64,000 nucleotides of DNA. Origin: Vagococcus zengguangii. Lineage in GTDB: Bacteria; Bacillota; Bacilli; Lactobacillales; Vagococcaceae. Below the pieces are notes generated by a model. It saw only the letters and a list, made by a program, of their open reading frames with translations. It had not been told where the DNA came from and searched no databases. Positions 1 to 64,000 of the stretch are shown piece by piece. Location of the stretch: contig NZ_CP039712.1 of assembly GCF_005145005.1 (NCBI RefSeq), forward strand, positions 62,001 to 126,000, in the 5' to 3' direction. The translations under genes were made by a program, and so were the position numbers. Numbering within the stretch: the stretch's first letter is position 1; each line of letters starts with the position of its first letter.

Positions 1-228
1 CCATAATTGTTCGATTTCTTCCATGACAATATGAGCGGTTCTAATAGCACGTTGCAAGACAGATGTATACACTTCGTCAAACTGTAGATCATGAGCTTTT
101 AAAGCTTGCCCTGCTTGCCGAGCTTCTTCAATTCCTTGGTCACTCAAAGGGACGTCGGTCCAACCAGTGAATCTGTTTTCAAGATTCCAAATACTTTGAC
201 CATGTCGAATAAAAACGATTTTTTTCAT
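1..228 (-). CDS. gpmA: 2,3-bisphosphoglycerate-dependent phosphoglycerate mutase, N-terminal part
   Basis: Only the first 76 codons are in the window; the gene runs off the left edge. The translation starts [20 protein letters not shown] and continues with [11 protein letters not shown]. The RHG motif carries the catalytic His that is phosphorylated in the histidine phosphatase superfamily, and [10 protein letters not shown] is typical of the cofactor-dependent glycolytic mutase that interconverts 3- and 2-phosphoglycerate in the cytoplasm. The ATG at 226-228 is preceded by AGGAGG. It lies 37 bp downstream of rpiA on the same strand, so co-transcription is likely. Because it is partial, a broader-specificity paralogue of the family cannot be excluded. 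Confidence 0.85.
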
Positions 229-265
229 GAAGTATCGCCTCCTAATGTATTAAACAACTATAATG

Positions 266-943
266 CTAAGCGCGGGGAGTTAGTGTTTCTACGCCTGATG
301 GACGTCCAATAATCACTGTGTTGACCATATCTAAGAATAAGCCGTGCTCAACAACTCCGACTTGATTTGTTAAGTAAGCCGCTAATTCCGTTGGGTTTTC
401 GATTTTTCCTAGTTGTAAATCGATAATGTAGTTTTGGCTGTCAGTTTTTACTATCTCGCCAGTTTCGTTAGTTCTTAAAACAGGGTTCAAGCCTTTCGCG
501 CTAAATTGGCGCATTAATTGGTCAGAACCGTATGGAATGACTTCAACCGGTAAGGGAAAAGCCCCCAAGTGTTCCACCATTTTTGATTCATCAACAATCC
601 AGATTACTTTATCAGAATAAGTTGCGACAATTTTTTCGAACAATAGGGCAGCACCGCCACCTTTAATCCCTTGGAAGTCAGCGCTAATTTCGTCAGCGCC
701 GTCAATGGTTACGTCTACATGTTCGACTTCATCGATACTCTTTAAAGGGATGCCTAGTGCTAGCGCTTGGGCTTCGGTTGCTTTAGAAGTGGTAACGCCT
801 GTAATGTTTAAACCTTCTTCTTTTACACGACGACCGATTTCTTCTACCATATAGTAAGCAGTAGAACCTGTTCCTAAGCCAACGGTCATCCCATCTTTAA
901 CATAAGTTGCTGCTTCAATTCCAACTAATTGTTTTAAATTCAT
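266..943 (-). CDS. rpiA: Ribose-5-phosphate isomerase A
   Basis: 225 aa, normal length for RpiA. The enzyme interconverts ribose 5-phosphate and ribulose 5-phosphate in the non-oxidative pentose phosphate pathway. Visible motifs are the GLGTGST phosphate loop (residues 22-28), DGADE with its catalytic acidic residues, and [12 protein letters not shown] with the conserved Lys and Glu. The ATG at 943 has an AAAGGAGCG ribosome binding site. It is the first gene of a minus-strand unit with the mutase gene and is divergent from the str operon. Confidence 0.96.
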
Positions 944-1094
944 GAAAATAATTCGCTCCTTTAATTTAATACCTTTATCTTACCGCTTTAATGACTAAAA
1001 AAACAGTCTTGTCCTAGTTAAACGGTTAATTTCTCTGTAATTATTTTACTGTTAGTTTAATAAAAAAAGGATAAATAAATTTAAAGATAAATTG

Positions 1095-1123
1095 TTGACA
1101 GAAAAAAAACGCCGTGGTAAGAT
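1095..1123 (+). promoter_or_regulatory. Promoter of the str (rpsL) operon
   Basis: TTGACA (1095-1100), a 17-bp spacer and TAAGAT (1118-1123) form a near-consensus sigma-A promoter, with a perfect -35. The start of transcription would be near 1130, leaving a leader of about 170 nt before rpsL. The 944-1300 intergenic stretch holds this promoter, the leader hairpin and the rpsL ribosome binding site; no gene is seen in it. Confidence 0.85.
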
Positions 1124-1207
1124 ATTGAAGGTGCTTTATGTACAGGTTTATATTTAAATATGAACGTTCTGACTGTCTACAGAAAAGCATTTTAAAAGAT
1201 AAATATA

Positions 1208-1235
1208 TTTGCAAGTTAGCTTGCAAAACTTTTTT
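1208..1235 (+). terminator. Terminator-like hairpin in the str leader (candidate attenuator)
   Basis: Arms 1208-1215 and 1220-1227 (TTTGCAAG / CTTGCAAA, loop TTAG) are followed by a T run at 1230-1235. It sits between the promoter and rpsL, so it would end transcription inside the leader unless read through. A second short hairpin (ACCAC 1250-1254 / GTGGT 1263-1267) follows before the ribosome binding site at 1285-1293. Confidence 0.6.
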
Positions 1236-1300
1236 ATCTCAAAAAATGAACCACCAGGATGTGTGGTACTAGAAAGACAGCTAGGGAAGGAGGAAAAATA

Positions 1301-1720
1301 ATGCCAACAATTAATCAATTGGTACGTAAATCTCGTAAACCAAAAACAACTAAATCTGACTCACCTGCGTTAGGTAAAGGCTATAACAGTTTGAAAAAAG
1401 CTCATACTAACACAAACGCTCCTCAAAAACGTGGAGTTTGTACTCGTGTAGGTACTATGACGCCTAAAAAACCAAACTCAGCTTTACGTAAATTCGCCCG
1501 TGTACGTTTATCAAACAACATTGAGGTGACTGCTTACATTCCAGGTATCGGTCATAACTTACAAGAACATAGCGTGGTTTTAATCCGCGGTGGACGTGTA
1601 AAAGACTTACCAGGGGTACGTTATCACGTAGTTCGTGGTGCTTTAGATACAGCTGGTGTAGCTGATCGTAAACAAAGCCGTTCTAAATACGGTGCAAAAC
1701 GCCCTAAAGCAGCAAAATAA
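1301..1720 (+). CDS. rpsL: 30S ribosomal protein S12
   Basis: 139 aa. S12 lies at the decoding centre of the small subunit. The [11 protein letters not shown] and KDLPGVRYH loops, where streptomycin-resistance substitutions fall, carry the wild-type residues. An upstream in-frame GTG at 1259 is not the start: GGAAGGAGG (1285-1293) is correctly spaced for the ATG at 1301, and the protein from there begins MPTINQL like the family. First gene of the str operon. Confidence 0.98.
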
Positions 1721-1770
1721 TTTTAAATTAAAACACATAAAAAATTAGAATTCTGGAAGGAGGAATTTGA

Positions 1771-2241
1771 ATGCCTCGTAAAGGCCCTGTCTCAAAACGT
1801 GAAGTATTGCCAGATCCAATTTACAAATCACAAGACGTTACTCGTTTAATTAACCGTGTAATGGTAGATGGTAAACGTGGAACTGCTGCAAGCATCATTT
1901 ACAACGCATTTGATATTATTAAAGAATCAACAGGTAACGACCCATTAGAAGTTTTCGAACAAGCAATGGATAACGTTAAACCTGACTTAGAAGTTAAAGC
2001 TCGTCGTGTGGGTGGTTCTAACTACCAAGTACCAGTTGAGGTACGCCCAGCTCGTCAAACAGCTTTAGCATTACGTTGGATCGTAGACTTCTCTCGTAAA
2101 CGCGGAGAACACACTATGGATCAACGTCTAGCTAAAGAATTAATGGACGCTGCTAACAATACAGGTGCTTCAGTTAAAAAACGTGAAGACACTCATAAAA
2201 TGGCAGAAGCGAACAGAGCATTTGCTCATTTCCGTTGGTAA
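1771..2241 (+). CDS. rpsG: 30S ribosomal protein S7
   Basis: 156 aa, full length. S7 nucleates assembly of the 30S head and binds near the E site; in the family it can also repress the str operon. It opens [16 protein letters not shown], typical of Gram-positive S7, and has the conserved [13 protein letters not shown] loop. GGAAGGAGG stands upstream of the ATG. It follows rpsL by 50 bp. Confidence 0.98.
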
Positions 2242-2260
2242 GATTTTCAATACTTTTTAT

Positions 2261-2289
2261 TTGAAGTATTACGAACAATTTATTATAAT
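2261..2289 (+). promoter_or_regulatory. Candidate internal promoter for fusA
   Basis: TTGAAG (2261-2266), a 17-bp spacer and a perfect TATAAT (2284-2289) lie in the 88-bp gap between rpsG and fusA. The spacing and -10 are ideal and the -35 matches at four of six positions. It would add transcription of fusA-tuf independent of rpsL-rpsG. Confidence 0.55.
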
Positions 2290-2329
2290 CGGATAATTTA
2301 TTACTGACATATGGAGAGGAGAAATTACT

Positions 2330-4420
2330 GTGGCTAGAGAATTTTCACTTGAAAAAACTCGTAATATCGGTATCATGGCTCACGTTGATGCGGGTAAAAC
2401 TACTACAACAGAGCGTATTTTATACTATACTGGTAAAATCCATAAAATTGGTGAAACACATGAAGGTGCTTCACAAATGGACTGGATGGAACAAGAGCAA
2501 GAACGTGGTATTACTATCACTTCAGCTGCTACAACAGCACAATGGAAAGGTTACCGCGTAAACATCATCGATACTCCAGGGCACGTGGACTTCACAATCG
2601 AAGTACAACGTTCTCTACGCGTATTAGATGGAGCAGTAACAGTTCTTGACTCACAATCTGGTGTTGAACCACAAACTGAAACAGTTTGGCGCCAAGCAAC
2701 AGAATATAAAGTACCACGTATTGTATTCTGTAACAAAATGGATAAAATCGGTGCAGACTTCCTATACTCTGTAAAATCTTTACATGATCGTTTAGGAGCT
2801 AATGCTCACCCAATTCAATTACCAATCGGTTCAGAAGAAAACTTCACAGGAATTATCGACTTAGTTAAGATGAAAGCCGAAATCTATACAAACGATTTAG
2901 GAACTGACATCCAAGAAACTGATATTCCAGAAGAATACATGGAACAAGCTAAAGAATACCGTGAAAAATTAGTGGAAGCAGTAGCAGAAACTAACGAAGA
3001 CTTAATGATGAAATACCTTGACGGTGAAGAAATCACTGACGAGGAATTAGTTGAAGGCATTCGCCAAGCAACAATCAACGTTGAATTCTTCCCAGTATTA
3101 GCTGGTTCAGCTTTCAAAAATAAAGGGGTACAGTTGATGTTAGATGCTGTTTTAGCATACTTACCTTCTCCATTAGATATCGATGCTATTAAAGGTACTG
3201 ATTCTAAAACTGGTGAAGAAATCACTCGCCCTGCTGATGATTCAGCACCATTCGCATCATTAGCATTTAAAGTTATGACTGACCCATTCGTAGGTCGTTT
3301 AACATTCTTCCGTGTTTACTCAGGTGTACTTGAAAGTGGATCTTACGTATTGAACGCTTCTAAAGATAAAAAAGAGCGTATCGGACGTATCCTACAAATG
3401 CACGCGAACACTCGTGAAGAAATCGATACTGTTTACTCAGGTGATATTGCTGCGGCAGTTGGTCTTAAAGATACTACTACAGGGGACACGCTATGTGCGA
3501 TGGACTCACCAGTTATCTTAGAATCAATTGAATTCCCAGAACCAGTTATCCAAGTCGCTGTTGAACCAAAATCAAAAGCTGACCAAGATAAAATGGGTGT
3601 TGCTTTACAAAAACTTGCAGAAGAAGATCCATCATTCCGTGTTGAAACTAACGTTGAAACAGGGGAAACAGTTATCTCAGGAATGGGAGAACTTCACTTG
3701 GACGTTCTTGTTGACCGTATGCGTCGTGAGTTTAAAGTTGAAGCTAACGTAGGGGCTCCTCAAGTATCTTACCGTGAAACATTCCGTGCACCATTAACAC
3801 AAGCTGAAGGTAAATTTGTACGTCAGTCTGGTGGTAAAGGTCAATACGGACACGTTTGGGTTGAATTCACTCCAAACGAAGAAGGTAAAGGCTTCGAGTT
3901 CGAAAATGCAATCGTTGGTGGTGTGGTTCCTCGTGAATACATCCCAGCTGTTGAAAAAGGATTAGCTGACTCTATGGACAACGGGGTTCTTGCTGGATAT
4001 CCATTAGTTGATATTAAAGCAAAACTTTATGATGGTTCATACCATGATGTCGATTCTAACGAAACTGCTTTCCGTGTAGCTGCCTCTATGGCATTAAAAG
4101 CTGCAGCTAAGAAAGCTAACCCAGTAATCTTAGAGCCAATGATGAAAGTTACTATTACTGTACCAGAAGATTTCTTAGGAGATATTATGGGACACGTAAC
4201 AGCTCGTCGTGGACGCGTTGAAGGTATGGAAGCTCATGGTAACTCACAAATCGTGAACGCTATGGTTCCATTATCAGAAATGTTTGGTTACGCAACTACA
4301 TTACGTTCTGCAACTCAAGGACGTGGTACATTCATGATGGTATTCGACCACTATGAAGACGTTCCTAAATCTATTCAAGAAGAAATCATCAAGAAAAATG
4401 GTGGATCTTCAGCTGAATAA
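2330..4420 (+). CDS. fusA: Translation elongation factor G
   Basis: 696 aa. This GTPase drives translocation of tRNA and mRNA after peptide transfer and, with RRF, ribosome recycling. The G-domain motifs are complete: [12 protein letters not shown] (P-loop), DTPGHVDF and NKMDKIGA, followed by the EF-G-specific insertion, domain II, and domain IV with [10 protein letters not shown]. The start is GTG after GGAGAGGAG. It lies in the expected str position between rpsG and tuf. It is a canonical EF-G rather than a Tet-type protection protein. Confidence 0.98.
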
Positions 4421-4458
4421 TAGCTAGGGCTATTCATTTTAGGGAAAATCATGTAAAA

Positions 4459-4500
4459 TATAATTTGAGATTAAACTCCCGTCTGTGTGGCGGGAGGTTT
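4459..4500 (+). promoter_or_regulatory. tuf upstream region: possible promoter and leader hairpin
   Basis: A perfect TATAAT (4459-4464) lies in the fusA-tuf gap, but no convincing -35 stands 16-18 bp upstream. Just after it, CTCCCG pairs with CGGGAG (about 4476-4481 / 4491-4496), extended by AAA/TTT pairs, around a nine-base loop. No T tract follows the hairpin, so it is not an obvious terminator. It may stabilise the 5' end of a separate tuf transcript. Confidence 0.35.
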
Positions 4501-4543
4501 ATCGAATAAAAAAACATATATATATTAGGAGGAACATATTAAA

Positions 4544-5731
4544 ATGGCTAAAGAAAAATTTGACCGTTCTAAACCCCATGTAAATATTGGTACAATCGGA
4601 CACGTTGACCATGGTAAAACTACATTATCAGCTGCTATCGCAACTGTATTAGCAAAAGCTTTAGGTGGAGAAGCTAAAGGTTACGATGAAATCGATAACG
4701 CTCCAGAAGAAAAAGAACGTGGAATTACAATTTCTACTTCTCACATCGAGTACGAAACTGAAAACCGTCACTACGCTCACGTAGACTGCCCAGGACATGC
4801 TGACTATGTTAAAAACATGATCACAGGTGCTGCTCAAATGGACGGAGCTATCTTAGTAGTATCTGCTGCTGACGGCCCAATGCCACAAACACGCGAGCAT
4901 ATCTTATTATCTCGTAACGTTGGTGTACCATACATCGTTGTTTTCTTAAACAAAATGGATATGGTTGATGACGAAGAATTATTAGAATTAGTAGAAATGG
5001 AAGTTCGTGACTTATTATCAGAATACGAATTCCCTGGTGACGATACTCCAATCGTAGCTGGTTCTGCTTTACGCGCTTTAGAAGGCGACGAAGAATACGA
5101 AGCTAAAATCTTAGAATTAATGGCTGAAGTTGATGCTTACATCCCAACTCCAGAACGTGACCATGACAAACCATTCATGATGCCAGTTGAGGACGTGTTC
5201 TCAATCACTGGTCGTGGTACTGTTGCGACAGGACGTGTTGAACGTGGACAAATCAAAGTTGGTGACGAAGTTGAAGTTATCGGTATTGCTGAAGAAACTT
5301 CTAAAACAACAGTTACTGGTGTTGAAATGTTCCGTAAATTATTAGATTACGCTGAAGCTGGAGACAACATCGGTGCATTATTACGTGGTGTTTCACGTGA
5401 TGATATCCAACGTGGTCAAGTATTAGCTCAACCAGGAACTATTACTCCACATACAAAATTTAACGCTGAAGTATACGTATTGAGCAAAGAAGAAGGTGGA
5501 CGTCATACTCCATTCTTCGGTAACTACCGTCCTCAATTCTACTTCCGTACAACTGACGTTACAGGTGTTATCGAGTTACCAGAAGGAACTGAAATGGTTA
5601 TGCCTGGCGACAACGTAACAATCGACGTTGAATTAATCCACCCAATCGCTATCGAAGAAGGAACTCGTTTCTCAATTCGTGAAGGTGGACGTACTGTAGG
5701 TTCAGGTGTTGTTTCAACAATCAAAGCTTAG
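4544..5731 (+). CDS. tuf: Translation elongation factor Tu
   Basis: 395 aa. EF-Tu brings aminoacyl-tRNA to the ribosomal A site using GTP. The G motifs are [18 protein letters not shown] and NKMDMVDD, and domain III ends [25 protein letters not shown] precedes the ATG. It is the last gene of the str operon, followed by a strong terminator. Codon use is strongly biased to a few A/T-ending codons, as in highly expressed genes. Confidence 0.99.
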
Positions 5732-5755
5732 TCTTTGCTAACTTACAACGTTATT

Positions 5756-5788
5756 AAGCTAGTAGCTTCGGCTACTAGCTTTTTTTTT
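5756..5788 (+). terminator. Terminator of the str operon
   Basis: An 11-bp perfect stem (5756-5766 / 5771-5781) closed by a TTCG tetraloop is followed by eight or more T residues. Confidence 0.93.
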
Positions 5789-5872
5789 GTTCCAAAAATA
5801 AAATTTTAGTTGTTTCACCTGTATAAATAAGGTATCCTATAAAATGAATGAAGAAAAATTGGAGGTTTCGAA

Positions 5873-6655
5873 ATGAATAAAAAGAGCTTTCTGATTCTGT
5901 TATTATCGGCTATTTTTGCTTTGGGCTCAATTGTAATTGGTGTAAAATATTCTAAAGATCAAACAGAAAAACTAACAGCTAATCTCGTGGGTGAAACAAT
6001 CTCTACCGAAAAAAATAAAACAAACGAGAAACAAACAAAAACAACGAATGAAAATACAGATAATAAATTAAGTGCGGAAGATTTATATTTGAATGATAAG
6101 CACGTGTATCTTGCTAAAAAGATAAGTGACAAAAAAATTAGCGAAGTAAAAAAAGTTGTTAAAGATTCAGAGGAACAATTGATGTTAGTTGAAAATGCTA
6201 AAACTAAGTGGGCAGCATTAAAAGAAGTTAACAATTTGTTTAACGATAATGTCCTAAAAGGCGATAAAGTAACTGAAGCTAGCTTTAAAGATGAAACAAA
6301 TGAAACGGATATCGAACGTGTACGTAATATAATAGAAGAAACTTTATCTGACGATGCGTTTAAAACCACATTATTAGCTATTCTATCAGGCGAAGAAGTA
6401 TCTGTAGCAGTCGAAACAAATGAACAAACGGATAGTGAATCAGTTGCAATCGAACCAGGAACAGATGAAGCCTACGCGGAATCATTAGTTGCTGTTTTAG
6501 TAGGAGAAGAAGGTGTTCGACCATCAATGGAATTTACATACGAAGACTATACAAATGCGAGTGCAGTAGTGGATGGTTTAGCTGAAGGTGAAGCTAAAGA
6601 TTACTTACGTGCTCAATTAGCAAGAGTCCTTGAAGCCTATCCATGGTTGCAATAA
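5873..6655 (+). CDS. Membrane-anchored or secreted protein of unknown function
   Basis: 260 aa. Residues about 4-24 form one hydrophobic segment after MNKK, a signal peptide or N-terminal anchor; no lipobox Cys is seen, so a lipoprotein is unlikely. The rest is hydrophilic: a Lys/Thr/Glu-rich linker (about 30-65), then helical, charged sequence. A C-terminal block of about 60 residues contains AESLVAVLVGEEG and ends AYPWLQ. A weak possible promoter (TTGTTT 5810-5815, TATCCT 5833-5838) and a GGAGG site precede it. It is a single-gene unit between two ribosomal operons with a terminator on each side. I do not recognise the family. Confidence 0.75.
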   Translation: MNKKSFLILLLSAIFALGSIVIGVKYSKDQTEKLTANLVGETISTEKNKTNEKQTKTTNENTDNKLSAEDLYLNDKHVYLAKKISDKKISEVKKVVKDSEEQLMLVENAKTKWAALKEVNNLFNDNVLKGDKVTEASFKDETNETDIERVRNIIEETLSDDAFKTTLLAILSGEEVSVAVETNEQTDSESVAIEPGTDEAYAESLVAVLVGEEGVRPSMEFTYEDYTNASAVVDGLAEGEAKDYLRAQLARVLEAYPWLQ

Positions 6656-6672
6656 AAATTAAAAAAATAATC

Positions 6673-6704
6673 AAAAAAAGCTTGCATGCAGGCTTTTTTT
6701 TTTG
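6673..6704 (+). terminator. Terminator after the 5873-6655 gene
   Basis: Arms 6673-6681 (A7GC) and 6692-6700 (GCT7) surround a ten-base loop and run into a T tract. The loop and T tract overlap the predicted S10 promoter. Confidence 0.7.
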
Positions 6705-6710
6705 TATACT
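6682..6710 (+). promoter_or_regulatory. Predicted promoter of the S10 operon
   Basis: TTGCAT (6682-6687), a 17-bp spacer and TATACT (6705-6710) overlap the preceding terminator: the -35 lies in its loop and the spacer holds its T tract. Transcription would begin near 6717 and produce a leader of about 160 nt. Confidence 0.6.
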
Positions 6711-6716
6711 ATTAGA

Positions 6717-6880
6717 AGTGTTGTGCATAGACAATCACGACACAGGGGGCTATTCGAAGAAAGCCTTCAGGCTGGGAAGCGAAAGGTTGCGACACGCCCG
6801 GAAGAGTTGCCATGGAAGGTCGTATCGGATATTTTCGTGGAGCTATGTCTAATTTTAAAGTAGGCGAAGGAGGGAAAAAT
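6717..6880 (+). promoter_or_regulatory. Structured leader of the S10 operon
   Basis: The untranslated leader before rpsJ is markedly richer in G and C than the surrounding spacers and contains local complementarity, for example AAAGCCTT with AGGCTGG near 6760-6775. In many bacteria S10-operon leaders bind ribosomal protein L4 for autoregulation. I did not fold it or compare it with a family model, so regulation is inference. Reading frames that run through it are not credible genes. Confidence 0.45.
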
Positions 6881-7189
6881 ATGGCAAAGCAAAAAATTCG
6901 TATTCGTTTAAAAGCGTATGAACACCGTATCTTAGATCAAGCGGCGGAGAAAATCGTTGAAACAGCAAAAAGAACTGGGGCAGACATTTCTGGACCAATT
7001 CCATTGCCAACAGAGCGTTCTCTATACACAGTAATCCGTGCGACACATAAGTACAAAGATTCTCGTGAACAATTTGAAATGCGAACTCACAAACGTTTAA
7101 TTGACATTGTGAATCCAACACCAAAAACAGTTGATGCTTTAATGAAGCTAGACTTACCAAGCGGTGTAAATATTGAGATCAAACTATAA
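6881..7189 (+). CDS. rpsJ: 30S ribosomal protein S10
   Basis: 102 aa. S10 belongs to the 30S head and is also the NusE partner of NusB in antitermination. The protein begins [20 protein letters not shown]. The ATG at 6881 follows GAAGGAGGG; a longer in-frame extension to 6812 lies in the leader and has no family support. First gene of the S10 operon. Confidence 0.98.
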
Positions 7190-7214
7190 AAAATAAGATG
7201 ATGGAGGTGTAATC

Positions 7215-7847
7215 ATGACCAAAGGAATCTTAGGAACAAAAGTAGGTATGACACAAATCTTTACTGAGAACGGTGAGCTAATCCCTGTAACAGTTATCGA
7301 AGCGGCTGCTAACGTTGTTTTACAAGTTAAAACAAACGAAACAGACGGTTACGAAGCTATTCAGGTTGGTTTCCAAGACAAACGTGAAGTTTTATCAAAC
7401 AAACCTGCTATGGGTCATGTTGCAAAAGCAAGTGCAACTCCTAAGCGCTTCATTAAAGAATTTACTGATGTTGAGCTAGGAGAATACGAAGTAGGACAAG
7501 AAATTAAAGTGGATGTTTTCCAAGCTGGAGATATCGTAGACGTTACTGGTACCACTAAGGGTAAAGGTTTCCAAGGGGTTATCAAACGCCATGGACAAGC
7601 TCGTGGACCAATGAGTCATGGTTCTAGATATCACCGTCGTCCTGGTTCAATGGGTCCTGTAGATCCGAACCGCGTATTTAAAAATAAAAAATTAGCTGGT
7701 CAAATGGGTGGCGACCGCGTGACAATTCAAAACCTTGAAATTGTACGTGTTGACGTTGAGAAAAACGTTATCTTAATCAAAGGTAATGTACCAGGTTCTA
7801 AGAAATCATTAGTTCAAATCCAGCAAGCAGTTAAGTCTGCTAAATAA
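7215..7847 (+). CDS. rplC: 50S ribosomal protein L3
   Basis: 210 aa. L3 is an early assembly protein with an extension reaching towards the peptidyl transferase centre. It begins [16 protein letters not shown], the normal N-terminus, and has the central [15 protein letters not shown] loop. GGAGGTG precedes the ATG; it lies 25 bp after rpsJ. Confidence 0.98.
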
Positions 7848-7873
7848 TTGTTGAAGGAAGGAGGAACTAAGGA

Positions 7874-8497
7874 ATGACTACTGTAGCATTATTCAAACAA
7901 GATGGTACTAAAAATGGTGAAATCGAATTAAACGACGCTATTTTCGGTATCGAACCAAATGAAAGTGTCGTATTCGATGCAATCATCATGCAACGTGCTT
8001 CTTTAAGACAAGGAACACACGCAGTTAAAAATCGTAGCGCAGTCCGCGGTGGTGGCCGTAAGCCATGGCGCCAAAAAGGAACTGGTCGTGCACGTCAAGG
8101 ATCAATCCGCTCACCACAATGGCGTGGAGGTGGCGTTGTATTCGGACCAACACCACGTTCATACAGCTACAAACTTCCTAAAAAAGTTCGTCGCTTAGCA
8201 ATTCGCTCAGTATTATCTGAAAAAGTTGCTGAAAATAATTTGGTGGTAGTAGATGGATTAACATTTGACGCACCAAAAACTAAAAACTTCAAAGAAGTTT
8301 TAGCTAATTTAGAGGTATCTACAAAAGTATTAGTAGTTTTAGAAAGCGGAAATGATTTCGCAGCTTTATCAGCTCGTAACTTACCAAATGTTTCTGTAGT
8401 TTCTGCTGATAACGTATCTGTTTTAGATGTAGTATCTAACAACAAAATGTTAATTACTCAAGCCGCTCTTACTCAATTAGAGGAGGTACTTGTATAA
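7874..8497 (+). CDS. rplD: 50S ribosomal protein L4
   Basis: 207 aa. L4 lines the exit tunnel and in many bacteria represses its own S10 operon. The tunnel loop [20 protein letters not shown], a site of macrolide-resistance changes, shows no insertion or deletion. GGAAGGAGG precedes the ATG. The stop overlaps the rplW start by one base (TAATG). Confidence 0.98.
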
Positions 8498-8784
8498 TGG
8501 AATTACATGACTTAATTAAAAAACCAGTTATTACTGAAGCTTCAATGCTTGCTATGGACGAGAAAAAATACACATTTGATGTAGATACTCGTGCTAACAA
8601 AACATTAGTTAAACAAGCTGTTGAATCAGTATTTGGTGTAAAAGTTGAAAAAGTTAACATCATGAATGTTAAACCTAAATTCAAACGTATGGGTCGCTAC
8701 GCTGGTTATACTAGCAAACGCCGTAAAGCAATCGTGACTCTAACTAAAGATTCAAAAGATATCGAATTATTTAGTGCTGAATAA
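8497..8784 (+). CDS. rplW: 50S ribosomal protein L23
   Basis: 95 aa. L23 forms the docking site at the tunnel exit for trigger factor, SRP and the translocon. It begins [16 protein letters not shown] and contains [21 protein letters not shown]. The ATG overlaps the rplD stop by one base, implying translational coupling; GAGGAGG lies inside the end of rplD. Confidence 0.98.
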
Positions 8785-8828
8785 GCAACTAAAATAGCTA
8801 CTCATTTTTAAGTAGGAGGGAATTTAAC

Positions 8829-9659
8829 GTGGGCATTAAACACTACAAACCAACCACGAATGGTCGTCGTAACATGACATCCCTAGATTTTTCTGATATT
8901 ACAACTAATAAACCAGAAAAAACATTGTTACAATCATCTAAAAACAACGCTGGTCGTAACAACATGGGACGTATCACTGTACGCCACCAAGGTGGAGGAC
9001 ACAAACGTCAATACCGTTTGATTGACTTCAAACGTAATAAAGATAACGTCGTAGCAACAGTTAAAACTATTGAATACGATCCAAATAGAACAGCTAACAT
9101 TGCGTTAGTTCACTATGAAGATGGTGTGAAAGCATACATCTTAGCTCCAAAAGGACTACAAGTAGGAGACAAATTAGTTTCTGGACCAGAAGCGGATATT
9201 AAAGTTGGTAACGCGTTACCATTAGCTAACATCCCTGTAGGTACTGTAATCCATAACATTGAAACTAAACCTGGTAAAGGTGGACAATTAATCCGTTCTG
9301 CTGGTACTAAAGCGCAAGTTTTAGGTAAAGAAGGCAAATACGTATTAATCCGCTTAAACTCTGGTGAAGTTCGTATGATCCTAGGAACTTGTCGTGCGAC
9401 AATCGGTTCTGTAGGTAACGAGCAACATGAATTAGTAAACATCGGTAAAGCTGGACGTAGCCGTTGGATGCGTAAACGCCCAACAGTACGTGGTAGCGTA
9501 ATGAACCCTAACGATCACCCACACGGTGGTGGTGAAGGTAAAGCACCAATTGGACGTCCATCACCAATGACGCCATGGGGCAAACCTACATTGGGTTACA
9601 AAACTCGTAAGAAAAATAAGAATGATAAGTTAATCGTTCGTCGTCGTAAAACAAAATAA
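8829..9659 (+). CDS. rplB: 50S ribosomal protein L2
   Basis: 276 aa. L2 is needed for subunit association and an active peptidyl transferase centre. The start is GTG, giving [15 protein letters not shown]. The C-terminal [17 protein letters not shown] carries the conserved His near the catalytic centre. AGGAGGG lies upstream. Confidence 0.98.
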
Positions 9660-9700
9660 TTAGGTTATAACTAACCGTAAATTTTGAGAGGAGGTTCACC

Positions 9701-9979
9701 ATGGGACGTAGTTTGAAGAAAGGACCTTTTTGCGATGATCATTTAATGAAAAAAGTATTAGAGCAAAAAGATTCAGAGAAAAAACAAGTAATCAAAACTT
9801 GGTCACGTCGTTCTACAATCTTCCCTAACTTTGTAGGGTTAACTATCGCAGTTTATGATGGTAGAAAACATGTGCCAGTTTACATTCAAGAAGACATGGT
9901 TGGGCACAAATTAGGTGAATTTGCACCAACAAGAACATACAAAGGTCACGCCGCTGACGATAAAAAAACAGGCCGCTAA
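9701..9979 (+). CDS. rpsS: 30S ribosomal protein S19
   Basis: 92 aa. S19 contacts S13 and 23S rRNA in the 30S head. It begins [18 protein letters not shown], the standard N-terminus, and contains [23 protein letters not shown] precedes the ATG. Confidence 0.98.
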
Positions 9980-10001
9980 TTATTGAGGGGAGGAATTGCA
10001 A

Positions 10002-10349
10002 ATGACAGAACAAATTACTTCAGCAAGAGCAACTGCTAAAACAGTACGCACTTCACCTCGTAAATCACGTTTAGTGATCGACTTAATTAGAGGTAAAAGC
10101 GTTGCGGAAGCTATTTCAATCTTGAAATACACTCCAAACAAAGCAGCTGGTCTAATTGAAAAAGTATTAATGTCTGCTGTAGCTAATGCAGAAAACAACT
10201 TTGATTTAGATGTTGAAAAATTGGTAGTATCTGAAGCATTTGTTAACGAAGGACCAACGATGAAACGTTTCCGTCCACGTGCGAAAGGTTCAGCTTCACC
10301 AATCAACAAAAGAACAAGTCATATTACAGTAGTAGTGACTGAGAAATAG
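10002..10349 (+). CDS. rplV: 50S ribosomal protein L22
   Basis: 115 aa. L22 has a beta-hairpin in the exit tunnel. The sequence [20 protein letters not shown] matches the family start, and the C-terminal loop contains [17 protein letters not shown] 10002 is chosen over an upstream TTG at 9996 because GAGGGGAGG (9985-9993) fits it and the family begins there. Confidence 0.97.
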
Positions 10350-10361
10350 GAGGGACATTCA

Positions 10362-11018
10362 GTGGGTCAAAAAGTACATCCAATAGGAATGCGTGTTGGC
10401 ATTATTCGCGACTGGGATGCTAAATGGTATGCCGAAAAAGAATACGCAGAATACTTACACGAAGACTTAAACATCCGCAAGTATATTGCGAAAAACCTAG
10501 CTGATGCCGCAGTTTCAACAATTGAAATCGAACGCGCTGCAAACCGCGTTAACGTATCAATCCATACAGCTAAACCAGGTATGGTAATTGGTAAAGGCGG
10601 ATCAGAGGTTGAGAAGTTACGTAAAGAATTAAATGCATTAACTGGTAAGAGAGTGCATATTAACATTGTAGAAATTAAAAAACCTGACTTGGATGCTAAA
10701 TTAGTCGGCGAAGGAATTGCACGTCAATTAGAAAACCGTGTTGCTTTCCGTCGTGCTCAAAAACAAGCAATCCAACGTACAATGAGAGCTGGAGCTCAAG
10801 GGATCAAAACTATGGTTTCTGGTCGTTTAAACGGAGCTGATATCGCTCGTTCAGAAGGTTACTCAGAAGGAACTGTTCCTTTACACACATTGCGTGCAGA
10901 TATTGACTACGCATGGGAAGAAGCAGACACAACTTACGGTAAATTAGGCGTTAAAGTTTGGATCTACCGTGGAGAAATCCTTCCAGGAGTTAAAAACACT
11001 GAGAAAGGAGGGAAATAA
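10362..11018 (+). CDS. rpsC: 30S ribosomal protein S3
   Basis: 218 aa. S3 lines the mRNA entry tunnel and has helicase activity with S4. It begins [20 protein letters not shown] from a GTG codon and contains the KH-domain [14 protein letters not shown]. It is separated from rplV by 12 bp that hold the ribosome binding site. Confidence 0.98.
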
Positions 11019-11020
11019 AC

Positions 11021-11455
11021 ATGTTAGTACCTAAACGTGTAAAACACCGTCGTGAATTCCGTGGGAAAATGCGTGGTGAAGCCAAAGGTGGTAAAGAAGT
11101 AACTTTTGGTGAATATGGTTTACAAGCGGTTGATTCTAAATGGATTACAAACCGTCAAATCGAAGCGGCTCGTATTGCGATGACTCGTCATATGAAACGT
11201 GGAGGGAAAGTATGGATCAAAATTTTCCCTCACAAATCATACACTTCTAAAGCTATCGGAGTTCGTATGGGTAAAGGTAAAGGGGCACCTGAAGGTTGGG
11301 TAGCACCTGTTAAACGTGGTAAAATCATGTTTGAAATCGCTGGTGTATCAGAAGAAGTAGCACGTGAAGCATTACGTTTAGCTTCTCACAAATTACCAGT
11401 GAAAACTAAAATTGTAAAACGCGAAGAAATGGGTGGTGAATCGAATGAAGGCTAA
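11021..11455 (+). CDS. rplP: 50S ribosomal protein L16
   Basis: 144 aa. L16 helps position aminoacyl-tRNA in the A site. It begins [19 protein letters not shown] and contains [20 protein letters not shown]. Its last 11 bases overlap rpmC, so coupled translation is likely. Confidence 0.98.
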
Positions 11456-11636
11456 TGAAATCAAAGAATTAACCACTGCTGAATTACAAGCTAAAGAAAA
11501 AGAATTTAAAGAAGAATTATTCAACTTAAGATTCCAATTAGCTACTGGTCAATTAGAAGATACATCACGTATTAAAAAAGTACGTCAATCGATTGCCCGC
11601 ATTAAAACTGTTTTGCGTGAGCAAGAAGTTAAGTAA
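11445..11636 (+). CDS. rpmC: 50S ribosomal protein L29
   Basis: 63 aa, a two-helix hairpin protein near the tunnel exit. The ATG at 11445 gives [20 protein letters not shown], the family N-terminus. An in-frame start 12 bases upstream lies inside rplP and has a poorer fit to the GGTGG site. It overlaps the end of rplP. Confidence 0.96.
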
Positions 11637-11657
11637 TAGTGGAAGGAGGCCATACGT

Positions 11658-11921
11658 ATGACTGAAAGAAATGAACGTAAAGTTTATCAAGGCCGTGTTG
11701 TTTCAGATAAAATGGACAAAACTATTACAGTTGTTGTCGAAACAAGAAAAACACACAAAGTATACGGTAAACGTGTTAAATATTCTAAGAAATACAAAGC
11801 ACACGATGAAAACAATGTTGCAAAAGTTGGAGATATCGTGAAAATTATGGAAACTCGTCCATTATCTGCTACTAAACGTTTCCGTTTATTAGAGGTAGTT
11901 GAAGAAGCGGTTATCATTTAA
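11658..11921 (+). CDS. rpsQ: 30S ribosomal protein S17
   Basis: 87 aa OB-fold protein of the 30S body. It contains [20 protein letters not shown] and [16 protein letters not shown], which are family-conserved. GGAAGGAGG precedes the ATG. Confidence 0.98.
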
Positions 11922-11972
11922 TCGAGATTTTCCTATAGATTGTAAGTTTAAATCTGAAAGGAGGATACTATA

Positions 11973-12341
11973 GTGATCCAAACAGAAAGTCGTTTGAAAG
12001 TAGCTGACAACTCAGGTGCTAAAGAAGTCTTAACAATTCGTGTTCTTGGTGGTTCAGGCCGTAACAACGCTAACATCGGTGACATCATCGTTGCTACCGT
12101 TAAAAGTGCTACGCCAGGTGGAGTTGTTAAAAAAGGTGAAGTTGTCAAAGCTGTAATCGTAAGAACAAAATCAGGAGCTCGTCGTGCTGACGGTTCATAT
12201 ATTAAATTTGATGAAAATGCATGTGTAATTATCCGTGACGATAAGAGCCCACGTGGAACTCGTATCTTTGGACCTGTTGCTCGTGAATTACGTGATAGTA
12301 ACTTCATGAAAATTATTTCATTAGCACCAGAAGTATTATAA
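11973..12341 (+). CDS. rplN: 50S ribosomal protein L14
   Basis: 122 aa. L14 lies on the subunit interface and is the binding site of the silencing factor RsfS. It begins [20 protein letters not shown] from a GTG after AAAGGAGG. The central [20 protein letters not shown] loop is conserved. Last gene of the S10-type block before rplX. Confidence 0.98.
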
Positions 12342-12373
12342 TTACATGTTAGTTAAAGGAGGTGCGAGACAAT

Positions 12374-12685
12374 ATGTTTGTTAAAAAAGGCGATAAAGTA
12401 AAAGTTATCACTGGTAAAGACAAAAACAAAGAAGGCGTAGTATTAACTGCGTTCCCTAAAAAAGATCAAGTCATCGTTGAAGGAATCAACATGGTTAAGA
12501 AACACCAAAAGCCTAGTGCTACTGCTCCTCAAGGTGGAATTATCGAAACTGAGGCACCAATTCACGTATCAAACGTAATGGTGGTTGACCCAACTACTGG
12601 CGAAGCAACTCGTGTTGGCCACAAAGAGGTAGACGGTAAAAAAGTACGCGTTTCTAAGAAAACTGGAGAAGTTTTAGATAAGTAA
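12374..12685 (+). CDS. rplX: 50S ribosomal protein L24
   Basis: 103 aa KOW-domain assembly initiator. ATG 12374 gives [20 protein letters not shown], which matches the family. An in-frame start at 12362 lies inside the ribosome binding site (AAAGGAGGTG) and is rejected. Confidence 0.97.
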
Positions 12686-12712
12686 TAGTAACGAAAGGAG
12701 GGACCGACGGAA

Positions 12713-13252
12713 ATGAACCGCCTAAAAGAAAAATATTTAAACGAAGTAACTCCTGCTTTAATGGAGAAATTCAATTATAGCTCAATCATGCAAACACCAA
12801 AAGTTGAGAAAATCGTTATCAACATGGGTGTAGGTGAAGCTGTATCTAACACAAAAACTTTAGATAAAGCTGTGGAAGAATTAACGTTAATTTCAGGTCA
12901 AAAACCTGTTATTACGAAGGCAAAGAAATCAATTGCTGGATTTAGATTACGTGAAGGTATGCCTATCGGCTGTAAAGTAACTTTACGTGGCGAAAGAATG
13001 TACGAATTCTTAGATAAATTAGTAACTGTTTCTTTACCTCGTGTACGTGACTTCCATGGTGTAAGCACTAAATCATTCGACGGTCGTGGTAACTACACTT
13101 TAGGTGTTAAAGAACAATTAATCTTCCCTGAAGTAGACTACGATTTAGTAGATAAAGTACGTGGTATGGATATCGTTATCGTTACAACTGCTAACACTGA
13201 CGAAGAATCACGTGAATTGTTAACACAACTTGGAATGCCATTCCAAAAATAA
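12713..13252 (+). CDS. rplE: 50S ribosomal protein L5
   Basis: 179 aa 5S rRNA-binding protein of the central protuberance. It begins [20 protein letters not shown] and contains [18 protein letters not shown] and the C-terminal [29 protein letters not shown] precedes the ATG. Confidence 0.98.
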
Positions 13253-13270
13253 TAAAAGGAGGCGAACTAC

Positions 13271-13456
13271 GTGGCTAAAAAATCAATGATTGCTAAAAAC
13301 AAACGTCCAGCTAAATTCTCTACTCAAGAGTACACTCGTTGTGAACGTTGTGGTCGTCCACATTCAGTTTATCGCAAATTTAAACTTTGCCGTATTTGCT
13401 TCCGCGAACTTGCCTATAAAGGACAAATTCCCGGCGTGAAGAAAGCTAGCTGGTAA
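13271..13456 (+). CDS. rpsZ: 30S ribosomal protein S14, zinc-binding type Z
   Basis: 61 aa, the short zinc-ribbon form. The Cys pairs CERC and CRIC hold one zinc; the start is GTG after AAAGGAGG. Gram-positive bacteria often carry a second, Cys-free S14 elsewhere for zinc limitation; none is in this window. Confidence 0.98.
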
Positions 13457-13492
13457 ACCTATAATCCCGCATAGAAGGAGGTACATAATTCA

Positions 13493-13891
13493 ATGGTCAT
13501 GACAGATCCAATCGCAGACTTACTAACGCGCATTCGTAATGCTAACATGGTTAAACATGAAATGTTAGAAGTTCCTGCATCTAAAATCAAACTTGATATC
13601 GCGAACATCCTTAAAAACGAAGGATTCATCCGCGATGTTGAATACATCGAAGATGACAAGCAAGGCGTTATCCGTGTTTTCTTAAAATATGGTCGTAACG
13701 AAGAGCGTGTTATTACAAACTTAAAACGTATTTCAAAACCAGGACTAAGAGCTTATGTTAAAGCTGATGAAGTTCCTAAAGTATTAAACGGACTAGGTAT
13801 CGCAATCATTTCTACTTCAGAAGGTGTAATCACTGATAAAGAAGCTAGACAACGTAAAATTGGTGGCGAAGTATTAGCTTACGTTTGGTAA
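13493..13891 (+). CDS. rpsH: 30S ribosomal protein S8
   Basis: 132 aa. S8 binds helix 21 of 16S rRNA and is the classical autogenous repressor of the spc operon. The start [18 protein letters not shown] matches Gram-positive S8, so the first ATG (13493) is kept. The C-terminus has [20 protein letters not shown]. Confidence 0.98.
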
Positions 13892-13921
13892 TCAGTAAAA
13901 GTATATAAGGAGGTGTCTTGA

Positions 13922-14458
13922 GTGAGCCGTATTGGTAATAAATCAATAATCATTCCTGCAGGCGTAACAGTTGAACAAAACGGAAACGTTGTGACTGTTA
14001 AAGGTCCTAAAGGTGAATTGAGCCGCGAATTTGCTAGCCAAATCGCAATCAATATCGAAGGAAATGAAATTACTTTAACTCGTGAAAACGATGCTAAAGA
14101 AAACCGTTCATTACACGGAACAATGCGTTCTAACCTATTCAACATGGTGACAGGTGTAAGTGAAGGTTTTGCTAAAGAATTAGAACTTATCGGGGTTGGG
14201 TACCGTGCACAAATGCAAGGATCAAAACTTGTATTGAACGTTGGATACTCTCATCCAGTTGAGTTTGAAGCTCAAGAAGGAATTACAATTGAAGTTCCTT
14301 CAAATACAAAAGTTGTAGTTAAAGGTGCTAACAAAGAACACGTTGGTGAATTAGCTGCTAACATCCGTGGAGTACGTCCTCCAGAACCTTATAAAGGTAA
14401 AGGAATTTGCTATGTTGGTGAATTTGTACGACGTAAAGAAGGTAAGACTGGTAAATAG
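13922..14458 (+). CDS. rplF: 50S ribosomal protein L6
   Basis: 178 aa, two tandem homologous domains. It begins [15 protein letters not shown] from a GTG and ends with [27 protein letters not shown], the conserved rRNA-binding end. AGGAGGTG precedes it. Confidence 0.98.
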
Positions 14459-14495
14459 TCTTAACCGCAAAAAATAAATTAAAGAGGTGACAATT

Positions 14496-14852
14496 GTGAT
14501 TTCTAAACCAGATAAAAATAAAACACGTCTGAAAAGACATAAACGTGTAAGAAAAAACATTTCTGGTACTGCTGAGTGCCCACGCTTAAATGTGTTCCGT
14601 TCGAACGCTAACATCTACGCTCAATTAATTGATGACGTAGCGGGTGTGACGCTAGCAAGTGCCTCTACCTTAGATAAAGAAATTTCAGGTGGAACTAAAG
14701 TTGAACAAGCTGCCGCAGTTGGTAAATTAGTTGCTGAACGCGCAGTTGCAAAAGGAAATAAAAAAGTAGTCTTCGACCGTGGTGGTTACCTTTACCATGG
14801 CCGTGTTGCAGCACTAGCTGAAGCAGCACGTGAAAATGGACTAGAATTTTAG
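14496..14852 (+). CDS. rplR: 50S ribosomal protein L18
   Basis: 118 aa 5S rRNA-binding protein. The GTG at 14496 ([20 protein letters not shown]) is chosen because an upstream GTG at 14487 lies within the AAAGAGGTGA ribosome binding site. The C-terminus [19 protein letters not shown] is conserved. Confidence 0.96.
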
Positions 14853-14872
14853 GAAAAGGAGGATTACCATTC

Positions 14873-15373
14873 ATGGTTTATATCGATCCAAAAGGTTTGG
14901 AATTAGAAGACCGCGTTGTAGCTATCAACCGTGTTACTAAGGTTGTAAAAGGTGGACGTCGTTTACGTTTTGCTGCATTAGTAGTAGTTGGAGATAGAAA
15001 CGGACACGTAGGTTTCGGTACTGGTAAAGCACAAGAAGTACCTGAAGCAATCCGTAAAGCGATTGAAGACGCTAAGAAAAACTTAATTGAAGTACCAATG
15101 GTAGGTTCTACCCTTCCTCATGAAGTAATTGGAAGCTTTGGTGGTGGACGCATCTTAATGAAACCTGCTGTAGCCGGTTCTGGAGTTGCTGCTGGTGGCC
15201 CAGTTCGTGCCGTCTTAGAACTTGCAGGTGTTGCTGATGTAACATCTAAATCATTAGGTTCAAACACTCCAATTAACGTTATTCGTGCGACAATCGAAGG
15301 AATGTCTCGCTTAAAACGTGTTGAAGAAGTTGCTGAATTACGTGGCAAAACTGTAGAAGATATCATCGGATAA
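14873..15373 (+). CDS. rpsE: 30S ribosomal protein S5
   Basis: 166 aa. S5 acts in decoding accuracy and mRNA unwinding. The loop containing [11 protein letters not shown], a site of spectinomycin-resistance changes, looks wild-type. AAAGGAGG precedes the ATG. Confidence 0.98.
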
Positions 15374-15386
15374 GGAGGACATGGTA

Positions 15387-15566
15387 ATGTCAGAATTAAA
15401 AATTACTTTAAAACGCAGCGTTATCGGACGTCCTCAAAACCAACGTGATACAGTTAAAGCTTTGGGCTTAGGTAAAACTAACAGCTCAGTAGTTAAGCCT
15501 GCTAACGAAGCAATCAAAGGTATGGTTAGAACTGTTTCACATTTAGTGGACGTTGAAGAAGTTTAA
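15387..15566 (+). CDS. rpmD: 50S ribosomal protein L30
   Basis: 59 aa. ATG 15387 gives [20 protein letters not shown]. An in-frame ATG six bases earlier is only two bases from AGGAGG (15373-15378) and is less likely. Conserved [10 protein letters not shown] motif. Confidence 0.96.
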
Positions 15567-15605
15567 TATTTAAAAGTTAGACTACAAATAAGGAGGTGCC
15601 CAAGT

Positions 15606-16046
15606 ATGAAACTTCATGAATTACAACCTTCAGAAGGATCAAGACACGTACGTAACAGAGTTGGACGCGGAACTTCATCTGGTAATGGTAAAACAGCTGG
15701 TAGAGGTCAAAAAGGTCAAAAAGCTCGTTCAGGCGGTGGCGTTCGTTTAGGATTTGAAGGTGGTCAAACACCATTATTCCAACGCTTACCAAAACGTGGA
15801 TTCACAAACATTAACCGTAAAGAATACGCTGTAATCAACTTAGACGTTTTAGAAAAATTCGAAAACGGAGCAGAAGTTACTCCTGCAATCTTAGTTGAAG
15901 CTGGTATTGTTAAAGATGAAAAAGCTGGTATCAAAGTATTAGCTAACGGTTCTTTAACTAAGAAATTAACAGTGAAAGCTGCTAAATTCTCTAAAGCTGC
16001 TCAAGAAGCTATCGAAGCAGCTGGTGGATCAATCGAGGTGATCTAA
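15606..16046 (+). CDS. rplO: 50S ribosomal protein L15
   Basis: 146 aa. It begins [20 protein letters not shown] and has the Gly-rich [20 protein letters not shown] tail that penetrates 23S rRNA. The stop overlaps the secY start by one base (TAATG), so the two are translationally coupled. Confidence 0.98.
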
Positions 16047-17344
16047 TGTTTAAACTATTGAAAAGTGCGTTTAAGGAAAAAAGCATTCGTAGTAGAATTC
16101 TATTTACGTTGTTCATTCTGTTCGCTTTTCGACTAGGAGCTCATATAACGGTTCCAGGAGTGGATGTTAAAGCATTAGCAAAACTAAGTTCAAATCCATT
16201 ATTTAACATGATTAATACAGTAAGTGGTAGTGCTATGGAAAATTTCTCATTGTTCGCAATGGGAGTTTCTCCATATATTACTTCTTCAATTATTATTCAA
16301 TTACTTCAAATGGACATCGTGCCGAAGTTTGTCGAGTGGTCTAAGCAAGGAGAAGTTGGCCGTCGTAAATTAAATCAAGCAACACGTTATTTAACGTTAT
16401 TCATGGGATTCATGCAATCTATCATGTTAACTGCTGGATTTAACCAATTTGCGGGTCGCAGTTTCTTAATCGAGAAAGGTCTAAAGACTTATATCGTGAT
16501 TGGTATCATCTTAACAGCCGGTACAATGTTAGTTACTTGGTTGGGAGAACAAATTACTGAAAAAGGAATCGGAAACGGTGTTTCAATGATTATCTTTGCC
16601 GGTATTATCTCTCGTGTGCCAAAAGGAATTAAATCAATTATTGAAGATTACTTTATTAACGTTAAGTCAGAAAACTTATGGAAATCCGTGATTTTTGTTG
16701 TTTTATTATTATTAGCAATTTTATTAATCGTGACGTTTGTTACATACTTTAACCAAGCAGAGCGTAAATTGCCGATTCAATATACAAAGAGAGTTGCTGG
16801 AGCTCCACAAAGTAGTTACCTACCGTTGAAGGTAAATGCAGCTGGTGTGATCCCAGTAATCTTTGCTAGTTCATTGATTACGACACCAGGTCAAATTTTA
16901 TCGTTGTTTGCTAACTCAAAAGGTGGCGAAACTTGGTATGAAATATTAAGACAAGTGTTTGACTATAGTACGCCTTTAGGTGGCACTATTTACGGTATTC
17001 TTATCGTAGCCTTCACTTTCTTCTATGCTTTCGTGCAAGTAAACCCTGAGAAAGTGGCAGAGAATTTACAAAAACAAGGTAGTTACATTCCAAGTGTGCG
17101 TCCCGGGAAAGGTACTGAAGAATACATTTCAAACGTGTTAAAACATTTGAGTGTTGCCGGTGCTATTTTCTTAGCCGCTGTTGCTTTAATTCCAATTCTT
17201 GCGCAAAACGTCTTTGACTTACCAGCCGCTATCGGTTTGGGAGGAACAAGTTTGTTAATCGTGATTGGGGTTGCTTTAGAAACAGCTAAACAATTGGAAG
17301 GTTTATTGATGAAACGCCAATATACAGGCTTCATCGTGGAGTAA
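16046..17344 (+). CDS. secY: Protein translocase subunit SecY
   Basis: 432 aa integral membrane protein, the channel of the Sec translocon, with ten predicted hydrophobic segments. Conserved features include the plug/TM2 MGVSPYITSSIIIQLLQM and the cytoplasmic loop KRVAGAPQSSYLPLKVNAAGVIP. It occupies its usual place between rplO and adk. No accessory secY2 is seen. Confidence 0.98.
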   Translation: MFKLLKSAFKEKSIRSRILFTLFILFAFRLGAHITVPGVDVKALAKLSSNPLFNMINTVSGSAMENFSLFAMGVSPYITSSIIIQLLQMDIVPKFVEWSKQGEVGRRKLNQATRYLTLFMGFMQSIMLTAGFNQFAGRSFLIEKGLKTYIVIGIILTAGTMLVTWLGEQITEKGIGNGVSMIIFAGIISRVPKGIKSIIEDYFINVKSENLWKSVIFVVLLLLAILLIVTFVTYFNQAERKLPIQYTKRVAGAPQSSYLPLKVNAAGVIPVIFASSLITTPGQILSLFANSKGGETWYEILRQVFDYSTPLGGTIYGILIVAFTFFYAFVQVNPEKVAENLQKQGSYIPSVRPGKGTEEYISNVLKHLSVAGAIFLAAVALIPILAQNVFDLPAAIGLGGTSLLIVIGVALETAKQLEGLLMKRQYTGFIVE

Positions 17345-17404
17345 GAGCGAAGTGCTGGAGAGTATTCTTCAGCACTGCCTCGAACTTACTAGGAGGATCA
17401 ACCA

Positions 17405-18055
17405 ATGAACATTCTTATTATGGGGTTACCCGGTGCTGGAAAAGGTACTCAAGCAGAACGTATCATCGACACTTACCACATTCCACATATTTCTACTGGA
17501 GATATGTTCCGTGCGGCAATGAAAAATGGTACTGAACTTGGAAAATTAGCTAAGTCATATATTGATGCAGGCAACCTTGTACCAGACGAAGTCACAAATG
17601 GTATCGTGAAAGAACGTCTAGCTGAACAAGACACTGAAAAGGGCTTTTTACTAGATGGTTTCCCACGTACATTTGATCAAAGCAGTGCGTTAGAAGAAAT
17701 TCTAACAGATTTAGGCAAAAAGATAGATGCTGTTATCGAAATTCATGTTGAAGAAGACGTCTTAATCGACCGTCTAGCTGGACGCTTTATGTGTAAAGAT
17801 TGCGGTGCAACTTATCATAAACTTAACCACATGCCTAAAGTAGAAGATACTTGCGATCGTTGTGGTGGACACAATTTCTACCAACGCGAAGACGATAAAC
17901 CAGAAGTGGTTAAAAATCGTTTGGCGGTTAATATTAAAGATAGCGCGCCAATTTTGGCATACTACAAAGAAAACGGCCTTCTACATACTATCGATGGAAA
18001 TCGTGATATTGATGTTGTATTCGAAGATGTTAAAACAATCATCGACAACATTTAA
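17405..18055 (+). CDS. adk: Adenylate kinase
   Basis: 216 aa. It catalyses ATP + AMP = 2 [13 protein letters not shown] is the P-loop, DGFPRT the AMP-site motif, and the LID domain has a four-Cys zinc site (CKDC ... CDRC), as in Gram-positive enzymes. AGGAGG precedes the ATG. It is followed directly by infA; map, which lies here in Bacillus, is absent. Confidence 0.98.
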
Positions 18056-18139
18056 TAACTTCAAGCCCGAAAGAGAAAACACTTGAATGCTTGTGAGTTA
18101 AATTAGGTCAATTTGCCCTATGGTTATTAAGACAAAGGC

Positions 18140-18168
18140 TTTAAATATTTTTAGCTTTATGTTATAAT
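18140..18168 (+). promoter_or_regulatory. Promoter before infA
   Basis: TTTAAA (18140-18145), a 17-bp spacer and TATAAT (18163-18168) with an extended -10 TG at 18160-18161. The predicted leader, about 18175-18245, can form two short hairpins (GTTGAG/CTCGAC and CTATG/CATAG). Confidence 0.75.
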
Positions 18169-18257
18169 AGACAAGTTGAGTTTTCTCGACTATGTCCGAG
18201 TGCCATAGCGATTTTTATCGTGAATGATAACAAACAAGTAATAAGGAGGTACTCAAA

Positions 18258-18476
18258 GTGGCAAAAGAAGATGTGATTGAAATTGAAGGAACAGTTGTTG
18301 ATACTTTGCCGAATGCGATGTTTAAAGTAGAACTAGAAAATGGCCATGAAGTTTTAGCTCATGTTTCTGGTAAAATCAGAATGCACTACATTCGAATCTT
18401 ACCAGGAGATAAGGTAACAGTTGAACTGTCACCGTATGACTTGACTCGCGGTCGCATTACTTATCGCTTTAAATAG
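18258..18476 (+). CDS. infA: Translation initiation factor IF-1
   Basis: 72 aa OB-fold protein that blocks the A site during initiation. It begins [20 protein letters not shown] from a GTG after AAGGAGG and ends GRITYRFK. The strong promoter just upstream means it can be transcribed apart from secY-adk. Confidence 0.98.
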
Positions 18477-18488
18477 TGCACTCCGTAA

Positions 18489-18620
<132 letters not shown>

Positions 18621-18641
18621 TAAGTAGGAGGTGTAATATAC

Positions 18642-19007
18642 ATGGCTCGTATTGCAGGAGTAGATATCCCTCGTGAGAAACGAGTTGTTATTTCATTAAC
18701 ATACATTTTTGGTATCGGTAAAAATACCGCTCAAAAAGTGTTAGCTGACGCTGGAGTATCAGAAGATATTCGTGTTCGTGACTTAACAAACGATCAATTA
18801 GATAAAATCCGTGCTGAGATTGATAAACTTAAAGTTGAAGGTGACTTACGTCGTGAAGTTAACTTAAACATCAAACGATTAATGGAAATCGGTTCATACC
18901 GAGGAATCCGTCACCGTCGTGGTTTACCAGTTCGCGGACAAAACACAAAAAACAATGCACGTACTCGTAAAGGCCCAGCCCGTGCTATCGCTGGCAAGAA
19001 AAAATAA
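18642..19007 (+). CDS. rpsM: 30S ribosomal protein S13
   Basis: 121 aa. S13 forms inter-subunit bridges and contacts P-site tRNA with its basic tail. It begins [20 protein letters not shown] and ends [23 protein letters not shown] precedes the ATG. Confidence 0.98.
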
Positions 19008-19037
19008 TAATTAACTTATGAAGGAGGTTAGAACTTC

Positions 19038-19427
19038 ATGGTAGCAAAAAAAGTTAGCAGAAAACGTCGTATCAAAAAGAATATTGAAGCTGGTATCGCG
19101 CATATCCATTCAACATTCAACAATACTATCATTATGATTACAGATGTACACGGAAATGCTATTTCATGGTCATCTGCTGGATCTTTAGGATTCAAAGGTA
19201 GTAAAAAAGCTACACCATTCGCAGCCCAAATGGCAGCTGAAGCAGCTACAAAAACAGCTATGGAACATGGTTTGAAAACTGTTGAAGTTACAGTTAAAGG
19301 CCCTGGTTCTGGTCGTGAAGCAGCAATTCGTTCATTACAAGCAACAGGTTTAGAAGTGACTGCAATTCGTGACGTAACACCAGTTCCTCATAATGGATGC
19401 CGCCCTCCAAAACGCCGTCGTGTTTAA
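19038..19427 (+). CDS. rpsK: 30S ribosomal protein S11
   Basis: 129 aa platform protein. It contains [19 protein letters not shown] and the C-terminal [26 protein letters not shown] precedes the ATG. Confidence 0.98.
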
Positions 19428-19505
19428 TGAGCGTCTTTCATTTTGAACGTAACTTGAACGTCATTGAACTGAACACTTTTCGTTTTGAAAGGGGTATAGA
19501 CAAAA

Positions 19506-20444
19506 ATGATTGAATTTGAAAAACCACGAATCACCAAAATTGATGAGGATAGAGATTATGGCAAGTTCGTCATTGAACCACTTGAAAGAGGTTATGGGAC
19601 TACTTTAGGTAATTCTCTTCGTCGTATTTTACTGTCTTCTTTACCCGGAGCAGCTATCACTAATTTACAAATTGATGGCGTATTACATGAATTCTCAACC
19701 GTCCCTGGCGTGAGAGAAGATGTAACTCAAATCATTTTGAACATTAAAGGATTAGCATTAAAGCTTTATGCTGAAGAAGAAAAATCCCTTGAAATAGATG
19801 TTACTGGTCCAGCTGTTGTCACAGCAGGCGACATTATTGTCGACAGTGATGTTGAAATTTTAAATAAAGATTTATACCTATGTACTGTTGCAGAAGGTGC
19901 AACTTTCCATGCAAAATTGGTTGTAAAACCAGGTCGAGGCTATGTACAAGCTGAAGAGAATAAAACAGAAGATATGCCAATCGGTGTATTACCTGTTGAC
20001 TCAATTTACACACCAGTGCGTCGTGTAAATTATCAAGTGGAAAATACTCGTGTCGGACGTCGTGATGACTTCGATAAATTAACCCTTGAAGTTTGGACAG
20101 ATGGATCAATTAAGCCACAAGAATCTATTAGCTTAGCTGCTAAAATTCTTACTGAGCATTTAGATATCTTCGTAAATCTAACGGATGAAGCTAAACATGC
20201 TGAAATCATGGTAGAAAAAGAAGAAACTCAAAAAGAAAAAATGCTTGAAATGACGATTGAAGAGTTAGACTTATCAGTTCGTTCATACAACTGCTTGAAG
20301 AGAGCAGGTATCAACTCTGTACAAGAATTAACTAATAAATCTGAAGCTGAAATGATTAAAGTTCGTAATTTAGGACGTAAGTCTCTAGATGAAGTTAAGT
20401 TCAAACTTAACGAATTAGAACTTTCATTACGCCAAGACGACTAG
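19506..20444 (+). CDS. rpoA: RNA polymerase subunit alpha
   Basis: 312 aa. The N-terminal domain (about 1-230) dimerises and nucleates the core enzyme ([20 protein letters not shown]). After a linker rich in Glu and Lys, the C-terminal domain ([17 protein letters not shown] ... [11 protein letters not shown]) binds UP-element DNA and activators. Expected position between rpsK and rplQ. Confidence 0.98.
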
Positions 20445-20473
20445 AATTTTTCTTAAGTAAGGAGGGAAACAAC

Positions 20474-20854
20474 GTGAGTTATCGTAAATTAGGCCGTACA
20501 AGTAGTCAACGTAAAGCAATGTTACGTGATTTAACTACTGACTTATTGATCAACGAAAGAATCGTAACAACTGAAGCTCGTGCTAAAGAAGTTCGTTCTC
20601 TTGCTGAAAAAATGATTACTTTAGGTAAACGTGGAGATTTACATGCACGCCGTCAAGCTGCTGCTTTCGTAAGAAATGAAGTTGCTGATGTTCGTGAAGA
20701 AAATGATGGAATCGTTGTTGAATCAGCTTTACAAAAGTTATTCAACGATATCGCTCCTCGTTATGCTGAACGTAACGGTGGTTACACACGTATCTTAAAA
20801 ACAGAACCACGCCGCGGAGACGCAGCAAAAATGGTTATTTTAGAACTTGTCTAA
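20474..20854 (+). CDS. rplQ: 50S ribosomal protein L17
   Basis: 126 aa, from a GTG codon: [20 protein letters not shown]. Last gene of the alpha operon. AAGGAGGG lies upstream and a large terminator follows. Confidence 0.98.
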
Positions 20855-20898
20855 CATAAAAACTATACCATCACTTTATTGATGATTTATTTAGAGTG

Positions 20899-20997
20899 TT
20901 ATGATGTTGAGTCAATTCATTTTGACTTAAGTCTAGCTCGTGGTGGCTACTCCCTAACTTGTGGGTTAGGGAGCTAGCGTTCATCATAAAGTGTTTT
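20899..20997 (+). terminator. Terminator of the alpha operon
   Basis: A nine-pair hairpin (CTCCCTAAC 20950-20958 / GTTAGGGAG 20964-20972) is enclosed by an outer stem TTATGATG (20899-20906) / CATCATAA (20982-20989), and GTG plus a run of seven T follows. The 336-bp gap 20855-21190 holds this and the ecf promoter; no gene is seen in it. Confidence 0.75.
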
Positions 20998-21060
20998 TTT
21001 TATACATTTTTACATCGTTTGTGTTTTCACAAAAGAAATAGGCTGAATTTGCTTATTTAA

Positions 21061-21115
21061 TTGAATTTTTCAGGTTTTTTAGGTACTATAAGTTATGATA
21101 ATAAAATGATTATCA
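21061..21115 (+). promoter_or_regulatory. Possible promoter and inverted repeat before ecfA1
   Basis: TTGAAT (21061-21066), a 17-bp spacer and TACTAT (21084-21089) are a moderate promoter match. Just downstream, TGATAAT (21096-21102) and ATTATCA (21109-21115) form a perfect seven-bp inverted repeat over the likely start of transcription, possibly an operator. Confidence 0.4.
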
Positions 21116-21190
21116 GGGTTAGCTAATATAAGCTAGCTTATTTTTTTATATTTTTAGAGTAATGTCAAATACATAGATATGGTGAGAAAA

Positions 21191-22030
21191 ATGAAACCAA
21201 TTATTGAATTAAGTAAGGTAAATTTTAAATATCAAGAAGATGATGAGCGTCAAGCTTTAACAGATGTGACATTGAATGTTTATCAAGGTGAATGGTTAGC
21301 GGTAATTGGACATAATGGTTCAGGTAAATCAACATTAGCGAAAACAATCAATGGCTTAATCGTGCCATCTTCTGGTGAAGTTGTTGTCGACGGGTTACCT
21401 ATGAACGAGGAAAATGTCTGGGAAATTCGTAAAAAAATCGGAATGGTGTTCCAAAATCCTGATAACCAATTTGTGGGATCAACTGTTGAGGATGATGTTG
21501 CGTTTGGTTTAGAAAATCATGGTGTCGCTCGTGACGATATGTTACGTATTGTTAAAGAATCGCTTGAAAAAGTGCGTATGAGTGACTTTGCTTCTAAAGA
21601 ACCGGTCCGTCTATCTGGTGGCCAAAAACAACGAGTAGCGATCGCCGGTGTGGTTGCGTTAAGTCCAGATGTGATTATTCTCGATGAAGCAACAAGTATG
21701 CTAGATCCAGAAGGACGTATGGAAGTTATCAATACGATTCAAGAGATTCGTGAAGAGAAAAATATTACTGTAATCTCCATCACACATGATATTGATGAAG
21801 CAGCAAATGCAACACGTGTCTTAGTGATGCGTGAAGGTCGCGTTTTCCAGGAAGGGCTGCCTGAAGAAATTTTTTCAGCGGGTCAAGATTTAATTGAAAT
21901 GGGCTTAGACTTGCCGTTTCCAGAAAAATTAAAAGCTGAAATGCGCGCTCAAGGTATCGAAGTGCCCGCAGATTACATGTCAGAAGAAAGGATGGTGGAA
22001 TGGTTATGGACATCCGCTTTGAACAAGTAG
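21191..22030 (+). CDS. ecfA1: ECF transporter ATPase EcfA1
   Basis: 279 aa ABC ATPase. It has Walker [15 protein letters not shown]-loop VFQNPDNQ, signature [13 protein letters not shown] and Walker [14 protein letters not shown]. In group II energy-coupling-factor transporters it pairs with EcfA2 and EcfT and serves many vitamin-binding S components encoded elsewhere. ATG 21191 is preferred over 21179 because GGTGAG lies between them as a ribosome binding site. Its end overlaps ecfA2 by about 30 bp. Confidence 0.93.
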
Positions 22031-22881
22031 GGTTTACTTACCAACCCCATACACCTTTTGAACAAAGAGCGTTGTATGATATTAATTTAACGATAAAAGA
22101 AGGCTCGTATACGGCGCTAGTTGGCCATACGGGGAGTGGGAAATCAACTTTCTTACAACATTTAAATGCGTTAGTTAAACCAACTAAAGGGACCGTTAAT
22201 ATCGGGGATCGCGTGATTACGCCAGAGACTGATAATAAAAACTTAAAACCCATTCGTCAGCAAGTAGGGATTGTGTTTCAATTCCCAGAAGCGCAATTAT
22301 TTGAAGAAACAGTGGCTAAAGATATTGCGTTTGGTCCGAAAAATTTTGGCCGTAGTGAAGTAGAAATTAAGGCAATTACCAAAGAAGTGATCGAGCTTGT
22401 TGGTTTAGATGAAAGTTATTTAGAACGCTCACCATTTGAATTATCAGGTGGACAAATGCGACGCGTGGCGATTGCCGGAGTTTTAGCGATGGAACCATCT
22501 GTTTTGGTGTTGGATGAACCAACGGCTGGACTTGATCCTAAAGGCCGTGAAGACATGATGAATATGTTTAATCGCCTACATGAAGAAAAAAATATGACTA
22601 TCGTTTTAGTGACACATTTAATGGATGATGTTGCAGATTTTGCTGATTATGTGGTCGTACTTGAAAAAGGTACAATTATTAAGCAGGGTTCACCACGAGA
22701 GGTCTTTAATGATGTTGATTGGTTAGAAGCAAAACATTTAGGTGTACCAACTGCCACACGTTTTGCTAATGAGTTAGTCAAAAAAGGCTTTGTCTTTGAG
22801 CACTTACCTCTAACGACAGAAGAGTTAGTCAGTGCGTTAAGGAATCAAGAGTTTGAATTAGAAGTAGGTGACCAAGCATGA
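22000..22881 (+). CDS. ecfA2: ECF transporter ATPase EcfA2
   Basis: 293 aa. Walker [15 protein letters not shown]-loop VFQFPEAQ, signature [13 protein letters not shown] and Walker [14 protein letters not shown] are intact. The start is 22000 or an in-frame ATG at 22006; GAAAGGA and GGTGG lie just upstream. It overlaps ecfA1 and then ecfT (four bases), so the three subunits are translationally coupled. Confidence 0.94.
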
Positions 22882-23675
22882 CAGATAAACTAATTTTTGG
22901 TCGCTATATGCCGGGAGATTCAGTCATTCACCGAATGGACCCGCGTGCCAAATTACTATGTAGTTTTTATTTTATCGGAATTATTTTCTTATGTAATAAT
23001 GTCGCGTCGTACGCGTTAATGTTTGCTTTTACGATGTTGGCGATTTTTTTATCAAAAGTCGATATGAAATTTTTCATACGTGGTGTGAAACCAATGATTT
23101 GGTTAATTTTATTTACGGTGATTTTACAGTTGTTCTTCACACAAGGCGGCGAGGTCTACTGGAAATGGGGCGTCTTTTCGATAACTGAGTTCGGGATTCA
23201 AAATGCCTTATTCATCTTCTGTCGTTTCGTGTTGATTATCTTCATGTCAACGTTACTAACGTTAACGACACCACCATTATCACTTTCTGATGCGATTGAG
23301 TCGTTATTACGTCCACTAAAAGTGATAAAATTCCCAGCGCATGAAGTATCCTTAATGCTTTCGATTGCGCTACGTTTCGTACCAACGTTAATGGATGAAA
23401 CGGAAAAAATCATGAACGCCCAACGTGCACGTGGGGTTGATTTCAATGATGGGAACTTGATGGATAAGATGAAGGCGATTGTGCCGTTATTAATTCCGTT
23501 ATTTATCAGTAGTTTTAACCGTGCCGAAGAATTAGCGACTGCGATGGAAGCACGTGGTTATCAAGGTGGCGAAGGTCGTACGAAATATCGTCAGCTGAAA
23601 TGGGCAATGCGCGATACGCTATGTGTGTTAGTCTTTGCACTTCTGACAGTAGCCTTGATTTGGTTAAGAAAATAA
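22878..23675 (+). CDS. ecfT: ECF transporter transmembrane subunit EcfT
   Basis: 265 aa. Several hydrophobic segments are followed by two cytoplasmic coupling helices carrying the characteristic Ala-Arg-Gly motifs (AQRARGVDF and [10 protein letters not shown]) that contact the ATPases. The ATG overlaps the ecfA2 stop (ATGA). No S component is next to it, as expected for a shared module. Confidence 0.94.
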
Positions 23676-23697
23676 ACAAGAGAATATGATGATGTGT

Positions 23698-23730
23698 AAG
23701 GCTGCGGCAATAGTTGCCACAGCCTTTTTT
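23698..23730 (+). terminator. Intrinsic terminator between ecfT and truA
   Basis: AAGGCTG (23698-23704) pairs with CAGCCTT (23720-23726) and GGCAA (23706-23710) with TTGCC (23714-23718), around a three-base loop, followed by TTTTTT. No clear promoter lies between it and truA, so truA may depend on read-through. Confidence 0.8.
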
Positions 23731-23743
23731 AGGAGGAAAAGAA

Positions 23744-24586
23744 ATGGTTCGATACAAAGCAGTAGTGGCTTATGATGGCACGCGTTACAGCGGTTTTCAG
23801 ACCCAAGGAGATAGTTTAACCGTGCAATTAGCACTCGAAACCACACTAAAAAAATTAAATAGCGGTAAGCCTGTCTACGTACATGCGTCAGGCCGTACCG
23901 ATTCGGGCGTACATGCGTGGGGACAAGTGATTCACTTTGATTTACCGCAAGCACGTGACGTGGAGAAATTACGTCATGCGTTCGATACGCAATCACCAGA
24001 AGATATTGCCGTACGTTCGGTTGAAATCGTTGAGGATACTTTCCATTCACGTTACTTAGCGACTGAAAAGACGTATCACTATCGCTTAGACATTGGACGC
24101 CCACGAGTGCCATTTAAACGTCACTACGCGGCTTTTTATCCGTATACCGGTGATTTAGACGTAGAGCGCATGCAACGCGCGATGCAGTATTTAATTGGCA
24201 CTCACGACTTCACGCCGTTTTGTGCGACAGGCAGTTCGGTGGAAGACCGTGTACGAACAATTTTTGAAGCGCGTATCGAAGAAGATCAAGTTAATCAGGA
24301 ACTATTATTCGTCTTCCGCGGCACAGGTTTCTTATACAAAATGGTACGTATCTTAGTCGGAACTTTGATGAAAATTGGCCAACATAAATTGCCTGAAGAT
24401 GCGTTTAAGTTAGCGATTGATCATCAAAGTAAAGACTACATTGGTCCAACTGCTCATCCAGAAGGTCTATACTTGATGGAAGTGCGCTATGACGGTAAGC
24501 CTAAAAAAGCCTATCAAGCAGCGGAGTACATTGATGAGAAGACAGAGAATGAAGGCGTAACTGATATGATAGACGTTATAGGATAA
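23744..24586 (+). CDS. truA: tRNA pseudouridine(38-40) synthase
   Basis: 280 aa. It converts uridines 38-40 of the anticodon arm to pseudouridine. GRTDSGVHAWGQV contains the catalytic Asp. ATG 23744 (MVRYKAVVAYDGTRY) follows AGGAGG; a longer frame to 23714 runs into the terminator and is rejected. The last 25 or so residues (QAAEYIDEKTENEG...) extend past the usual end and are acidic. Confidence 0.95.
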   Translation: MVRYKAVVAYDGTRYSGFQTQGDSLTVQLALETTLKKLNSGKPVYVHASGRTDSGVHAWGQVIHFDLPQARDVEKLRHAFDTQSPEDIAVRSVEIVEDTFHSRYLATEKTYHYRLDIGRPRVPFKRHYAAFYPYTGDLDVERMQRAMQYLIGTHDFTPFCATGSSVEDRVRTIFEARIEEDQVNQELLFVFRGTGFLYKMVRILVGTLMKIGQHKLPEDAFKLAIDHQSKDYIGPTAHPEGLYLMEVRYDGKPKKAYQAAEYIDEKTENEGVTDMIDVIG

Positions 24587-24610
24587 AAAATAACTGAATA
24601 AATGATTATA

Positions 24611-24647
24611 AGTTGTCATTAACAAGGAGGTTAGTGGCAGCTTTTTT
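24611..24647 (+). terminator. Terminator after truA
   Basis: Thirteen-pair stem 24611-24623 / 24630-24642 with several G-U pairs, loop 24624-24629, then a T run. Confidence 0.85.
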
Positions 24648-24690
24648 AGAGTTTGTAAAAAAAGTGTTATGCATAATTTAAATGCTAGCC

Positions 24691-24720
24691 AAACCTTGTG
24701 CATTTGCACAAGGTTTTTCT
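24691..24720 (+). terminator. Second terminator-like hairpin before the glycerate operon
   Basis: Perfect inverted repeat AAACCTTGTGCA (24691-24702) / TGCACAAGGTTT (24705-24716) followed by TTT. Together with the hairpin at 24611 it isolates the next operon from truA transcription. Confidence 0.8.
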
Positions 24721-24745
24721 ATTTTTATTCTATAGTTTATCTAAA

Positions 24746-24783
24746 TGAAAACGCTATAATAACAACTATAGAAAACGTTTTCC
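24746..24783 (+). promoter_or_regulatory. Promoter region with two cre-like sites
   Basis: TATAAT (24755-24760) is overlapped by TGAAAACGCTATAA (24746-24759), close to the CcpA cre consensus TGWAANCGNTNWCA. A second site centred on the palindrome GAAAACGTTTTC (24771-24782) covers the predicted start of transcription. The -35 is weak. This predicts carbon catabolite repression by CcpA. Confidence 0.65.
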
Positions 24784-24812
24784 TTTTATAAAGAAACTTG
24801 GGGGTTTTAGAA

Positions 24813-26102
24813 ATGGCAGAAGCAATTCATTGGTATGGGGCAGTTAGTGGTATTATATTAGCAATTATTCTGATTTTAAAAAAAGTGAATCCAACTTACT
24901 CATTAATTATTGGGGCAATAGCTGGCGCGTTAATTGGGGGTTCTGATTTAGCAGAAACTGTAAGCGTTTTGATTACAGGGGCACAAAGTGTAATGGGGAC
25001 AGTGATTCGTGTCCTAGCAGCGGGTATTTTTGCCGGAATTATGATGGAATCTGGTGCAGCGGTTTCGATTGCACGCACTATCGTTAATAAATTAGGTTCT
25101 AAGTTTGCGATTGCTGCGTTAGTTTTAGCAACGATGATTATTACCGGTGTGGGTGTCTTTATTCCGGTGGCGGTTTTAATTGTGTCACCAATTGCGATGG
25201 AAGTGGGGAAAGAAACGGGTATTTCTAAACTAGCATTGTTATTAGCAATGTCTGGTGGTGGGAAAGCTGGAAATATTGTGTCACCTAATCCTAATACAAT
25301 CGCCGCAGCAGGTGGGTTTGATGTAAGTTTAAGTTCAGTGATGATGTATGGTTTTGTCCCTGCCGTTTTCGGGGTATTGATGGCAATATTATTAGCTAAT
25401 TTAATTAAAAACAAAGGTCCTAAAGTGGCTGAGAGTGACTTTGAATCAGGATCCGATGATAAAGAGTATCCAAGCTTTGGTAAAGCTTTAGTGGCGCCAA
25501 TTGTCGCAATTATTTTATTAATGTTACAACCAATCGCGCAACTATTAAACATTACAAGTTTAGCAAACTTCGCATTAGATTCAATGTACGTCTTACCAAT
25601 TGCCGGTTTAATTGGCTTACTAGCAATGAAACAAAGCAACCAAACATTAAGTTATATGAGTATTGGTTTAGAAAAAATGACACCAACTGTCTTAATTTTA
25701 ATCGGTGCCGGTGCCATTGGTGGTGTGATTACTGCTTCAGACTTATCGGTTCAAGTCGTAAACTTGATTAAACAATCAGGTATTTCAGGAACATTATTAG
25801 CACCAATTGCTGGTATTTTAATGGGTGGGGCGACTGCTTCAACTTCTACTGGTGCGATTTTAGCAAGTGGTTCATTCGGACAAGCTATCCTAGATATGGG
25901 CGTGGCACCTGTTTCAGCAGCTGTGATGGTTCATACTGGGGCAACGGTTATTGATCACTTGCCACATGGTACTTATTTCCATGTAACAGGTAATGCGATG
26001 AAATTATCAATGAAAGAACGTATGCAAATTGTCGGCTACGAGTCACTAGTTGGTTTAACCATGACCATTGTCGCAACGATCGTTTACGGTTTTATTTTCT
26101 AA
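24813..26102 (+). CDS. GntP-family permease, probably for glycerate
   Basis: 429 aa, about 12 hydrophobic segments. GntP-family proteins carry gluconate, glycerate or hydroxybutyrate with protons. Conserved signatures include SGGGKAGNIVSPNPNTIAAA and the C-terminal HTGATVIDHLPHGTYFHVT. ATG 24813 (MAEAIHWYG) is preferred to an upstream TTG inside the GGGGG stretch. Its partner is a glycerate kinase 38 bp downstream, so D-glycerate is the likeliest substrate. Confidence 0.88.
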   Translation: MAEAIHWYGAVSGIILAIILILKKVNPTYSLIIGAIAGALIGGSDLAETVSVLITGAQSVMGTVIRVLAAGIFAGIMMESGAAVSIARTIVNKLGSKFAIAALVLATMIITGVGVFIPVAVLIVSPIAMEVGKETGISKLALLLAMSGGGKAGNIVSPNPNTIAAAGGFDVSLSSVMMYGFVPAVFGVLMAILLANLIKNKGPKVAESDFESGSDDKEYPSFGKALVAPIVAIILLMLQPIAQLLNITSLANFALDSMYVLPIAGLIGLLAMKQSNQTLSYMSIGLEKMTPTVLILIGAGAIGGVITASDLSVQVVNLIKQSGISGTLLAPIAGILMGGATASTSTGAILASGSFGQAILDMGVAPVSAAVMVHTGATVIDHLPHGTYFHVTGNAMKLSMKERMQIVGYESLVGLTMTIVATIVYGFIF

Positions 26103-26139
26103 CTAATTAAGAACAACATTTGAAAGAAGGACAATCAAG

Positions 26140-27267
26140 ATGAAAACATTTGTATTAGCACCCGACTCATTTAAAGAAAGTATGACAGCTAAAGAAGTAT
26201 GTGTATCAATGGAGGCTGGCTTAAAACAACAATTTCCAGACGCTAAATTTGTTCATGTTCCAATGGCAGACGGTGGTGAAGGAACGATGCAATCTTTAGT
26301 TGATGCGACAGACGGACGCGTTGTTGAATTAGACGTTAAAGATCCATTAGGCCGCACAGTAACTGCTCAATACGGGATTTTAGGAGATGGTCGCACAGGT
26401 GTGGTAGAAATGGCGTCAGCTAGCGGGATTCATTTAGTATCACCAGAAGAACGTAATCCTTTATTAACATCAACTTATGGCACTGGTCAGTTAATTAAAG
26501 CGTGTTTAGATGAAGGGGTTAGCAAAATTATCGTTGGCATCGGTGGGAGCGCAACAAACGATGGTGGTTCAGGTATGGCCCGTGCGTTAGGGGCAAGATT
26601 CCTAGCTAAAGATGGTCATGAAGTGCCACAAGGTGGCGGTTATTTATCAGAAGTCGCAACGATTGATGTTAGCGAACTGGACCCTCGCTTGAAAGAAACT
26701 GTCCTAATGGTTGCGTGTGATGTAACAAATCCATTATGTGGCGCAGATGGTGCCTCAGCAGTTTTCGGACCACAAAAAGGTGCAACACCTGAGATGGTGC
26801 AACAACTAGATGCTAGTTTAGCGCATTACGCAGAGTTAATTAAGACGCAACTAGGTGTCGATGTAAAAGATGTGCCAGGTGCCGGTGCAGCCGGTGGGTT
26901 AGGTGCAGGGTTATTAGCTTTTACAAATTCAACACTAAAAAGAGGGATTGAAATCGTCATTCAATTTACTGGTTTAGAAGAGTATATCAAAAAAGCCGAC
27001 TATGTTTTCACCGGTGAAGGTGGGATGGATTTCCAAACAAAATTTGGGAAAACACCATACGGCGTGGCTAAAGTCTCACAAAAACATGGTAAAAAGGTAA
27101 TTGGTTTAGCGGGTAATATCGGTCAAGGGATTGAAGAATTATATGATGAAGGCTTTACGTCAATTTTTGGTATCGTACCAGGCATTGTCGGTTTAGAACA
27201 AGCTTTAAAAGAAGGGCCAAAAAACGTTGAGAGAACGTGCCAAAATATCGCCCAATTATTAGCTTAA
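26140..27267 (+). CDS. glxK: Glycerate kinase
   Basis: 375 aa, the class-II GarK/GlxK type. It phosphorylates D-glycerate, feeding lower glycolysis. It begins MKTFVLAPDSFKESMTAKEV and contains MADGGEGTMQSLVDATDGR, GIGGSATNDGGSGMARALG and PGAGAAGGLGAGLLAF. It forms an operon with the upstream permease. Whether the product is 2- or 3-phosphoglycerate cannot be read from the sequence. Confidence 0.94.
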   Translation: MKTFVLAPDSFKESMTAKEVCVSMEAGLKQQFPDAKFVHVPMADGGEGTMQSLVDATDGRVVELDVKDPLGRTVTAQYGILGDGRTGVVEMASASGIHLVSPEERNPLLTSTYGTGQLIKACLDEGVSKIIVGIGGSATNDGGSGMARALGARFLAKDGHEVPQGGGYLSEVATIDVSELDPRLKETVLMVACDVTNPLCGADGASAVFGPQKGATPEMVQQLDASLAHYAELIKTQLGVDVKDVPGAGAAGGLGAGLLAFTNSTLKRGIEIVIQFTGLEEYIKKADYVFTGEGGMDFQTKFGKTPYGVAKVSQKHGKKVIGLAGNIGQGIEELYDEGFTSIFGIVPGIVGLEQALKEGPKNVERTCQNIAQLLA

Positions 27268-27283
27268 ACGACCAAGATAAGCG

Positions 27284-27371
27284 TATAATGAAAAAGAGAT
27301 GATGGAAGTAGGAAACGAATAAACCACCAACTTCCACTGAGACAGTAGGGGTGTGACATCGTCACAGCCCC
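27284..27371 (+). promoter_or_regulatory. Leader before the cdaR-like gene
   Basis: A TATAAT (27284-27289) without a clear -35 is followed by two hairpins: GGAAGT/ACTTCC (27304-27309 / 27330-27335) and GGGGTGTGAC with GTCACAGCCCC (27347-27357 / 27361-27371, one bulge). The second is followed only by TTCTT, so it is a poor terminator. Confidence 0.35.
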
Positions 27372-27398
27372 TTCTTCGTTTGTTTAGGAGGAGTACGG

Positions 27399-28442
27399 AT
27401 GATATCAAAAGAGTTAGCGCAAAAGGTCGCTAATCAAGTGATGAAAGACATTGACTATAACATTAATGTCATGGATGATGACGGCCGCATTATCGCAAGT
27501 GGTGATGCTAAACGGATTGGAGATATTCATCAAGGCGCGAAAAAAGTGATGGCTTCTAAGACGCGCAATGTCATCTATGAAGACACTGAAACCGAGAAAA
27601 AAGGTATTAACGATCCAATTTTTATTAACGATGAATGTGTCGGGGTAGTAGGGATTAGCGGTAATCCTGCTGATGTGATGAAGATTAAAAATGTTGTGAA
27701 CTCTTTATTTTATTTTTTAATTAGTCGTGAAATTGAGATGACTAAACAATTTAGTGAAAAAGAGTATCGTCAAAAAATGATACGCAAAATGATTTATCAA
27801 GAAAAAGGTTTGACTAAAGAAGAACAAGAGTATTTAATTCAACAAGGGTTTGATTATCATGAAGAAAAATATATCATCGTGACGGATGCTCAGTTAAAAC
27901 CTTATACGGATCGACTATTTTATCATCAAAAAAGCAGTGGCTTGTTAGTGTTGATTTTATCTAAGAAGCAGACAGACTTAAAGGGTGGACTGTCGGAAGT
28001 TTTGAAAACAATTGTTAAAGAGATGACCTATTGTGGCGTTAGTCTTGTGAAAGATGACTTTTACCATGGTTACCATCAAGCACGTGGTACACTAGCTTTT
28101 ATTAAAGCTGTTAAGCAGTCTCAAGGTATTCACTTTTATGAAGAGAACCGCTTGTTTGTTAACGTGTTGCGAGAAGAAGCCCTAAGTAACGAACAGCTGA
28201 ATCCAGGTATTCTGAGAATGCGGGCAGACGAAATGTTATGCGAAACATTACTAAGTTTCTTTGAACATGATGGGCACATGAAAGAAACCGCTGAAGCGTT
28301 AATTATTCATCGTAATACGCTATTGTATCGCTTGAATAAAATTAAAGAATTAACAGGTATAGATCCTACAACCTTTAAAGGGTTGAGCAACCTAATTTAT
28401 GGATTGGTTTTAATAGAAAAAAATAAAGGTTCCGTAGTGTAA
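27399..28442 (+). CDS. CdaR-type sugar-diacid / glycerate regulator
   Basis: 347 aa. The N-terminal 130 residues are the sugar-diacid recognition domain (NVMDDDGRIIASGDAKRIGD, VGVVGISGNP), and the C-terminus is the PucR-type helix-turn-helix (MKETAEALIIHRNTLLYRLNKIKELTG). Homologues sense glycerate or glucarate and activate their uptake and kinase genes, which are adjacent here. AGGAGG precedes the ATG. Confidence 0.9.
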   Translation: MISKELAQKVANQVMKDIDYNINVMDDDGRIIASGDAKRIGDIHQGAKKVMASKTRNVIYEDTETEKKGINDPIFINDECVGVVGISGNPADVMKIKNVVNSLFYFLISREIEMTKQFSEKEYRQKMIRKMIYQEKGLTKEEQEYLIQQGFDYHEEKYIIVTDAQLKPYTDRLFYHQKSSGLLVLILSKKQTDLKGGLSEVLKTIVKEMTYCGVSLVKDDFYHGYHQARGTLAFIKAVKQSQGIHFYEENRLFVNVLREEALSNEQLNPGILRMRADEMLCETLLSFFEHDGHMKETAEALIIHRNTLLYRLNKIKELTGIDPTTFKGLSNLIYGLVLIEKNKGSVV

Positions 28443-28584
28443 AAAGGTAAACTATCACTAAGAGCACACCCGGATAAGTTGTTATATCAGTCTTTTTAAT
28501 AAAAAGCACTAAAAAGCCCATAATCACAAGGATAATCAAGGGAGCGAGTGACGTAAGTTTTTTGAAAAAAAAGCAAACAAACAT

Positions 28585-28613
28585 TTGACATTAAGAGAAT
28601 AAACGGTTAATAT
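28585..28613 (+). promoter_or_regulatory. Promoter of rplM-rpsI
   Basis: TTGACA (28585-28590), a 17-bp spacer and TAATAT (28608-28613). A near-ideal sigma-A promoter in the 260-bp gap 28443-28702. Confidence 0.85.
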
Positions 28614-28619
28614 GATAGA

Positions 28620-28695
28620 TGGTATTGTTTGCCCCATGATAAGCCCCGGAAACTTGTTATGAAAGTCAAACATTTAGTAGATTGAAATTGGAGGA
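28620..28695 (+). promoter_or_regulatory. L13-type ribosomal leader
   Basis: The 5' untranslated region between the promoter and rplM is conserved in many Firmicutes as the L13 leader. Position, length and the presence of the GCCCC and CCCCGG segments fit such an element. I have not matched it to the covariance model, so this is by context. Confidence 0.5.
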
Positions 28696-28702
28696 AAACA
28701 AA

Positions 28703-29146
28703 GTGCGTACAACATATATGGCCAAAGCTGGCGAAGTAGAACGTAAATGGTACGTAGTAGACGCAACAGATGTCCCAATGGGTCGTTTATCTGCAGTCGT
28801 TGCATCTATCCTACGTGGTAAAAATAAACCAACATTCACACCTCATGTGGATACTGGTGACTATGTAATCGTAATTAACGCTGACAAAGTAAAATTAACA
28901 GGTAAAAAAGCAAGTGATAAAATTTATCACCGTCATTCTGGATTCCCAGGTGGTTTAAAATCTATCTCTGCTGGTGAATTACGCGACAAGAACTCTCGTC
29001 GTTTAATCGAATTATCAGTTAAAGGTATGTTGCCTAAAAATACTTTAGGACGTCAACAAGGGTCTAAATTATTCGTTTACGGTGGCGCTGAACATAATCA
29101 CGCTGCACAACAACCTGAAGTTTTAGACATTACTAACCTAATTTAA
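28703..29146 (+). CDS. rplM: 50S ribosomal protein L13
   Basis: 147 aa early assembly protein. The GTG at 28703 gives [21 protein letters not shown] longer frame back to 28682 runs through the GGAGG site. Conserved [21 protein letters not shown]. It forms an operon with rpsI. Confidence 0.97.
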
Positions 29147-29159
29147 GGAGGGAATTTCA

Positions 29160-29552
29160 TTGGCTAAAGTACAATACAGCGGCACTGGCCGTCGTAAAAG
29201 ATCTGTAGCGCGCGTACGCTTAGTACCAGGTACAGGTAAAATTATTATGAACAATAAAGACATCGAAGAATATATTCCACATGCTGACCTACGTGAAGTA
29301 GTTAACCAACCATTTGCGGTTACTGACACTAAAGGTGCATATGACGTTTTAGTTAACGTTAACGGTGGTGGATATGCTGGACAAGCTGGCGCAACTCGCC
29401 ACGGTATCGCTCGTGCGTTACTACAAGTTGACCCAGACTTCCGCGCTCCATTAAAACGCGCTGGATTATTAACACGTGACTCTCGTATGGTTGAACGTAA
29501 AAAACCAGGTCTTAAGAAAGCACGTAAATCTTCACAGTTCTCAAAACGTTAA
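29160..29552 (+). CDS. rpsI: 30S ribosomal protein S9, rebuilt by the integrated element
   Basis: 130 aa. S9 reaches the P-site tRNA with its C-terminal Lys-Arg tail (SSQFSKR). The start codon is TTG after AAGGAGGG, rare for a ribosomal protein. The last 16 codons and stop lie inside the 52-bp repeat that marks the left end of the mobile element, so this C-terminus was supplied by the element on integration; the host's original end is at 37712-37763. Coding sequence is intact. Confidence 0.97.
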
Positions 29553-29553
29553 T
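29502..29553 (+). repeat. attL: 52-bp direct repeat in the rpsI 3' end
   Basis: Identical over 52 bp to 37712-37763, running from AAACCAGG to the stop codon and two more bases. It marks the left end of the integrated element; the two copies are 8210 bp apart. Confidence 0.95.
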
Positions 29554-29576
29554 ATATCTTATATATCAACAGTTCA

Positions 29577-29613
29577 AAGACATTTTCCAATTATTTGGAA
29601 GGTGTCTTTTTTT
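29577..29613 (+). terminator. rpsI terminator, element-borne copy
   Basis: Fourteen-pair stem 29577-29590 / 29595-29608 with G-U pairs, then a T run. It is a diverged copy of the hairpin at 37784-37820. Because it lies inside the element, it was brought in with it and ends rplM-rpsI transcription in the integrated state. Confidence 0.9.
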
Positions 29614-29620
29614 GTGTATT

Positions 29621-29638
29621 GGGACCAATAGTGGGACG
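29621..29638 (+). repeat. Left candidate integrase arm sites
   Basis: Two direct GGGAC repeats begin at 29621 (GGGACC) and 29633 (GGGACG), 12 bp apart. The right end of the element has the same pair and spacing. TATTGGGACCA (29617-29627) also recurs exactly at 37598-37608. Confidence 0.55.
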
Positions 29639-29655
29639 TTTTTCAAAAAAATAGC

Positions 29656-29695
29656 TTGCGTTAATATAATAATTAATGTATATTTGTGTTAACAC
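29656..29695 (+). promoter_or_regulatory. Promoter and palindromic operator at the element's left end
   Basis: TTGCGT (29656-29661), a 17-bp spacer and TATATT (29679-29684), followed at once by the perfect palindrome GTGTTAACAC (29686-29695) over the expected start of transcription. The 15-bp sequence TATTTGTGTTAACAC occurs again at 31123-31137 before the ftsK-like gene, so a common repressor is likely. Confidence 0.6.
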
Positions 29696-29744
29696 GTTTT
29701 TGCTTGTTTTTAAAATATTGGGATTAGATAGGAGATAAAGTTAA

Positions 29745-30623
29745 GTGAAAGACATTGTGGTAGAATGGTTAGAATATTGTGATTTGAATGGTATTAAGCC
29801 TTGGGAGTATGATTTTAAAAATGAAGTATTGATTGAAGGGAATAGTTTAAATCAAAATCCAATAGTAAGTATATTTGAATGGTATATAAATAAATCAAAC
29901 AAATTTTTAGTAGGAGTAGAAATAGAAAATACTGATTTAGCATCAGAAATTTATAGGCTTTTATGGGAGATTAATGAAGATGCAATGTCAAAAAAAAGAA
30001 GTTCATTAGATAGGGATGTTATGAATTCTTTTTGGAATATTTATAAAGCCGATATAAAATTAAGTTATGGTTTATATCTAAATAAATGGAGCGACAATAA
30101 AATAAATGAAAAAGCTATACAGTTTTTAATAGACAATTACCCTACTTATATTTCTACAAATAATAGAATTTTTCTCTATTCTAAATACACCCATACAATT
30201 GGAAATTTTATCATTGAAACTAAAGGATTTAATATGGGAAGAAAGCAAAATGATTATTGGGATCTAGCTTTAAAATTATTGTATGATTTTTTTAAAATAA
30301 TGGATAAAGATGTATGGATAAAATTTATTGATACATTCATGTTACATTCATTTGTAAATAGTGATTATTCTTTATCGTATTATTGGGATAGAAATAATAA
30401 TGATTTAGGACCAAATAATGAAGAGGAAATAGTACGATTTTTAAGAATTTCCACTAAATCAATTGAACAACGTGGCAAACAAATGATTAAAAAAATATGC
30501 GAAGATAAAAATAAAATAGAATATAAGTTTTATAAAAATTATTTGGTGGATTTAGAAGTGAAATATGCGGAAGATATCAAAAAAGAGTTTGAGGAGGAGT
30601 TATCTAATGCCGAGAGTAAATAA
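29745..30623 (+). CDS. Element-encoded protein of unknown function
   Basis: 292 aa from a GTG after AGGAG. No signal peptide or membrane segment. It is rich in aromatic residues and has a central block, YTHTIGNFIIETKGFN ... DYWDLALKLLYDFF, a pattern I associate with an uncharacterised family of bacterial cytoplasmic proteins (the DUF6994 type, from memory). The C-terminus is a charged helix. It is the first gene inside the element, under the palindrome-controlled promoter, and overlaps the next gene by 17 bp, so the two are coupled. Function unknown; a host-interaction or defence role is only a guess. Confidence 0.75.
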   Translation: MKDIVVEWLEYCDLNGIKPWEYDFKNEVLIEGNSLNQNPIVSIFEWYINKSNKFLVGVEIENTDLASEIYRLLWEINEDAMSKKRSSLDRDVMNSFWNIYKADIKLSYGLYLNKWSDNKINEKAIQFLIDNYPTYISTNNRIFLYSKYTHTIGNFIIETKGFNMGRKQNDYWDLALKLLYDFFKIMDKDVWIKFIDTFMLHSFVNSDYSLSYYWDRNNNDLGPNNEEEIVRFLRISTKSIEQRGKQMIKKICEDKNKIEYKFYKNYLVDLEVKYAEDIKKEFEEELSNAESK

Positions 30624-31089
30624 AACAGTTCGTTTAGCTTACGAAACAAAGTTATGGATAGACGAGCTAATAAGTAAAAAAGAATTAGAGTTAAGAGAAG
30701 AAATTAATAAGGGATTAATACCTAAGTTAGAGAAACATTTATTTGAGAATAGTACGGATATACTGAATGGTGTATCTTGTAACGTAGTGCTAAAAGTTAC
30801 AAGTGGAAGTATAATTGAACAAGCATACCGAAATACTAGACACTATACTAATGATGAATGGAAAAAAGTAGTGAGAAATATGGAAAGAAGTTTGAAAGAA
30901 GTAAATATGTATAAAGAAACAACTGTAACTCCTAGATTATATTTAGATGAAGATATTTTAACGGCGTTAGAATCCTACCAGGATGAATGGCGTTCTAAAG
31001 AACCAGGAAAAAGATTAATTAAATTGAGTTATGTAATAAAGGTAGTAGTATTTGCTGATTATTATAATAACTTTAACAAGAATATATAG
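30607..31089 (+). CDS. Putative ribbon-helix-helix DNA-binding protein
   Basis: 160 aa; the start MPRVNKTVRLAYETK at 30607 follows GAGGAGG. Two segments have a short strand followed by two helices: NKTVRLAYETKLWIDELI near the N-terminus and VTPRLYLDEDILTALESYQ through SYVIKVVVFADYY at the end. This resembles two ribbon-helix-helix units. Such a protein could bind the GTGTTAACAC operators that flank this two-gene unit, or act in a relaxosome. Overlaps the preceding gene. Family assignment is tentative. Confidence 0.7.
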   Translation: MPRVNKTVRLAYETKLWIDELISKKELELREEINKGLIPKLEKHLFENSTDILNGVSCNVVLKVTSGSIIEQAYRNTRHYTNDEWKKVVRNMERSLKEVNMYKETTVTPRLYLDEDILTALESYQDEWRSKEPGKRLIKLSYVIKVVVFADYYNNFNKNI

Positions 31090-31122
31090 GCTAAATGCTT
31101 ATATATTTTTGAGTAATATGTT

Positions 31123-31137
31123 TATTTGTGTTAACAC
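31123..31137 (+). promoter_or_regulatory. Second copy of the palindromic operator
   Basis: TATTTGTGTTAACAC matches 29681-29695 exactly; GTGTTAACAC is at 31128-31137. The first GTG of the downstream reading frame lies in this palindrome, which argues that it is a regulatory site and not the translation start. No strong -10 is placed as in the first copy. Confidence 0.55.
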
Positions 31138-31166
31138 TAAACGATTATGTAGAGGGGGTAAGGGTA

Positions 31167-32501
31167 TTGTTTAAAAGAAAAGAATGGATTGAAGTAGTAT
31201 ATCCAAGAAGACATCATTTAGGATTACTGTTTCTATATTTGATTTTTGTTTTTATTAATACCTCACTGATAGGAAAAGCAAATGGTTTATTATCGGTAAT
31301 TTTATTATTAATGAGTATATATATGCATTATAAATTAGTTAAGGTATATATGAAACGTAATAAATCAAAGAGTAAGATGATAGAACGACAAATACAATAT
31401 ATGATTCATACATTAAATTTGTATGATGAAGAGTATGTTGAAGTTACGAAAAATAATAAAGCTAGTATGGAAAAAAAGATATGTAGAGTTATAAGAATTT
31501 ATTATAAGTTGGACCATAGAAAAGTGTATGTAAGGGTATATCGTGATGGGGATAGATTTACTAAAATATCTAGTTCTAAAGAGTTTTACGAAAGTTTAGA
31601 AGCAGCTTTGGGGATGGAATTAGAAAAAGCTATAAAGAATATAAGATATATAGAATTTTCGTTTTTACGATATAAAGATAAGAGAATAAATGTATCGACT
31701 GGAACTAAACTATCGCAAGGTACTAAGGTCATGATTACCGAATCTTTGAGTTATGATGTTTCTAAAGTTAGTCATGGTTTAACAGTAGGTTCAACAGGGT
31801 CTGGAAAAAGCTTTTTTATTAATTCTAAAATATTGGCGTATGCACAGATGTCAGATAAGAAATATAACTCATGGGATGGAGCAGATATTAGGATTTGTGA
31901 TCCTAAGGCTAGTGATTTGTATCTGTATAAATTTGTTACAGGCTTTGGACCAGAAAAAGTTGCGTGTGAACCTAATTTAATTGCAAAAATGATTAGGGAA
32001 GTTTCTGAGTTAGTTGAAAAACGGTATAGAGAAATGTTTAATGATATTTCTTCTTTTGGTAAGACATTTGTAGATTTTAGAGGATATCCACCAGTAGTAA
32101 TATTTATAGACGAATATGCGGCATTAATGAAGACGGTAGACAAGAAGAATAAAGAGGAAATAGAAAAACATTTATATAATATTGTGTTAAAAGGGCGTGG
32201 ATGCGGTGTTTTTGCAGAAATAATTTTACAACGTCCTGATGCTTCAATTATTCCTGGACAAATACGTGACCAACTTCAAGTTAGAACAGGGTTATCTAAT
32301 TTGTCGCAAGAAGGAAAACAAATGTTGTTTGGTTCTACCGATATAGAATATAAAACAGTAAATGTTAAAGGAGGTGGTTATATTTTTATTGATTCAGTTA
32401 CAGAACAACCAGTTTATTTTGAAACGCCATTTATTTCAAAAGACTTTGATTTTTTGGATGAGATAGACAAAATTTATAAAAAGAGATTAGGTATAAATTG
32501 A
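31167..32501 (+). CDS. FtsK/SpoIIIE-family ATPase, TcpA-like coupling protein
   Basis: 444 aa from the TTG at 31167. Two hydrophobic segments (HHLGLLFLYLIFVFINTSLIG and LLSVILLLMSIYMHY) anchor the N-terminus. The P-loop GSTGSGKSFF is followed by Walker B VVIFIDEYAAL and LQRPDASIIPGQIRDQLQVR, as in FtsK/TcpA proteins. In mobile elements such ATPases deliver the relaxase-DNA complex to the mating channel. AGAGGGGG (31151-31158) fits TTG 31167; an earlier in-frame GTG (31128) lies in the operator palindrome. It resembles Orf21 of Tn916 in role and position. Confidence 0.88.
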   Translation: MFKRKEWIEVVYPRRHHLGLLFLYLIFVFINTSLIGKANGLLSVILLLMSIYMHYKLVKVYMKRNKSKSKMIERQIQYMIHTLNLYDEEYVEVTKNNKASMEKKICRVIRIYYKLDHRKVYVRVYRDGDRFTKISSSKEFYESLEAALGMELEKAIKNIRYIEFSFLRYKDKRINVSTGTKLSQGTKVMITESLSYDVSKVSHGLTVGSTGSGKSFFINSKILAYAQMSDKKYNSWDGADIRICDPKASDLYLYKFVTGFGPEKVACEPNLIAKMIREVSELVEKRYREMFNDISSFGKTFVDFRGYPPVVIFIDEYAALMKTVDKKNKEEIEKHLYNIVLKGRGCGVFAEIILQRPDASIIPGQIRDQLQVRTGLSNLSQEGKQMLFGSTDIEYKTVNVKGGGYIFIDSVTEQPVYFETPFISKDFDFLDEIDKIYKKRLGIN

Positions 32502-32525
32502 TAACAGGTATATCTAATTACATCT

Positions 32526-32572
32526 GTTATTCGAATTGTAATTAGGGGGGTTCTAATTGCAATTTGAATAAC
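32526..32572 (+). repeat. 20-bp inverted repeat with a G-rich loop
   Basis: Arms 32526-32545 and 32553-32572 agree at 18 of 20 positions, the other two being G-U in RNA, with a seven-base loop GGGGGTT. Candidate oriT, replication origin, or regulatory hairpin. Confidence 0.6.
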
Positions 32573-32578
32573 GGATTT

Positions 32579-32600
32579 TCATCAACAATGTTGTTGATGA
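32579..32600 (+). repeat. 10-bp perfect inverted repeat
   Basis: TCATCAACAA (32579-32588) and TTGTTGATGA (32591-32600) with two bases between them. It lies 34 bp upstream of the next gene and not before a T tract, so it is more likely a protein-binding site or origin structure than a terminator. Confidence 0.55.
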
Positions 32601-32633
32601 TTAAAAACATAAAAATAGGAAGAGGTATAAATT

Positions 32634-32948
32634 ATGAAATTAAACGATTTTTTAAAAGCGGATTTATTAGGAAATAAATTTTTAGCAGTAAAGGGATACG
32701 CTGAGGTGTTAGATAGAGAAACAGAACAATTAGCAGCGTATCGATTGAATGTATCTATTCAAGATGAATCTAGTGATTTCTTTATGGAAATGATTCAAGT
32801 TAAAGTAAATAATTTACATCCTACTGTTAGTGTAGAAGAATTAAAAAATAATAGAACAATGGGAGTTGCTTTAAAAGATTTGAATGTAGGGCAATTTAAT
32901 GGGAATTTGTGGTTTTCATGTACTGATGTACTACCAGTAACTAAATAG
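32634..32948 (+). CDS. Small element-encoded protein, possible OB-fold replication accessory
   Basis: 104 aa, acidic, alternating hydrophobic pattern consistent with an all-beta protein (FLAVKGYAEVLDRETEQLAAYRLNVSIQD; NLWFSCTDVLPV). No Cys pairs. In Tn916- and ICEBs1-like modules, small proteins beside the relaxase help the helicase or bind single strands; this occupies the same place but I see no decisive motif. AGGAAGAGG precedes the ATG. Confidence 0.7.
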   Translation: MKLNDFLKADLLGNKFLAVKGYAEVLDRETEQLAAYRLNVSIQDESSDFFMEMIQVKVNNLHPTVSVEELKNNRTMGVALKDLNVGQFNGNLWFSCTDVLPVTK

Positions 32949-33128
32949 ATATAGAGTAATGCTTAGAGAAGAATAAGGACAATGACTGCCAACGGAGTTG
33001 AGCAAGCGGAGCGTGTCAGTGGAACGGTTGTCCGTTTCTTTTCTTTAGCATTACGGAAGGAAATGCAATTTCCTTCCTAGTATATTTATTATATAAACAA
33101 AGATATGGCGAAAAAATACTAGTTAGGT
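32949..33128 (+). other. Structured non-coding region, candidate oriT or double-strand origin
   Basis: GTAATGCT (around 32956) is complementary to AGCATTAC (around 33047-33054). The stem continues with GGACAA/TTGTCC and encloses a GC-rich core containing CAACGGAGTTGAGCAAGCGG. A separate ten-pair hairpin with GCA loop follows (33055-33064 / 33068-33077). The core is strikingly GC-rich compared with the AT-rich element. It lies directly before the relaxase candidate, the usual place of a nick site. Confidence 0.55.
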
Positions 33129-33137
33129 TTGATTTTG

Positions 33138-33947
33138 ATGAACTATTATAATCAAAGAATTGTTCATACCGGACCATATGTTGAAATATGGGATTATGAA
33201 AAGTCTATTAGTCTAAACTCTGATACTATTGAGGGTGAAAAAGTTGAGATTGGAGAATCAAAAAATAAAAATCAGAAGAGAAAATCATTTGACGAATTAG
33301 ATGAGCAAGAGCAACATGAAAGACTAAGAAGAATGAATAAAACTAGATTAGATGCAAAATGGAGATTGTTAAGGATTGTTGACTGTAATTTTGATAATAG
33401 TACGTCTTTTTTAACTTTGACTACAAAAGAAAATATTGTTATACGTGATGAGTTTACAAATATGTTTAAGAAGTTTGTTAAAAGATTCAATTATCATGTA
33501 TATAAAACTAAGAAGAGTCAGTTAAAGTACATAGGTGTACTGGAGAGGCAGAAGAGAGGTGCTTGGCATGCACATGTATTATTATTCAGTGTGCCATTTG
33601 TTGAACACAATAAGTTATTAGGGTTATGGGGACACGGAGCTATTAGGATAAATAAATTAGATCATTTGGATGACTTATCAAATGCTGGTCGCTATGTTGT
33701 AAAGTATATGGAAAAAGGTATAGGTCAAGAACTAGTTGAAAGTTTTGGGAAAAAGGCATATTTGTATTCTAGAAATCTAAGTAAGCCTATAGAATCTAAA
33801 ATGTATTTAGATAAACCATTGGATTTAGAAAAGTCTGTAGTTTTGTATGAAACAGAATATGAGGGGAAAATATTCAGAGGGGGCCATTTAGTTAATAACA
33901 AGGTTAGGTATAGAAAAGTATTACTTACTAAGGAAGATGAAAAATAA
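33138..33947 (+). CDS. HUH-type Rep-like protein, candidate relaxase/replication initiator
   Basis: 269 aa. FLTLTTKEN (motif 1), AWHAHVLLF with the metal-binding His-x-His (HUH) and NAGRYVVKYMEKG with the Tyr-x-x-Lys-Tyr catalytic pattern define a rolling-circle initiator of the plasmid/phage Rep type. It lacks the features of a classical MobA or MobP relaxase. It would nick DNA at an origin by forming a tyrosine-DNA link. In streptococcal IMEs such Rep-derived proteins act as relaxases beside TcpA-like ATPases, as here. ATG 33138 is preferred over an upstream TTG (33129). Confidence 0.85.
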   Translation: MNYYNQRIVHTGPYVEIWDYEKSISLNSDTIEGEKVEIGESKNKNQKRKSFDELDEQEQHERLRRMNKTRLDAKWRLLRIVDCNFDNSTSFLTLTTKENIVIRDEFTNMFKKFVKRFNYHVYKTKKSQLKYIGVLERQKRGAWHAHVLLFSVPFVEHNKLLGLWGHGAIRINKLDHLDDLSNAGRYVVKYMEKGIGQELVESFGKKAYLYSRNLSKPIESKMYLDKPLDLEKSVVLYETEYEGKIFRGGHLVNNKVRYRKVLLTKEDEK

Positions 33948-33969
33948 TTTTTTGAGAAGGTGATTTTTT

Positions 33970-34248
33970 ATGAATGAAGTAAAAATAATTTTAGAAGATA
34001 ATCAATTAGATACACTGCGAAATACGATTTATATTTCCTTGATTGATGAAATTAATCGTGCTAGAAAAGATGTAGGATTAGAAAAAAGATATATGAATAA
34101 GAAAGAAATATGTGAATATCTTCATGTTGCTAATAATACGTTGGATAAGTGGTTAGAATTAGGATTACCAAGAATAATGATAGGTGGTTCAATAAGATAT
34201 GATAAGCGTTCAATAGATGAATGGATGAAACAATTTTTACAAAAATGA
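33970..34248 (+). CDS. xis: Excisionase-type helix-turn-helix protein
   Basis: 92 aa. Residues about 40-90 form a MerR/excisionase-like winged helix: YMNKKEICEYLHVANNTLDKW ... GGSIRYDKRSIDEWMKQF. Proteins of this type bend the attachment site and direct integrase to excision. AGAAGGTG precedes the ATG, and the integrase gene follows after 56 bp. Confidence 0.85.
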   Translation: MNEVKIILEDNQLDTLRNTIYISLIDEINRARKDVGLEKRYMNKKEICEYLHVANNTLDKWLELGLPRIMIGGSIRYDKRSIDEWMKQFLQK

Positions 34249-34304
34249 TAGTTTAAGCTTAGGATATTCAAATATACTTTAGCTTTTTAATTGGGGGAAT
34301 TAAA

Positions 34305-35534
34305 CTGGCAATTACAAAAAATAAAAGTGGAACTTATAGAGTGGAAGTTTATTATCCTAAAGAGGTTCAAGAAATTACTGGTGTGAAAGGAAGATATAAA
34401 AAAACTTTTAAAACGCTTAGAGAAGCTAAAGAAGATGAGAAAAAGATACTAGAAAAAATACAAAGAGTGATACAAGAAAAAAATTCTAGAGCGTTGGAAA
34501 TAAAAGGTAATATTAAATTTAAAAAGTTTTATGAAGAGATATGGTTGGATATGTATAAGAGTGGGTCAACAGGAAGAACAAGACAGATACCAAGTAACGT
34601 AACAGTTCAAAATACGAAAGATATATTTCGAATTCATATTTTACCTATGTTTGGTGACTATTCAATAAACTGGCTTAATGAGAATAAAGAATTTGTTTTA
34701 AGACAATTAACGGCATTATCTCAAACCTATGCCAATATTAAAATTGTAAAAGGATATGTTAATCAGGTTTTTGAAATGGCAGAATTACTTGATTACATTG
34801 AATATAATCGAATAGAAAAAGTAATAAGATATGTTTCAGCTCCTAAAAAACAAAAGTTAAAAGAAGAACGTGAATTAGTAGGGGAATCGATGACAGCTCG
34901 AGAACTTATTGAATGGTTAGACGTAGTAAATAATGAATACAATGAAGGAATATTGAGTATGCAAGATTATGTTTTATTTATGCTTACTTTGAATATTGGG
35001 GATCGTAAGAGTGAAAGCTATGCTTTACAGTGGAAACATATAGACTTTGAGAATGGCTATATATTATTAACACAAAATTTATCAAAAGTTGGAAACCTTA
35101 AGTCAACAAAAGGCAAGAAAAATACCAAAATTGCAATACCTTCATTTTTGATAGAGTTATTAAAAGAATGGAAAGAGTATCAAAAAATAGAACTGAAACA
35201 AATTGATATTAAACAGACTAAGGAACAATTCCTATTTACTTATGTTAATGGTAAAGGAGAAATTAACGTACCTGTACATATTGATTATTTAAATTATCGT
35301 TTGAATTCAATTCGTAGAAGAAATCCTGATTTAGTAAAATTAAATCCTCATAAATTACGACATACTTATTCAACCCTGGCAAGAGAAGGAGGAGCGTCTA
35401 TGAGTGAAATTTCAGAGGCTCTAACACACTCTGACACTAAGATAACTGAAACGTATGTAAATACTCCTAATATAGTTAAATTATCAATGTACGAGAAATT
35501 TGAGGGTAGATTAAATGAGGAGCGTAGAAAATGA
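34305..35534 (+). CDS. int: Tyrosine recombinase (integrase), probable CTG start
   Basis: 409 aa. The N-terminal AITKNKSGTYRVEVYYPKE fits an arm-binding domain; a SAM-like core-binding domain (about 70-180) and a catalytic domain with Arg (IGDRKSESYALQW), NPHKLRHTYS, LTHSDTKITETYV and nucleophile Tyr follow. In-frame ATG is absent near the start. CTG 34305 lies seven bases after GGGGG (34293-34297); the next option, GTG 34341, has no ribosome binding site and would truncate the N-terminal domain. Integrates site-specifically into rpsI. Confidence 0.92.
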   Translation: MAITKNKSGTYRVEVYYPKEVQEITGVKGRYKKTFKTLREAKEDEKKILEKIQRVIQEKNSRALEIKGNIKFKKFYEEIWLDMYKSGSTGRTRQIPSNVTVQNTKDIFRIHILPMFGDYSINWLNENKEFVLRQLTALSQTYANIKIVKGYVNQVFEMAELLDYIEYNRIEKVIRYVSAPKKQKLKEERELVGESMTARELIEWLDVVNNEYNEGILSMQDYVLFMLTLNIGDRKSESYALQWKHIDFENGYILLTQNLSKVGNLKSTKGKKNTKIAIPSFLIELLKEWKEYQKIELKQIDIKQTKEQFLFTYVNGKGEINVPVHIDYLNYRLNSIRRRNPDLVKLNPHKLRHTYSTLAREGGASMSEISEALTHSDTKITETYVNTPNIVKLSMYEKFEGRLNEERRK

Positions 35535-35553
35535 TATTAGAGGAGAGCATAAT

Positions 35554-35769
35554 ATGAAGACTTTGTTAGTTGGAGATATACATTTAAAAGTACGTCTAAT
35601 TTTACCAATCATAGAAATAAAAACATAAGAATTAAAATGTGAAGAAATCATATTTACAGATGCTTATGTGGATGATTATTTTCAGGGGTTTTATGTTAAT
35701 CTATTTATAGATGATTTAAATTATTTATTGAACTGGAAACAAAAAATGGAATCTAAAGGAATTAATTGA
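35554..35769 (+). pseudogene. Broken metallophosphoesterase gene
   Basis: The frame begins MKTLLVGDIHLK, the first metal-binding motif (GDxH) of calcineurin-like phosphoesterases, but meets TAA after 24 residues. The same frame continues as ELKCEEIIFTDAYVDDYFQG and NLFIDDLNYLLNWKQKM, consistent with the family, then stops again before the GNHD motif. It has both an in-frame stop and a lost 3' part, so it is non-functional. AGGAGAG precedes the ATG. Confidence 0.7.
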
Positions 35770-35789
35770 AAAGGTGAGGGACTTAAATA

Positions 35790-36143
35790 ATGAAAAAAAT
35801 AGGCATATTTTTTATTAACAATAATGAGATTATTGTTGATTCAATCTCTTATGAGGAAGGTAGATATTTAAATGGTTTATATGATAGTAATGCAGACCAT
35901 TGGCAATTATTTGACTCTCTTTCTTATAAATTTAATACAGACGATTATATTGATGTGCCTCGAGGAAGAGTGATTTATAATGAAATCAGTGATAATAGTA
36001 TTATTTATCTAGATAAGTGCTTTTTATCAAATGATGAAGTATTGGATAAAATTATTGAAGTGTTTGGAATAGAAAAATATGTATTAAAGGCAGATATTCA
36101 TTATCAGTGCCCAAATTGTTTAGAAGATATTTGGAAAGACTAG
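35790..36143 (+). CDS. Small protein of unknown function with a C-terminal CPNC motif
   Basis: 117 aa, acidic, no membrane segment. The C-terminal YQCPNCLEDIWKD has one Cys pair that might bind metal on dimerisation. It is the first intact gene of the right-hand cargo. I do not recognise the family. Confidence 0.65.
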   Translation: MKKIGIFFINNNEIIVDSISYEEGRYLNGLYDSNADHWQLFDSLSYKFNTDDYIDVPRGRVIYNEISDNSIIYLDKCFLSNDEVLDKIIEVFGIEKYVLKADIHYQCPNCLEDIWKD

Positions 36144-36168
36144 AAAAAATCGAAATGGGGAAAATAGA

Positions 36169-36612
36169 ATGAAATATTTATTATTAGATATAGATGATAC
36201 GATTGCACCTTTAAAAGTTGGTGGTCCAGATATGGTTATAATTGATAGTATGGGAATGGAGTTGGCTATTCCTCAATATATAGCTGATTGGCTAAAGAAA
36301 GCATCTGAAAAGGATATTAAAATTTATTGGTGTACAGACCGTCCGCCTATCCTTGGCTATTTAATTCAGAAAACTATAGGTTTTGAAACTGAAGGACAAT
36401 TAGAATTCTATAATACAAAAGCTTATGAATGGAGTAAACTTTACGGAATAATAGAATTTTGTAATGAACATGAGAATGACTTAGTTGTGTTAGCCGATAA
36501 TCTTGTGGAAAGAATGACTAAAGGTGTTGAATTACCAAGTAATTTGAAAACAGTTTTACCGTCAGACGCAACATTAACTATTGAAGATTTGAAAATTATT
36601 GATAGCCTATAG
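36169..36612 (+). CDS. HAD-superfamily hydrolase
   Basis: 147 aa. LLLDIDDTIAP is motif I with both catalytic Asp residues; YWCTDRPP carries the motif II Thr; VVLADN is a plausible motif IV. The cap domain is minimal, which usually allows large or macromolecular phosphate substrates, such as nucleic acid or protein ends. Substrate unknown. It lies 25 bp after the preceding gene with a GGGG-type site. Confidence 0.72.
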   Translation: MKYLLLDIDDTIAPLKVGGPDMVIIDSMGMELAIPQYIADWLKKASEKDIKIYWCTDRPPILGYLIQKTIGFETEGQLEFYNTKAYEWSKLYGIIEFCNEHENDLVVLADNLVERMTKGVELPSNLKTVLPSDATLTIEDLKIIDSL

Positions 36613-36627
36613 AATTGAAGTTAAAAA

Positions 36628-37251
36628 ATGAAAGATATGGGTTATGAGCTATATGATTATGTTAAATTCAAGACTAAAGAAAAGAATATTATTGGATATG
36701 TAGTCAGTAAGTATTTTAATGGTGAAGGAGTCATTCATTTTTATGATATATATTCTGAAATAGAAGAAGCTTATATTAATCATGTTCCAGAGTCAGAGTT
36801 ACATTTATTAGCTAAATCAAATAGTATGGCATGTAAAGCATTGAAATTAGCCGTTAATGTGCATAAAAATCAAGTAGATTTAGTCGGTGAGCCTTATATT
36901 AACCACATTGTTGCAGTAGGGGAAAAGGTAAAAAAATTTAAGGATGATGATTTGCTAACAGTTGCATATTTACATGATATTTTAGAGGATACGTATATAA
37001 CAGAAGATATCTTAAGATGTATATTCCCTGATGATATTGTAGATGCTGTTAGAAGCATCACTAAATCTGATAAGTATCAACCTTATGAAGAATATATACA
37101 AATTGTTAAGCTAAATGAATTATCCAGGATTGTAAAATTGGCAGATTTAGAACATAATTTAGTACTATCTAGGATAAAAGATTATACTTCCAAAGACTTA
37201 TTAAGAATAAAGAAATATAGAAAAGCAGTAAAAGAATTATCAAATCTGTAA
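36628..37251 (+). CDS. HD-domain phosphohydrolase, SpoT-like
   Basis: 207 aa. Residues about 1-65 form a small beta-rich N-terminal domain. The rest is an HD hydrolase: GEPYINHIVAVGE, AYLHDILEDT with the HD pair, and VKLADLEHNL. This is the pattern of (p)ppGpp hydrolases of the SpoT/MESH1 type, but without synthetase or regulatory domains. The substrate could be ppGpp or another nucleotide. 15 bp from the HAD gene. Confidence 0.75.
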   Translation: MKDMGYELYDYVKFKTKEKNIIGYVVSKYFNGEGVIHFYDIYSEIEEAYINHVPESELHLLAKSNSMACKALKLAVNVHKNQVDLVGEPYINHIVAVGEKVKKFKDDDLLTVAYLHDILEDTYITEDILRCIFPDDIVDAVRSITKSDKYQPYEEYIQIVKLNELSRIVKLADLEHNLVLSRIKDYTSKDLLRIKKYRKAVKELSNL

Positions 37252-37270
37252 TAATAGAGGATGATATCTA

Positions 37271-37561
37271 GTGGATAAATTTAAGTTACGTTATATTTGT
37301 GAGAATTGTGGGAAAATTGGTTTGTATCATAACGCAGAAGAAGCTCATGAAGAAGGATGGGATTACCCTCCTAAAATCGGAGAATATGGCGTTATAGGAC
37401 CTAGAACTTGCGGAGAATGTGGTATAGATACTACACTATATTGGGCAATAATTACTGATGAAATTAAAGAACTTTCTCAAATGACATTGAAGCAAAAAGC
37501 AACCTTTAATAGAATTTTACATGAACCAGCCAGTATTATTATAAGTGATCTTAATGAGTAG
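37271..37561 (+). CDS. Zinc-ribbon protein of unknown function
   Basis: 96 aa from a GTG. Two Cys pairs, CENC and CGEC, about 35 residues apart suggest one zinc. Between them is EEGWDYPPKIGEYGVIGPRTC, a compact ribbon rather than a DNA-binding array. It ends the cargo unit 150 bp before attR. Confidence 0.65.
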   Translation: MDKFKLRYICENCGKIGLYHNAEEAHEEGWDYPPKIGEYGVIGPRTCGECGIDTTLYWAIITDEIKELSQMTLKQKATFNRILHEPASIIISDLNE

Positions 37562-37589
37562 TGACGTAGTAAAAATAGAAGAATTATAA

Positions 37590-37608
37590 GGGACTGTTAT
37601 TGGGACCA
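37590..37608 (+). repeat. Right candidate integrase arm sites
   Basis: GGGACT at 37590 and GGGACC at 37602, again 12 bp apart, in the same orientation as at the left end. Confidence 0.55.
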
Positions 37609-37711
37609 TTTAACTGTAGAAAAATGAAATTTATATATAATAAATTTGTATTAATAATTATTTCTTATGGATAATACAAGGAAAAGAAACTAGATGAATA
37701 CATAAAGTCAT

Positions 37712-37763
37712 AAACCAGGTCTTAAGAAAGCACGTAAATCTTCACAGTTCTCAAAACGTTAAT
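37712..37763 (+). repeat. attR: host copy of the rpsI 3' end
   Basis: Perfect copy of 29502-29553. It is the original end of rpsI, displaced by the insertion. The following 20 bases differ from those after attL. Confidence 0.95.
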
Positions 37764-37783
37764 CGTTGTTATATCAACGTTTC

Positions 37784-37820
37784 AAGACACTTTCCAATTG
37801 TTTGGAAGGTGTCTTTTTTT
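37784..37820 (+). terminator. Original rpsI terminator
   Basis: Stem 37784-37797 / 37802-37815 followed by eight or more T. Diverged counterpart of the element-borne hairpin at 29577. It now has no ribosomal gene upstream. Confidence 0.88.
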
Positions 37821-37858
37821 TTCAAAAAAACAGCAATGAACGACTAGGTTTTGTACTG

Positions 37859-37897
37859 CCCCCAAAAAGTTAGACCAAAAAATCTAACTTTTGGGGG
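37859..37897 (+). promoter_or_regulatory. Hairpin at the IS left end covering the orfA ribosome binding site
   Basis: Arms 37859-37874 and 37883-37897 (one bulge), then TATTTTTT. The 3' arm contains GGGGG, the ribosome binding site of orfA, so transcripts entering from outside would fold and hide it. Confidence 0.65.
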
Positions 37898-37905
37898 TAT
37901 TTTTT

Positions 37906-38472
37906 ATGGTGAAATATGATGAAGAATTTAAAATGAAAGTAGTTATAGATTATTTAAAAGGCTATGATGGTTATCAATATTTAGCTAATAAGTACCAAAT
38001 TAAAAATAAATCTCAAGTTGAGCATTGGATACGTACTTATAAGGAATTTGGTGAGTCTGGACTACGTCGTAGTCAAATAAATAAAAGTTATTCTGTTCAA
38101 TTTAAGTTAGATGCGATAGAGTTATATGAAACAAGTGGAAAATCCTATCGTGAAATTAGCAACGGTTTAGGAATAACAAACTATTCTCTTTTAGCTGGAT
38201 GGGTAAAAAAGTTCAGAGAGAATGGCATTCAAGGACTTTCCAGTAAGAAAGGTCGACCAACTAATATGCCTAAAAAAACTAACAAATCAGCAGCATACCC
38301 AGCTAATCAAACAGATCAAGAGCGGATTGAAGAATTAGAAAAACGAGTTCGCTCATTAGAAATACAGAATGCCTATTTAAAGGAATTGAGGAAGCTAAGA
38401 AAAATGGAAGCCCAACAACAAATGAAACACTTGCGAAAATCATCCATAGCCTCCGAGGACAATTCAAATTAG
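37906..38472 (+). CDS. IS150-like transposase OrfA
   Basis: 188 aa. Two helix-turn-helix units (residues about 10-60 and 65-115: YQYLANKYQIKNKSQVEHWI; YREISNGLGITNYSLLAGWV) bind the inverted repeats, followed by a leucine-zipper-like coiled coil (RIEELEKRVRSLEIQNAYLKEL). ATG 37906 lies eight bases after GGGGG. Its 3' end overlaps the orfB frame, where an A-rich stretch (about 38398-38404, AAGAAAAATG) allows -1 shifting. Confidence 0.88.
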   Translation: MVKYDEEFKMKVVIDYLKGYDGYQYLANKYQIKNKSQVEHWIRTYKEFGESGLRRSQINKSYSVQFKLDAIELYETSGKSYREISNGLGITNYSLLAGWVKKFRENGIQGLSSKKGRPTNMPKKTNKSAAYPANQTDQERIEELEKRVRSLEIQNAYLKELRKLRKMEAQQQMKHLRKSSIASEDNSN

Positions 38473-39311
38473 TTGAGCTTCTAACAGAGTTAGAATTCCC
38501 AAAAGCTACTTATATGTATTGGCAAAAACGTTTTGAAATGGATAATCCAAAGAAAGAATTAGAGGAAGAAATTACCAGTATTTTTTATGAACATGAAGAA
38601 CGATATGGTTATAGACGTATTACCAACGAACTTAAAACTCGAGGAAGAACGGTTAACCATAAAAAAGTTTTGAGAATTATGAAGAAATTAGGATTGAAAG
38701 TCATTAAGTTTATGCGTAAGTCTCGTAAATATAGCTCATATAAAGGTAAAGTAGGGCTAATAGCAAAAAATAGAATTCACAGAAAATTCTATACGTCTAT
38801 CCCTCATCAAAAAATCACAACTGATACAACGGAATTCAAATACTATGAAAAAAATAATGGGATTTTAACCGTTAAAAAACTCTACTTAGATCCCTACTTA
38901 GACATGTTCAATAGCGAAATTATTTCTTACGCTATTTCTAATCACCCGAACGCAAAATCGATTGAGCAAGCTCAATTAGCAGCTATTGAACGAACAAGCG
39001 ATTGTCCCTATCGTCGAACTTTCCATTCTGATCAAGGATGGGCTTATCAAATGAAAAATTATTCTAAATGTCTAAAGGATAATAAAATATTCCAAAGTAT
39101 GTCCCGTAAGGGAAACTGTTTAGACAATTCTCTAATGGAAAATTTCTTTGGGTTATTAAAGCAAGAAATGTATTATGGTAAAGTCTTTCATAGTTTTGAA
39201 GAATTAAAAGAGGCAATAGAAAAATGGATTCACTACTACAATCATAAGAGAATTAAAGTGAAATTAGATGGTTTAAGCCCAGTGGCTTATCGACTAAAAT
39301 TAGCTGCATAA
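38376..39311 (+). CDS. IS150-like transposase OrfB (DDE integrase), made by -1 frameshift
   Basis: The orfB frame is open from about 38376, upstream of its first ATG (38514), and lies -1 to orfA; the product is probably the OrfAB fusion. Conserved catalytic features are TDTTEFKYY (first Asp), HSDQGWAYQ (second Asp) and RKGNCLDNSLMENFFGLLK (Glu). HTH_21-type segment EERYGYRRITNELKTRG near the start. Intact, so the IS may be active. A hairpin (39321-39326 / 39339-39344) follows the stop. Confidence 0.82.
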   Translation, partial: FKGIEEAKKNGSPTTNETLAKIIHSLRGQFKLVELLTELEFPKATYMYWQKRFEMDNPKKELEEEITSIFYEHEERYGYRRITNELKTRGRTVNHKKVLRIMKKLGLKVIKFMRKSRKYSSYKGKVGLIAKNRIHRKFYTSIPHQKITTDTTEFKYYEKNNGILTVKKLYLDPYLDMFNSEIISYAISNHPNAKSIEQAQLAAIERTSDCPYRRTFHSDQGWAYQMKNYSKCLKDNKIFQSMSRKGNCLDNSLMENFFGLLKQEMYYGKVFHSFEELKEAIEKWIHYYNHKRIKVKLDGLSPVAYRLKLAA

Positions 39312-39445
39312 AATAAAAAATCGGAGCAGATTTCTCTACTCCGAATAAAGTCTAACTTTTGGGGTTCACTACATTTCATCACTGTTTAATAAATTATTAT
39401 TTGTGAGTATTATGTCATTCTACAATTACCTCTGCCTCAACTATG

Positions 39446-40300
39446 CTATTTTTTATTCTCCAATATATTATCTCGTATCTTAGCTAAAGATAAATGTGAT
39501 TGTTCTTTATTTAAGAACATCAGGATGACATATAGTGAATCCATTATCACTAATTGTGAGATGCGTGAAGCGAGTGCTTCTGAGCGAAATTCGGTTTCTT
39601 CTGAAATTGACAAGAAGACGATATCTCCTAGTTTAGCTAACGGAGAAGTTGCATGACTTGTTAGGACAATTACTTTTGCGCCGGCTTTTTTTGATATTTC
39701 AGCTAAGTTGACAGTTTCTTTAGAATTACCCGAATGTGAAATACAGATGACACAGTCGTGCTCGTTCAATAAAGAAGCTTCCATTAATTGAATATGATAA
39801 TCAGTACTATGAATGACCGTCTTAGGTGATCGTAAAAATTTATGATAGGCATCAGTGGCAACAATCTCTGACCCACCAATTCCAAATAAATAAAGCCTTT
39901 TAGAATTTTGGATAAGCTCTACAGCAGCTACTAAGTCATCTTCCTTTAGTAACTTTTTAGTCTGAGCAAGAGTTTGGCTGTTAGAATCAAAAACTTTTTG
40001 GGCCATGATTAACGGGCTATCTTCTTCACATATGTTTTGATGAATATCTATATTGGTGAATTCATTTTGTTGTATCAGCAAATCCAGTTTGAATTCTTTA
40101 AATCCGTTGTATCCTAATTTCTTTGTAAATTGAAACAGTGTAGAATCCGCTATTTCTAGTTCTGCTGAGATATCACTGATTGAACTATGAGAAATAGTAG
40201 ATGGATTTTCAATGATATAGTCAGCAATTCTTTTTTCTGTAGGACTTAAATAAGTATAAAGCGTTTTTATTTTTAACGGAATAGAAATATTTGGCTCCAT
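39446..40300 (-). CDS. RpiR/MurR-family transcriptional regulator
   Basis: 284 aa. N-terminal HTH_6 (YTYLSPTEKRIADYIIENPS; ADSTLFQFTKKLGYNGFKEFK) and C-terminal SIS domain (LFGIGGSEIVATDAYHKFL; CISHSGNSKETVNLAEISKKAG) that binds a phosphosugar. It is divergent from the PTS operon and so probably its regulator, sensing a phosphorylated sugar acid. AGGAGG precedes the start. Confidence 0.9.
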   Translation of the reverse strand: MEPNISIPLKIKTLYTYLSPTEKRIADYIIENPSTISHSSISDISAELEIADSTLFQFTKKLGYNGFKEFKLDLLIQQNEFTNIDIHQNICEEDSPLIMAQKVFDSNSQTLAQTKKLLKEDDLVAAVELIQNSKRLYLFGIGGSEIVATDAYHKFLRSPKTVIHSTDYHIQLMEASLLNEHDCVICISHSGNSKETVNLAEISKKAGAKVIVLTSHATSPLAKLGDIVFLSISEETEFRSEALASRISQLVIMDSLYVILMFLNKEQSHLSLAKIRDNILENKK

Positions 40301-40391
40301 TACTCGTTCCTCCTTTGATGAATAAAATATATAAACTCTTTAAGTATAAGATACACGTTCTTTTTTAAAAAATCAATTTTTTTAAAAACGC

Positions 40392-40419
40392 TTTACAAAA
40401 AAAACTTTTTTTGTATAAT
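40392..40419 (+). promoter_or_regulatory. Promoter of the sugar-acid PTS operon
   Basis: TTTACA (40392-40397), a 16-bp spacer and TATAAT (40414-40419). The region is made of A and T tracts, leaving room for the divergent regulator's operator. Confidence 0.7.
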
Positions 40420-40447
40420 AGAGTTATAAAGAGATGGAGGCGTTTTC

Positions 40448-41344
40448 ATGGAGATAGGAATAATTGGATTTGGTAAAATGGGTTTGAATTTGGCTTATAA
40501 CTTGAAAGATCATGGTTATCTTGTCAAAGGAACAGATGTTAATCCAGAAGCAAGAGAACAAGCTGGTAATTACGGAATTGAATCACATGACTCATTGGAA
40601 CAACTGCTTATGTCGTTTTCGGGAAAAAAGACTTTATGGTTGATGTTGCCTGCGGGGAAGATAACGGATACGGTTTTGGATGAGATTGCACCGTTTGTCT
40701 CAAAAGATGATGTGATTATTGAAGGTGGTAACTCAAATTACAAAGATTCAATGAGAAGAGCTAAAGCATTTGCGGAACAAGGCATCCATTATTTTGACTG
40801 CGGTACATCAGGAGGTATATCAGGTGCTAGAAATGATGCGTGTCTAATGATTGGCGGCAATCCTGAAGTATTTAAAGAAATAGAAAAAGTGTTTGAAGAT
40901 GTTTCAGTTAGCGATGGCTATCTATATGCAGGAAAATCAGGTAGTGGTCACTTTCTAAAGATGATTCATAACGGAATCGAATATGGTATGATGCAAGCTA
41001 TCGGTGAAGGCTTTCAATTGGTAGAACAAAGTGAATTTGACTTTAATCTTGAAGAGGTTGCGAAAGTTTGGAATCATGGCTCAGTCATTAGAGGTTGGTT
41101 GATGGAAATCATTGAGCAGCAATTTTCAAACAGTCCACATTTAGAAGAATACAAGGGAACAGTAGCTGCTTCTGGAGAGGCAAAATGGACGGTAGAAACA
41201 GCTTTAGAAATGGATGTTGCAGTTCCAACTATTGCGTTGAGTTTGTTTATGAGAAACTTATCTCAAGAAGAAGATAGTTTTTCAGCTAAAGTGGTTTCTG
41301 CTCTTAGAAACGGTTTTGGTGGTCATGAGATTGTGAAAAAGTAA
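40448..41344 (+). CDS. 6-phosphogluconate dehydrogenase-like (short GntZ/YqeC type)
   Basis: 298 aa, the short form of about 300 residues rather than the 470-residue Gnd. GFGKMGLNLA is the Rossmann loop, followed by GGNSNYKDSMRRAK, DCGTSGGISGARNDACLMIGG and the catalytic KMIHNGIEYGMMQA. The family oxidises 6-phosphogluconate to ribulose 5-phosphate and CO2, often with NAD. First gene of the operon, so the imported substrate probably yields 6-phosphogluconate or an epimer. Confidence 0.9.
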   Translation: MEIGIIGFGKMGLNLAYNLKDHGYLVKGTDVNPEAREQAGNYGIESHDSLEQLLMSFSGKKTLWLMLPAGKITDTVLDEIAPFVSKDDVIIEGGNSNYKDSMRRAKAFAEQGIHYFDCGTSGGISGARNDACLMIGGNPEVFKEIEKVFEDVSVSDGYLYAGKSGSGHFLKMIHNGIEYGMMQAIGEGFQLVEQSEFDFNLEEVAKVWNHGSVIRGWLMEIIEQQFSNSPHLEEYKGTVAASGEAKWTVETALEMDVAVPTIALSLFMRNLSQEEDSFSAKVVSALRNGFGGHEIVKK

Positions 41345-41361
41345 GTCTAGGGGGCTGACAT

Positions 41362-42369
41362 ATGAAAGGATTCAAAATAGCAATCGTGAATTCAAGTAGC
41401 TTTGGTAAAAAGTTTCCGAATCATTTGGAGCGACTGCAAAAGGTTGGGTATGTTGCAAACGTTGATGTTGACGGTGAGATAAGTGGCAAAGAACTGGCGG
41501 AAGTGTTGGCTGGGTACAATATAATTATCGCGAGTGTCACACCGTTTTTTACAAAAGAATTTTTTGACAATAAAGATGAACTGTTGTTAATTTCGCGACA
41601 TGGGATTGGTTATAACAATATAGATATAGAAGCAGCAAAAGAACATGATACGATTGTGTCGATTATTCCAGCTTTAGTTGAAAGAGATGCTGTTGCAGAA
41701 AATAATATTACAAATTTGTTAGCATTATTAAGATGTACAGTAGGTTCTAATCAAAGAGTGAAGGAAAACAAATGGGAAGAGCGAGCGGATTTTGTTGGGC
41801 GAACATTGTTCAACAAGACTGTTGGAGTGATAGGTGTTGGAAATACAGGTAGTTGTGTGGTTGAAACTTTAAGAAATGGTTTTCGTTGTAATGTTCTAGC
41901 ATACGATCCTTATAAATCAGAGCTAGAAATTCAAAGTTTTGGAGGTAAGAAAGTCGAGCTAGATGAATTACTTGAAGCTTCAGACATTATTTGCTTATGT
42001 GCGAACTTAACAGATGAAAATTATCATATGATTTCAACTGAGGAAATTGCGAAAATGAAGGACAATGTTTATCTATCTAATAGCGCAAGAGGTGCTCTGC
42101 TAGATGAAAGCGCTATAATAAGTGCGCTTCAGTCAGGAAAGATTGCTGGTCTAGCAACGGATGTCCTAGAAGAGGAACCAGGAAGAAGCAATCATCCATA
42201 TTTGGCATTTGATAATGTTGTGATTACGCCTCACACGTCAGCTTATACATTAGAATGTTTAGAACAAATGGGTGAAAAATGTGTAAGAGATGTCGAACAA
42301 ATAGTACAAGGAGAATTACCAGAACGTTCAGTTCAAGTCTATAGTAAATATATCGAAGGGGGGAGTTAG
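41362..42369 (+). CDS. D-isomer-specific 2-hydroxyacid dehydrogenase
   Basis: 335 aa. NAD-binding GVIGVGNTGSCVVETLRNG, catalytic Arg in NSARGALLDE, and the His motif ITPHTSAYTLE. It reduces 2-keto acids or oxidises D-2-hydroxyacids. In this operon a keto-gluconate(-phosphate) is a plausible substrate. It abuts the next gene (stop 42369, ATG 42370). Confidence 0.88.
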   Translation: MKGFKIAIVNSSSFGKKFPNHLERLQKVGYVANVDVDGEISGKELAEVLAGYNIIIASVTPFFTKEFFDNKDELLLISRHGIGYNNIDIEAAKEHDTIVSIIPALVERDAVAENNITNLLALLRCTVGSNQRVKENKWEERADFVGRTLFNKTVGVIGVGNTGSCVVETLRNGFRCNVLAYDPYKSELEIQSFGGKKVELDELLEASDIICLCANLTDENYHMISTEEIAKMKDNVYLSNSARGALLDESAIISALQSGKIAGLATDVLEEEPGRSNHPYLAFDNVVITPHTSAYTLECLEQMGEKCVRDVEQIVQGELPERSVQVYSKYIEGGS

Positions 42370-43473
42370 ATGCTTAATGATTTAAACGTCAAAGTTGGAC
42401 CACAGTTTTATTGTTATCGCGAGGGAGCGATTGATAAAGTACCGGAGCTACTAACGGAATTTCATGCGAAAAATATTTTAATAGTACATGGGACTATTTC
42501 GTGGGAAAAGGCACAAAAGAAAATCAATTTTTTATCGGATGAACAATATAATTGGTACTTTCATCAATATACAGGTGAGTGTAGTTACTATGGTGCGAAT
42601 TTGATTTTAGAGCTTGTAAAAAAACACGACATTGATTTTATTATCGGGGTTGGTGGTGGTAAATTGACAGATCTAGTGGGTTATTCGGCTCATATTAGTA
42701 ATGTGAATTTTGGAGTTATTCCTACATTAGCCAGTAATTGTGCGCCATGGACACCCTTATCCGTAATGTATAAAGAATCGGGTGAGTCGGAGGGCAAAAC
42801 AGAACATTTTTTAAGGCAAGCTGCCTTCTTAATTACGGATCCCTATTTAATTATTGATTCGCCTAAAGAGTACTTTATTGCCGGATTAGCCGATACTATA
42901 GCTAAATGGTATGAATCAAAAGCGATATTAGATCAATCGCATTTAAAAGAAGAACCCTTTCTGATGATGGCATCTTACACGGCACAGATTTGTAAGGAAG
43001 AAATCATTGAACATGCTGAAAAAGCGATAAGTGATATGGAAAAACAAGTTGTTACCGATGATTTTGTTCATTTATCAGAAATCGTTTTTGGTGTTGCCGG
43101 CTTAGTCGGTGGGTTAGGCGATAAGTACGCACGTAATGCAGCTGCTCATGCAATGCATGATGCATTAAGTAAATACATTCCGGCTACCCATCATTTTTTA
43201 CATGGTGAAATTGTCGCATACGGTATTTTTTATCAAATGGCTTTAGAAAATAAATGGCATGAAATTGATCAACTCTTACCATTTTATGAGTCATTAAAAT
43301 TACCAAAATCATTAAACCATATGGGACTATTTCCTGATGATGAAACAATCATTGATGAACTAGTCGAATTTATTCATTCGAAAAGTAAGGTCCATTTGAT
43401 TCCAGTGAATACCGATCGAGATAGTTTGAAGCAAGGGATTTACGCATTAGAAAAATATAACAATCAGAATTAG
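42370..43473 (+). CDS. GldA/HcxA-like metal-dependent dehydrogenase
   Basis: 367 aa, iron/zinc-containing alcohol dehydrogenase superfamily. GVGGGKLTDLVGY binds the cofactor, and Asp in LADTIAKWYE with His in FLHGEIVAYG are the metal ligands. Close relatives are glycerol dehydrogenase and the hydroxycarboxylate dehydrogenase HcxA; a sugar-acid ketone or aldehyde is likely here. A GGGGGGAG site lies in the end of the previous gene. Confidence 0.85.
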   Translation: MLNDLNVKVGPQFYCYREGAIDKVPELLTEFHAKNILIVHGTISWEKAQKKINFLSDEQYNWYFHQYTGECSYYGANLILELVKKHDIDFIIGVGGGKLTDLVGYSAHISNVNFGVIPTLASNCAPWTPLSVMYKESGESEGKTEHFLRQAAFLITDPYLIIDSPKEYFIAGLADTIAKWYESKAILDQSHLKEEPFLMMASYTAQICKEEIIEHAEKAISDMEKQVVTDDFVHLSEIVFGVAGLVGGLGDKYARNAAAHAMHDALSKYIPATHHFLHGEIVAYGIFYQMALENKWHEIDQLLPFYESLKLPKSLNHMGLFPDDETIIDELVEFIHSKSKVHLIPVNTDRDSLKQGIYALEKYNNQN

Positions 43474-43483
43474 GAGGGTAAAT

Positions 43484-44320
43484 ATGGATACATTAACAGT
43501 TACTCAAAGTTTGTTAATTGCTTTGTGGGTTGCAGCAGTTATGTCTAGATGGTTAGGTGGGGGAGCTACTTTAACACTAAGGTTTTCTCCATTAATGACA
43601 GGATTGGTTGTAGGGATTATTATGGGTGATGTTCCGCAAGCAATGATCGTTACAGCAGCGTTACAGATGATCTATATGGGTGTGTTTTCACCAGGGGGAT
43701 CAATGCCAGCAGAACCTTCAATCGCAGCTGCTATTGCAGTACCGGTAGCGTTGTTAGGTAATTTAAAACCTGAAGCAGCGATTGCCGTAGCAGTACCTGT
43801 TGGATTATTAGGAAGTTATTTATATCAATTGAGATTCTTTATTAATACGTTTTTAGGTAAATATACAGATAAAGCGGTGGAAGATTTAAATTCAAAAGCT
43901 ATTACTAGATCAGTTATTTTATATCCTACATTGGCATCATTCTTATTATTTGTTCCATTAGTGTTTATCGCATTATACTTTGGAGCACCAGTAATTGCTG
44001 ATGTTATAACCGCTTTAGAAGGAACTGTAATTATTCACATTCTTGAAGTAGTTGGTGGTGGTTTAGCAGCGATTGGTATTGCGACAACGATTTATGTTAT
44101 TGGTAGAAAAGATTATTTAGTTTTCTTCTTCTTAGCATACTTCATGAGTGTGGTACTAAAATCTCTGGAAATTACTATGGTAACATATGCGATTTTTGGA
44201 TTATTGATTGCGTTAATTTTTGTTCAATCTCAAAAAGGAAAAGCTGTATCTGTATCTAACAATCAGTCATCACCAACACCGATGGATGATGATGACGACG
44301 ATTATGATGATGGATTCTAA
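43484..44320 (+). CDS. PTS EIIC, mannose/sorbose family
   Basis: 278 aa membrane subunit. The family motif GGGATLTLRFSPLMTGLVVG and SPGGSMPAEPSIAAAIAVPVALL are clear. The C-terminus is an unusual acidic run (MDDDDDDYDDGF). With IID it forms the channel. Confidence 0.92.
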   Translation: MDTLTVTQSLLIALWVAAVMSRWLGGGATLTLRFSPLMTGLVVGIIMGDVPQAMIVTAALQMIYMGVFSPGGSMPAEPSIAAAIAVPVALLGNLKPEAAIAVAVPVGLLGSYLYQLRFFINTFLGKYTDKAVEDLNSKAITRSVILYPTLASFLLFVPLVFIALYFGAPVIADVITALEGTVIIHILEVVGGGLAAIGIATTIYVIGRKDYLVFFFLAYFMSVVLKSLEITMVTYAIFGLLIALIFVQSQKGKAVSVSNNQSSPTPMDDDDDDYDDGF

Positions 44321-44339
44321 CATATAGGGAGGGTATAAG

Positions 44340-45200
44340 ATGACTGAATTAGTTAATAAACAACAAACAGCTGCACCAGAAGAAATTACTAAAAAAGATG
44401 TAACCAAAGCCTACTTAAGATGGCATTTTGCAAATGAAATTCCCCATTCTTTTGAACGCTATTTGGCACCATCGTTACTATATGCTATGATGCCTATTCT
44501 AAAAAAATTATACAAGAATGACGATGATCTAAAGGCAGCTTACAAGAGACAATTATTATTCTTTAACACTCAGTTAAGCTGGGGTGGTGGTGTAATTACC
44601 GGTCTGATGTCATCAATGGAACAACAACGTGCTGAAGAAGAGTACAAGAATGAAGAAATTTTGATGCAAGATGATTTAATGTATAACACGAAAGCTGGTT
44701 TGATGGGAGCGTTAGCAGGAATTGGTGATGCGATCGATTCAGGTACTGTTCAATACATTTTTATCGCGATTGCGGTACCATGGGCGCAACAAGGTAGTGC
44801 ACTAGGAGCATTGTTCCCATTTATCTGTTTTGCATTGTATCAAGCAATATTAGGTGTTTTCTTTGCTAGACAAGCATTTTCAATGGGACGCAATGCAACT
44901 GGTTTAATGCAAAATGCTGGCATTCAAACAGCTATTGAGACATTATCAGTACTTGGATTATTTATGATGGGAATTCTGGCTGGTAATTATGTTAAAGTTT
45001 CTTCAGCCTTGCAATTTAAAATTTCAGGAAAAGAGTTCGTTATTCAAGATATTTTAGATTCGATTATTCCAGGATTATTACCTTTACTAGTAGTTATGGG
45101 CGTGTACTGGTTCTATAACAAAAAAGGTTTGAAAGTAACACAAGCTTTGCTTTGGTTGACATTGATTTTAATCGTATTAGCCGCAGTAGGCATATTATAG
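44340..45200 (+). CDS. PTS EIID, mannose family
   Basis: 286 aa. Contains FNTQLSWGGGVITGLMSSMEQQRAE, typical of IID, and GALAGIGDAIDSGTVQYIF, with hydrophobic segments towards the C-terminus. It follows IIC by 19 bp. Confidence 0.92.
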   Translation: MTELVNKQQTAAPEEITKKDVTKAYLRWHFANEIPHSFERYLAPSLLYAMMPILKKLYKNDDDLKAAYKRQLLFFNTQLSWGGGVITGLMSSMEQQRAEEEYKNEEILMQDDLMYNTKAGLMGALAGIGDAIDSGTVQYIFIAIAVPWAQQGSALGALFPFICFALYQAILGVFFARQAFSMGRNATGLMQNAGIQTAIETLSVLGLFMMGILAGNYVKVSSALQFKISGKEFVIQDILDSIIPGLLPLLVVMGVYWFYNKKGLKVTQALLWLTLILIVLAAVGIL

Positions 45201-45221
45201 AAAAGGACGGGGTTAGTTATT

Positions 45222-45728
45222 ATGGGACAAGTTAATTTAGCAAGAGTAGATGAAAGATTAATACATGGACAAGTGATGGTCACACTTTCTCAAAAAAGTG
45301 GGGTTAACTCAATTTTTGTTGTAGATGATGTGGTAGCAAAAGATAAATTTATGAGAGACTTATATAAAAATGCCGGTAGCAGAACGGGGCAAAAGACAAT
45401 TGTTGTTACAAGTGAAAAGGCAAAATTCTACTGGGATGAATACAACTTTAAAGACTATAACTGCATTTTAATAGCTAAGACAGTTAGTGTTATTTATGAC
45501 TTAGTGACGAGTGGTGTTCCGATGAAAGAATTGAATATTGGAGGTATCGCTCAAAAAAATCCAGATGAGGACCTTTTAGTAACGAAATCAGTTTATTTAA
45601 ATAAAGCTGATGCTGAAAAATTAAAAGACTTGAATGAAAATTACGGAGTGCAAGATATCTACTTCCAAGCAACTCCTTCAGCACCAAAAACGAGTTTAAA
45701 GGATGTTTTAAGTAAATTTGGTTTGTAA
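45222..45728 (+). CDS. PTS EIIB, mannose family
   Basis: 168 aa. His15 in VDERLIHGQVMV is the phosphorylated residue. It takes phosphate from IIA and passes it to the incoming sugar. Single-domain protein. Confidence 0.93.
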   Translation: MGQVNLARVDERLIHGQVMVTLSQKSGVNSIFVVDDVVAKDKFMRDLYKNAGSRTGQKTIVVTSEKAKFYWDEYNFKDYNCILIAKTVSVIYDLVTSGVPMKELNIGGIAQKNPDEDLLVTKSVYLNKADAEKLKDLNENYGVQDIYFQATPSAPKTSLKDVLSKFGL

Positions 45729-45764
45729 TAACCAATAACCAACGCGTTAGGAAAAGGTGATACG

Positions 45765-46622
45765 ATGAAACTAGATGAAATATTTAAAGACTGGATATTT
45801 AGATACCAATATATTTATAATTCAAGACTGACTGATAAGAAAAAAACTCGTTTCATAAAATCGTTGTTTACAGATATTATGAAATTTAGACAAGACGTTC
45901 AGATCATTGAATATAATAGCGATAAAGGAAGTTCACTTAGAAATATCTATGTTGGTGATATTGAAACAGCAGATGAAATCGTATGCACCTATTATGATAC
46001 AGCCCCTAATTTTTTAGGGGACTATCATTTATTTGATAGGAATAAACAAAAAGCTAGCACAACTAATTTTATTTTATTATCTTCAACTTTAACGATTTTG
46101 CTTGGCGTAGTGGGTACGTATTTATATATCAAATTTATTGCAGATAAATTTGAGTTTCTATCGATTCAAACATTAGGATTGGTTGGTCTGTATGGTTTGT
46201 ACTTTTTAATGCTAAGCAACGTTGTTAAAGGCAATATTTTAAATAAAAATTTAATACGTAATACATCTTCAATATTAACTATTTTAGATTTAATTAGGTC
46301 AACAAGTAATACCAAAAGAGCCTATGCATTTATTGATGATGGCTGTTACGGTGATCGAGGGTTGGAACCTTTGCTTAATCAGAAGAAAAAAAGAGCTAAA
46401 ATAATATATTTAGATTCTATTGGCGCACAGGCACCCCTTCATATTGAGGAAAATATCCAAATAAATGAAACGCAAGCAAGTGAGAATATAACTTATGTAT
46501 TTAGCGCTAATCCTAGCGAAAGCGACGATTATACCGCGTATTTTTTATCAAAAAAAGATTTAAAAGAGAAAAAAATAAATATAGAGAATATTTCTAAACT
46601 GAATGATTTTTTAAAAGGTTAA
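45765..46622 (+). CDS. Membrane protein with a degenerate M28-peptidase-like pattern
   Basis: 285 aa. Two hydrophobic segments in the middle (FILLSSTLTILLGVVGTYLYI and TLGLVGLYGLYFLMLSNVV). The flanking soluble parts recall an M28 aminopeptidase: ADEIVCTYYDTAP (compare the usual IVxxHYDT) and AFIDDGCYGDRGL (compare DDxxxGLxGS). The His and several ligands are replaced, so it is probably not an active peptidase. It lies between IIB and IIA in a PTS operon, which suggests a transport or regulatory role. Family uncertain. Confidence 0.7.
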   Translation: MKLDEIFKDWIFRYQYIYNSRLTDKKKTRFIKSLFTDIMKFRQDVQIIEYNSDKGSSLRNIYVGDIETADEIVCTYYDTAPNFLGDYHLFDRNKQKASTTNFILLSSTLTILLGVVGTYLYIKFIADKFEFLSIQTLGLVGLYGLYFLMLSNVVKGNILNKNLIRNTSSILTILDLIRSTSNTKRAYAFIDDGCYGDRGLEPLLNQKKKRAKIIYLDSIGAQAPLHIEENIQINETQASENITYVFSANPSESDDYTAYFLSKKDLKEKKINIENISKLNDFLKG

Positions 46623-46653
46623 TGGATAGTCACTATATAAACAGGAGGAAAAT

Positions 46654-47094
46654 ATGTTAGGAATAGTAATCGTAACACACGGGAAGTTTAGTGATGGATT
46701 GAAAGATTCCGCAGAAGTTATCATGGGAGCGACGAACAACATCGCTACTGTAAATTTAGGTCATGGTGAGGATGTTAAAAATTTAAATAAGAAGATTAAA
46801 GAGGCGTTGAATGAAGTTAATCAAGGAGAAGGTGTGGTTGTATTAACTGATTTAGTCAGTGCTAGTCCATATAATCAAGCGTTACTTGCTATTAATGATT
46901 TAGAACCAGAGTTAAAAGACAAGGTACATGTTATAGGTGGTGTGAACCTGCCAATGCTGTTAGAAACAATTAATCATCAATTATTAGGATCATCAATTGA
47001 TACTATTGCTAGTGGTATTGTTTCTCAAGCTAAAGAAGGCATTAATAATTGGCATTTTGATGCGCAAGAAGATAACGAAGACGAAGATTTCTAG
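46654..47094 (+). CDS. PTS EIIA, mannose family
   Basis: 146 aa. [15 protein letters not shown] carries the phosphorylated His9; [12 protein letters not shown] is typical. The C-terminus is acidic. Separate IIA and IIB in this order occur in gluconate- and glucosaminate-type PTS operons. Confidence 0.92.
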
Positions 47095-47114
47095 GAAGAA
47101 AGAGGACTGTATAG

Positions 47115-48182
47115 ATGAAATGGGCATTTAGATGGTACGGTGAAAAAGGGGATTCCATCCCTTTAAAACATATTGGTCAAATTCCAGGGATTAACGGTAT
47201 TGTTGGAACATTGCTTAATAAATTACCCGGTGATGTTTGGGAAATTGATGAAATTACTGAATTGAAACAATCAGTAGAAGCCAAAAATTTAGAGTTACTC
47301 GGAATTGAAAGCGTTGCTATTCATGATGCAATAAAAGCCGGTACAGATGAGAGAGATATGTACATTGATAATTACATCAAAACGGTTAGAAATTTGGCAG
47401 CATGTGGAATTAATTTAGTTTGTTATAGTTTTAAGCCAATCTTCGGTTGGGCTAAAACAGAGTTATTTTATGAAAATGAAGACGGTAGTTTTTCACTATT
47501 ATATGATCAAGCAGTAGTGGATAATATGGATCCAAGCGAGATGTATAAGTTGATTAATAGCCAATCAAAAGGCTTTAAACTGCCAGGTTGGGAAGAAGAA
47601 CGACTAATTAAATTTAACAGCTTAATTCAATTGTACGAGGGAGTTACTGAAGAAAAGCTGTTTGACAACTTAGTCTATTTCTTAGAAAGAGTGATTCCTG
47701 TTTGTGAAGAAGTCGATGTTAAATTAGGTATTCATCCGGATGATCCACCATGGGAATTGTTTGATTTACCAAGAATTACCAAAAATTTAAATGATTTAGA
47801 AAAAATTATTAACATTATCGATTCGCCATGTAATGGTATAACATTATGTACAGGCTCATTAGGAGCTAATCCGGAAAATGATATGGTCGAAATTATTAAT
47901 AAAATCGGACATAGAATTAATTTCGTTCATTTAAGAAATGTTAAATTCTTAGGTGAGCGTAAATTTAAAGAGAGCGCACATTTAAGTACAGAAGGTTCTC
48001 TTGATATGCACGCAATGATGAAAGCCTTAGTTGATGTTGGTTTTGATAGCGTTATTCGTCCGGATCATGGTAGAACGATTTGGGAAGAAGAGGTAATGCC
48101 TGGTTATGGTTTATATGATAGAGCCATGGGGATTACATATTTACAAGGACTGCATGAATCTATTGTAAAAATGAACGGGTAA
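47115..48182 (+). CDS. uxuA: Mannonate dehydratase homologue
   Basis: 355 aa, full length. Starts MKWAFRWYGEKGDSIPLKHI. Metal-ligand regions GIHPDDPPW, LCTGSLGANPENDM, NFVHLRNVK and RPDHGRTIWEE are intact. UxuA converts D-mannonate to 2-keto-3-deoxygluconate. No uxaC, uxuB or kdgK is nearby, so the true substrate may be the 6-phosphate made by the PTS. Confidence 0.9.
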   Translation: MKWAFRWYGEKGDSIPLKHIGQIPGINGIVGTLLNKLPGDVWEIDEITELKQSVEAKNLELLGIESVAIHDAIKAGTDERDMYIDNYIKTVRNLAACGINLVCYSFKPIFGWAKTELFYENEDGSFSLLYDQAVVDNMDPSEMYKLINSQSKGFKLPGWEEERLIKFNSLIQLYEGVTEEKLFDNLVYFLERVIPVCEEVDVKLGIHPDDPPWELFDLPRITKNLNDLEKIINIIDSPCNGITLCTGSLGANPENDMVEIINKIGHRINFVHLRNVKFLGERKFKESAHLSTEGSLDMHAMMKALVDVGFDSVIRPDHGRTIWEEEVMPGYGLYDRAMGITYLQGLHESIVKMNG

Positions 48183-48201
48183 TAAAGGAGGAGACGATTT
48201 A

Positions 48202-48843
48202 TTGAAAAATACTAGTGAAAATCTATTAGAACAATTAGCGTCAACCCAATTACTTCCACTATACACGGTGAATAATTTAACGTATTTAGATAAGCTAGAA
48301 CATTTATTAGTCACAAATGACATTAGATTTATAGAGGTAACATTTAGAACAAAATTAGTTTTACCAGCAATTGAAAAGTTATCAGCCTCTGGTAATTTAA
48401 TTGTAGGTGCTGGAACAGTTCGAACGCTAGCAGAAGCAAAAGCTGCAGTAGAACATGGTGCAAAATTTATCGTGTCACCTGTTGTCATCCCAGAAGTGAT
48501 AGCCTATTGTTTGGAAAATGATATCCTGATTGTTCCAGGAGTGGCAACACCTAGCGATATCCAAAAAGCAGTGGAGTGTGGCATTAAAACTGTTAAATTC
48601 TTCCCTGCAGATATTTATGGTGGGTTAAATGCCATTAATGCGCTTAGTGGTCCTTATTATGATGTTAATTTTTTACCAACGGGTGGAATTAATCAAAAAA
48701 ATTTCTGTGATTATCTTAATAATGAAAAAGTAATAGCTGTGGGAGGCTCATTTATTATTTCTGAGAAAGAATTGATGCAGGAAAACAATCAGTTGTTAGA
48801 GGATAAACTGACAGAACTTTTGGATAAACTAAAGAATAAATAA
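48202..48843 (+). CDS. eda: KDPG/KHG aldolase
   Basis: 213 aa. It cleaves 2-keto-3-deoxy-6-phosphogluconate to pyruvate and glyceraldehyde 3-phosphate. FIEVTFRT has the catalytic Glu, GAGTVRT follows, and VKFFPAD contains the Schiff-base Lys. The start is TTG after AAGGAGGAG. Follows uxuA by 19 bp. Confidence 0.93.
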   Translation: MKNTSENLLEQLASTQLLPLYTVNNLTYLDKLEHLLVTNDIRFIEVTFRTKLVLPAIEKLSASGNLIVGAGTVRTLAEAKAAVEHGAKFIVSPVVIPEVIAYCLENDILIVPGVATPSDIQKAVECGIKTVKFFPADIYGGLNAINALSGPYYDVNFLPTGGINQKNFCDYLNNEKVIAVGGSFIISEKELMQENNQLLEDKLTELLDKLKNK

Positions 48844-48874
48844 TATGAACATTTATTTTTGAGCGTTAGTGACT

Positions 48875-48916
48875 AAGTGAGATTAGAGCCCTTAGGTTTC
48901 TTATCTCACTTTTTTG
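48875..48916 (+). terminator. Terminator-like hairpin between eda and the HAD gene
   Basis: AAGTGAGAT (48875-48883) pairs with ATCTCACTT (48903-48911) around a 19-base loop, then TTTT. It may reduce expression of the last gene. Confidence 0.65.
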
Positions 48917-48955
48917 CTATAAATGGCAAACTTAAATATTGGAGGAGAGTATGAC

Positions 48956-49678
48956 ATGTACGATAAATCACTGATTATATTTGATATGGATGGTTTAATA
49001 TTTGATACAGGAAGATTAGCTTATGCTTCATACCTAGATGCTGCAAAAAAATTCGATTTTGAATTAAAGCCAGAAGTATATTATTATTTAACTGGGAGAA
49101 CCGAAGAGGATATTCGAATAGAGATGAAGAATATTTATAATCGTTCTGATGAAGTTGAGTTGTGGCGCGATTATATTAATCAAACAAAAGAAGAAATCTT
49201 ATTAAAAGAGAAAAGAGTGTATAAAAAAAGAGGTCTTATTGAATTGTTGTCTTATTTAAAAAATAATAATTATCTAATCGCACTAGCATCCTCAGCTTCT
49301 AGACAGAAGATTGACTATTATTTTGAATTAGAAGAACTATCACAACAGTTATTTGATACAATTGTTTCAGGTGATGATGTAGTAAAAGGAAAACCTGAGC
49401 CAGAAATCTTTTTGAAGGCGTGTGAAATTTTAGATGTGTCTCCAGGCAACGCAATAGTTTTGGAAGATTCTACAGAGGGCTTAAAGGCTGCAAACAGAGC
49501 TGGTATATTTTCAGTTTATATTGAAGATAATTTGGATGATTTACCATCACATGAGGGTAAATATCGACTGAACCAATCGGTAATGAATTTAGAACATTTA
49601 GAGAAAAAGATTTATGATTTAGAATTACCCAGCTTGTTGGAGTTGATTGATTATTTGAATCAGAAGGTTAGTATGTAA
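48956..49678 (+). CDS. HAD-family sugar-phosphate phosphatase / mutase
   Basis: 240 aa, beta-phosphoglucomutase-like. DMDGLIFDT (motif I), ALASSAS (II), GKPEPEIF (III) and VLEDSTEGLKAA (IV) are intact, with an alpha-helical cap between I and II. ATG 48956 is chosen after GGAGGAG; a longer frame from 48923 has no family support. Probably removes phosphate from an excess sugar phosphate of this pathway. Confidence 0.85.
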   Translation: MYDKSLIIFDMDGLIFDTGRLAYASYLDAAKKFDFELKPEVYYYLTGRTEEDIRIEMKNIYNRSDEVELWRDYINQTKEEILLKEKRVYKKRGLIELLSYLKNNNYLIALASSASRQKIDYYFELEELSQQLFDTIVSGDDVVKGKPEPEIFLKACEILDVSPGNAIVLEDSTEGLKAANRAGIFSVYIEDNLDDLPSHEGKYRLNQSVMNLEHLEKKIYDLELPSLLELIDYLNQKVSM

Positions 49679-49720
49679 ATTTAGATGTCTAACTTTTGAA
49701 ATCTATTTTTTGTATTTAGA

Positions 49721-49801
49721 ATGGTGGACGGTCATGTACTCAAAGATGATTTTTTGATGATTACTGAGATGATAAAATGGCTAACTAATGAGATAGAATA
49801 A
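49721..49801 (+). pseudogene. Possible gene remnant
   Basis: A 26-codon frame (MVDGHVLKDDFLMITEMIKW...) without a good ribosome binding site. It looks like the C-terminal helix of a larger protein. Too short to identify. Confidence 0.25.
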
Positions 49802-49810
49802 ATGTCTAAT

Positions 49811-49856
49811 AAAAAATAAACAGCCGTTACCTATACGTAGCGGCTGTTTATTTTTT
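49811..49856. terminator. Bidirectional terminator
   Basis: Sixteen-pair stem 49811-49826 / 49841-49856 with A and T tracts on both sides. It serves the plus-strand operon and the minus-strand peptidase gene, whose stop codon it overlaps. Confidence 0.9.
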
Positions 49857-50843
49857 ATTAAATATTTTTGTCAACCACTCCCAAGCCACTTGTTCCGGAT
49901 GTTCTGTCACAACATCTGCTTCAATCGGTTGTTCTTCATATATCTTGCCATTTAAGTCTTTAGCTTTTACGCCAGCTAAGGCGACATAATAATTTTTGTA
50001 TAGTTGAAACGATGCGACACCAGTTGCCAGTCCGGCTGTTGCTTCACCAAATTGTTTTACGTGCGGCTGTCCTTTAAAAGCAACGAGTAAAATCTCCGCG
50101 GCACTAGCGGTTCCACCGTTAGTTAAAATGGCAATCGGCAGATTTAGGTATTTAGTCTGTTCATTAAGACTTAGGATTTCCTCGTCATCAATGATTAAAT
50201 GATTTTCTGCTAGTTTAATTGGGAACTCTTGTTGTTGGTTATCGACGTAATAGAGCAAATCACCTTTAGGGAACAAAGAGGTAACTGCTCCAAACATTGG
50301 GATAATATTACCTCCAAGATTATTTCTTAGATCAATGATAACGCCTTTGAGTTCGCTTGCTTGGGCGAGTTGTTTAGTAACACTTTGAATGTAGTCGTTA
50401 ATCAGCTGGGCATCATCTGAACTAAAGGTCGGTAAATAAATGGTCGCAATCCCTTTATTGATGCGAACAGACGGTGAAACTGGCGTAAAATTAGGTGCAC
50501 CATTAAGTTCTTCATCGCTAAAAGCTTTTATAAATGAGTGATGCCCACCAGCAATTACGGCAGCACTATTTAACACAGGTAAGGCTTCCTCGAAGCTGTG
50601 GGCTTGTTTGGCTAGGGCCTTGAATTCAGGGATTTGTGCTTTAAAATCATGTTCTGTGGAATAAATACCGTAACGTTCCATCATAAAAAGAGCATCATCT
50701 ACTAAGCGGGTTGTACTAGGTTTGAACAAGTAAATCGGTTTTTTTAGAAAAATGATGCCTAATTTTCCACTAAATAAGAAAGTGAAAGCTAGCAGCAATA
50801 GTATGAGATATATGATACAGCGTTTTTTCATCGTTAGGTTCAA
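49848..50843 (-). CDS. S41-family (tail-specific protease-like) membrane-anchored protein
   Basis: 331 aa. One N-terminal hydrophobic anchor (CIIYLILLLLAFTFLFSG), so the domain lies outside. The S41 core has VIIDLRNNLGGNIIPMF and NGGTASAAEILLVAF, the latter with the catalytic Ser, then FGEATAG. No PDZ domain, unlike Ctp proteases. The usual Lys in FGxxT is not obvious, so activity is uncertain. Start 50843, or a closer ATG at 50831. Confidence 0.8.
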   Translation of the reverse strand: MNLTMKKRCIIYLILLLLAFTFLFSGKLGIIFLKKPIYLFKPSTTRLVDDALFMMERYGIYSTEHDFKAQIPEFKALAKQAHSFEEALPVLNSAAVIAGGHHSFIKAFSDEELNGAPNFTPVSPSVRINKGIATIYLPTFSSDDAQLINDYIQSVTKQLAQASELKGVIIDLRNNLGGNIIPMFGAVTSLFPKGDLLYYVDNQQQEFPIKLAENHLIIDDEEILSLNEQTKYLNLPIAILTNGGTASAAEILLVAFKGQPHVKQFGEATAGLATGVASFQLYKNYYVALAGVKAKDLNGKIYEEQPIEADVVTEHPEQVAWEWLTKIFNKK

Positions 50844-50910
50844 TTGCTTATTCCTCTCTGCACGTTCAGTCTAGGTAGTCAATGTTTCCCACATTAGATA
50901 CATAACATAG

Positions 50911-51690
50911 TTAAAACCTGACTAACCTCAATTTTCCTTGTTGATAGGTTGCGAGTTCATTAATACCGAATCCTTTTAAGAAATGTTTCATTTGGTCATA
51001 GCCTAATTCATAATCTTCCGCGCGATGAGCGTCAGAGCCTAAGCTAAATAACTTACCGCCCAGTGATAAATAAAGTGGTACGGCATATTCATAGAGAGCT
51101 TGGTTGTGATAGCTAACAAAGCTTTTAGCATTTAATTCAAACGCTAATTCTTTATTGATTGCCGCTTTAAAAACAGGTATCAAGTAAGGTTCGGCATAGT
51201 GCTTGAACGTTTCAACATCTAGCGTTAAGCGTCGCACACCATAATCAAAATGTGTCATAATGTTGGCTGGATCGACGGTTTTAATGGCTTCAAGTAGTCG
51301 TGTATAGTAATCCTTAATTAACGTTTCGGGCTCTAAAGTTAACACAATATCGTCCATAAAGTCGTATTCACCGTTTTGATGGACGCTTAATAGTTGAACA
51401 TCGTAGTCATGACCGGCTAAATAGTTCTGAATTAACGGCCAATGTTCCGGTACAAAACCAATTTCAATCCCTTTTAAAATAGGAATATCTTGTTGGGCAT
51501 TTAGACGGTCGACTTCTGCCGCATAGTCGGCGTAATTCGGCATACTATCCTCAAAGTTGTCCCAGGGGTTTTTAAAGTCAAGATGCTCTGTAGTTACGAG
51601 AACCTTAGGGGAACGTGCTAAGTAGTTCTCAAATGTTTCACTTGAATCAAACGAATGATACGTGTGCAAATGTTGATCATAATAGGTCAT
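50911..51690 (-). CDS. hisK: Histidinol-phosphatase (PHP family)
   Basis: 259 aa. YDQHLHTYHSFDSSE has the metal-binding His pair of the PHP domain; SLGSDAHRAEDYELG is the C-terminal Asp/His motif. The HisK type completes histidine synthesis, but no his genes are near, so a broader phosphoesterase role is possible. ATG 51690 follows AAGGAGGG; a 15-codon extension is rejected. Confidence 0.88.
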   Translation of the reverse strand: MTYYDQHLHTYHSFDSSETFENYLARSPKVLVTTEHLDFKNPWDNFEDSMPNYADYAAEVDRLNAQQDIPILKGIEIGFVPEHWPLIQNYLAGHDYDVQLLSVHQNGEYDFMDDIVLTLEPETLIKDYYTRLLEAIKTVDPANIMTHFDYGVRRLTLDVETFKHYAEPYLIPVFKAAINKELAFELNAKSFVSYHNQALYEYAVPLYLSLGGKLFSLGSDAHRAEDYELGYDQMKHFLKGFGINELATYQQGKLRLVRF

Positions 51691-51800
51691 TGAATTCCCT
51701 CCTTTGCAGTCACTGTACCACATTTGAACAATCATAAAAAGCTTCGTTTAATAAAATTGCTATTTTTTAATTTAATAAGCGAATCAATCAGCTGATTCGC

Positions 51801-52703
51801 TTATTTGGGGTCGATAAAAATGGTGAGAAGTAAGTCTAAAACGAATTGTTCAAGGGCCGTGTAATGTTGTTTTTTTAAGCGACAAAGTGTTACCCTCCAA
51901 GGAATAGGCTCATTCATGCGTTTGATTATTAAATCGTCTAAGTATTGTTGTTTAACTAATGGTTGCGGGATGAAGGCAATCAAGTTATCGTTCATGCGCA
52001 CCGCGTTAACTAAGAAATCCCAAGAGCTAGTTTCTAAACTGATGGTCTGATCGAGTTGTATCTGTTCAAAGCGCGCTTTTATGAGGTGATGATTCATGAA
52101 TGATTCGTCAAAAATTGCGATGTTTTGATTATGAAGGTCCGGCCAGTTAATCGTCTTTTTTTGGCTCAGATGGTGATTGGGTGACATAAGAAGGACTAAC
52201 TCAGAAGTTTGAATGAGATACGTATCAATCAATTTGCGAGAGAGTCCTTCGGGATGAAGTAAAACGGCTAAATCAACCGTTTCTAGCAGTAAATCTTGCT
52301 TGAGTAATTCGGTGTTTTTTTCTTGAATATCAAAGTGGATTTCGGGATGTTGCATCATAATTTTTGGCAAAATAGAGGAAAAAACTACTGACAGTAGAAA
52401 GGGAGGGAGGCCAATCGTAACGGTTCCTTTAATGTCAGTTTGGTGGTTATGAAGATTATGTTGCATTCTATAATATTGTTTAATAAGTTCTTGAGCGTCT
52501 TGATAGAAAATTTTTCCGGCTAGCGTGAGTCCGAGTAGCTTGTTTTGCTGACGTTGGAACAATTTAATGCCTTCTTTTTCTTCAAAATTATTGATCATGA
52601 CACTTAGCGTCGGTTGTGAGATATAGAGGCTACGGGCGGTACGACTGAGATTGAAGTCATTTTCGACAATTGCGATAAAATAACGCAGATGTTTAATATC
52701 CAT
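51801..52703 (-). CDS. LysR-family transcriptional regulator
   Basis: 300 aa. N-terminal winged helix (MDIKHLRYFIAIVENDFNLS ... LYISQPTLSVMI) and periplasmic-binding-like effector domain (TVIGLPPFLLSVVFSS on). Start 52703 follows AAGGAGG; the longer frame to 52820 is rejected. Divergent from the thiolase operon, so likely its activator. Confidence 0.92.
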   Translation of the reverse strand: MDIKHLRYFIAIVENDFNLSRTARSLYISQPTLSVMINNFEEKEGIKLFQRQQNKLLGLTLAGKIFYQDAQELIKQYYRMQHNLHNHQTDIKGTVTIGLPPFLLSVVFSSILPKIMMQHPEIHFDIQEKNTELLKQDLLLETVDLAVLLHPEGLSRKLIDTYLIQTSELVLLMSPNHHLSQKKTINWPDLHNQNIAIFDESFMNHHLIKARFEQIQLDQTISLETSSWDFLVNAVRMNDNLIAFIPQPLVKQQYLDDLIIKRMNEPIPWRVTLCRLKKQHYTALEQFVLDLLLTIFIDPK

Positions 52704-52886
52704 GGTGTTAACCTCCTTAGATATCCCTACTTTAAGTTTAGAAGGGTCAAAGTCAAAAAGCAACGGAAGTCTTTGCCATAAAAAAAAGCAATCGCCCCCT
52801 AAAAAATCGGTATTTCTCAATCATTAATGGTCTTGCTATGCTTAATATGTAGGGTTGGTTTTTTCTTTGTAAAGGAGATGCTCGAT

Positions 52887-54074
52887 ATGAAAAAAGAAGT
52901 GGTAATTGTTGCGGCGGGACGGACACCAATTGGTTCATTTGGTGGTAGCTACAAAAATGTTTCTGCGGTCACTTTAGGGCAAACAGTGGTTGAGGGGCTA
53001 CTTGAACAAATTAATTTGGAACCGAATTTAGTGGATGAGGTGATTTTTGGGAATATTTTAAATGCGGGATTAGGTCAAAATGTAGCGCGTCAAATTACGA
53101 TCAATGCGGGACTGCCTGATAGTGTTCCAGCGATGACCATTGATATGCTTTGTGGTTCTGGTTTAAGAGCGGTCGAGCTGGCGGTGCAAAGTATTTTGTG
53201 TGGCGATGCAGATATTATAGTAGCAGGCGGGACAGAAAATATGAGTCAGGCCGGGTATTTGCTGCGCGATTATCGTTGGGGAGGTCGTCTGGGTGATGGT
53301 CAAATTGTTGACACACTCGTTTATGATGGCTTGACTGATGTATTTAATCAGTATCATATGGGGGGAACGGCTGAAAATATTGCCAAGAAGTATGAAATAA
53401 CGCGTGAAGACCAAGATCGATTTGCCGAAACTAGCCAGCAACGGGCGACACAAGCGCAACAAAGTGGTCGCTTCCAAGATGAAATCATTCCAGTCATGGT
53501 GCCACAACGTAAAGGTGAAGATTTAGTGGTCAGTGAGGATGAATATATCAAACCAAATACCACACTTGAAAAATTAGCGCGGCTACGTCCGGCCTTTATC
53601 CGTGATGAGACAGGTACGGTCACAGCGGGAAATGCTTCAGGGATTAATGATGGTGCGGCAGCGGTAATTGTGATGAGTGCAGAAAAAGCTAAAGAACTAG
53701 ACTTGCCAATTTTAGCTACGATTAAAGGTTATGCCAATGTAGGAGTTGACCCTAAAATTATGGGGACAGGACCGATTCCTGCTACTCGCAAAGTGTTAGC
53801 TAAAGCGGGTTGGACGCTAGCGGATTTAGAGTTAGTTGAAGCTAATGAAGCATTTGCTGCCCAATCTTTGAGTGTGATTCGTGAACTAGGTTTAAATCCT
53901 GACATTGTTAATGTTAATGGTGGAGCGATTGCGCTAGGTCATCCGATAGGTGCCAGTGGTGCGCGTATTTTAGTCACGTTACTTTATGAAATGGCTAAGC
54001 GTGATGTAAGCAAAGGATTGGCGACGCTTTGTGTCGGTGGAGGACAAGGAACTGCGCTACTTGTAGAAAGGTAA
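52887..54074 (+). CDS. thlA: Acetyl-CoA acetyltransferase (thiolase)
   Basis: 395 aa. [14 protein letters not shown] contains the nucleophilic Cys; [10 protein letters not shown] and [10 protein letters not shown] carry the His and second Cys. It cleaves acetoacetyl-CoA to two acetyl-CoA or condenses them. Start 52887 ([16 protein letters not shown]) after AAAGGAG. In Gram-positive cocci a thiolase also serves mevalonate synthesis; the operon here points to catabolism. Confidence 0.95.
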
Positions 54075-54093
54075 CCATGAAGGGGATGGGATA

Positions 54094-54765
54094 ATGGCTA
54101 AGAAAATAACATTAGCAGAAGCGACGCGTCTAATTAAACCGGGTCAACGGGTGATGGTAGGTGGTTTCATGGCTAACGGAACACCGGAAGCGTTAATCGA
54201 CGCTTTAGTCGCTAAAGGTGTCAACGACTTAACGTTAATCTGTAATGACGCCGGCTTCCCTGATAAAGGGGTAGGCAAAATGGTGGCAAAACATCAATTC
54301 TCAAAAATTATTGCCTCACATATTGGGCTAAATAAAGAAGCGGGCCGTCAAATGAACGAAGGCGAAACAAACATCGAATTAGTCCCTCAAGGTACATTGG
54401 CTGAGCAAATCCGAGCAGGGGCTTTTGGTTTAGGCGGCTTTTTGACACCAACTGGGCTTGGGACGCTAGTTGAAGAAGGCAAGACGAAATTTGAGGTCGA
54501 TGGTCAATTATATTTACTCGAAAAACCAATCAAAGCAGATGTGGCGTTAATTTTGGCTGATCTGGCAGATGAATGGGGGAATTTACGCTATAGGGGATCA
54601 GAAAATAATTTCAATCATTTAATGGCGATGAACGCTGATGTCACAATTGTCTGGGCGCGTAAAGTAGTGCCTATCGGGACGATTGCGCCAAGTGATGTGC
54701 AGACGCCTCATATTTTTGTCGATTATTTAGTGGATGGAGGTGCGAGCGATGACGAAACTAAGTAA
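54094..54765 (+). CDS. scoA: 3-oxoacid CoA-transferase subunit A
   Basis: 223 aa. Contains MVGGFMANGTPEALIDALV and LGGFLTPTGLGTLVEEGK, typical of the alpha subunit of acetoacetate (or butyrate) CoA-transferase. Overlaps subunit B by 17 bp. Confidence 0.9.
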   Translation: MAKKITLAEATRLIKPGQRVMVGGFMANGTPEALIDALVAKGVNDLTLICNDAGFPDKGVGKMVAKHQFSKIIASHIGLNKEAGRQMNEGETNIELVPQGTLAEQIRAGAFGLGGFLTPTGLGTLVEEGKTKFEVDGQLYLLEKPIKADVALILADLADEWGNLRYRGSENNFNHLMAMNADVTIVWARKVVPIGTIAPSDVQTPHIFVDYLVDGGASDDETK

Positions 54766-56173
54766 AGCGCAACTACAGGAACGTATCGCCAGACGAGTAG
54801 CACAAGAATTACCGAATCACTCCTTAGTAAATTTAGGAATTGGCTTGCCAACTAAAGTAGCCAATTATTTGCCAGAAGGCGTGACGATTACGTTGCAATC
54901 CGAAAATGGTTTTGTAGGCCTTGATAAAGCGGGTGATGAGCCAGATCCAACCATTGTTAATGCCGGTGGTCAAGTGGTTGGGATTGTTGACGGCGGTGCC
55001 TTTTTTGACAGTGCCACATCATTTGGGATTATTCGTGGCGGACATGTTGATGTAACGGTGTTGGGGGCGTTGCAAGTCGATGAACAAGGCAATATTGCCA
55101 ACTACTTAATACCAGGTAAAATGGTGCCGGGGATGGGTGGTGCGATGGATTTATTAGTAGGGGCTAAAAAAGTCATCGTCGCAATGGAACACACTAATAA
55201 AGGCAAATGGAAAATTTTGAAACAGTGTAATTTACCGTTAACCGCTGTTAAAGTCGTCGATTTAATTATTACGGAGATGGGTGTTTTTTCTGTCGGAGAA
55301 GCGGGTGTTGTGGTGGAAGAAATTCATCCAGATTATACGTTAGCAGAGGTACAGGCAGCCACGGAAGTTACGTTAATAACTAAAAAAAGGAGAATTAATA
55401 TGTCCAAACAAGTTGTTTTTATTACAGGTTCAGCAAGCGGTATAGGTAAACAAATTGGTGAAACCTTCCTAAAAGAAGGCAAAATCGTGATGTTTTCCGA
55501 TATTAATCAAGAAAAGTTAGATGAAGTAGTGAAAGACTATATTGCGCAAGGTTATGACGCAGATAGTGTGTTGTGTGATGTGACCAGTGAAGACGCCATT
55601 AACGCTGCGATTGACACAACGGTTGAACGATACGGCCGTCTAGATATTTTAATTAATAACGCAGGTCTACAACACGTTTCGATGATTGAAGATTTCCCGA
55701 CTGAAAAATTCGAGTTCATGATTAAAGTCATGTTGGTGGCACCGTTTATCGCTATCAAACGCGCCTTTCCAATTATGAAAAAACAAGGGTTCGGGCGGAT
55801 TATTAGTACTGCTTCCATTAATGGTTTGATTGGTTTTTCGGGTAAAGCCGCCTATAATTCAGCTAAACATGGCTTGCTAGGGTTAACGAAAGTAGCTGCG
55901 CTTGAAGCAGCTGATTCAGGCATAACCGTCAATGCTATTTGTCCCGGTTACGTTGACACACCACTTGTTCGTGGCCAATTTGATGATTTATCAAAGACAC
56001 GTAATATTCCGCTAGAAAAAGTTTTAGAAGAGGTGCTGTATCCATTAGTGCCACAAAAACGTTTACTAGATGTGCAAGAAATTGCTGACTATGTGTCTTA
56101 CTTAGCTAGTGACAAAGCAGACGGCATTACTGGACAACCAATTGTATTAGACGGAGGTTATACCGCTCAATAA
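54749..56173 (+). CDS. Fusion of 3-oxoacid CoA-transferase subunit B and 3-hydroxybutyrate dehydrogenase
   Basis: 474 codons in one frame. Residues 1 to about 212 are CoA-transferase subunit B: RIARRVAQELPNHSLVNLGIG and LQSENGFVG with the catalytic Glu that forms the CoA thioester. The linker TLITKKRRIN leads into the complete dehydrogenase from MSKQVVFITG. Between the parts no stop codon remains. An A7 tract at 55382-55388 is exactly where one extra A would give a stop (frame ...KKKEN, TAA). The dehydrogenase keeps its own AGGAG and ATG, so both a fusion and a free enzyme may be made. Confidence 0.82.
   Translation: MTKLSKAQLQERIARRVAQELPNHSLVNLGIGLPTKVANYLPEGVTITLQSENGFVGLDKAGDEPDPTIVNAGGQVVGIVDGGAFFDSATSFGIIRGGHVDVTVLGALQVDEQGNIANYLIPGKMVPGMGGAMDLLVGAKKVIVAMEHTNKGKWKILKQCNLPLTAVKVVDLIITEMGVFSVGEAGVVVEEIHPDYTLAEVQAATEVTLITKKRRINMSKQVVFITGSASGIGKQIGETFLKEGKIVMFSDINQEKLDEVVKDYIAQGYDADSVLCDVTSEDAINAAIDTTVERYGRLDILINNAGLQHVSMIEDFPTEKFEFMIKVMLVAPFIAIKRAFPIMKKQGFGRIISTASINGLIGFSGKAAYNSAKHGLLGLTKVAALEAADSGITVNAICPGYVDTPLVRGQFDDLSKTRNIPLEKVLEEVLYPLVPQKRLLDVQEIADYVSYLASDKADGITGQPIVLDGGYTAQ
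55400..56173 (+). CDS. bdhA: 3-hydroxybutyrate dehydrogenase (internal start of the fusion)
   Basis: 257 aa short-chain dehydrogenase. GSASGIGKQIG binds NAD, NNAG is present, and STASINGLIGFSGKAAYNSAKHG contains the Ser and Tyr-x3-Lys catalytic set. It oxidises D-3-hydroxybutyrate to acetoacetate. AGGAG (55388-55392) stands seven bases before this ATG. It may be translated alone as well as in the fusion. Confidence 0.85.
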   Translation: MSKQVVFITGSASGIGKQIGETFLKEGKIVMFSDINQEKLDEVVKDYIAQGYDADSVLCDVTSEDAINAAIDTTVERYGRLDILINNAGLQHVSMIEDFPTEKFEFMIKVMLVAPFIAIKRAFPIMKKQGFGRIISTASINGLIGFSGKAAYNSAKHGLLGLTKVAALEAADSGITVNAICPGYVDTPLVRGQFDDLSKTRNIPLEKVLEEVLYPLVPQKRLLDVQEIADYVSYLASDKADGITGQPIVLDGGYTAQ

Positions 56174-56194
56174 AGATCTGAGTGAGTTAGAAGG

Positions 56195-56234
56195 GTTAGT
56201 AACATAATTGAAAAAGTGTTGCTAACTTTTTTTT
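56195..56234 (+). terminator. Terminator between the dehydrogenase and permease genes
   Basis: GTTAGTAACA (56195-56204) / TGTTGCTAAC (56217-56226), one G-U pair, then eight T. The permease begins only 19 bp later. Confidence 0.8.
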
Positions 56235-56252
56235 GATGAAAGGAGCAAGACG

Positions 56253-57590
56253 ATGGAGATGATTGCGCCGATTGGTGTGCTAATAGGGCTAGTCGCGATT
56301 ATTTATTTTACAGTGAAAGAAATCAATATTTTAATCGCTGCCCCGCTAGCCACTTTAATTGTGATAGTGTTGAACAATATGTCAATTGTTGATTCTTTGT
56401 TGGGAAAAGAAGCCAATAACTACATGGGAGCCCTGTCAACGTATGTGATGAATTATTTTGCTATTTTTTTACTCGGTTCGATTTTGGCAAAATTAATGGA
56501 AGTAAGTGGAGCGACAACCGCCATTGCTGATTTCATATTAAGCAAGGCTGGTTATGAAAATCCTTATCGCGTACTCGTGGCAATTTTTATTATTAGTGCC
56601 ATTTTGACGTATGGTGGAATCAGCTTGTTTGTCGTAATGTTTGCTATTTTACCATTAGCACGCTCGTTATTTAGAAAAATGGATTTGTCTTGGAATTTGA
56701 TTCAAGTACCGCTGTGGTTAGGAATCGCAACGTTTACGATGACGATTTTACCTGGAACACCGGCAATTCAAAATGTTATTCCGATTGAATACTTGAATAC
56801 CTCCTTAACATCAGCTTTAGTTCCCAGTTTGTTAGGAAGTATTGGTTGTGTTATCTTCGGATTATTTTATATGAACTATTGTTTGAAAAAGAGTTTAGCA
56901 GCCGGAGAAACCTACGCGACTTATACCGATGGTGGTGAAGAAGAATTGACTGAAAAAGCTTTACCGCCTTTTATATCCAGTATTGCGCCATTAGTTTTAT
57001 TAGTAATAGTTGCCATTAGTGGCAGTTTATTCGGCAACGAGTTTATTAAAAAAAACATTATCTACGCCGCCTTACTAACGGGAATCGTGGTGGCGTTAGT
57101 GTTGTTTTGGTCATTTATTGATAAAAAAATTGCGACCTTAAGCGTTGGGGCAGGTGGCTCGCTGGCGCCAATTTTTGCGACAGCTTCAGCGGTCGCCTTT
57201 GGAGCAGTTGTAATGGTCGCGCCAGGATTTGAAGTTTATTCGGATTTGATTTTGAATATACCTGGCAGTCCGCTAATTAGCTTAACGGTTTTAACATCAG
57301 CCATGGCGGCAATTACTGGGTCATCTTCAGGAGCGCTAGGGATTGTTATGCCTAACTTTGCGCAGTACTATTTAGACGCTGGTGTACATCCAGAAATGAT
57401 CCACCGCGTCGCTGCCGTTGCCTCGAATATTTTAACGATTGTCCCCCAATGTGGTGTGTTTCTAACGTTTATAAGTTTGACAGGCTTAACCCACAAAAAT
57501 GGCTTTAAGCAAACCATTATTACCGTATTTGGCAGTACGTTGATTGCGGAGGTAATAATAATTTTGGTGGGGGCTTTGATGTACGGGTAG
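56253..57590 (+). CDS. GntP-family permease, probably for 3-hydroxybutyrate
   Basis: 445 aa, about 12 hydrophobic segments. SILAKLMEVSGATTAIADFIL and ITGSSSGALGIVMPNFAQYYLDAG, then HRVAAVASNILTIVPQCGVFLT, are of the D-beta-hydroxybutyrate permease branch of GntP. It closes the ketone-body operon. AAAGGAG precedes the ATG; an alternative ATG is at 56259. Confidence 0.88.
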   Translation: MEMIAPIGVLIGLVAIIYFTVKEINILIAAPLATLIVIVLNNMSIVDSLLGKEANNYMGALSTYVMNYFAIFLLGSILAKLMEVSGATTAIADFILSKAGYENPYRVLVAIFIISAILTYGGISLFVVMFAILPLARSLFRKMDLSWNLIQVPLWLGIATFTMTILPGTPAIQNVIPIEYLNTSLTSALVPSLLGSIGCVIFGLFYMNYCLKKSLAAGETYATYTDGGEEELTEKALPPFISSIAPLVLLVIVAISGSLFGNEFIKKNIIYAALLTGIVVALVLFWSFIDKKIATLSVGAGGSLAPIFATASAVAFGAVVMVAPGFEVYSDLILNIPGSPLISLTVLTSAMAAITGSSSGALGIVMPNFAQYYLDAGVHPEMIHRVAAVASNILTIVPQCGVFLTFISLTGLTHKNGFKQTIITVFGSTLIAEVIIILVGALMYG

Positions 57591-57633
57591 CTGCTTGGAT
57601 GAAAAAATACTGATCGTTTTTTAAAGATTTTTT

Positions 57634-57736
57634 TATAATAAAGGTCATTTATGTTAAACTCAAATTATAACGATTTTATTAGCGGTTAAGGTGAGTTTTG
57701 GCATAAGTGACCTTCATAATTGTGTAATTAATTATG
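57634..57736 (+). promoter_or_regulatory. TATAAT and a long nested hairpin before the AraC-type gene
   Basis: TATAAT at 57634-57639 is followed by a 74-nt structure: outer arms AAGGTCATTTATG (57641-57653) / CATAAGTGACCTT (57702-57714), middle AAACTCA/TGAGTTT (57656-57662 / 57692-57698) and inner TAAC/GTTA (57668-57671 / 57685-57688). A second hairpin CATAATT/AATTATG follows (57715-57721 / 57730-57736). No T tract. Confidence 0.55.
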
Positions 57737-57778
57737 GTGAATATTAGTCATAAATTAAATGAAAATTAAGGAGAAACC

Positions 57779-58657
57779 ATGAGTAGAAGTTCATTTTTTG
57801 AAATCCCTAATTTAGATGTACGTTTTCCATTTCGCTCTTTTTTGGATAACGGTCAAAGTTTTGTTTATCCGCATTGGCATAAAGAGGTGGAGTTTATTCG
57901 TGTTATTAAAGGTACGGTAAAAATTGGCGTAGATGATCAGCTGCTAACCTTGGCTGAAGGCGATATTTATTTTTTAGATAGCGGTGTGCCTCATTACTTT
58001 TTAGCTTCTCCAGAAAGTGTACGCGCAGTTTATCAATTTGATTTGTCGTTATTTAGTAGTATTTTATTTGATCAAAATTTTGGTGAGACTATCACAGAGA
58101 TTTTTGCGAGTCGTGAAAATTGGAGTCGAAATTGGCAAGATGGGACAACACAAACAATGCATGAATTGTTAAATAGATTATTAAGTAATTACGAGCAATT
58201 TCATCAGAATAATTTATACGAATTGCTTCTTGATTTACATCAATTGTTACGTATTATGTTGAAAGAATTGCCTCATAAACAGCAAAAAAGTCGTGCGGTG
58301 ATGACACTGAATTCATTAAAAGATAAAGAAACAATCGCTAAAATGGACACAATTTTTTCTTATTTAGAAGCTAACTATCATCAAAAAATTAGTTTGGAAG
58401 AAATTGCGCAGACCATTGGCTTTAACTCACAATATTTTTCACGATTTTTTAAAAAACAAACGGGTATCACCTTTACGGAATTTTTGACGGAATATCGGAT
58501 TAATATTGCTAAAGCATTGCTGAGTAGTGAAAACAGTTCGATGATTGAAATCTCTGAAAAATCAGGCTTTAACAGTGTCAAAACCTTTCATCATGTCTTC
58601 AAAGATAACGTAGGTATTTCGCCTAAAAAATACCAAAAGTCAATATCTGGGAATTAA
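57779..58657 (+). CDS. AraC-family transcriptional regulator
   Basis: 292 aa. N-terminal cupin (PHWHKEVEFIRVIKGTVKIGV; GDIYFLDSGVPHYF) and C-terminal pair of helix-turn-helix units (ISLEEIAQTIGFNSQYFSRFFKKQTGITF; MIEISEKSGFNSVKTFHHVFKDNVGISPKKY). Likely activator of the next operon in response to a sugar derivative. Confidence 0.9.
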   Translation: MSRSSFFEIPNLDVRFPFRSFLDNGQSFVYPHWHKEVEFIRVIKGTVKIGVDDQLLTLAEGDIYFLDSGVPHYFLASPESVRAVYQFDLSLFSSILFDQNFGETITEIFASRENWSRNWQDGTTQTMHELLNRLLSNYEQFHQNNLYELLLDLHQLLRIMLKELPHKQQKSRAVMTLNSLKDKETIAKMDTIFSYLEANYHQKISLEEIAQTIGFNSQYFSRFFKKQTGITFTEFLTEYRINIAKALLSSENSSMIEISEKSGFNSVKTFHHVFKDNVGISPKKYQKSISGN

Positions 58658-58684
58658 AAACTATCCATTGGGAAGAAATCTTTC

Positions 58685-58722
58685 TTGTTTTTTTATATAG
58701 TGTTATTAATAAAGAAAACACT
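58685..58722 (+). promoter_or_regulatory. Promoter and inverted repeat of the oxidoreductase operon
   Basis: TTGTTT (58685-58690), 16-bp spacer, TAATAA (58707-58712). AGTGTT (58699-58704) and AACACT (58717-58722) form an inverted repeat around the -10, a possible operator. Confidence 0.4.
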
Positions 58723-58749
58723 TACAAAAAACAGGAGGGATTTTTTATT

Positions 58750-59829
58750 ATGTCAGTTAAAGTTGGAATTATCGGTTGTGGAGGAATTGCGAATGGCAAA
58801 CACATGCCAAGTTTAGCAAAAGTAGAAAACGTGGAGATGGTTGCTTTTTGCGATATTATCGAAGAACGTGCAGTTAAAGCAAAAGCGGATTATGGCATAG
58901 CCGATGCGAAAGTCTATACTGATTACCGTGAAATGTTAGCGGATACATCAATTGAGGTGGTTCACGTATGTACCCCGAATAGTTCGCACGCAGAAATCTC
59001 GGTAGCGGCAATGGAAGCTGATAAACATGTTATGTGTGAAAAACCGATGGCTAAAACGAGCGAAGAAGCACGCCAAATGGTCGAAGCTTCAAAAAGAACA
59101 GGCAAAAAACTAACAATCGGTTATCAAAATCGTTTCCGTACAGATTCTCGTTACTTACATGAAGTGTGTGAAGCAGGCGAATTAGGCGATATTTATTTAG
59201 GAAAAGCCAAAGCTATTCGTCGTCGTGCCGTACCAACATGGGGCGTATTCTTAGATGAAGAAGCTCAAGGTGGCGGTCCGTTAATTGATATCGGAACACA
59301 TGCCTTAGATTTAACGTTATGGATGATGGATAATTACAAACCAAAATATGTGGTCGGCAATGCTTACCATAAATTATCAAGTACAAAAAATGCGGCAAAC
59401 GCTTGGGGTTCATGGGATCCTGAGAAATTCACAGTCGAAGATTCAGCGTTTGGTTTTGTAACAATGGAAAATGGCGCAACGATTACCTTGGAAGCAAGTT
59501 GGGCCTTAAATGTCCGCGACGCTGGTGAAGCTCAAACAACGTTATGTGGAACAAAAGCAGGGGCTGATATGATGGACGGTTTACACATTAACGGTGAGAA
59601 AAACAGCTTATTATACGATCAAAAAATTGAATTAGAAACTGGTGGTGTTGATTTTTATGACGGTTCAAGCAGCAGTCCAGAATATCTGGAATCCAAACAA
59701 TGGATTGACGCAATCGTTAACGATACGGAGCCAGTCGTGAAACCAGAACAAGCGTTAGTTGTAACAGAAATTTTAGAAGCTATGTACTTATCATCTAAAA
59801 CAGGTGAACCTGTTTTCTTAAATCGCTAA
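58750..59829 (+). CDS. Gfo/Idh/MocA-family oxidoreductase
   Basis: 359 aa. Rossmann GCGGIANGKHMPSL and the catalytic-Lys motif MCEKPMAKT, then GGGPLIDIGTHALDLTLWMM with the substrate-site Asp and His. The family oxidises or reduces sugar hydroxyls, including inositol and glycosides at C3. AGGAGGG precedes it. First of five genes. Confidence 0.92.
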   Translation: MSVKVGIIGCGGIANGKHMPSLAKVENVEMVAFCDIIEERAVKAKADYGIADAKVYTDYREMLADTSIEVVHVCTPNSSHAEISVAAMEADKHVMCEKPMAKTSEEARQMVEASKRTGKKLTIGYQNRFRTDSRYLHEVCEAGELGDIYLGKAKAIRRRAVPTWGVFLDEEAQGGGPLIDIGTHALDLTLWMMDNYKPKYVVGNAYHKLSSTKNAANAWGSWDPEKFTVEDSAFGFVTMENGATITLEASWALNVRDAGEAQTTLCGTKAGADMMDGLHINGEKNSLLYDQKIELETGGVDFYDGSSSSPEYLESKQWIDAIVNDTEPVVKPEQALVVTEILEAMYLSSKTGEPVFLNR

Positions 59830-59847
59830 GAAAAGGAGCAAAACTAA

Positions 59848-60588
59848 ATGACGAAGACGGCCTTGCAATTATGGAGTGTTAAAGAAGCGTGTGTGGAAAA
59901 TTTTGCGAAAACATTGTGTGAAGTAGCGGATATGGGTTACGAAGGAATTGAATTTGCCGGTTATTATGACATGCCCGCAGAAGCGTTACGTGAGTTATTA
60001 GAGGAGCTAAAGCTTGAAGTAGCAGGTTCGCATATTCCAATCGAACGTTTAAGAGAGTCGTTTGATGACGTGGTGGCGTATGAAAAAACAATTGGCAATC
60101 AACGTATTGTCGTACCATGGCTTCAACACGAAACTACCGATGAGTGGTTGGCAGCTTTTGAAGAATTAACGATGTTCCAAGAAAAGTTAGCAGCGCGTGA
60201 TATGACGTTGATTTATCACAATCATGCCCATGAATTGTTGGATTTTGAAGCGTTTAATGTATTGGCTGAGATGGCAAACCATGTCCCAACGATTAAATTT
60301 GAAGTCGACACTTATTGGATTGCGTATGGCGGTCTGGACGTTTTAGACTGGCTAAATACTTATAAAGAGCGAGTAGAATTATTACATATTAAAGAACTGA
60401 TGGGCACAGGTGATGCGCGCGAAAGTACGGAAATTGGTAACGGCGTGTTACCTATTAGTGACTATGTCGCATTTGCGCAAGAATACGCAATTGAATGGTT
60501 GATTATCGAACAAGAAGCGTTCCAAAATCACACACCACTTGAAAGTGCTCGTCTTAATGTTGAACGATTGAAGGAGTTAATGTCATGA
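59848..60588 (+). CDS. Sugar phosphate isomerase/epimerase-family protein
   Basis: 246 aa TIM barrel (AP_endonuc_2). Metal-ligand patterns: [38 protein letters not shown]. Homologues act as epimerases, IolE-like dehydratases or 3-keto-glycoside lyases. Overlaps the ThuA gene by four bases. Confidence 0.88.
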
Positions 60589-61310
60589 TTAAAGTTACCG
60601 TTTGGAATGAATACCGACACGAAAAACAAAGTGAACAAGTAAGAGCCGTTTATCCTGAAGGAATTCACGGTCAGTTAAAATCATTTTTACAAGAAGAATT
60701 TGAGGTAACAACTGCGACCTTGGACGAGCCAGAACATGGTTTAACCGAAGAAGTATTAGCCTCAACTGATGTCTTAGTGTGGTGGGGACATATTGCGCAC
60801 GGCGAAGTTCAAGATGAGATTGTTAATCGTGTTCATCAGCGCGTTTTAGAAGGAATGGGCTTAATCGTTTTACATTCAGGACACATGTCGAAAATTTTCA
60901 TGAAACTAATGGGGACATCTTGCGATTTAAAATGGCGTGAAGCCGATGAAGTGTGTCGCATGTGGAATGTAAACCCTAGCCACCCGATCACTGAGGGCGT
61001 AGGTGAATTTATTTATTTAGAAAAAGAAGAAATGTACGGCGAGCACTTTGATATTCCAGCGCCAGATGAGTTGTTGTTTGTGAATTGGTATCAAGGGGGC
61101 GAAGTCTTTAGAGGCGGTTGTACGTTTAGACGCGGCAACGGGAAGGTTTTTTACTTCCAACCAGGTCATGAAACGTATCCTTCTTACTACAATGAACAAG
61201 TGCAACGTGTGATTCAAAATGCGGTGAAATGGTGTCGTCCAACAACTAACGCGTATCCAAAATATGGCTATCATCAACCGTTAGAACAAATTTCAAAGGG
61301 GGAAGCATAA
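60585..61310 (+). CDS. ThuA-domain protein
   Basis: 241 aa class-I-glutamine-amidotransferase-like fold. [42 protein letters not shown] and [20 protein letters not shown] fit trehalose-utilisation ThuA proteins, often encoded with Gfo/Idh enzymes. Starts in the stop of the previous gene and ends sharing a base with the next. Confidence 0.9.
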
Positions 61311-62278
61311 TGAAATTAGGCGTCTTTACACCAGTTTTTAATCAATTAAGTTTTGAAGAAATGATTGAAAAAGTTGCGGAATCAGGCTTAACGGCAGTTG
61401 AAATCGGCGTTGGGGGAAACCCAGGAAATGCCCACTGTGACGTTGAAACATTACTAGCCAGTGAAGAAGCGCGCGCGATTTATTTAACTAAATTAGCTGA
61501 AAAAGGTTTAACGATTAGTGCCTTTAGTTGTCATAATAATCCGATTGATCCTAATCCAGTGGTCGCTAAAGAAGCTGATGAAACGTTAAGAAACGCGATT
61601 AAATTGGCGTCGTTAATGGGTGTCCCAGTCGTTAATACGTTCTCAGGTATTTCGGGTGCTAACGAAACGGATACGGCGGTTAACTGGCCGGTTTTACCAT
61701 GGCCGACTGAATACGGCGATAACTATAACTTCCAATGGGAGCAACGTTTAATTCCTTATTGGAAAGGAATTAATGATTACGCGACTGAGATGGGTGTTAA
61801 GATCGGGATTGAATTACACGGTGGTTTCTTATGCCACACGCCTTATACGATGTTGAAATTACGTGAAGCAACTGGTGAAGCCATCGGTTGTAATTTAGAT
61901 CCAAGTCACTTATGGTGGCAAGGAATTGACCCAGTTGGTGCGATTAAAATTTTAGGTAAAGCTGGCGGGATTCATCATTTCCACGCGAAAGATACTTACT
62001 TAGACCAAGACAACATTAACATGTACGGCTTAACGGATATGCAACCTTATGGCAATGTCCAAACACGCGCTTGGACCTTCCGTTCAGTGGGCTGTGGTCA
62101 TAGTATGCAGGAGTGGTCAGACATTATTAGCGCTCTGCGTTTATACGGCTACGACTATGTCTTGAGTATTGAACACGAGGATCCATTAATGTCGATTGAT
62201 GAAGGGTTCCAACGTGCGGTGACGAACCTACAATCAATTATGATTCATGATCAACCAACTGAGATGTGGTGGGCTTAA
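61310..62278 (+). CDS. Sugar phosphate isomerase/epimerase-family protein, second copy
   Basis: 322 aa TIM barrel, longer than and distant from the copy at 59848. Metal ligands are in GIELHGGFL, NLDPSHLWWQG, HHFHAKDTYLD and LSIEHEDP. DPSHLWWQG and HAKDT are typical of the IolE/3-keto-sugar branch. One-base overlap with ThuA (TAATG). Confidence 0.9.
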   Translation: MKLGVFTPVFNQLSFEEMIEKVAESGLTAVEIGVGGNPGNAHCDVETLLASEEARAIYLTKLAEKGLTISAFSCHNNPIDPNPVVAKEADETLRNAIKLASLMGVPVVNTFSGISGANETDTAVNWPVLPWPTEYGDNYNFQWEQRLIPYWKGINDYATEMGVKIGIELHGGFLCHTPYTMLKLREATGEAIGCNLDPSHLWWQGIDPVGAIKILGKAGGIHHFHAKDTYLDQDNINMYGLTDMQPYGNVQTRAWTFRSVGCGHSMQEWSDIISALRLYGYDYVLSIEHEDPLMSIDEGFQRAVTNLQSIMIHDQPTEMWWA

Positions 62279-62291
62279 GGAGGAACTAACG

Positions 62292-63338
62292 ATGAAAAAA
62301 ATAAAATTTGTTGTTATCGGTTTTGGGGGCATGGGCAGTTACCATGCACGCGATTTAATTGGCAAAAACGAATTTGTTGAAACATACGGTGTTTATGATA
62401 TTGACGGCGCTAAAAATCAACAAGCAACAGAGGAAGGTTTTAACGTTTTTGAAAGTTATGAAGCTGTTTTAGCAGACGAACAAGTTGACGCAATCTTAGT
62501 GGCAACGCCTAATGACGTCCATAAAGACTTAGTCATTCAAGCCTTACATGCGGGGAAACATGTGGTTTGTGAGAAACCTGTGACGATGAGTGTCGCTGAT
62601 TTTGATGAAATGGTAGAAGTAGCGGACGAAACAGGACAAACGTTAATGGTCCACCAAAACCGACGTTGGGACCGTGACTTCTTAATGATTCGTGAATTGT
62701 ATCAAAACCAAATAATTGGGGAGCTATTCCAACTTGAATCACGCGTTCACGGTGCCAATGGTATTCCTGGTGACTGGCGCCATCTACCAGAATACGGTGG
62801 TGGCATGGTCTTAGACTGGGGTGTGCATTTACTAGATCAACTACTTTTCTTAGTAGATAGCCCCGTTAAATCAGTCTATGCCGATTTAAGCTACGTCTTA
62901 GGCGATCCCGTCGACGATGGCTTTGTCAGCTTTATTACCTTCGAAAATGGTTTACGCGCTCAAATCGAAGTCGGCACTAGCAACTTTATGAAGTTACCAC
63001 GTTGGTACGTTAAAGGCACACAAGGAACAGCCTTAATTCAAGATTGGGATTTAAGTGGCCAAGTTATCAAACAAGTTGTGACCGATGAAAAAGTCGAGCC
63101 AACACCAATCCAAGCTGGCCAAGGCTTAACTAAAACAATGGCCCCACCATCTGAAGAAATGATTGAACCTTTAGCATTACCAGAAGGCATTGCCGAATTC
63201 CCAGAATTTTACGAGAACGTCTATCAAGTTATTAACGGCTTGAACGAACCAGTCGTTAAAAATCAAGAAGTTAGAAACGTCTTACAGTTGATTGAAGAAA
63301 TTTTTGAATCAGCTGAAGGGAATCGTGTAGTGAACTAA
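62292..63338 (+). CDS. Gfo/Idh/MocA-family oxidoreductase, second copy
   Basis: 348 aa. GFGGMGSYHARDL, VCEKPVTMS and GGMVLDWGVHLLDQLLFLVD are intact. ATG 62292 follows AAGGAGG; the longer frame from 62247 lies in the previous gene. With the first copy it could perform oxidation before and reduction after modification of the sugar. Confidence 0.9.
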   Translation: MKKIKFVVIGFGGMGSYHARDLIGKNEFVETYGVYDIDGAKNQQATEEGFNVFESYEAVLADEQVDAILVATPNDVHKDLVIQALHAGKHVVCEKPVTMSVADFDEMVEVADETGQTLMVHQNRRWDRDFLMIRELYQNQIIGELFQLESRVHGANGIPGDWRHLPEYGGGMVLDWGVHLLDQLLFLVDSPVKSVYADLSYVLGDPVDDGFVSFITFENGLRAQIEVGTSNFMKLPRWYVKGTQGTALIQDWDLSGQVIKQVVTDEKVEPTPIQAGQGLTKTMAPPSEEMIEPLALPEGIAEFPEFYENVYQVINGLNEPVVKNQEVRNVLQLIEEIFESAEGNRVVN

Positions 63339-63347
63339 TTGACAAAG

Positions 63348-63377
63348 AAAAACCGACTGTTTAGGCAGTCGGTTTTT
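63348..63377. terminator. Bidirectional terminator
   Basis: Twelve-pair perfect stem 63348-63359 / 63366-63377, loop of six, with A and T tracts on each side. Ends both the plus-strand operon and the minus-strand PLP gene. Confidence 0.92.
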
Positions 63378-63395
63378 ACTATATGAATGTTGATA

Positions 63396-64000
63396 TTAAT
63401 CAATGCACGCTTCTAAATCCGCCAGTAAATCTTCCAAATCTTCAATCCCGCATGACAAGCGAACTAGCGTTGGTGTTACGCCCATTTTTAGGCGTTCTTC
63501 TTCGGGCATGCAAGCATGTGACATGTTCCATGGGTATGATAAAATTGATTCCACGCCCCCTAGGCTGACCGCGACAATTGGGACATGACAGTTATTAAAG
63601 AGTTTTTCAATTTGCGCCACTGTTTCTAATTCGAAGGATAGAACGGCCCCACCATCTGTTGCTTGTTTCATATGAATCTCATGATGTGGGTGTGAACTTA
63701 GTCCAGGGTAATAGACCTTGGTAACGGATGTTTTTGATTCTAAAAATTCAGCAATCGCTTGAGCGTTTTTAACCGACTGTTGCATACGCAATCCCATCGT
63801 TTTAACGCCTCGTAATAATAACCACGCGTCTTCAACTCCTAGAATCCCTCCAAGTACTTTTTGGTGAACCTTCAATGTTTGATATAAGTTTTCAGAATTT
63901 GTAGCCAATAGTCCAGCTACGACATCACTGTGGCCATTAATAAATTTAGTGGCGCTGTTGATACTAATATCCGCTCCTAAAGCAAGTGGTTGTTGTGATA
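63396..64000 (-). CDS. Cystathionine gamma-synthase/lyase-type PLP enzyme, C-terminal part
   Basis: The frame stays open to the right edge, so the gene is cut by the window. SATKFINGHSDVVAG holds the PLP Lys; SLGGVESILSYPWNMSHA and VRLSCGIEDLEDL are Cys/Met-metabolism family motifs. Gamma-synthase, gamma- or beta-lyase cannot be told apart from this part. The TTG at 63908 is internal, not the start. Confidence 0.9.
   Translation of the reverse strand, partial: SQQPLALGADISINSATKFINGHSDVVAGLLATNSENLYQTLKVHQKVLGGILGVEDAWLLLRGVKTMGLRMQQSVKNAQAIAEFLESKTSVTKVYYPGLSSHPHHEIHMKQATDGGAVLSFELETVAQIEKLFNNCHVPIVAVSLGGVESILSYPWNMSHACMPEEERLKMGVTPTLVRLSCGIEDLEDLLADLEACID

Follow-up and report, generated by a model that had tools for sequence, protein, structure and literature searches.

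The segment at positions 32956-33115 of the window, i.e., of the whole 64-kb stretch of DNA analysed, is quite probably the rolling-circle origin, and probable oriT, of an HUH Rep/relaxase whose gene lies 3′ of it. This reading is based on conservation, covariation, a preference for folding of the + strand, linkage to the HUH gene and the presence of homologous sites of the CTTG^AT type in plasmids whose Rep is of the same family, from which we infer a cut, its exact bond, and the ensuing replication and transfer. The segment is part of an IME located in the 3′ end of rpsI, which comprises the following features:

29502-37763 (no strand), IME in the rpsI 3′ end, supported by att repeats and gene content
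29502-29553 and 37712-37763, attL and attR, exact 52-bp direct repeats of the rpsI 3′ end
31128-32501 (+), TcpA/FtsK-like coupling-protein gene (PF01580, E 1e-13)
32634-32948 (+), 104-aa gene, predicted OB fold
33138-33947 (+), HUH Rep/relaxase gene, REP_ORF2-G2P (PF23343, E 1e-22), ATG at 33138, HxH and YxxxY motifs
33970-34248 (+), excisionase-like HTH gene, from the gene search
34341-35534 (+), tyrosine integrase gene, from the gene search

With an integrase, att repeats, an HUH relaxase and a TcpA-like gene between 29502 and 37763, the element belongs to an already described group, the IMEs with an RCR-type relaxase and TcpA. No channel ATPase was named among the ORFs between the att sites in gene searches covering up to 36143. 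IMEs that pair a PHA00330-type relaxase with TcpA were reported in 2017; like the element in the window, they are chromosomal and combine a tyrosine integrase, a relaxase of the RCR-initiator type and TcpA, and rpsI is one of their known targets (PMC5357655, PMC5704250). In streptococci, 118 of 144 IMEs carry RCR-type relaxases, 83 of these together with TcpA (PMC5357655). The HUH protein of the window matched PF23343 in a profile search and, judging from family and gene context, PHA00330 would cover this protein. Within the literature searched, no published oriT was found for the Rel_PHA00330/TcpA IMEs, and the origin of the class is, to that extent, undescribed. IMEs with RCR-type relaxases are widespread in streptococci; with a candidate origin, its fold and a predicted cut at hand, their nicking, the replication of the excised circle and the use of a helper become open to direct test.

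The original prediction regarded three inverted repeats and a GC-rich structured core around the 104-aa gene as one set of putative origins or relaxase/helicase loading sites. Sequence and folding place the inverted repeats and the compound stem where they had been predicted, with the small gene between them and directly before the HUH gene, and the three structures are indeed stronger than expected by chance (DNA folding z of -7.4 for 32500-32632 and -6.6 for 32940-33085, with no shuffle as stable). The repeats are two separate elements and not one set, since in the relatives the compound stem travels with the HUH gene and the twin hairpins with the 104-aa gene. In six relatives (L044, L046, L047, L048, L050 and L051), ~0.9-2.3 kb separate the 104-aa gene from the HUH gene, and further genes occupy this interval in those of the six that were examined. 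The assignment as an origin or relaxase site is well supported for 32956-33115 but not for hairpins 1 and 2, which stay with the 104-aa gene even when it is 1-2 kb from the origin. The structured region had been thought to end at 33077, but the conserved unit, hereafter module 1, goes further, to about 33115:

32956-33115 (+), module 1, a Y-shaped compound stem and a hairpin, then TAGTATATTTATTATATAAACA and TGGCGAAAA, 5′ of the HUH gene
32956-33054 (+), compound Y-shaped stem of about 99 nt, with covariance-model match and covariation
33006-33012 (+), triloop motif GCGGAGC, with a second copy, GTGGAAC, at 33019-33025, 13 nt apart within the compound stem
33055-33077 (+), hairpin GGAAGGAAAT-GCA-ATTTCCTTCC, 10 bp with a 3-nt loop, directly before the nick segment
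33078-33099 (+), conserved nick segment TAGTATATTTATTATATAAACA, predicted cut at 33083/33084 or 33087/33088
33106-33114 (+), conserved tail TGGCGAAAA after the nick segment

The fold of module 1 is supported by a covariance model built from eight relatives only, with the copy of the window left out. This model matches the window at 32952-33119 (E 5.8e-12), has no second match at E up to 10 anywhere else in the 64 kb, and also finds four relatives outside the training set. Plain MAFFT alignment of 13 origins misaligned the outer stem and a model-based alignment was used in its place; 96% of its cells pair and 35 of the 49 pairs have changed on both sides. This alignment was fitted to the structure and thus favours it; slid and shuffled controls were run for comparison: the covariation score of the 13 sequences is 0.511, versus 0.176 for shuffles and 0.07-0.13 for slid partners. 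The gap to the slid controls, along with the similar fold that RNAalifold independently produces for the clade of relatives at about 45% (13 compensated pairs), makes the covariation result safe. Within the 13-sequence alignment, the hairpin at 33055-33077 (helix 6) shows compensatory changes in six of eight pairs, and a small helix over the nick segment (helix 7) draws its support from one-sided changes only. In 28 of 34 sequences, it is the + strand that folds better. The order of compound stem, hairpin and A+T-rich segment with a CGAAAA-like tail is found before nearly every HUH gene with intact upstream DNA, the exceptions being L036, in which the DNA upstream of the HUH gene looks unrelated, and the distant relative L039, in which ACTTGATTTA is kept without a stable fold. 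A second match to the region in the host genome (L002, 39 nt, 85%) was discarded as an A-rich chance match.

The structures might instead be plain intrinsic terminators, as a lenient terminator scan still flags 32526-32572 (the long hairpin) and 33055-33077. Their lack of T tracts, already pointed out in the original prediction, is right in essence (the tails read GGATTTTC and TAGTATATTT): no stem is directly followed by a run of at least five T, the hairpin at 33055-33077 is followed by the conserved TAGTTTATTTATTATATA, and the hairpin-1 tails of the relatives are not T-rich. The terminator reading is, on this evidence, extremely improbable.

The enzyme encoded beside the candidate origin is a cognate HUH initiator with HxH and tyrosine motifs. 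Relatives at 57-63% come from one Natronobacillus genome and from some dozen genomes of the same order, those at ~45% mostly in another family of the order and in Enterococcus faecium plasmids, and protein searches of viral contigs returned no close relative. Residues H144, H146, Y186 and Y190 are invariant in 17 HUH proteins, the last two forming the two-tyrosine motif YxxxY, a type that matches CTTG^AT initiators. The structural model of the protein matches viral and plasmid HUH nickases, among them SIRV1 ORF119 (Z 10.4, 111 residues, rmsd 2.9). An inverted repeat by a candidate nick site, linked to a relaxase and a coupling protein, additionally amounts to an oriT-like layout.

The most conserved part of module 1 is the unpaired segment that follows the hairpin. 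When the nick motif TAGTTKATTTATTATATARRC was searched in 390 genomes with at most one mismatch, it was found in 14 places, 12 of which are HUH loci, and all exact matches lie before HUH genes. The other two, with one mismatch each, are devoid of the genes and the layout and have the look of chance or promoter sequence. Three matches to a reversed control pattern in the listed genomes show that a match with one mismatch is not diagnostic by itself. Likewise, the bare 18-mer TAGTTKATTTATTATATA occurs in 31 places in viral contigs, none with the fold at E below 0.09, which indicates that a short A+T-rich motif is not diagnostic on its own. A DNA match in a Priestia plasmid was set aside (it lies between convergent genes, with no Rep annotated nearby), as was TATTATATA as a promoter -10, for which no -35 was seen by eye. 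In an inovirus record (L063), a hairpin and TTTATTTAATTATAG precede rep, by eye only, and this case is not counted as evidence.

Initiators of the phiX174/pC194 type cleave at CTTG^AT. At the place equivalent to the nick segment, the 45% clade has ACTTG[AT]T and, after it, an ACAAC-ATC block, and ACTTG[AT]T sites are also present there in L037, in a human-gut record (38%, ACTTGATATATAAAACAACATC) and in six small plasmids. In pBAW301, pLF23/2, pAnox1, pYA01-2 and a Lysinibacillus plasmid, whose Reps are more distant, TTAACTTGATT and then ACATTA stand before rep; sites of the TTAACTTGATT type, in more distant IMEs as well as in free small plasmids, contain CTTG^AT. The aligned core of the clade of the window is AGT[TA][TG]ATTTATT and not CTTG^AT, from which it appears to have drifted, leaving the position of the predicted cut ambiguous: alignment from the 5′ side (L009, AGTTGATTTATT) would place it at 33083/33084, and alignment from the 3′ side (ATTATAT and AACA of pBAW301) at 33087/33088.

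The position of the fold also invites a reading as an RNA leader that would control the HUH gene by attenuation or start-site occlusion, with no origin involved. In nearly all relatives the structure does lie a short way 5′ of the HUH start, and folding favours the sense strand, which an origin and an RNA leader would both use. However, the best conserved stretch is unpaired and homologous to CTTG^AT sites, no Rfam family matches module 1, and in the Fusobacterium plasmid pKH9 the site follows the FtsK gene and is separated from rep by ~1.4 kb and other genes. The homology of the nick site, the conservation after the hairpin and the remoteness of the pKH9 site from rep argue for a function in DNA over one in RNA, and the leader appears quite improbable.

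Under the origin reading, the following sequence of events can be postulated. Once the IME has excised, the + strand would fold into the compound stem and the hairpin beside the A+T-rich nick segment, where a tyrosine of the HUH protein would cut the + strand and stay bound to the new 5′ end. The 3′ end at the nick would then prime rolling-circle synthesis, and the displaced strand might either be kept as excised copies or be passed by the TcpA-like protein to the secretion channel of a helper. The stem and hairpin would lie at the 3′ end of the displaced strand, a position in which they could serve recognition and termination. A strong stem is missing beside the site in two of the plasmids, pBAW301 and the Lysinibacillus plasmid, suggesting that the stem probably adds a function to that of nicking as such, be it specific recognition, termination or second-strand priming.

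It is possible, if somewhat unlikely, that the compound stem is chiefly an sso next to the nick site, whose fold on the displaced strand would recruit RNA polymerase, primase or a primosome for second-strand synthesis, a role compatible with the origin. The better folder is the displaced + strand, and the stem is not required beside the site in every plasmid, leaving room for such an additional function. Like module 1, the sso of ICEBs1/pBAA1 is described as several stem-loops, three of which are needed, on the displaced strand of a rolling-circle element, but in module 1 the fold adjoins the nick site (PMC4595007). All 13 close relatives have kept one or both copies of the triloop motif (GCGGAGC/GTGGAAC type, with T-A/C-G exchange), which is also present in L037, L039 and pKH9; over 29 sequences, 23 sites stand against ~2 expected from simple shuffles, the close relatives not being independent. 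This conserved GRA-type motif resembles the N4 single-strand hairpin promoters (PMC4496689), a resemblance of the loop only. It is missing in most of the 45% clade, and the N4 likeness is best taken as a lead for an sso role and not as evidence. A more elaborate proposal, which we consider distinctly doubtful, is a two-in-one cassette in which the departure nick site is fused to a single-strand fold whose GRA-triloop hairpins would act as second-strand promoter or priming site in both donor and recipient, the nick sequence having moved away from CTTG^AT together with Rep.

The candidate origin can be placed among known systems. What it shares with phiX174/pC194-type origins is a two-tyrosine HUH enzyme, a site on the sense strand of rep and, in relatives and in plasmids with Reps of the same family, a core of the CTTG^AT type. 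Unlike those origins, the site of the window is directly preceded by a large conserved compound stem and hairpin, and the core of its clade is AGT[TA][TG]AT; the candidate origin differs from known CTTG^AT origins in its compound fold and its drifted nick sequence. The mobilisation region of ICESt3/Tn916/ICEBs1 likewise gathers TcpA, an OB-fold accessory protein, an origin and an RCR-type relaxase in one block, but it employs a MOBT (Rep_trans) relaxase that nicks CT^AA in the loop of a GC-rich hairpin, whereas the window has an HUH enzyme and another site (PMC9371924, PMC12614216). Plasmid pKH9 resembles the IME in its related Rep (41%), its FtsK protein and a 105-aa gene before FtsK, and its site, ACTTGATATATAGG (also given as ATACTTGATATATAGG), comes after a compound stem; unlike the IME, pKH9 is a free 5-kb plasmid with the site behind FtsK and not before rep. 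Its 105-aa protein may be a counterpart of the 104-aa family, to which its match is ambiguous. With Rep, FtsK, the 105-aa gene and an origin-like site behind FtsK (positions 1873-3784 and 3880), pKH9 (L113) may be a free-plasmid counterpart of the IME module. Further elements of this kind, and derivatives that may lack a relaxase, can be sought with the covariance model.

The other two inverted repeats, collectively module 2, form a separate element that, on sequence comparison, belongs to the 104-aa gene:

32522-32576 (+), hairpin 1, 24-nt arms, 7-nt spacer, G-rich loop
32580-32599 (no strand), hairpin 2, CATCAACAATGTTGTTGATG, a perfect 10-bp palindrome

The three mismatches of hairpin 1 are all G-T, which means that its + strand pairs throughout and its - strand does not. 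In ten of 12 relatives (not in L042 and L043), twin hairpins lie between the TcpA stop and the start of the 104-aa gene, and the z on the + strand is at most -3.6 in each of these. Their sequences are unrelated between subgroups, and one subgroup shows 11 compensated pairs. No T tract and no general strand preference accompany them in the relatives. The slightly favoured reading, with close to an even chance of being correct, is an mRNA element located between the cistrons for TcpA and the 104-aa protein that would act in processing, stability or translation control and be unrelated to the origin. It fits a structure that keeps with the 104-aa gene, directly 5′ of its ribosome-binding region, in those ten relatives, and whose pairing is compensated as the sequence changes; the missing strand preference outside the window speaks against it, and roles as single-stranded DNA, e.g., as an sso, are equally possible.

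The 104-aa protein itself has no relevant sequence match in Pfam or PDB, and membership in DUF961 was rejected for want of a Pfam match. Its AlphaFold2 model is an OB fold (pLDDT 87) that matches mostly SSB and PriB, with Z up to 8.5, values under 8 possibly reflecting the common fold only. Among the matches is 2k5d (Z 7.4, 85 residues, rmsd 3.1), an Orf22-like protein related to HelP/OrfM of the relaxosome, and, as for HelP/OrfL/OrfM, the OB fold is encoded beside relaxase and TcpA genes. From its modelled fold and its position, the protein is likely a single-strand-DNA-binding relaxosome factor.

Several further observations concern the remainder of the element and its surroundings. The palindrome GTGTTAACAC occurs twice, at 29684-29695 and 31126-31137, each time inside a 20-nt near-identical repeat, once 5′ of the gene that opens the element and once where TcpA starts, with the look of an operator pair. 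The 174-aa protein encoded at 30565-31089 has ribbon-helix-helix-like stretches by eye and might be a relaxosome accessory protein; in the relatives, it is found beside a 292-aa protein in L050 and L051 only. On the 3′ side of the integrase gene, 35553-35760 is a decayed remnant of a metallophosphatase-like gene (MKTLLVGDIHLKVRLILPII...); in L014 and L016, similar genes are intact and separate the 104-aa gene from the origin. Near-copies of the rpsI terminator hairpin follow both att repeats (29576-29609 and 37784-37815), so that the flanks past attL and attR are alike for ~50 bp beyond the 52-bp repeat, and a pair of IS3-type transposase genes (37891-39311) lies directly 3′ of attR. In L056 (G028:C4), two HUH relatives, one interrupted by stop codons, are found ~8 kb apart beside rpsI, with the look of tandem or decayed elements.

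What the first reader, a model, noticed from the sequence alone, without database searches (positions are those of the whole stretch)
35554..37561. Cargo of several phosphohydrolase folds, one already broken
Next to the integrase lie a broken calcineurin-like esterase, a HAD protein, a SpoT-like HD hydrolase and two small Cys-motif proteins, in one direction with short gaps. Three separate phosphoesterase folds together suggest action on nucleotides or signalling molecules such as (p)ppGpp, possibly anti-stress or anti-phage.
Basis: inference. Interest (0 to 1): 0.6.

Follow-up and report, generated by a model that had tools for sequence, protein, structure and literature searches.

The report
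Phosphohydrolase cargo of a mobile element
A small mobile element in a Vagococcus-family bacterium carries a short run of phosphate-cleaving enzyme genes, one of them dead and one resembling enzymes that destroy the toxic nucleotide (p)ppApp, and some related elements carry other mixtures of such genes.

Summary
The genes lie in an 8.26-kb integrative mobilizable element (IME) at the 3' end of rpsI, bounded by a perfect 52-bp repeat. After the integrase come a dead calcineurin-like fragment, a 117-aa orphan protein (C117), a capless HAD protein, a small HD hydrolase and a 96-aa CxxC protein. The HD protein is not best read as SpoT-like: it groups with small (p)ppApp hydrolases (PDB 7smg) and phage Aph1-type proteins, with Asp where Rel has Arg. 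The 96-aa gene is element backbone. Is the mixture random? Each gene also occurs without the others. But the three other intact HAD loci found all have further phosphoesterase genes within 6 kb (5 seen, about 0.2 expected; post hoc), and a related rpsI IME carries two other phosphoesterase genes. My preferred reading is an exchangeable pool of phosphohydrolases that undo toxic or defensive nucleotide or phosphoryl marks, the HD protein being an orphan anti-(p)ppApp enzyme. The family placement is well supported. Substrate, role of the pool and anti-phage action are untested inference.

The parts
29502..29553 (.). left copy of the 52-bp att repeat, at the 3' end of rpsI
   Evidence: perfect 52-bp direct repeat
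37712..37763 (.). right copy of the 52-bp att repeat
29745..30623 (+). 292-aa protein of unknown function inside the IME
   Evidence: no Pfam family, no PADLOC family
30565..31089 (+). 174-aa accessory protein; a homologue (36.5%) lies in the L064 island
31128..32501 (+). FtsK/TcpA-type coupling protein
   Evidence: PF01580 1.2e-13
32634..32948 (+). 104-aa backbone gene, conserved in L062, L063 and L084 (57-70%)
33129..33947 (+). rolling-circle-type Rep/relaxase
   Evidence: PF23343 1.3e-22; 44-62% in L086, L084 and L062
33970..34248 (+). excisionase-like protein
   Evidence: TIGR01764 7.4e-6, just under its cut-off
34341..35534 (+). tyrosine integrase
   Evidence: PF00589 1.2e-19
35554..35769 (+). 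dead calcineurin-like phosphoesterase (N-terminal fragment with internal stop)
35790..36143 (+). C117, orphan 117-aa protein with one CxxC
   Evidence: 66-68% identical copies in L036 and L057, truncated copy in L058; purifying selection
36169..36612 (+). capless HAD-fold protein
   Evidence: model and fold comparison; DxDxT present, Leu112 where the three intact relatives have Asp
36628..37251 (+). small HD hydrolase, (p)ppApp-hydrolase-like, with about 65 extra N-terminal residues
37271..37561 (+). 96-aa protein with two CxxC pairs, IME backbone gene
   Evidence: homologues between Rep and Xis/Int in L062 and L063

Best explanation
The finding is the accessory end of an rpsI-integrated IME. 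Shown: the ends, the mobilization backbone, the gene order, the dead calcineurin-like gene, the HAD fold (as a model), and the HD protein's place among small (p)ppApp-hydrolase-type proteins. Supported by few loci: mobile islands of Lactobacillales exchange phosphoesterases of different folds (calcineurin-like, HAD, HD, EEP, perhaps DSP), so the cargo comes from a shared pool. Inferred: the pool works by undoing products. Each enzyme would remove a phosphate or pyrophosphate mark that a prophage, competitor or host-defence toxin has put on a nucleotide, RNA or protein. [quoted passage not shown] Loss of one member, the calcineurin-like gene, is then ordinary turnover of the pool.
For: Element: 52-bp repeat, integrase, Rep, FtsK-like protein. 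HD: best PDB match 7smg '(p)ppApp hydrolase' 1.1e-25, next RelSeq 1.2e-8; Q-x-D in 19 of 19 small HD proteins against Q-x-R in 3 of 3 Rel-type sequences; that split has 98/92 support; 44-46% identity to streptococcal phage proteins that lie behind a MuF/capsid gene and one small gene, the order published for apk2-iapK-aph1, whose Aph1 protects across toxins (PMC12226406, passages). Pool: the 3 intact HAD loci outside the window hold 5 further phosphoesterase genes within 6 kb, 0.22 expected, Poisson 3.7e-6; rpsI IME L084 with EEP-like and calcineurin-like genes; decayed HAD beside a related integrase at rpsI in L014 and L016; C117 beside a DSP-like gene at guaA. Purifying selection on C117 and HAD.
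Against: Combinations differ in every locus and each gene also stands alone. By eye, 14 of 14 other HD loci (L038-L051) have no calcineurin-like gene within 3 kb. The backbone-baited elements L062, L063 and L086 show no phosphoesterase by eye. The excess is post hoc and falls to Poisson 0.01 without L064. L015, L064 and L065 were not shown to be IMEs. No (p)ppApp synthetase toxin lies near, and the genome has only Rel and one small synthetase. One acidic HAD residue kept in relatives is lost here. Small alarmone hydrolases of another subgroup can be promiscuous (PMC9765508, passages).
Confidence: 0.42

Rival explanations
1. Random cargo: the element picked up unrelated small genes, and phosphoesterases are simply common; each enzyme has its own unrelated substrate.
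For: Each gene occurs apart from the others, combinations are never the same, and one member is already dead. Only few loci carry the set.
Against: Excess of phosphoesterases in the three other intact HAD loci; the two-phosphoesterase rpsI IME L084; a second, broken HD plus calcineurin-like pair in the same genome.
Confidence: 0.3
2. The HD protein is a SpoT-like (p)ppGpp hydrolase that damps the stringent response.
For: Matches RelA/SpoT models (2.4e-16) and keeps HDxxED and KLAD..HN. A promiscuous alarmone hydrolase cleaves (p)ppGpp as well (PMC9765508, passages).
Against: Nearest solved relative is a (p)ppApp hydrolase; the Arg of Rel is Asp here and in 18 of 18 other small HD proteins aligned; it falls on the other side of a supported branch from Rel.
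Confidence: 0.12
3. The pool serves repair or salvage of nucleic-acid ends or ADP-ribose compounds rather than defence against toxins.
For: The HAD model also resembles the T4 Pnkp 3'-phosphatase (Z 8.5) and related enzymes. In G246 calcineurin-like genes flank a TIGR02452 gene (2e-45), whose models touch ADP-ribose-binding proteins. One calcineurin-like protein (L015) hits diadenosine tetraphosphatase and Pnkp models weakly.
Against: HAD folds with Z 8 to 10 cover many substrates. No kinase, ligase or ADP-ribose gene is in the window element. It does not explain the (p)ppApp-type HD protein.
Confidence: 0.1

Closest known systems
Aph1-type (p)ppApp hydrolases of prophage Apk2-IapK-Aph1 modules, and the solved (p)ppApp hydrolase 7smg
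   Same: small HD_4 protein, HDxxED, Q-x-D, 44-46% identity to streptococcal phage copies over about 136 residues
   Different: no Apk2-like toxin or IapK-like gene beside it, about 65 extra N-terminal residues, carried by an IME
IMEs with tyrosine integrase, RCR-type relaxase and TcpA protein (PMC5357655, passages)
   Same: rpsI target, long direct repeat, FtsK/TcpA-type gene upstream of a rolling-circle-type Rep gene
   Different: phosphohydrolase cargo, which I found in no paper searched
SpoT/Rel (p)ppGpp hydrolases
   Same: HD superfamily and metal-site motifs
   Different: Arg replaced by Asp; other side of the tree
Capless HAD phosphatases (MDP-1, Scp1, T4 Pnkp phosphatase)
   Same: fold of the model, DxDxT
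   Different: 8-13% identity; Leu112 where relatives of its own family have Asp

Membership tests
IME of the tyrosine integrase / RCR relaxase / TcpA type | integrase and flanking direct repeats in a known target gene | tested here: met
   PF00589 1.2e-19; 52-bp repeat at rpsI; target and long repeats in PMC5357655 passages
IME of the tyrosine integrase / RCR relaxase / TcpA type | rolling-circle-type relaxase and FtsK/TcpA-type protein | tested here: met
   PF23343 1.3e-22, PF01580 1.2e-13; nicking not tested
IME of the tyrosine integrase / RCR relaxase / TcpA type | excision and mobilization by a helper element | not testable with these tools
   needs an experiment
(p)ppApp hydrolase family (Aph1, 7smg) | closer in sequence to (p)ppApp hydrolases than to Rel | tested here: met
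   1.1e-25 against 1.2e-8; tree split 98/92
(p)ppApp hydrolase family (Aph1, 7smg) | catalytic HD..ED, and Asp at the Rel Arg position (my own marker from the alignment, from no paper) | tested here: met
(p)ppApp hydrolase family (Aph1, 7smg) | hydrolysis of (p)ppApp | not testable with these tools
   needs an assay
Apk2 immunity module | hydrolase gene beside an Apk2 toxin gene and iapK | tested here: not met
   no such gene in the element; only two RelA_SpoT synthetase domains in the genome, Rel and one small synthetase. So it is not filed as an Apk2 module
SpoT/Rel (p)ppGpp hydrolase | Arg at the Rel Q-x-R position | tested here: not met
   Asp in the window protein
HAD phosphatase | Rossmann-like HAD fold with DxDxT | tested here: met
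HAD phosphatase | complete set of acidic metal ligands late in the fold | tested here: inconclusive
   Asp110 kept, residue 112 is Leu where three relatives have Asp
Calcineurin-like phosphoesterase (working enzyme) | GD, GNHD and C-terminal His motifs | tested here: not met
   GD lost and C-terminal part missing in the window copy
Known anti-phage defence system | match to a PADLOC model | tested here: not met
   0 families for 4 of 4 window cargo proteins at E 1; of 10 further proteins only the L064 HD protein gave weak partial hits, 0.0028 and 0.0078

The most novel reading that the evidence does not exclude
IMEs of Lactobacillales carry an exchangeable kit of product-reversing phosphohydrolases (HD, HAD, calcineurin-like, EEP, perhaps DSP) that gives the host general, enzyme-based immunity to toxins and abortive defences acting through phosphoryl or nucleotide marks, an orphan (p)ppApp hydrolase being its most recognisable member.
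Probability: 0.2. Interest if true: 0.75.

Novelty: new variant of a known kind. Interest (0 to 1): 0.45.

Why it matters
If true, small mobilizable elements carry a mixed set of enzymes that reverse toxin products: immunity by chemistry, not tied to one toxin. It makes a direct test possible, since the HD gene should protect cells against (p)ppApp-making toxins. It also warns that proteins annotated 'GTP pyrophosphokinase' or 'SpoT' on mobile DNA may be (p)ppApp hydrolases (annotations seen).

Tried and rejected
Considered and set aside: (1) (p)ppGpp as first-choice substrate. (2) The 96-aa CxxC gene as cargo. (3) Matches of the MPE fragment to Salmonella and Proteus phage proteins (E 0.4): read, those proteins show no calcineurin motifs by eye. 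(4) A PDB profile search with the MPE alignment gave only PPR proteins with no stretch passing on its own: artefact. (5) Homology of the HD N-terminal stretch with the 202-aa L064 protein: E 0.005 only, left open. (6) C117 against the 114-aa L065 protein: none. (7) Relatives in viral contigs: none for HAD, C117, the MPE fragment or Rep; one for HD (L004; its neighbours were not studied). HAD in plasmids and phages: none. C117 in phages: none. The MPE fragment in plasmids: none. (8) HAD profile in one further family: 0 of 76 genomes, no positive control. (9) Promoter-like sites were at chance, 26 found against 25.1. (10) C117 fold: model too poor to search (pLDDT 63).

Rows dropped: in HAD search 15, 8 of 395 genomes matched; G173, G194, G203 and G232 were weak partial hits in long frames and were dropped; G018 and G033 are decayed copies. 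In C117 search 34, 5 of 395 matched; G294 (30%, 3.3e-4) was dropped. Of the 19 HD places I fetched the surroundings of 15 outside the window (L037-L051), not those of G388, G352 and G284. In the background count the window itself was left out as the discovery locus, and L066 is the same locus as L015. For G094 one HD gene was assumed; the expected number quoted uses the own genome. The tallies of neighbours were read partly by eye; labels there such as thymidylate synthase, MuF toxin in L040, HigBA-like, type I R-M and WYL are recalled and come from no call.

Literature: no paper held 'integrative and mobilizable' with 'metallophosphoesterase' and 'cargo' or five of six mixed-fold terms; that is absence in that library only. 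The PNAS 2023 paper on (p)ppApp hydrolases is not held; I know it from citing passages and reference lists and from recall. Papers were seen as passages only.

Full report
The element. The genes of the finding lie in an integrated element bounded by a perfect 52-bp direct repeat, 29502-29553 at the 3' end of rpsI and 37712-37763. Its G+C is 0.285 against 0.383 for the rest of the window. It holds a FtsK/TcpA-type protein, a rolling-circle-type Rep/relaxase, an excisionase-like protein and a tyrosine integrase. This is the layout described for streptococcal IMEs, where rpsI is a target and some rpsI integrases leave long repeats (PMC5357655, passages). The host is in the same genome family as G094, which is Vagococcus fessus: G094 and NZ_NGJY01000003.1 share contig length and gene position.

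The genes. After the integrase come, all on the + strand, a calcineurin-like relic, C117, HAD, HD and the 96-aa gene, with gaps of 161, 25, 15 and 19 bp between them. The relic matches the first 70 residues of full-length Metallophos proteins in three other genomes (4 of 295 genomes including the own one). It has a stop after codon 24 and another at codon 72, has lost its GD motif and lacks the rest of the enzyme. C117 is in no Pfam, NCBIfam, PHROGs or PADLOC family at a meaningful score. It is 66-68% identical to copies in two other genomes, with dN well below dS. The HAD protein is nearly invisible to family models, but its model (pLDDT 89.0) is a capless HAD: MDP-1 Z 10.5, Scp1 9.4, T4 Pnkp 8.5. 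DxDxT is present; residue 112 is Leu where the three intact relatives have Asp.

The HD protein. phmmer against the PDB gives 7smg, '(p)ppApp hydrolase', at 1.1e-25; the next is RelSeq at 1.2e-8. In an alignment of 19 small HD proteins (window, the own second copy, L064, phage, plasmid and chromosomal copies, 7smg) and 3 Rel-type sequences, the Q-x-D/R position is Asp in 19 of 19 and Arg in 3 of 3. A tree parts the two sets with 98/92 support; placements inside the small set are uncertain and long branches were flagged. The streptococcal and Pasteurella phage copies lie behind a MuF/capsid-type gene and one small gene, the order of the published apk2-iapK-aph1 modules. Aph1 hydrolyses pppApp and protects across toxins, though mostly partially in that assay (PMC12226406, passages; see also PMC11699363, passages). 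The window genome has two synthetase domains only, Rel and a small one, so this HD protein would be an orphan. An orphan alarmone hydrolase of another subgroup is promiscuous (PMC9765508, passages), so the substrate must be measured.

The 96-aa gene. Homologues sit between Rep and Xis/Int in two other elements, L062 and L063. I read it as backbone, displaced to the right end here.

Does the mixture recur? The HAD family is rare: the own copy, V. fessus and two decayed copies among 395 genomes (four weak hits dropped), and two more intact copies in the genome collection. The three intact loci outside the window hold, within 6 kb: V. fessus, a calcineurin-like gene; L064 (Lactobacillus MAG, behind guaA), EEP, calcineurin-like and HD genes; L065 (Companilactobacillus), an EEP gene. 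With 13 such genes in 2.19 Mb of the own genome, 0.22 are expected in the three stretches and 5 are seen (Poisson 3.7e-6; 0.01 without L064). This is post hoc and small, and these three loci were not shown to be IMEs.

Other loci point the same way. L084, an rpsI IME with Rep (59%) and integrase (41-52%) related to the window's, carries an EEP-like gene (below the Pfam cut-off) and a calcineurin-like gene. At guaA, L082 has a DSP relic with a calcineurin-like gene and L036 a DSP-like gene (weak, 0.0032) with C117. L014 and L016 have decayed HAD beside a related integrase at rpsI. The own genome has a second HD gene beside a broken calcineurin-like gene at 1.706 Mb. G246 has three calcineurin-like genes and a TIGR02452 gene within about 10 kb.

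Against this: the combinations differ every time and each gene also stands alone. By eye, 14 of 14 other HD loci show no calcineurin-like gene within 3 kb, and the backbone-baited elements L062, L063 and L086 show no phosphoesterase. The supported claim is a loosely shared pool, not a fixed operon.

Mechanism. I hold a product-reversal role most likely (0.42): the HD protein returning (p)ppApp to ADP/ATP, and the HAD protein and, where alive, the calcineurin-like and EEP proteins removing other phosphoryl marks. Only the family placements are shown; substrate, link to toxins and benefit are inferred. Random cargo (0.3) remains a serious rival. Anti-phage action is untested.

Noticed in passing
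own genome G000 C1 about 1706065-1707194 (L037:9315-10078): A second small HD gene (48% to the window's) directly before a calcineurin-like gene that breaks off next to an IS30-like transposase gene.
   Followed up: partly
37891-39311: Two IS3-like transposase genes just outside the right att repeat; relatives are on many Enterococcus plasmids.
   Followed up: no
L083/L090 (G246 C3 465206-475324): Three calcineurin-like genes and a TIGR02452 (ADP-ribose-related) gene within 10 kb, next to genes that look like transcription regulators.
   Followed up: partly
L038, L039, L044, L047: In four streptococcal-looking chromosomes the small HD gene sits beside what looks like thymidylate synthase (label recalled), and in several phages beside thymidylate kinase annotations: a possible nucleotide link.
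   Followed up: no
L064:4406-5014 and window 36628-36820: The extra N-terminal stretch of the window HD protein resembles the C-terminal part of the protein encoded next to HD in L064, at E 0.005 only: possibly a fusion of neighbours.
   Followed up: partly
30565-31089: The 174-aa accessory gene near the left end has a homologue just before the HD gene in the L064 island (36.5%).
   Followed up: no
L086 (NZ_CP091302.1, Enterococcus faecium plasmid): A Rep related to the window's (44%) with DUF3173 and integrase genes is found in 49 Enterococcus plasmid records, so IME-like modules of this kind also ride on plasmids.
   Followed up: partly
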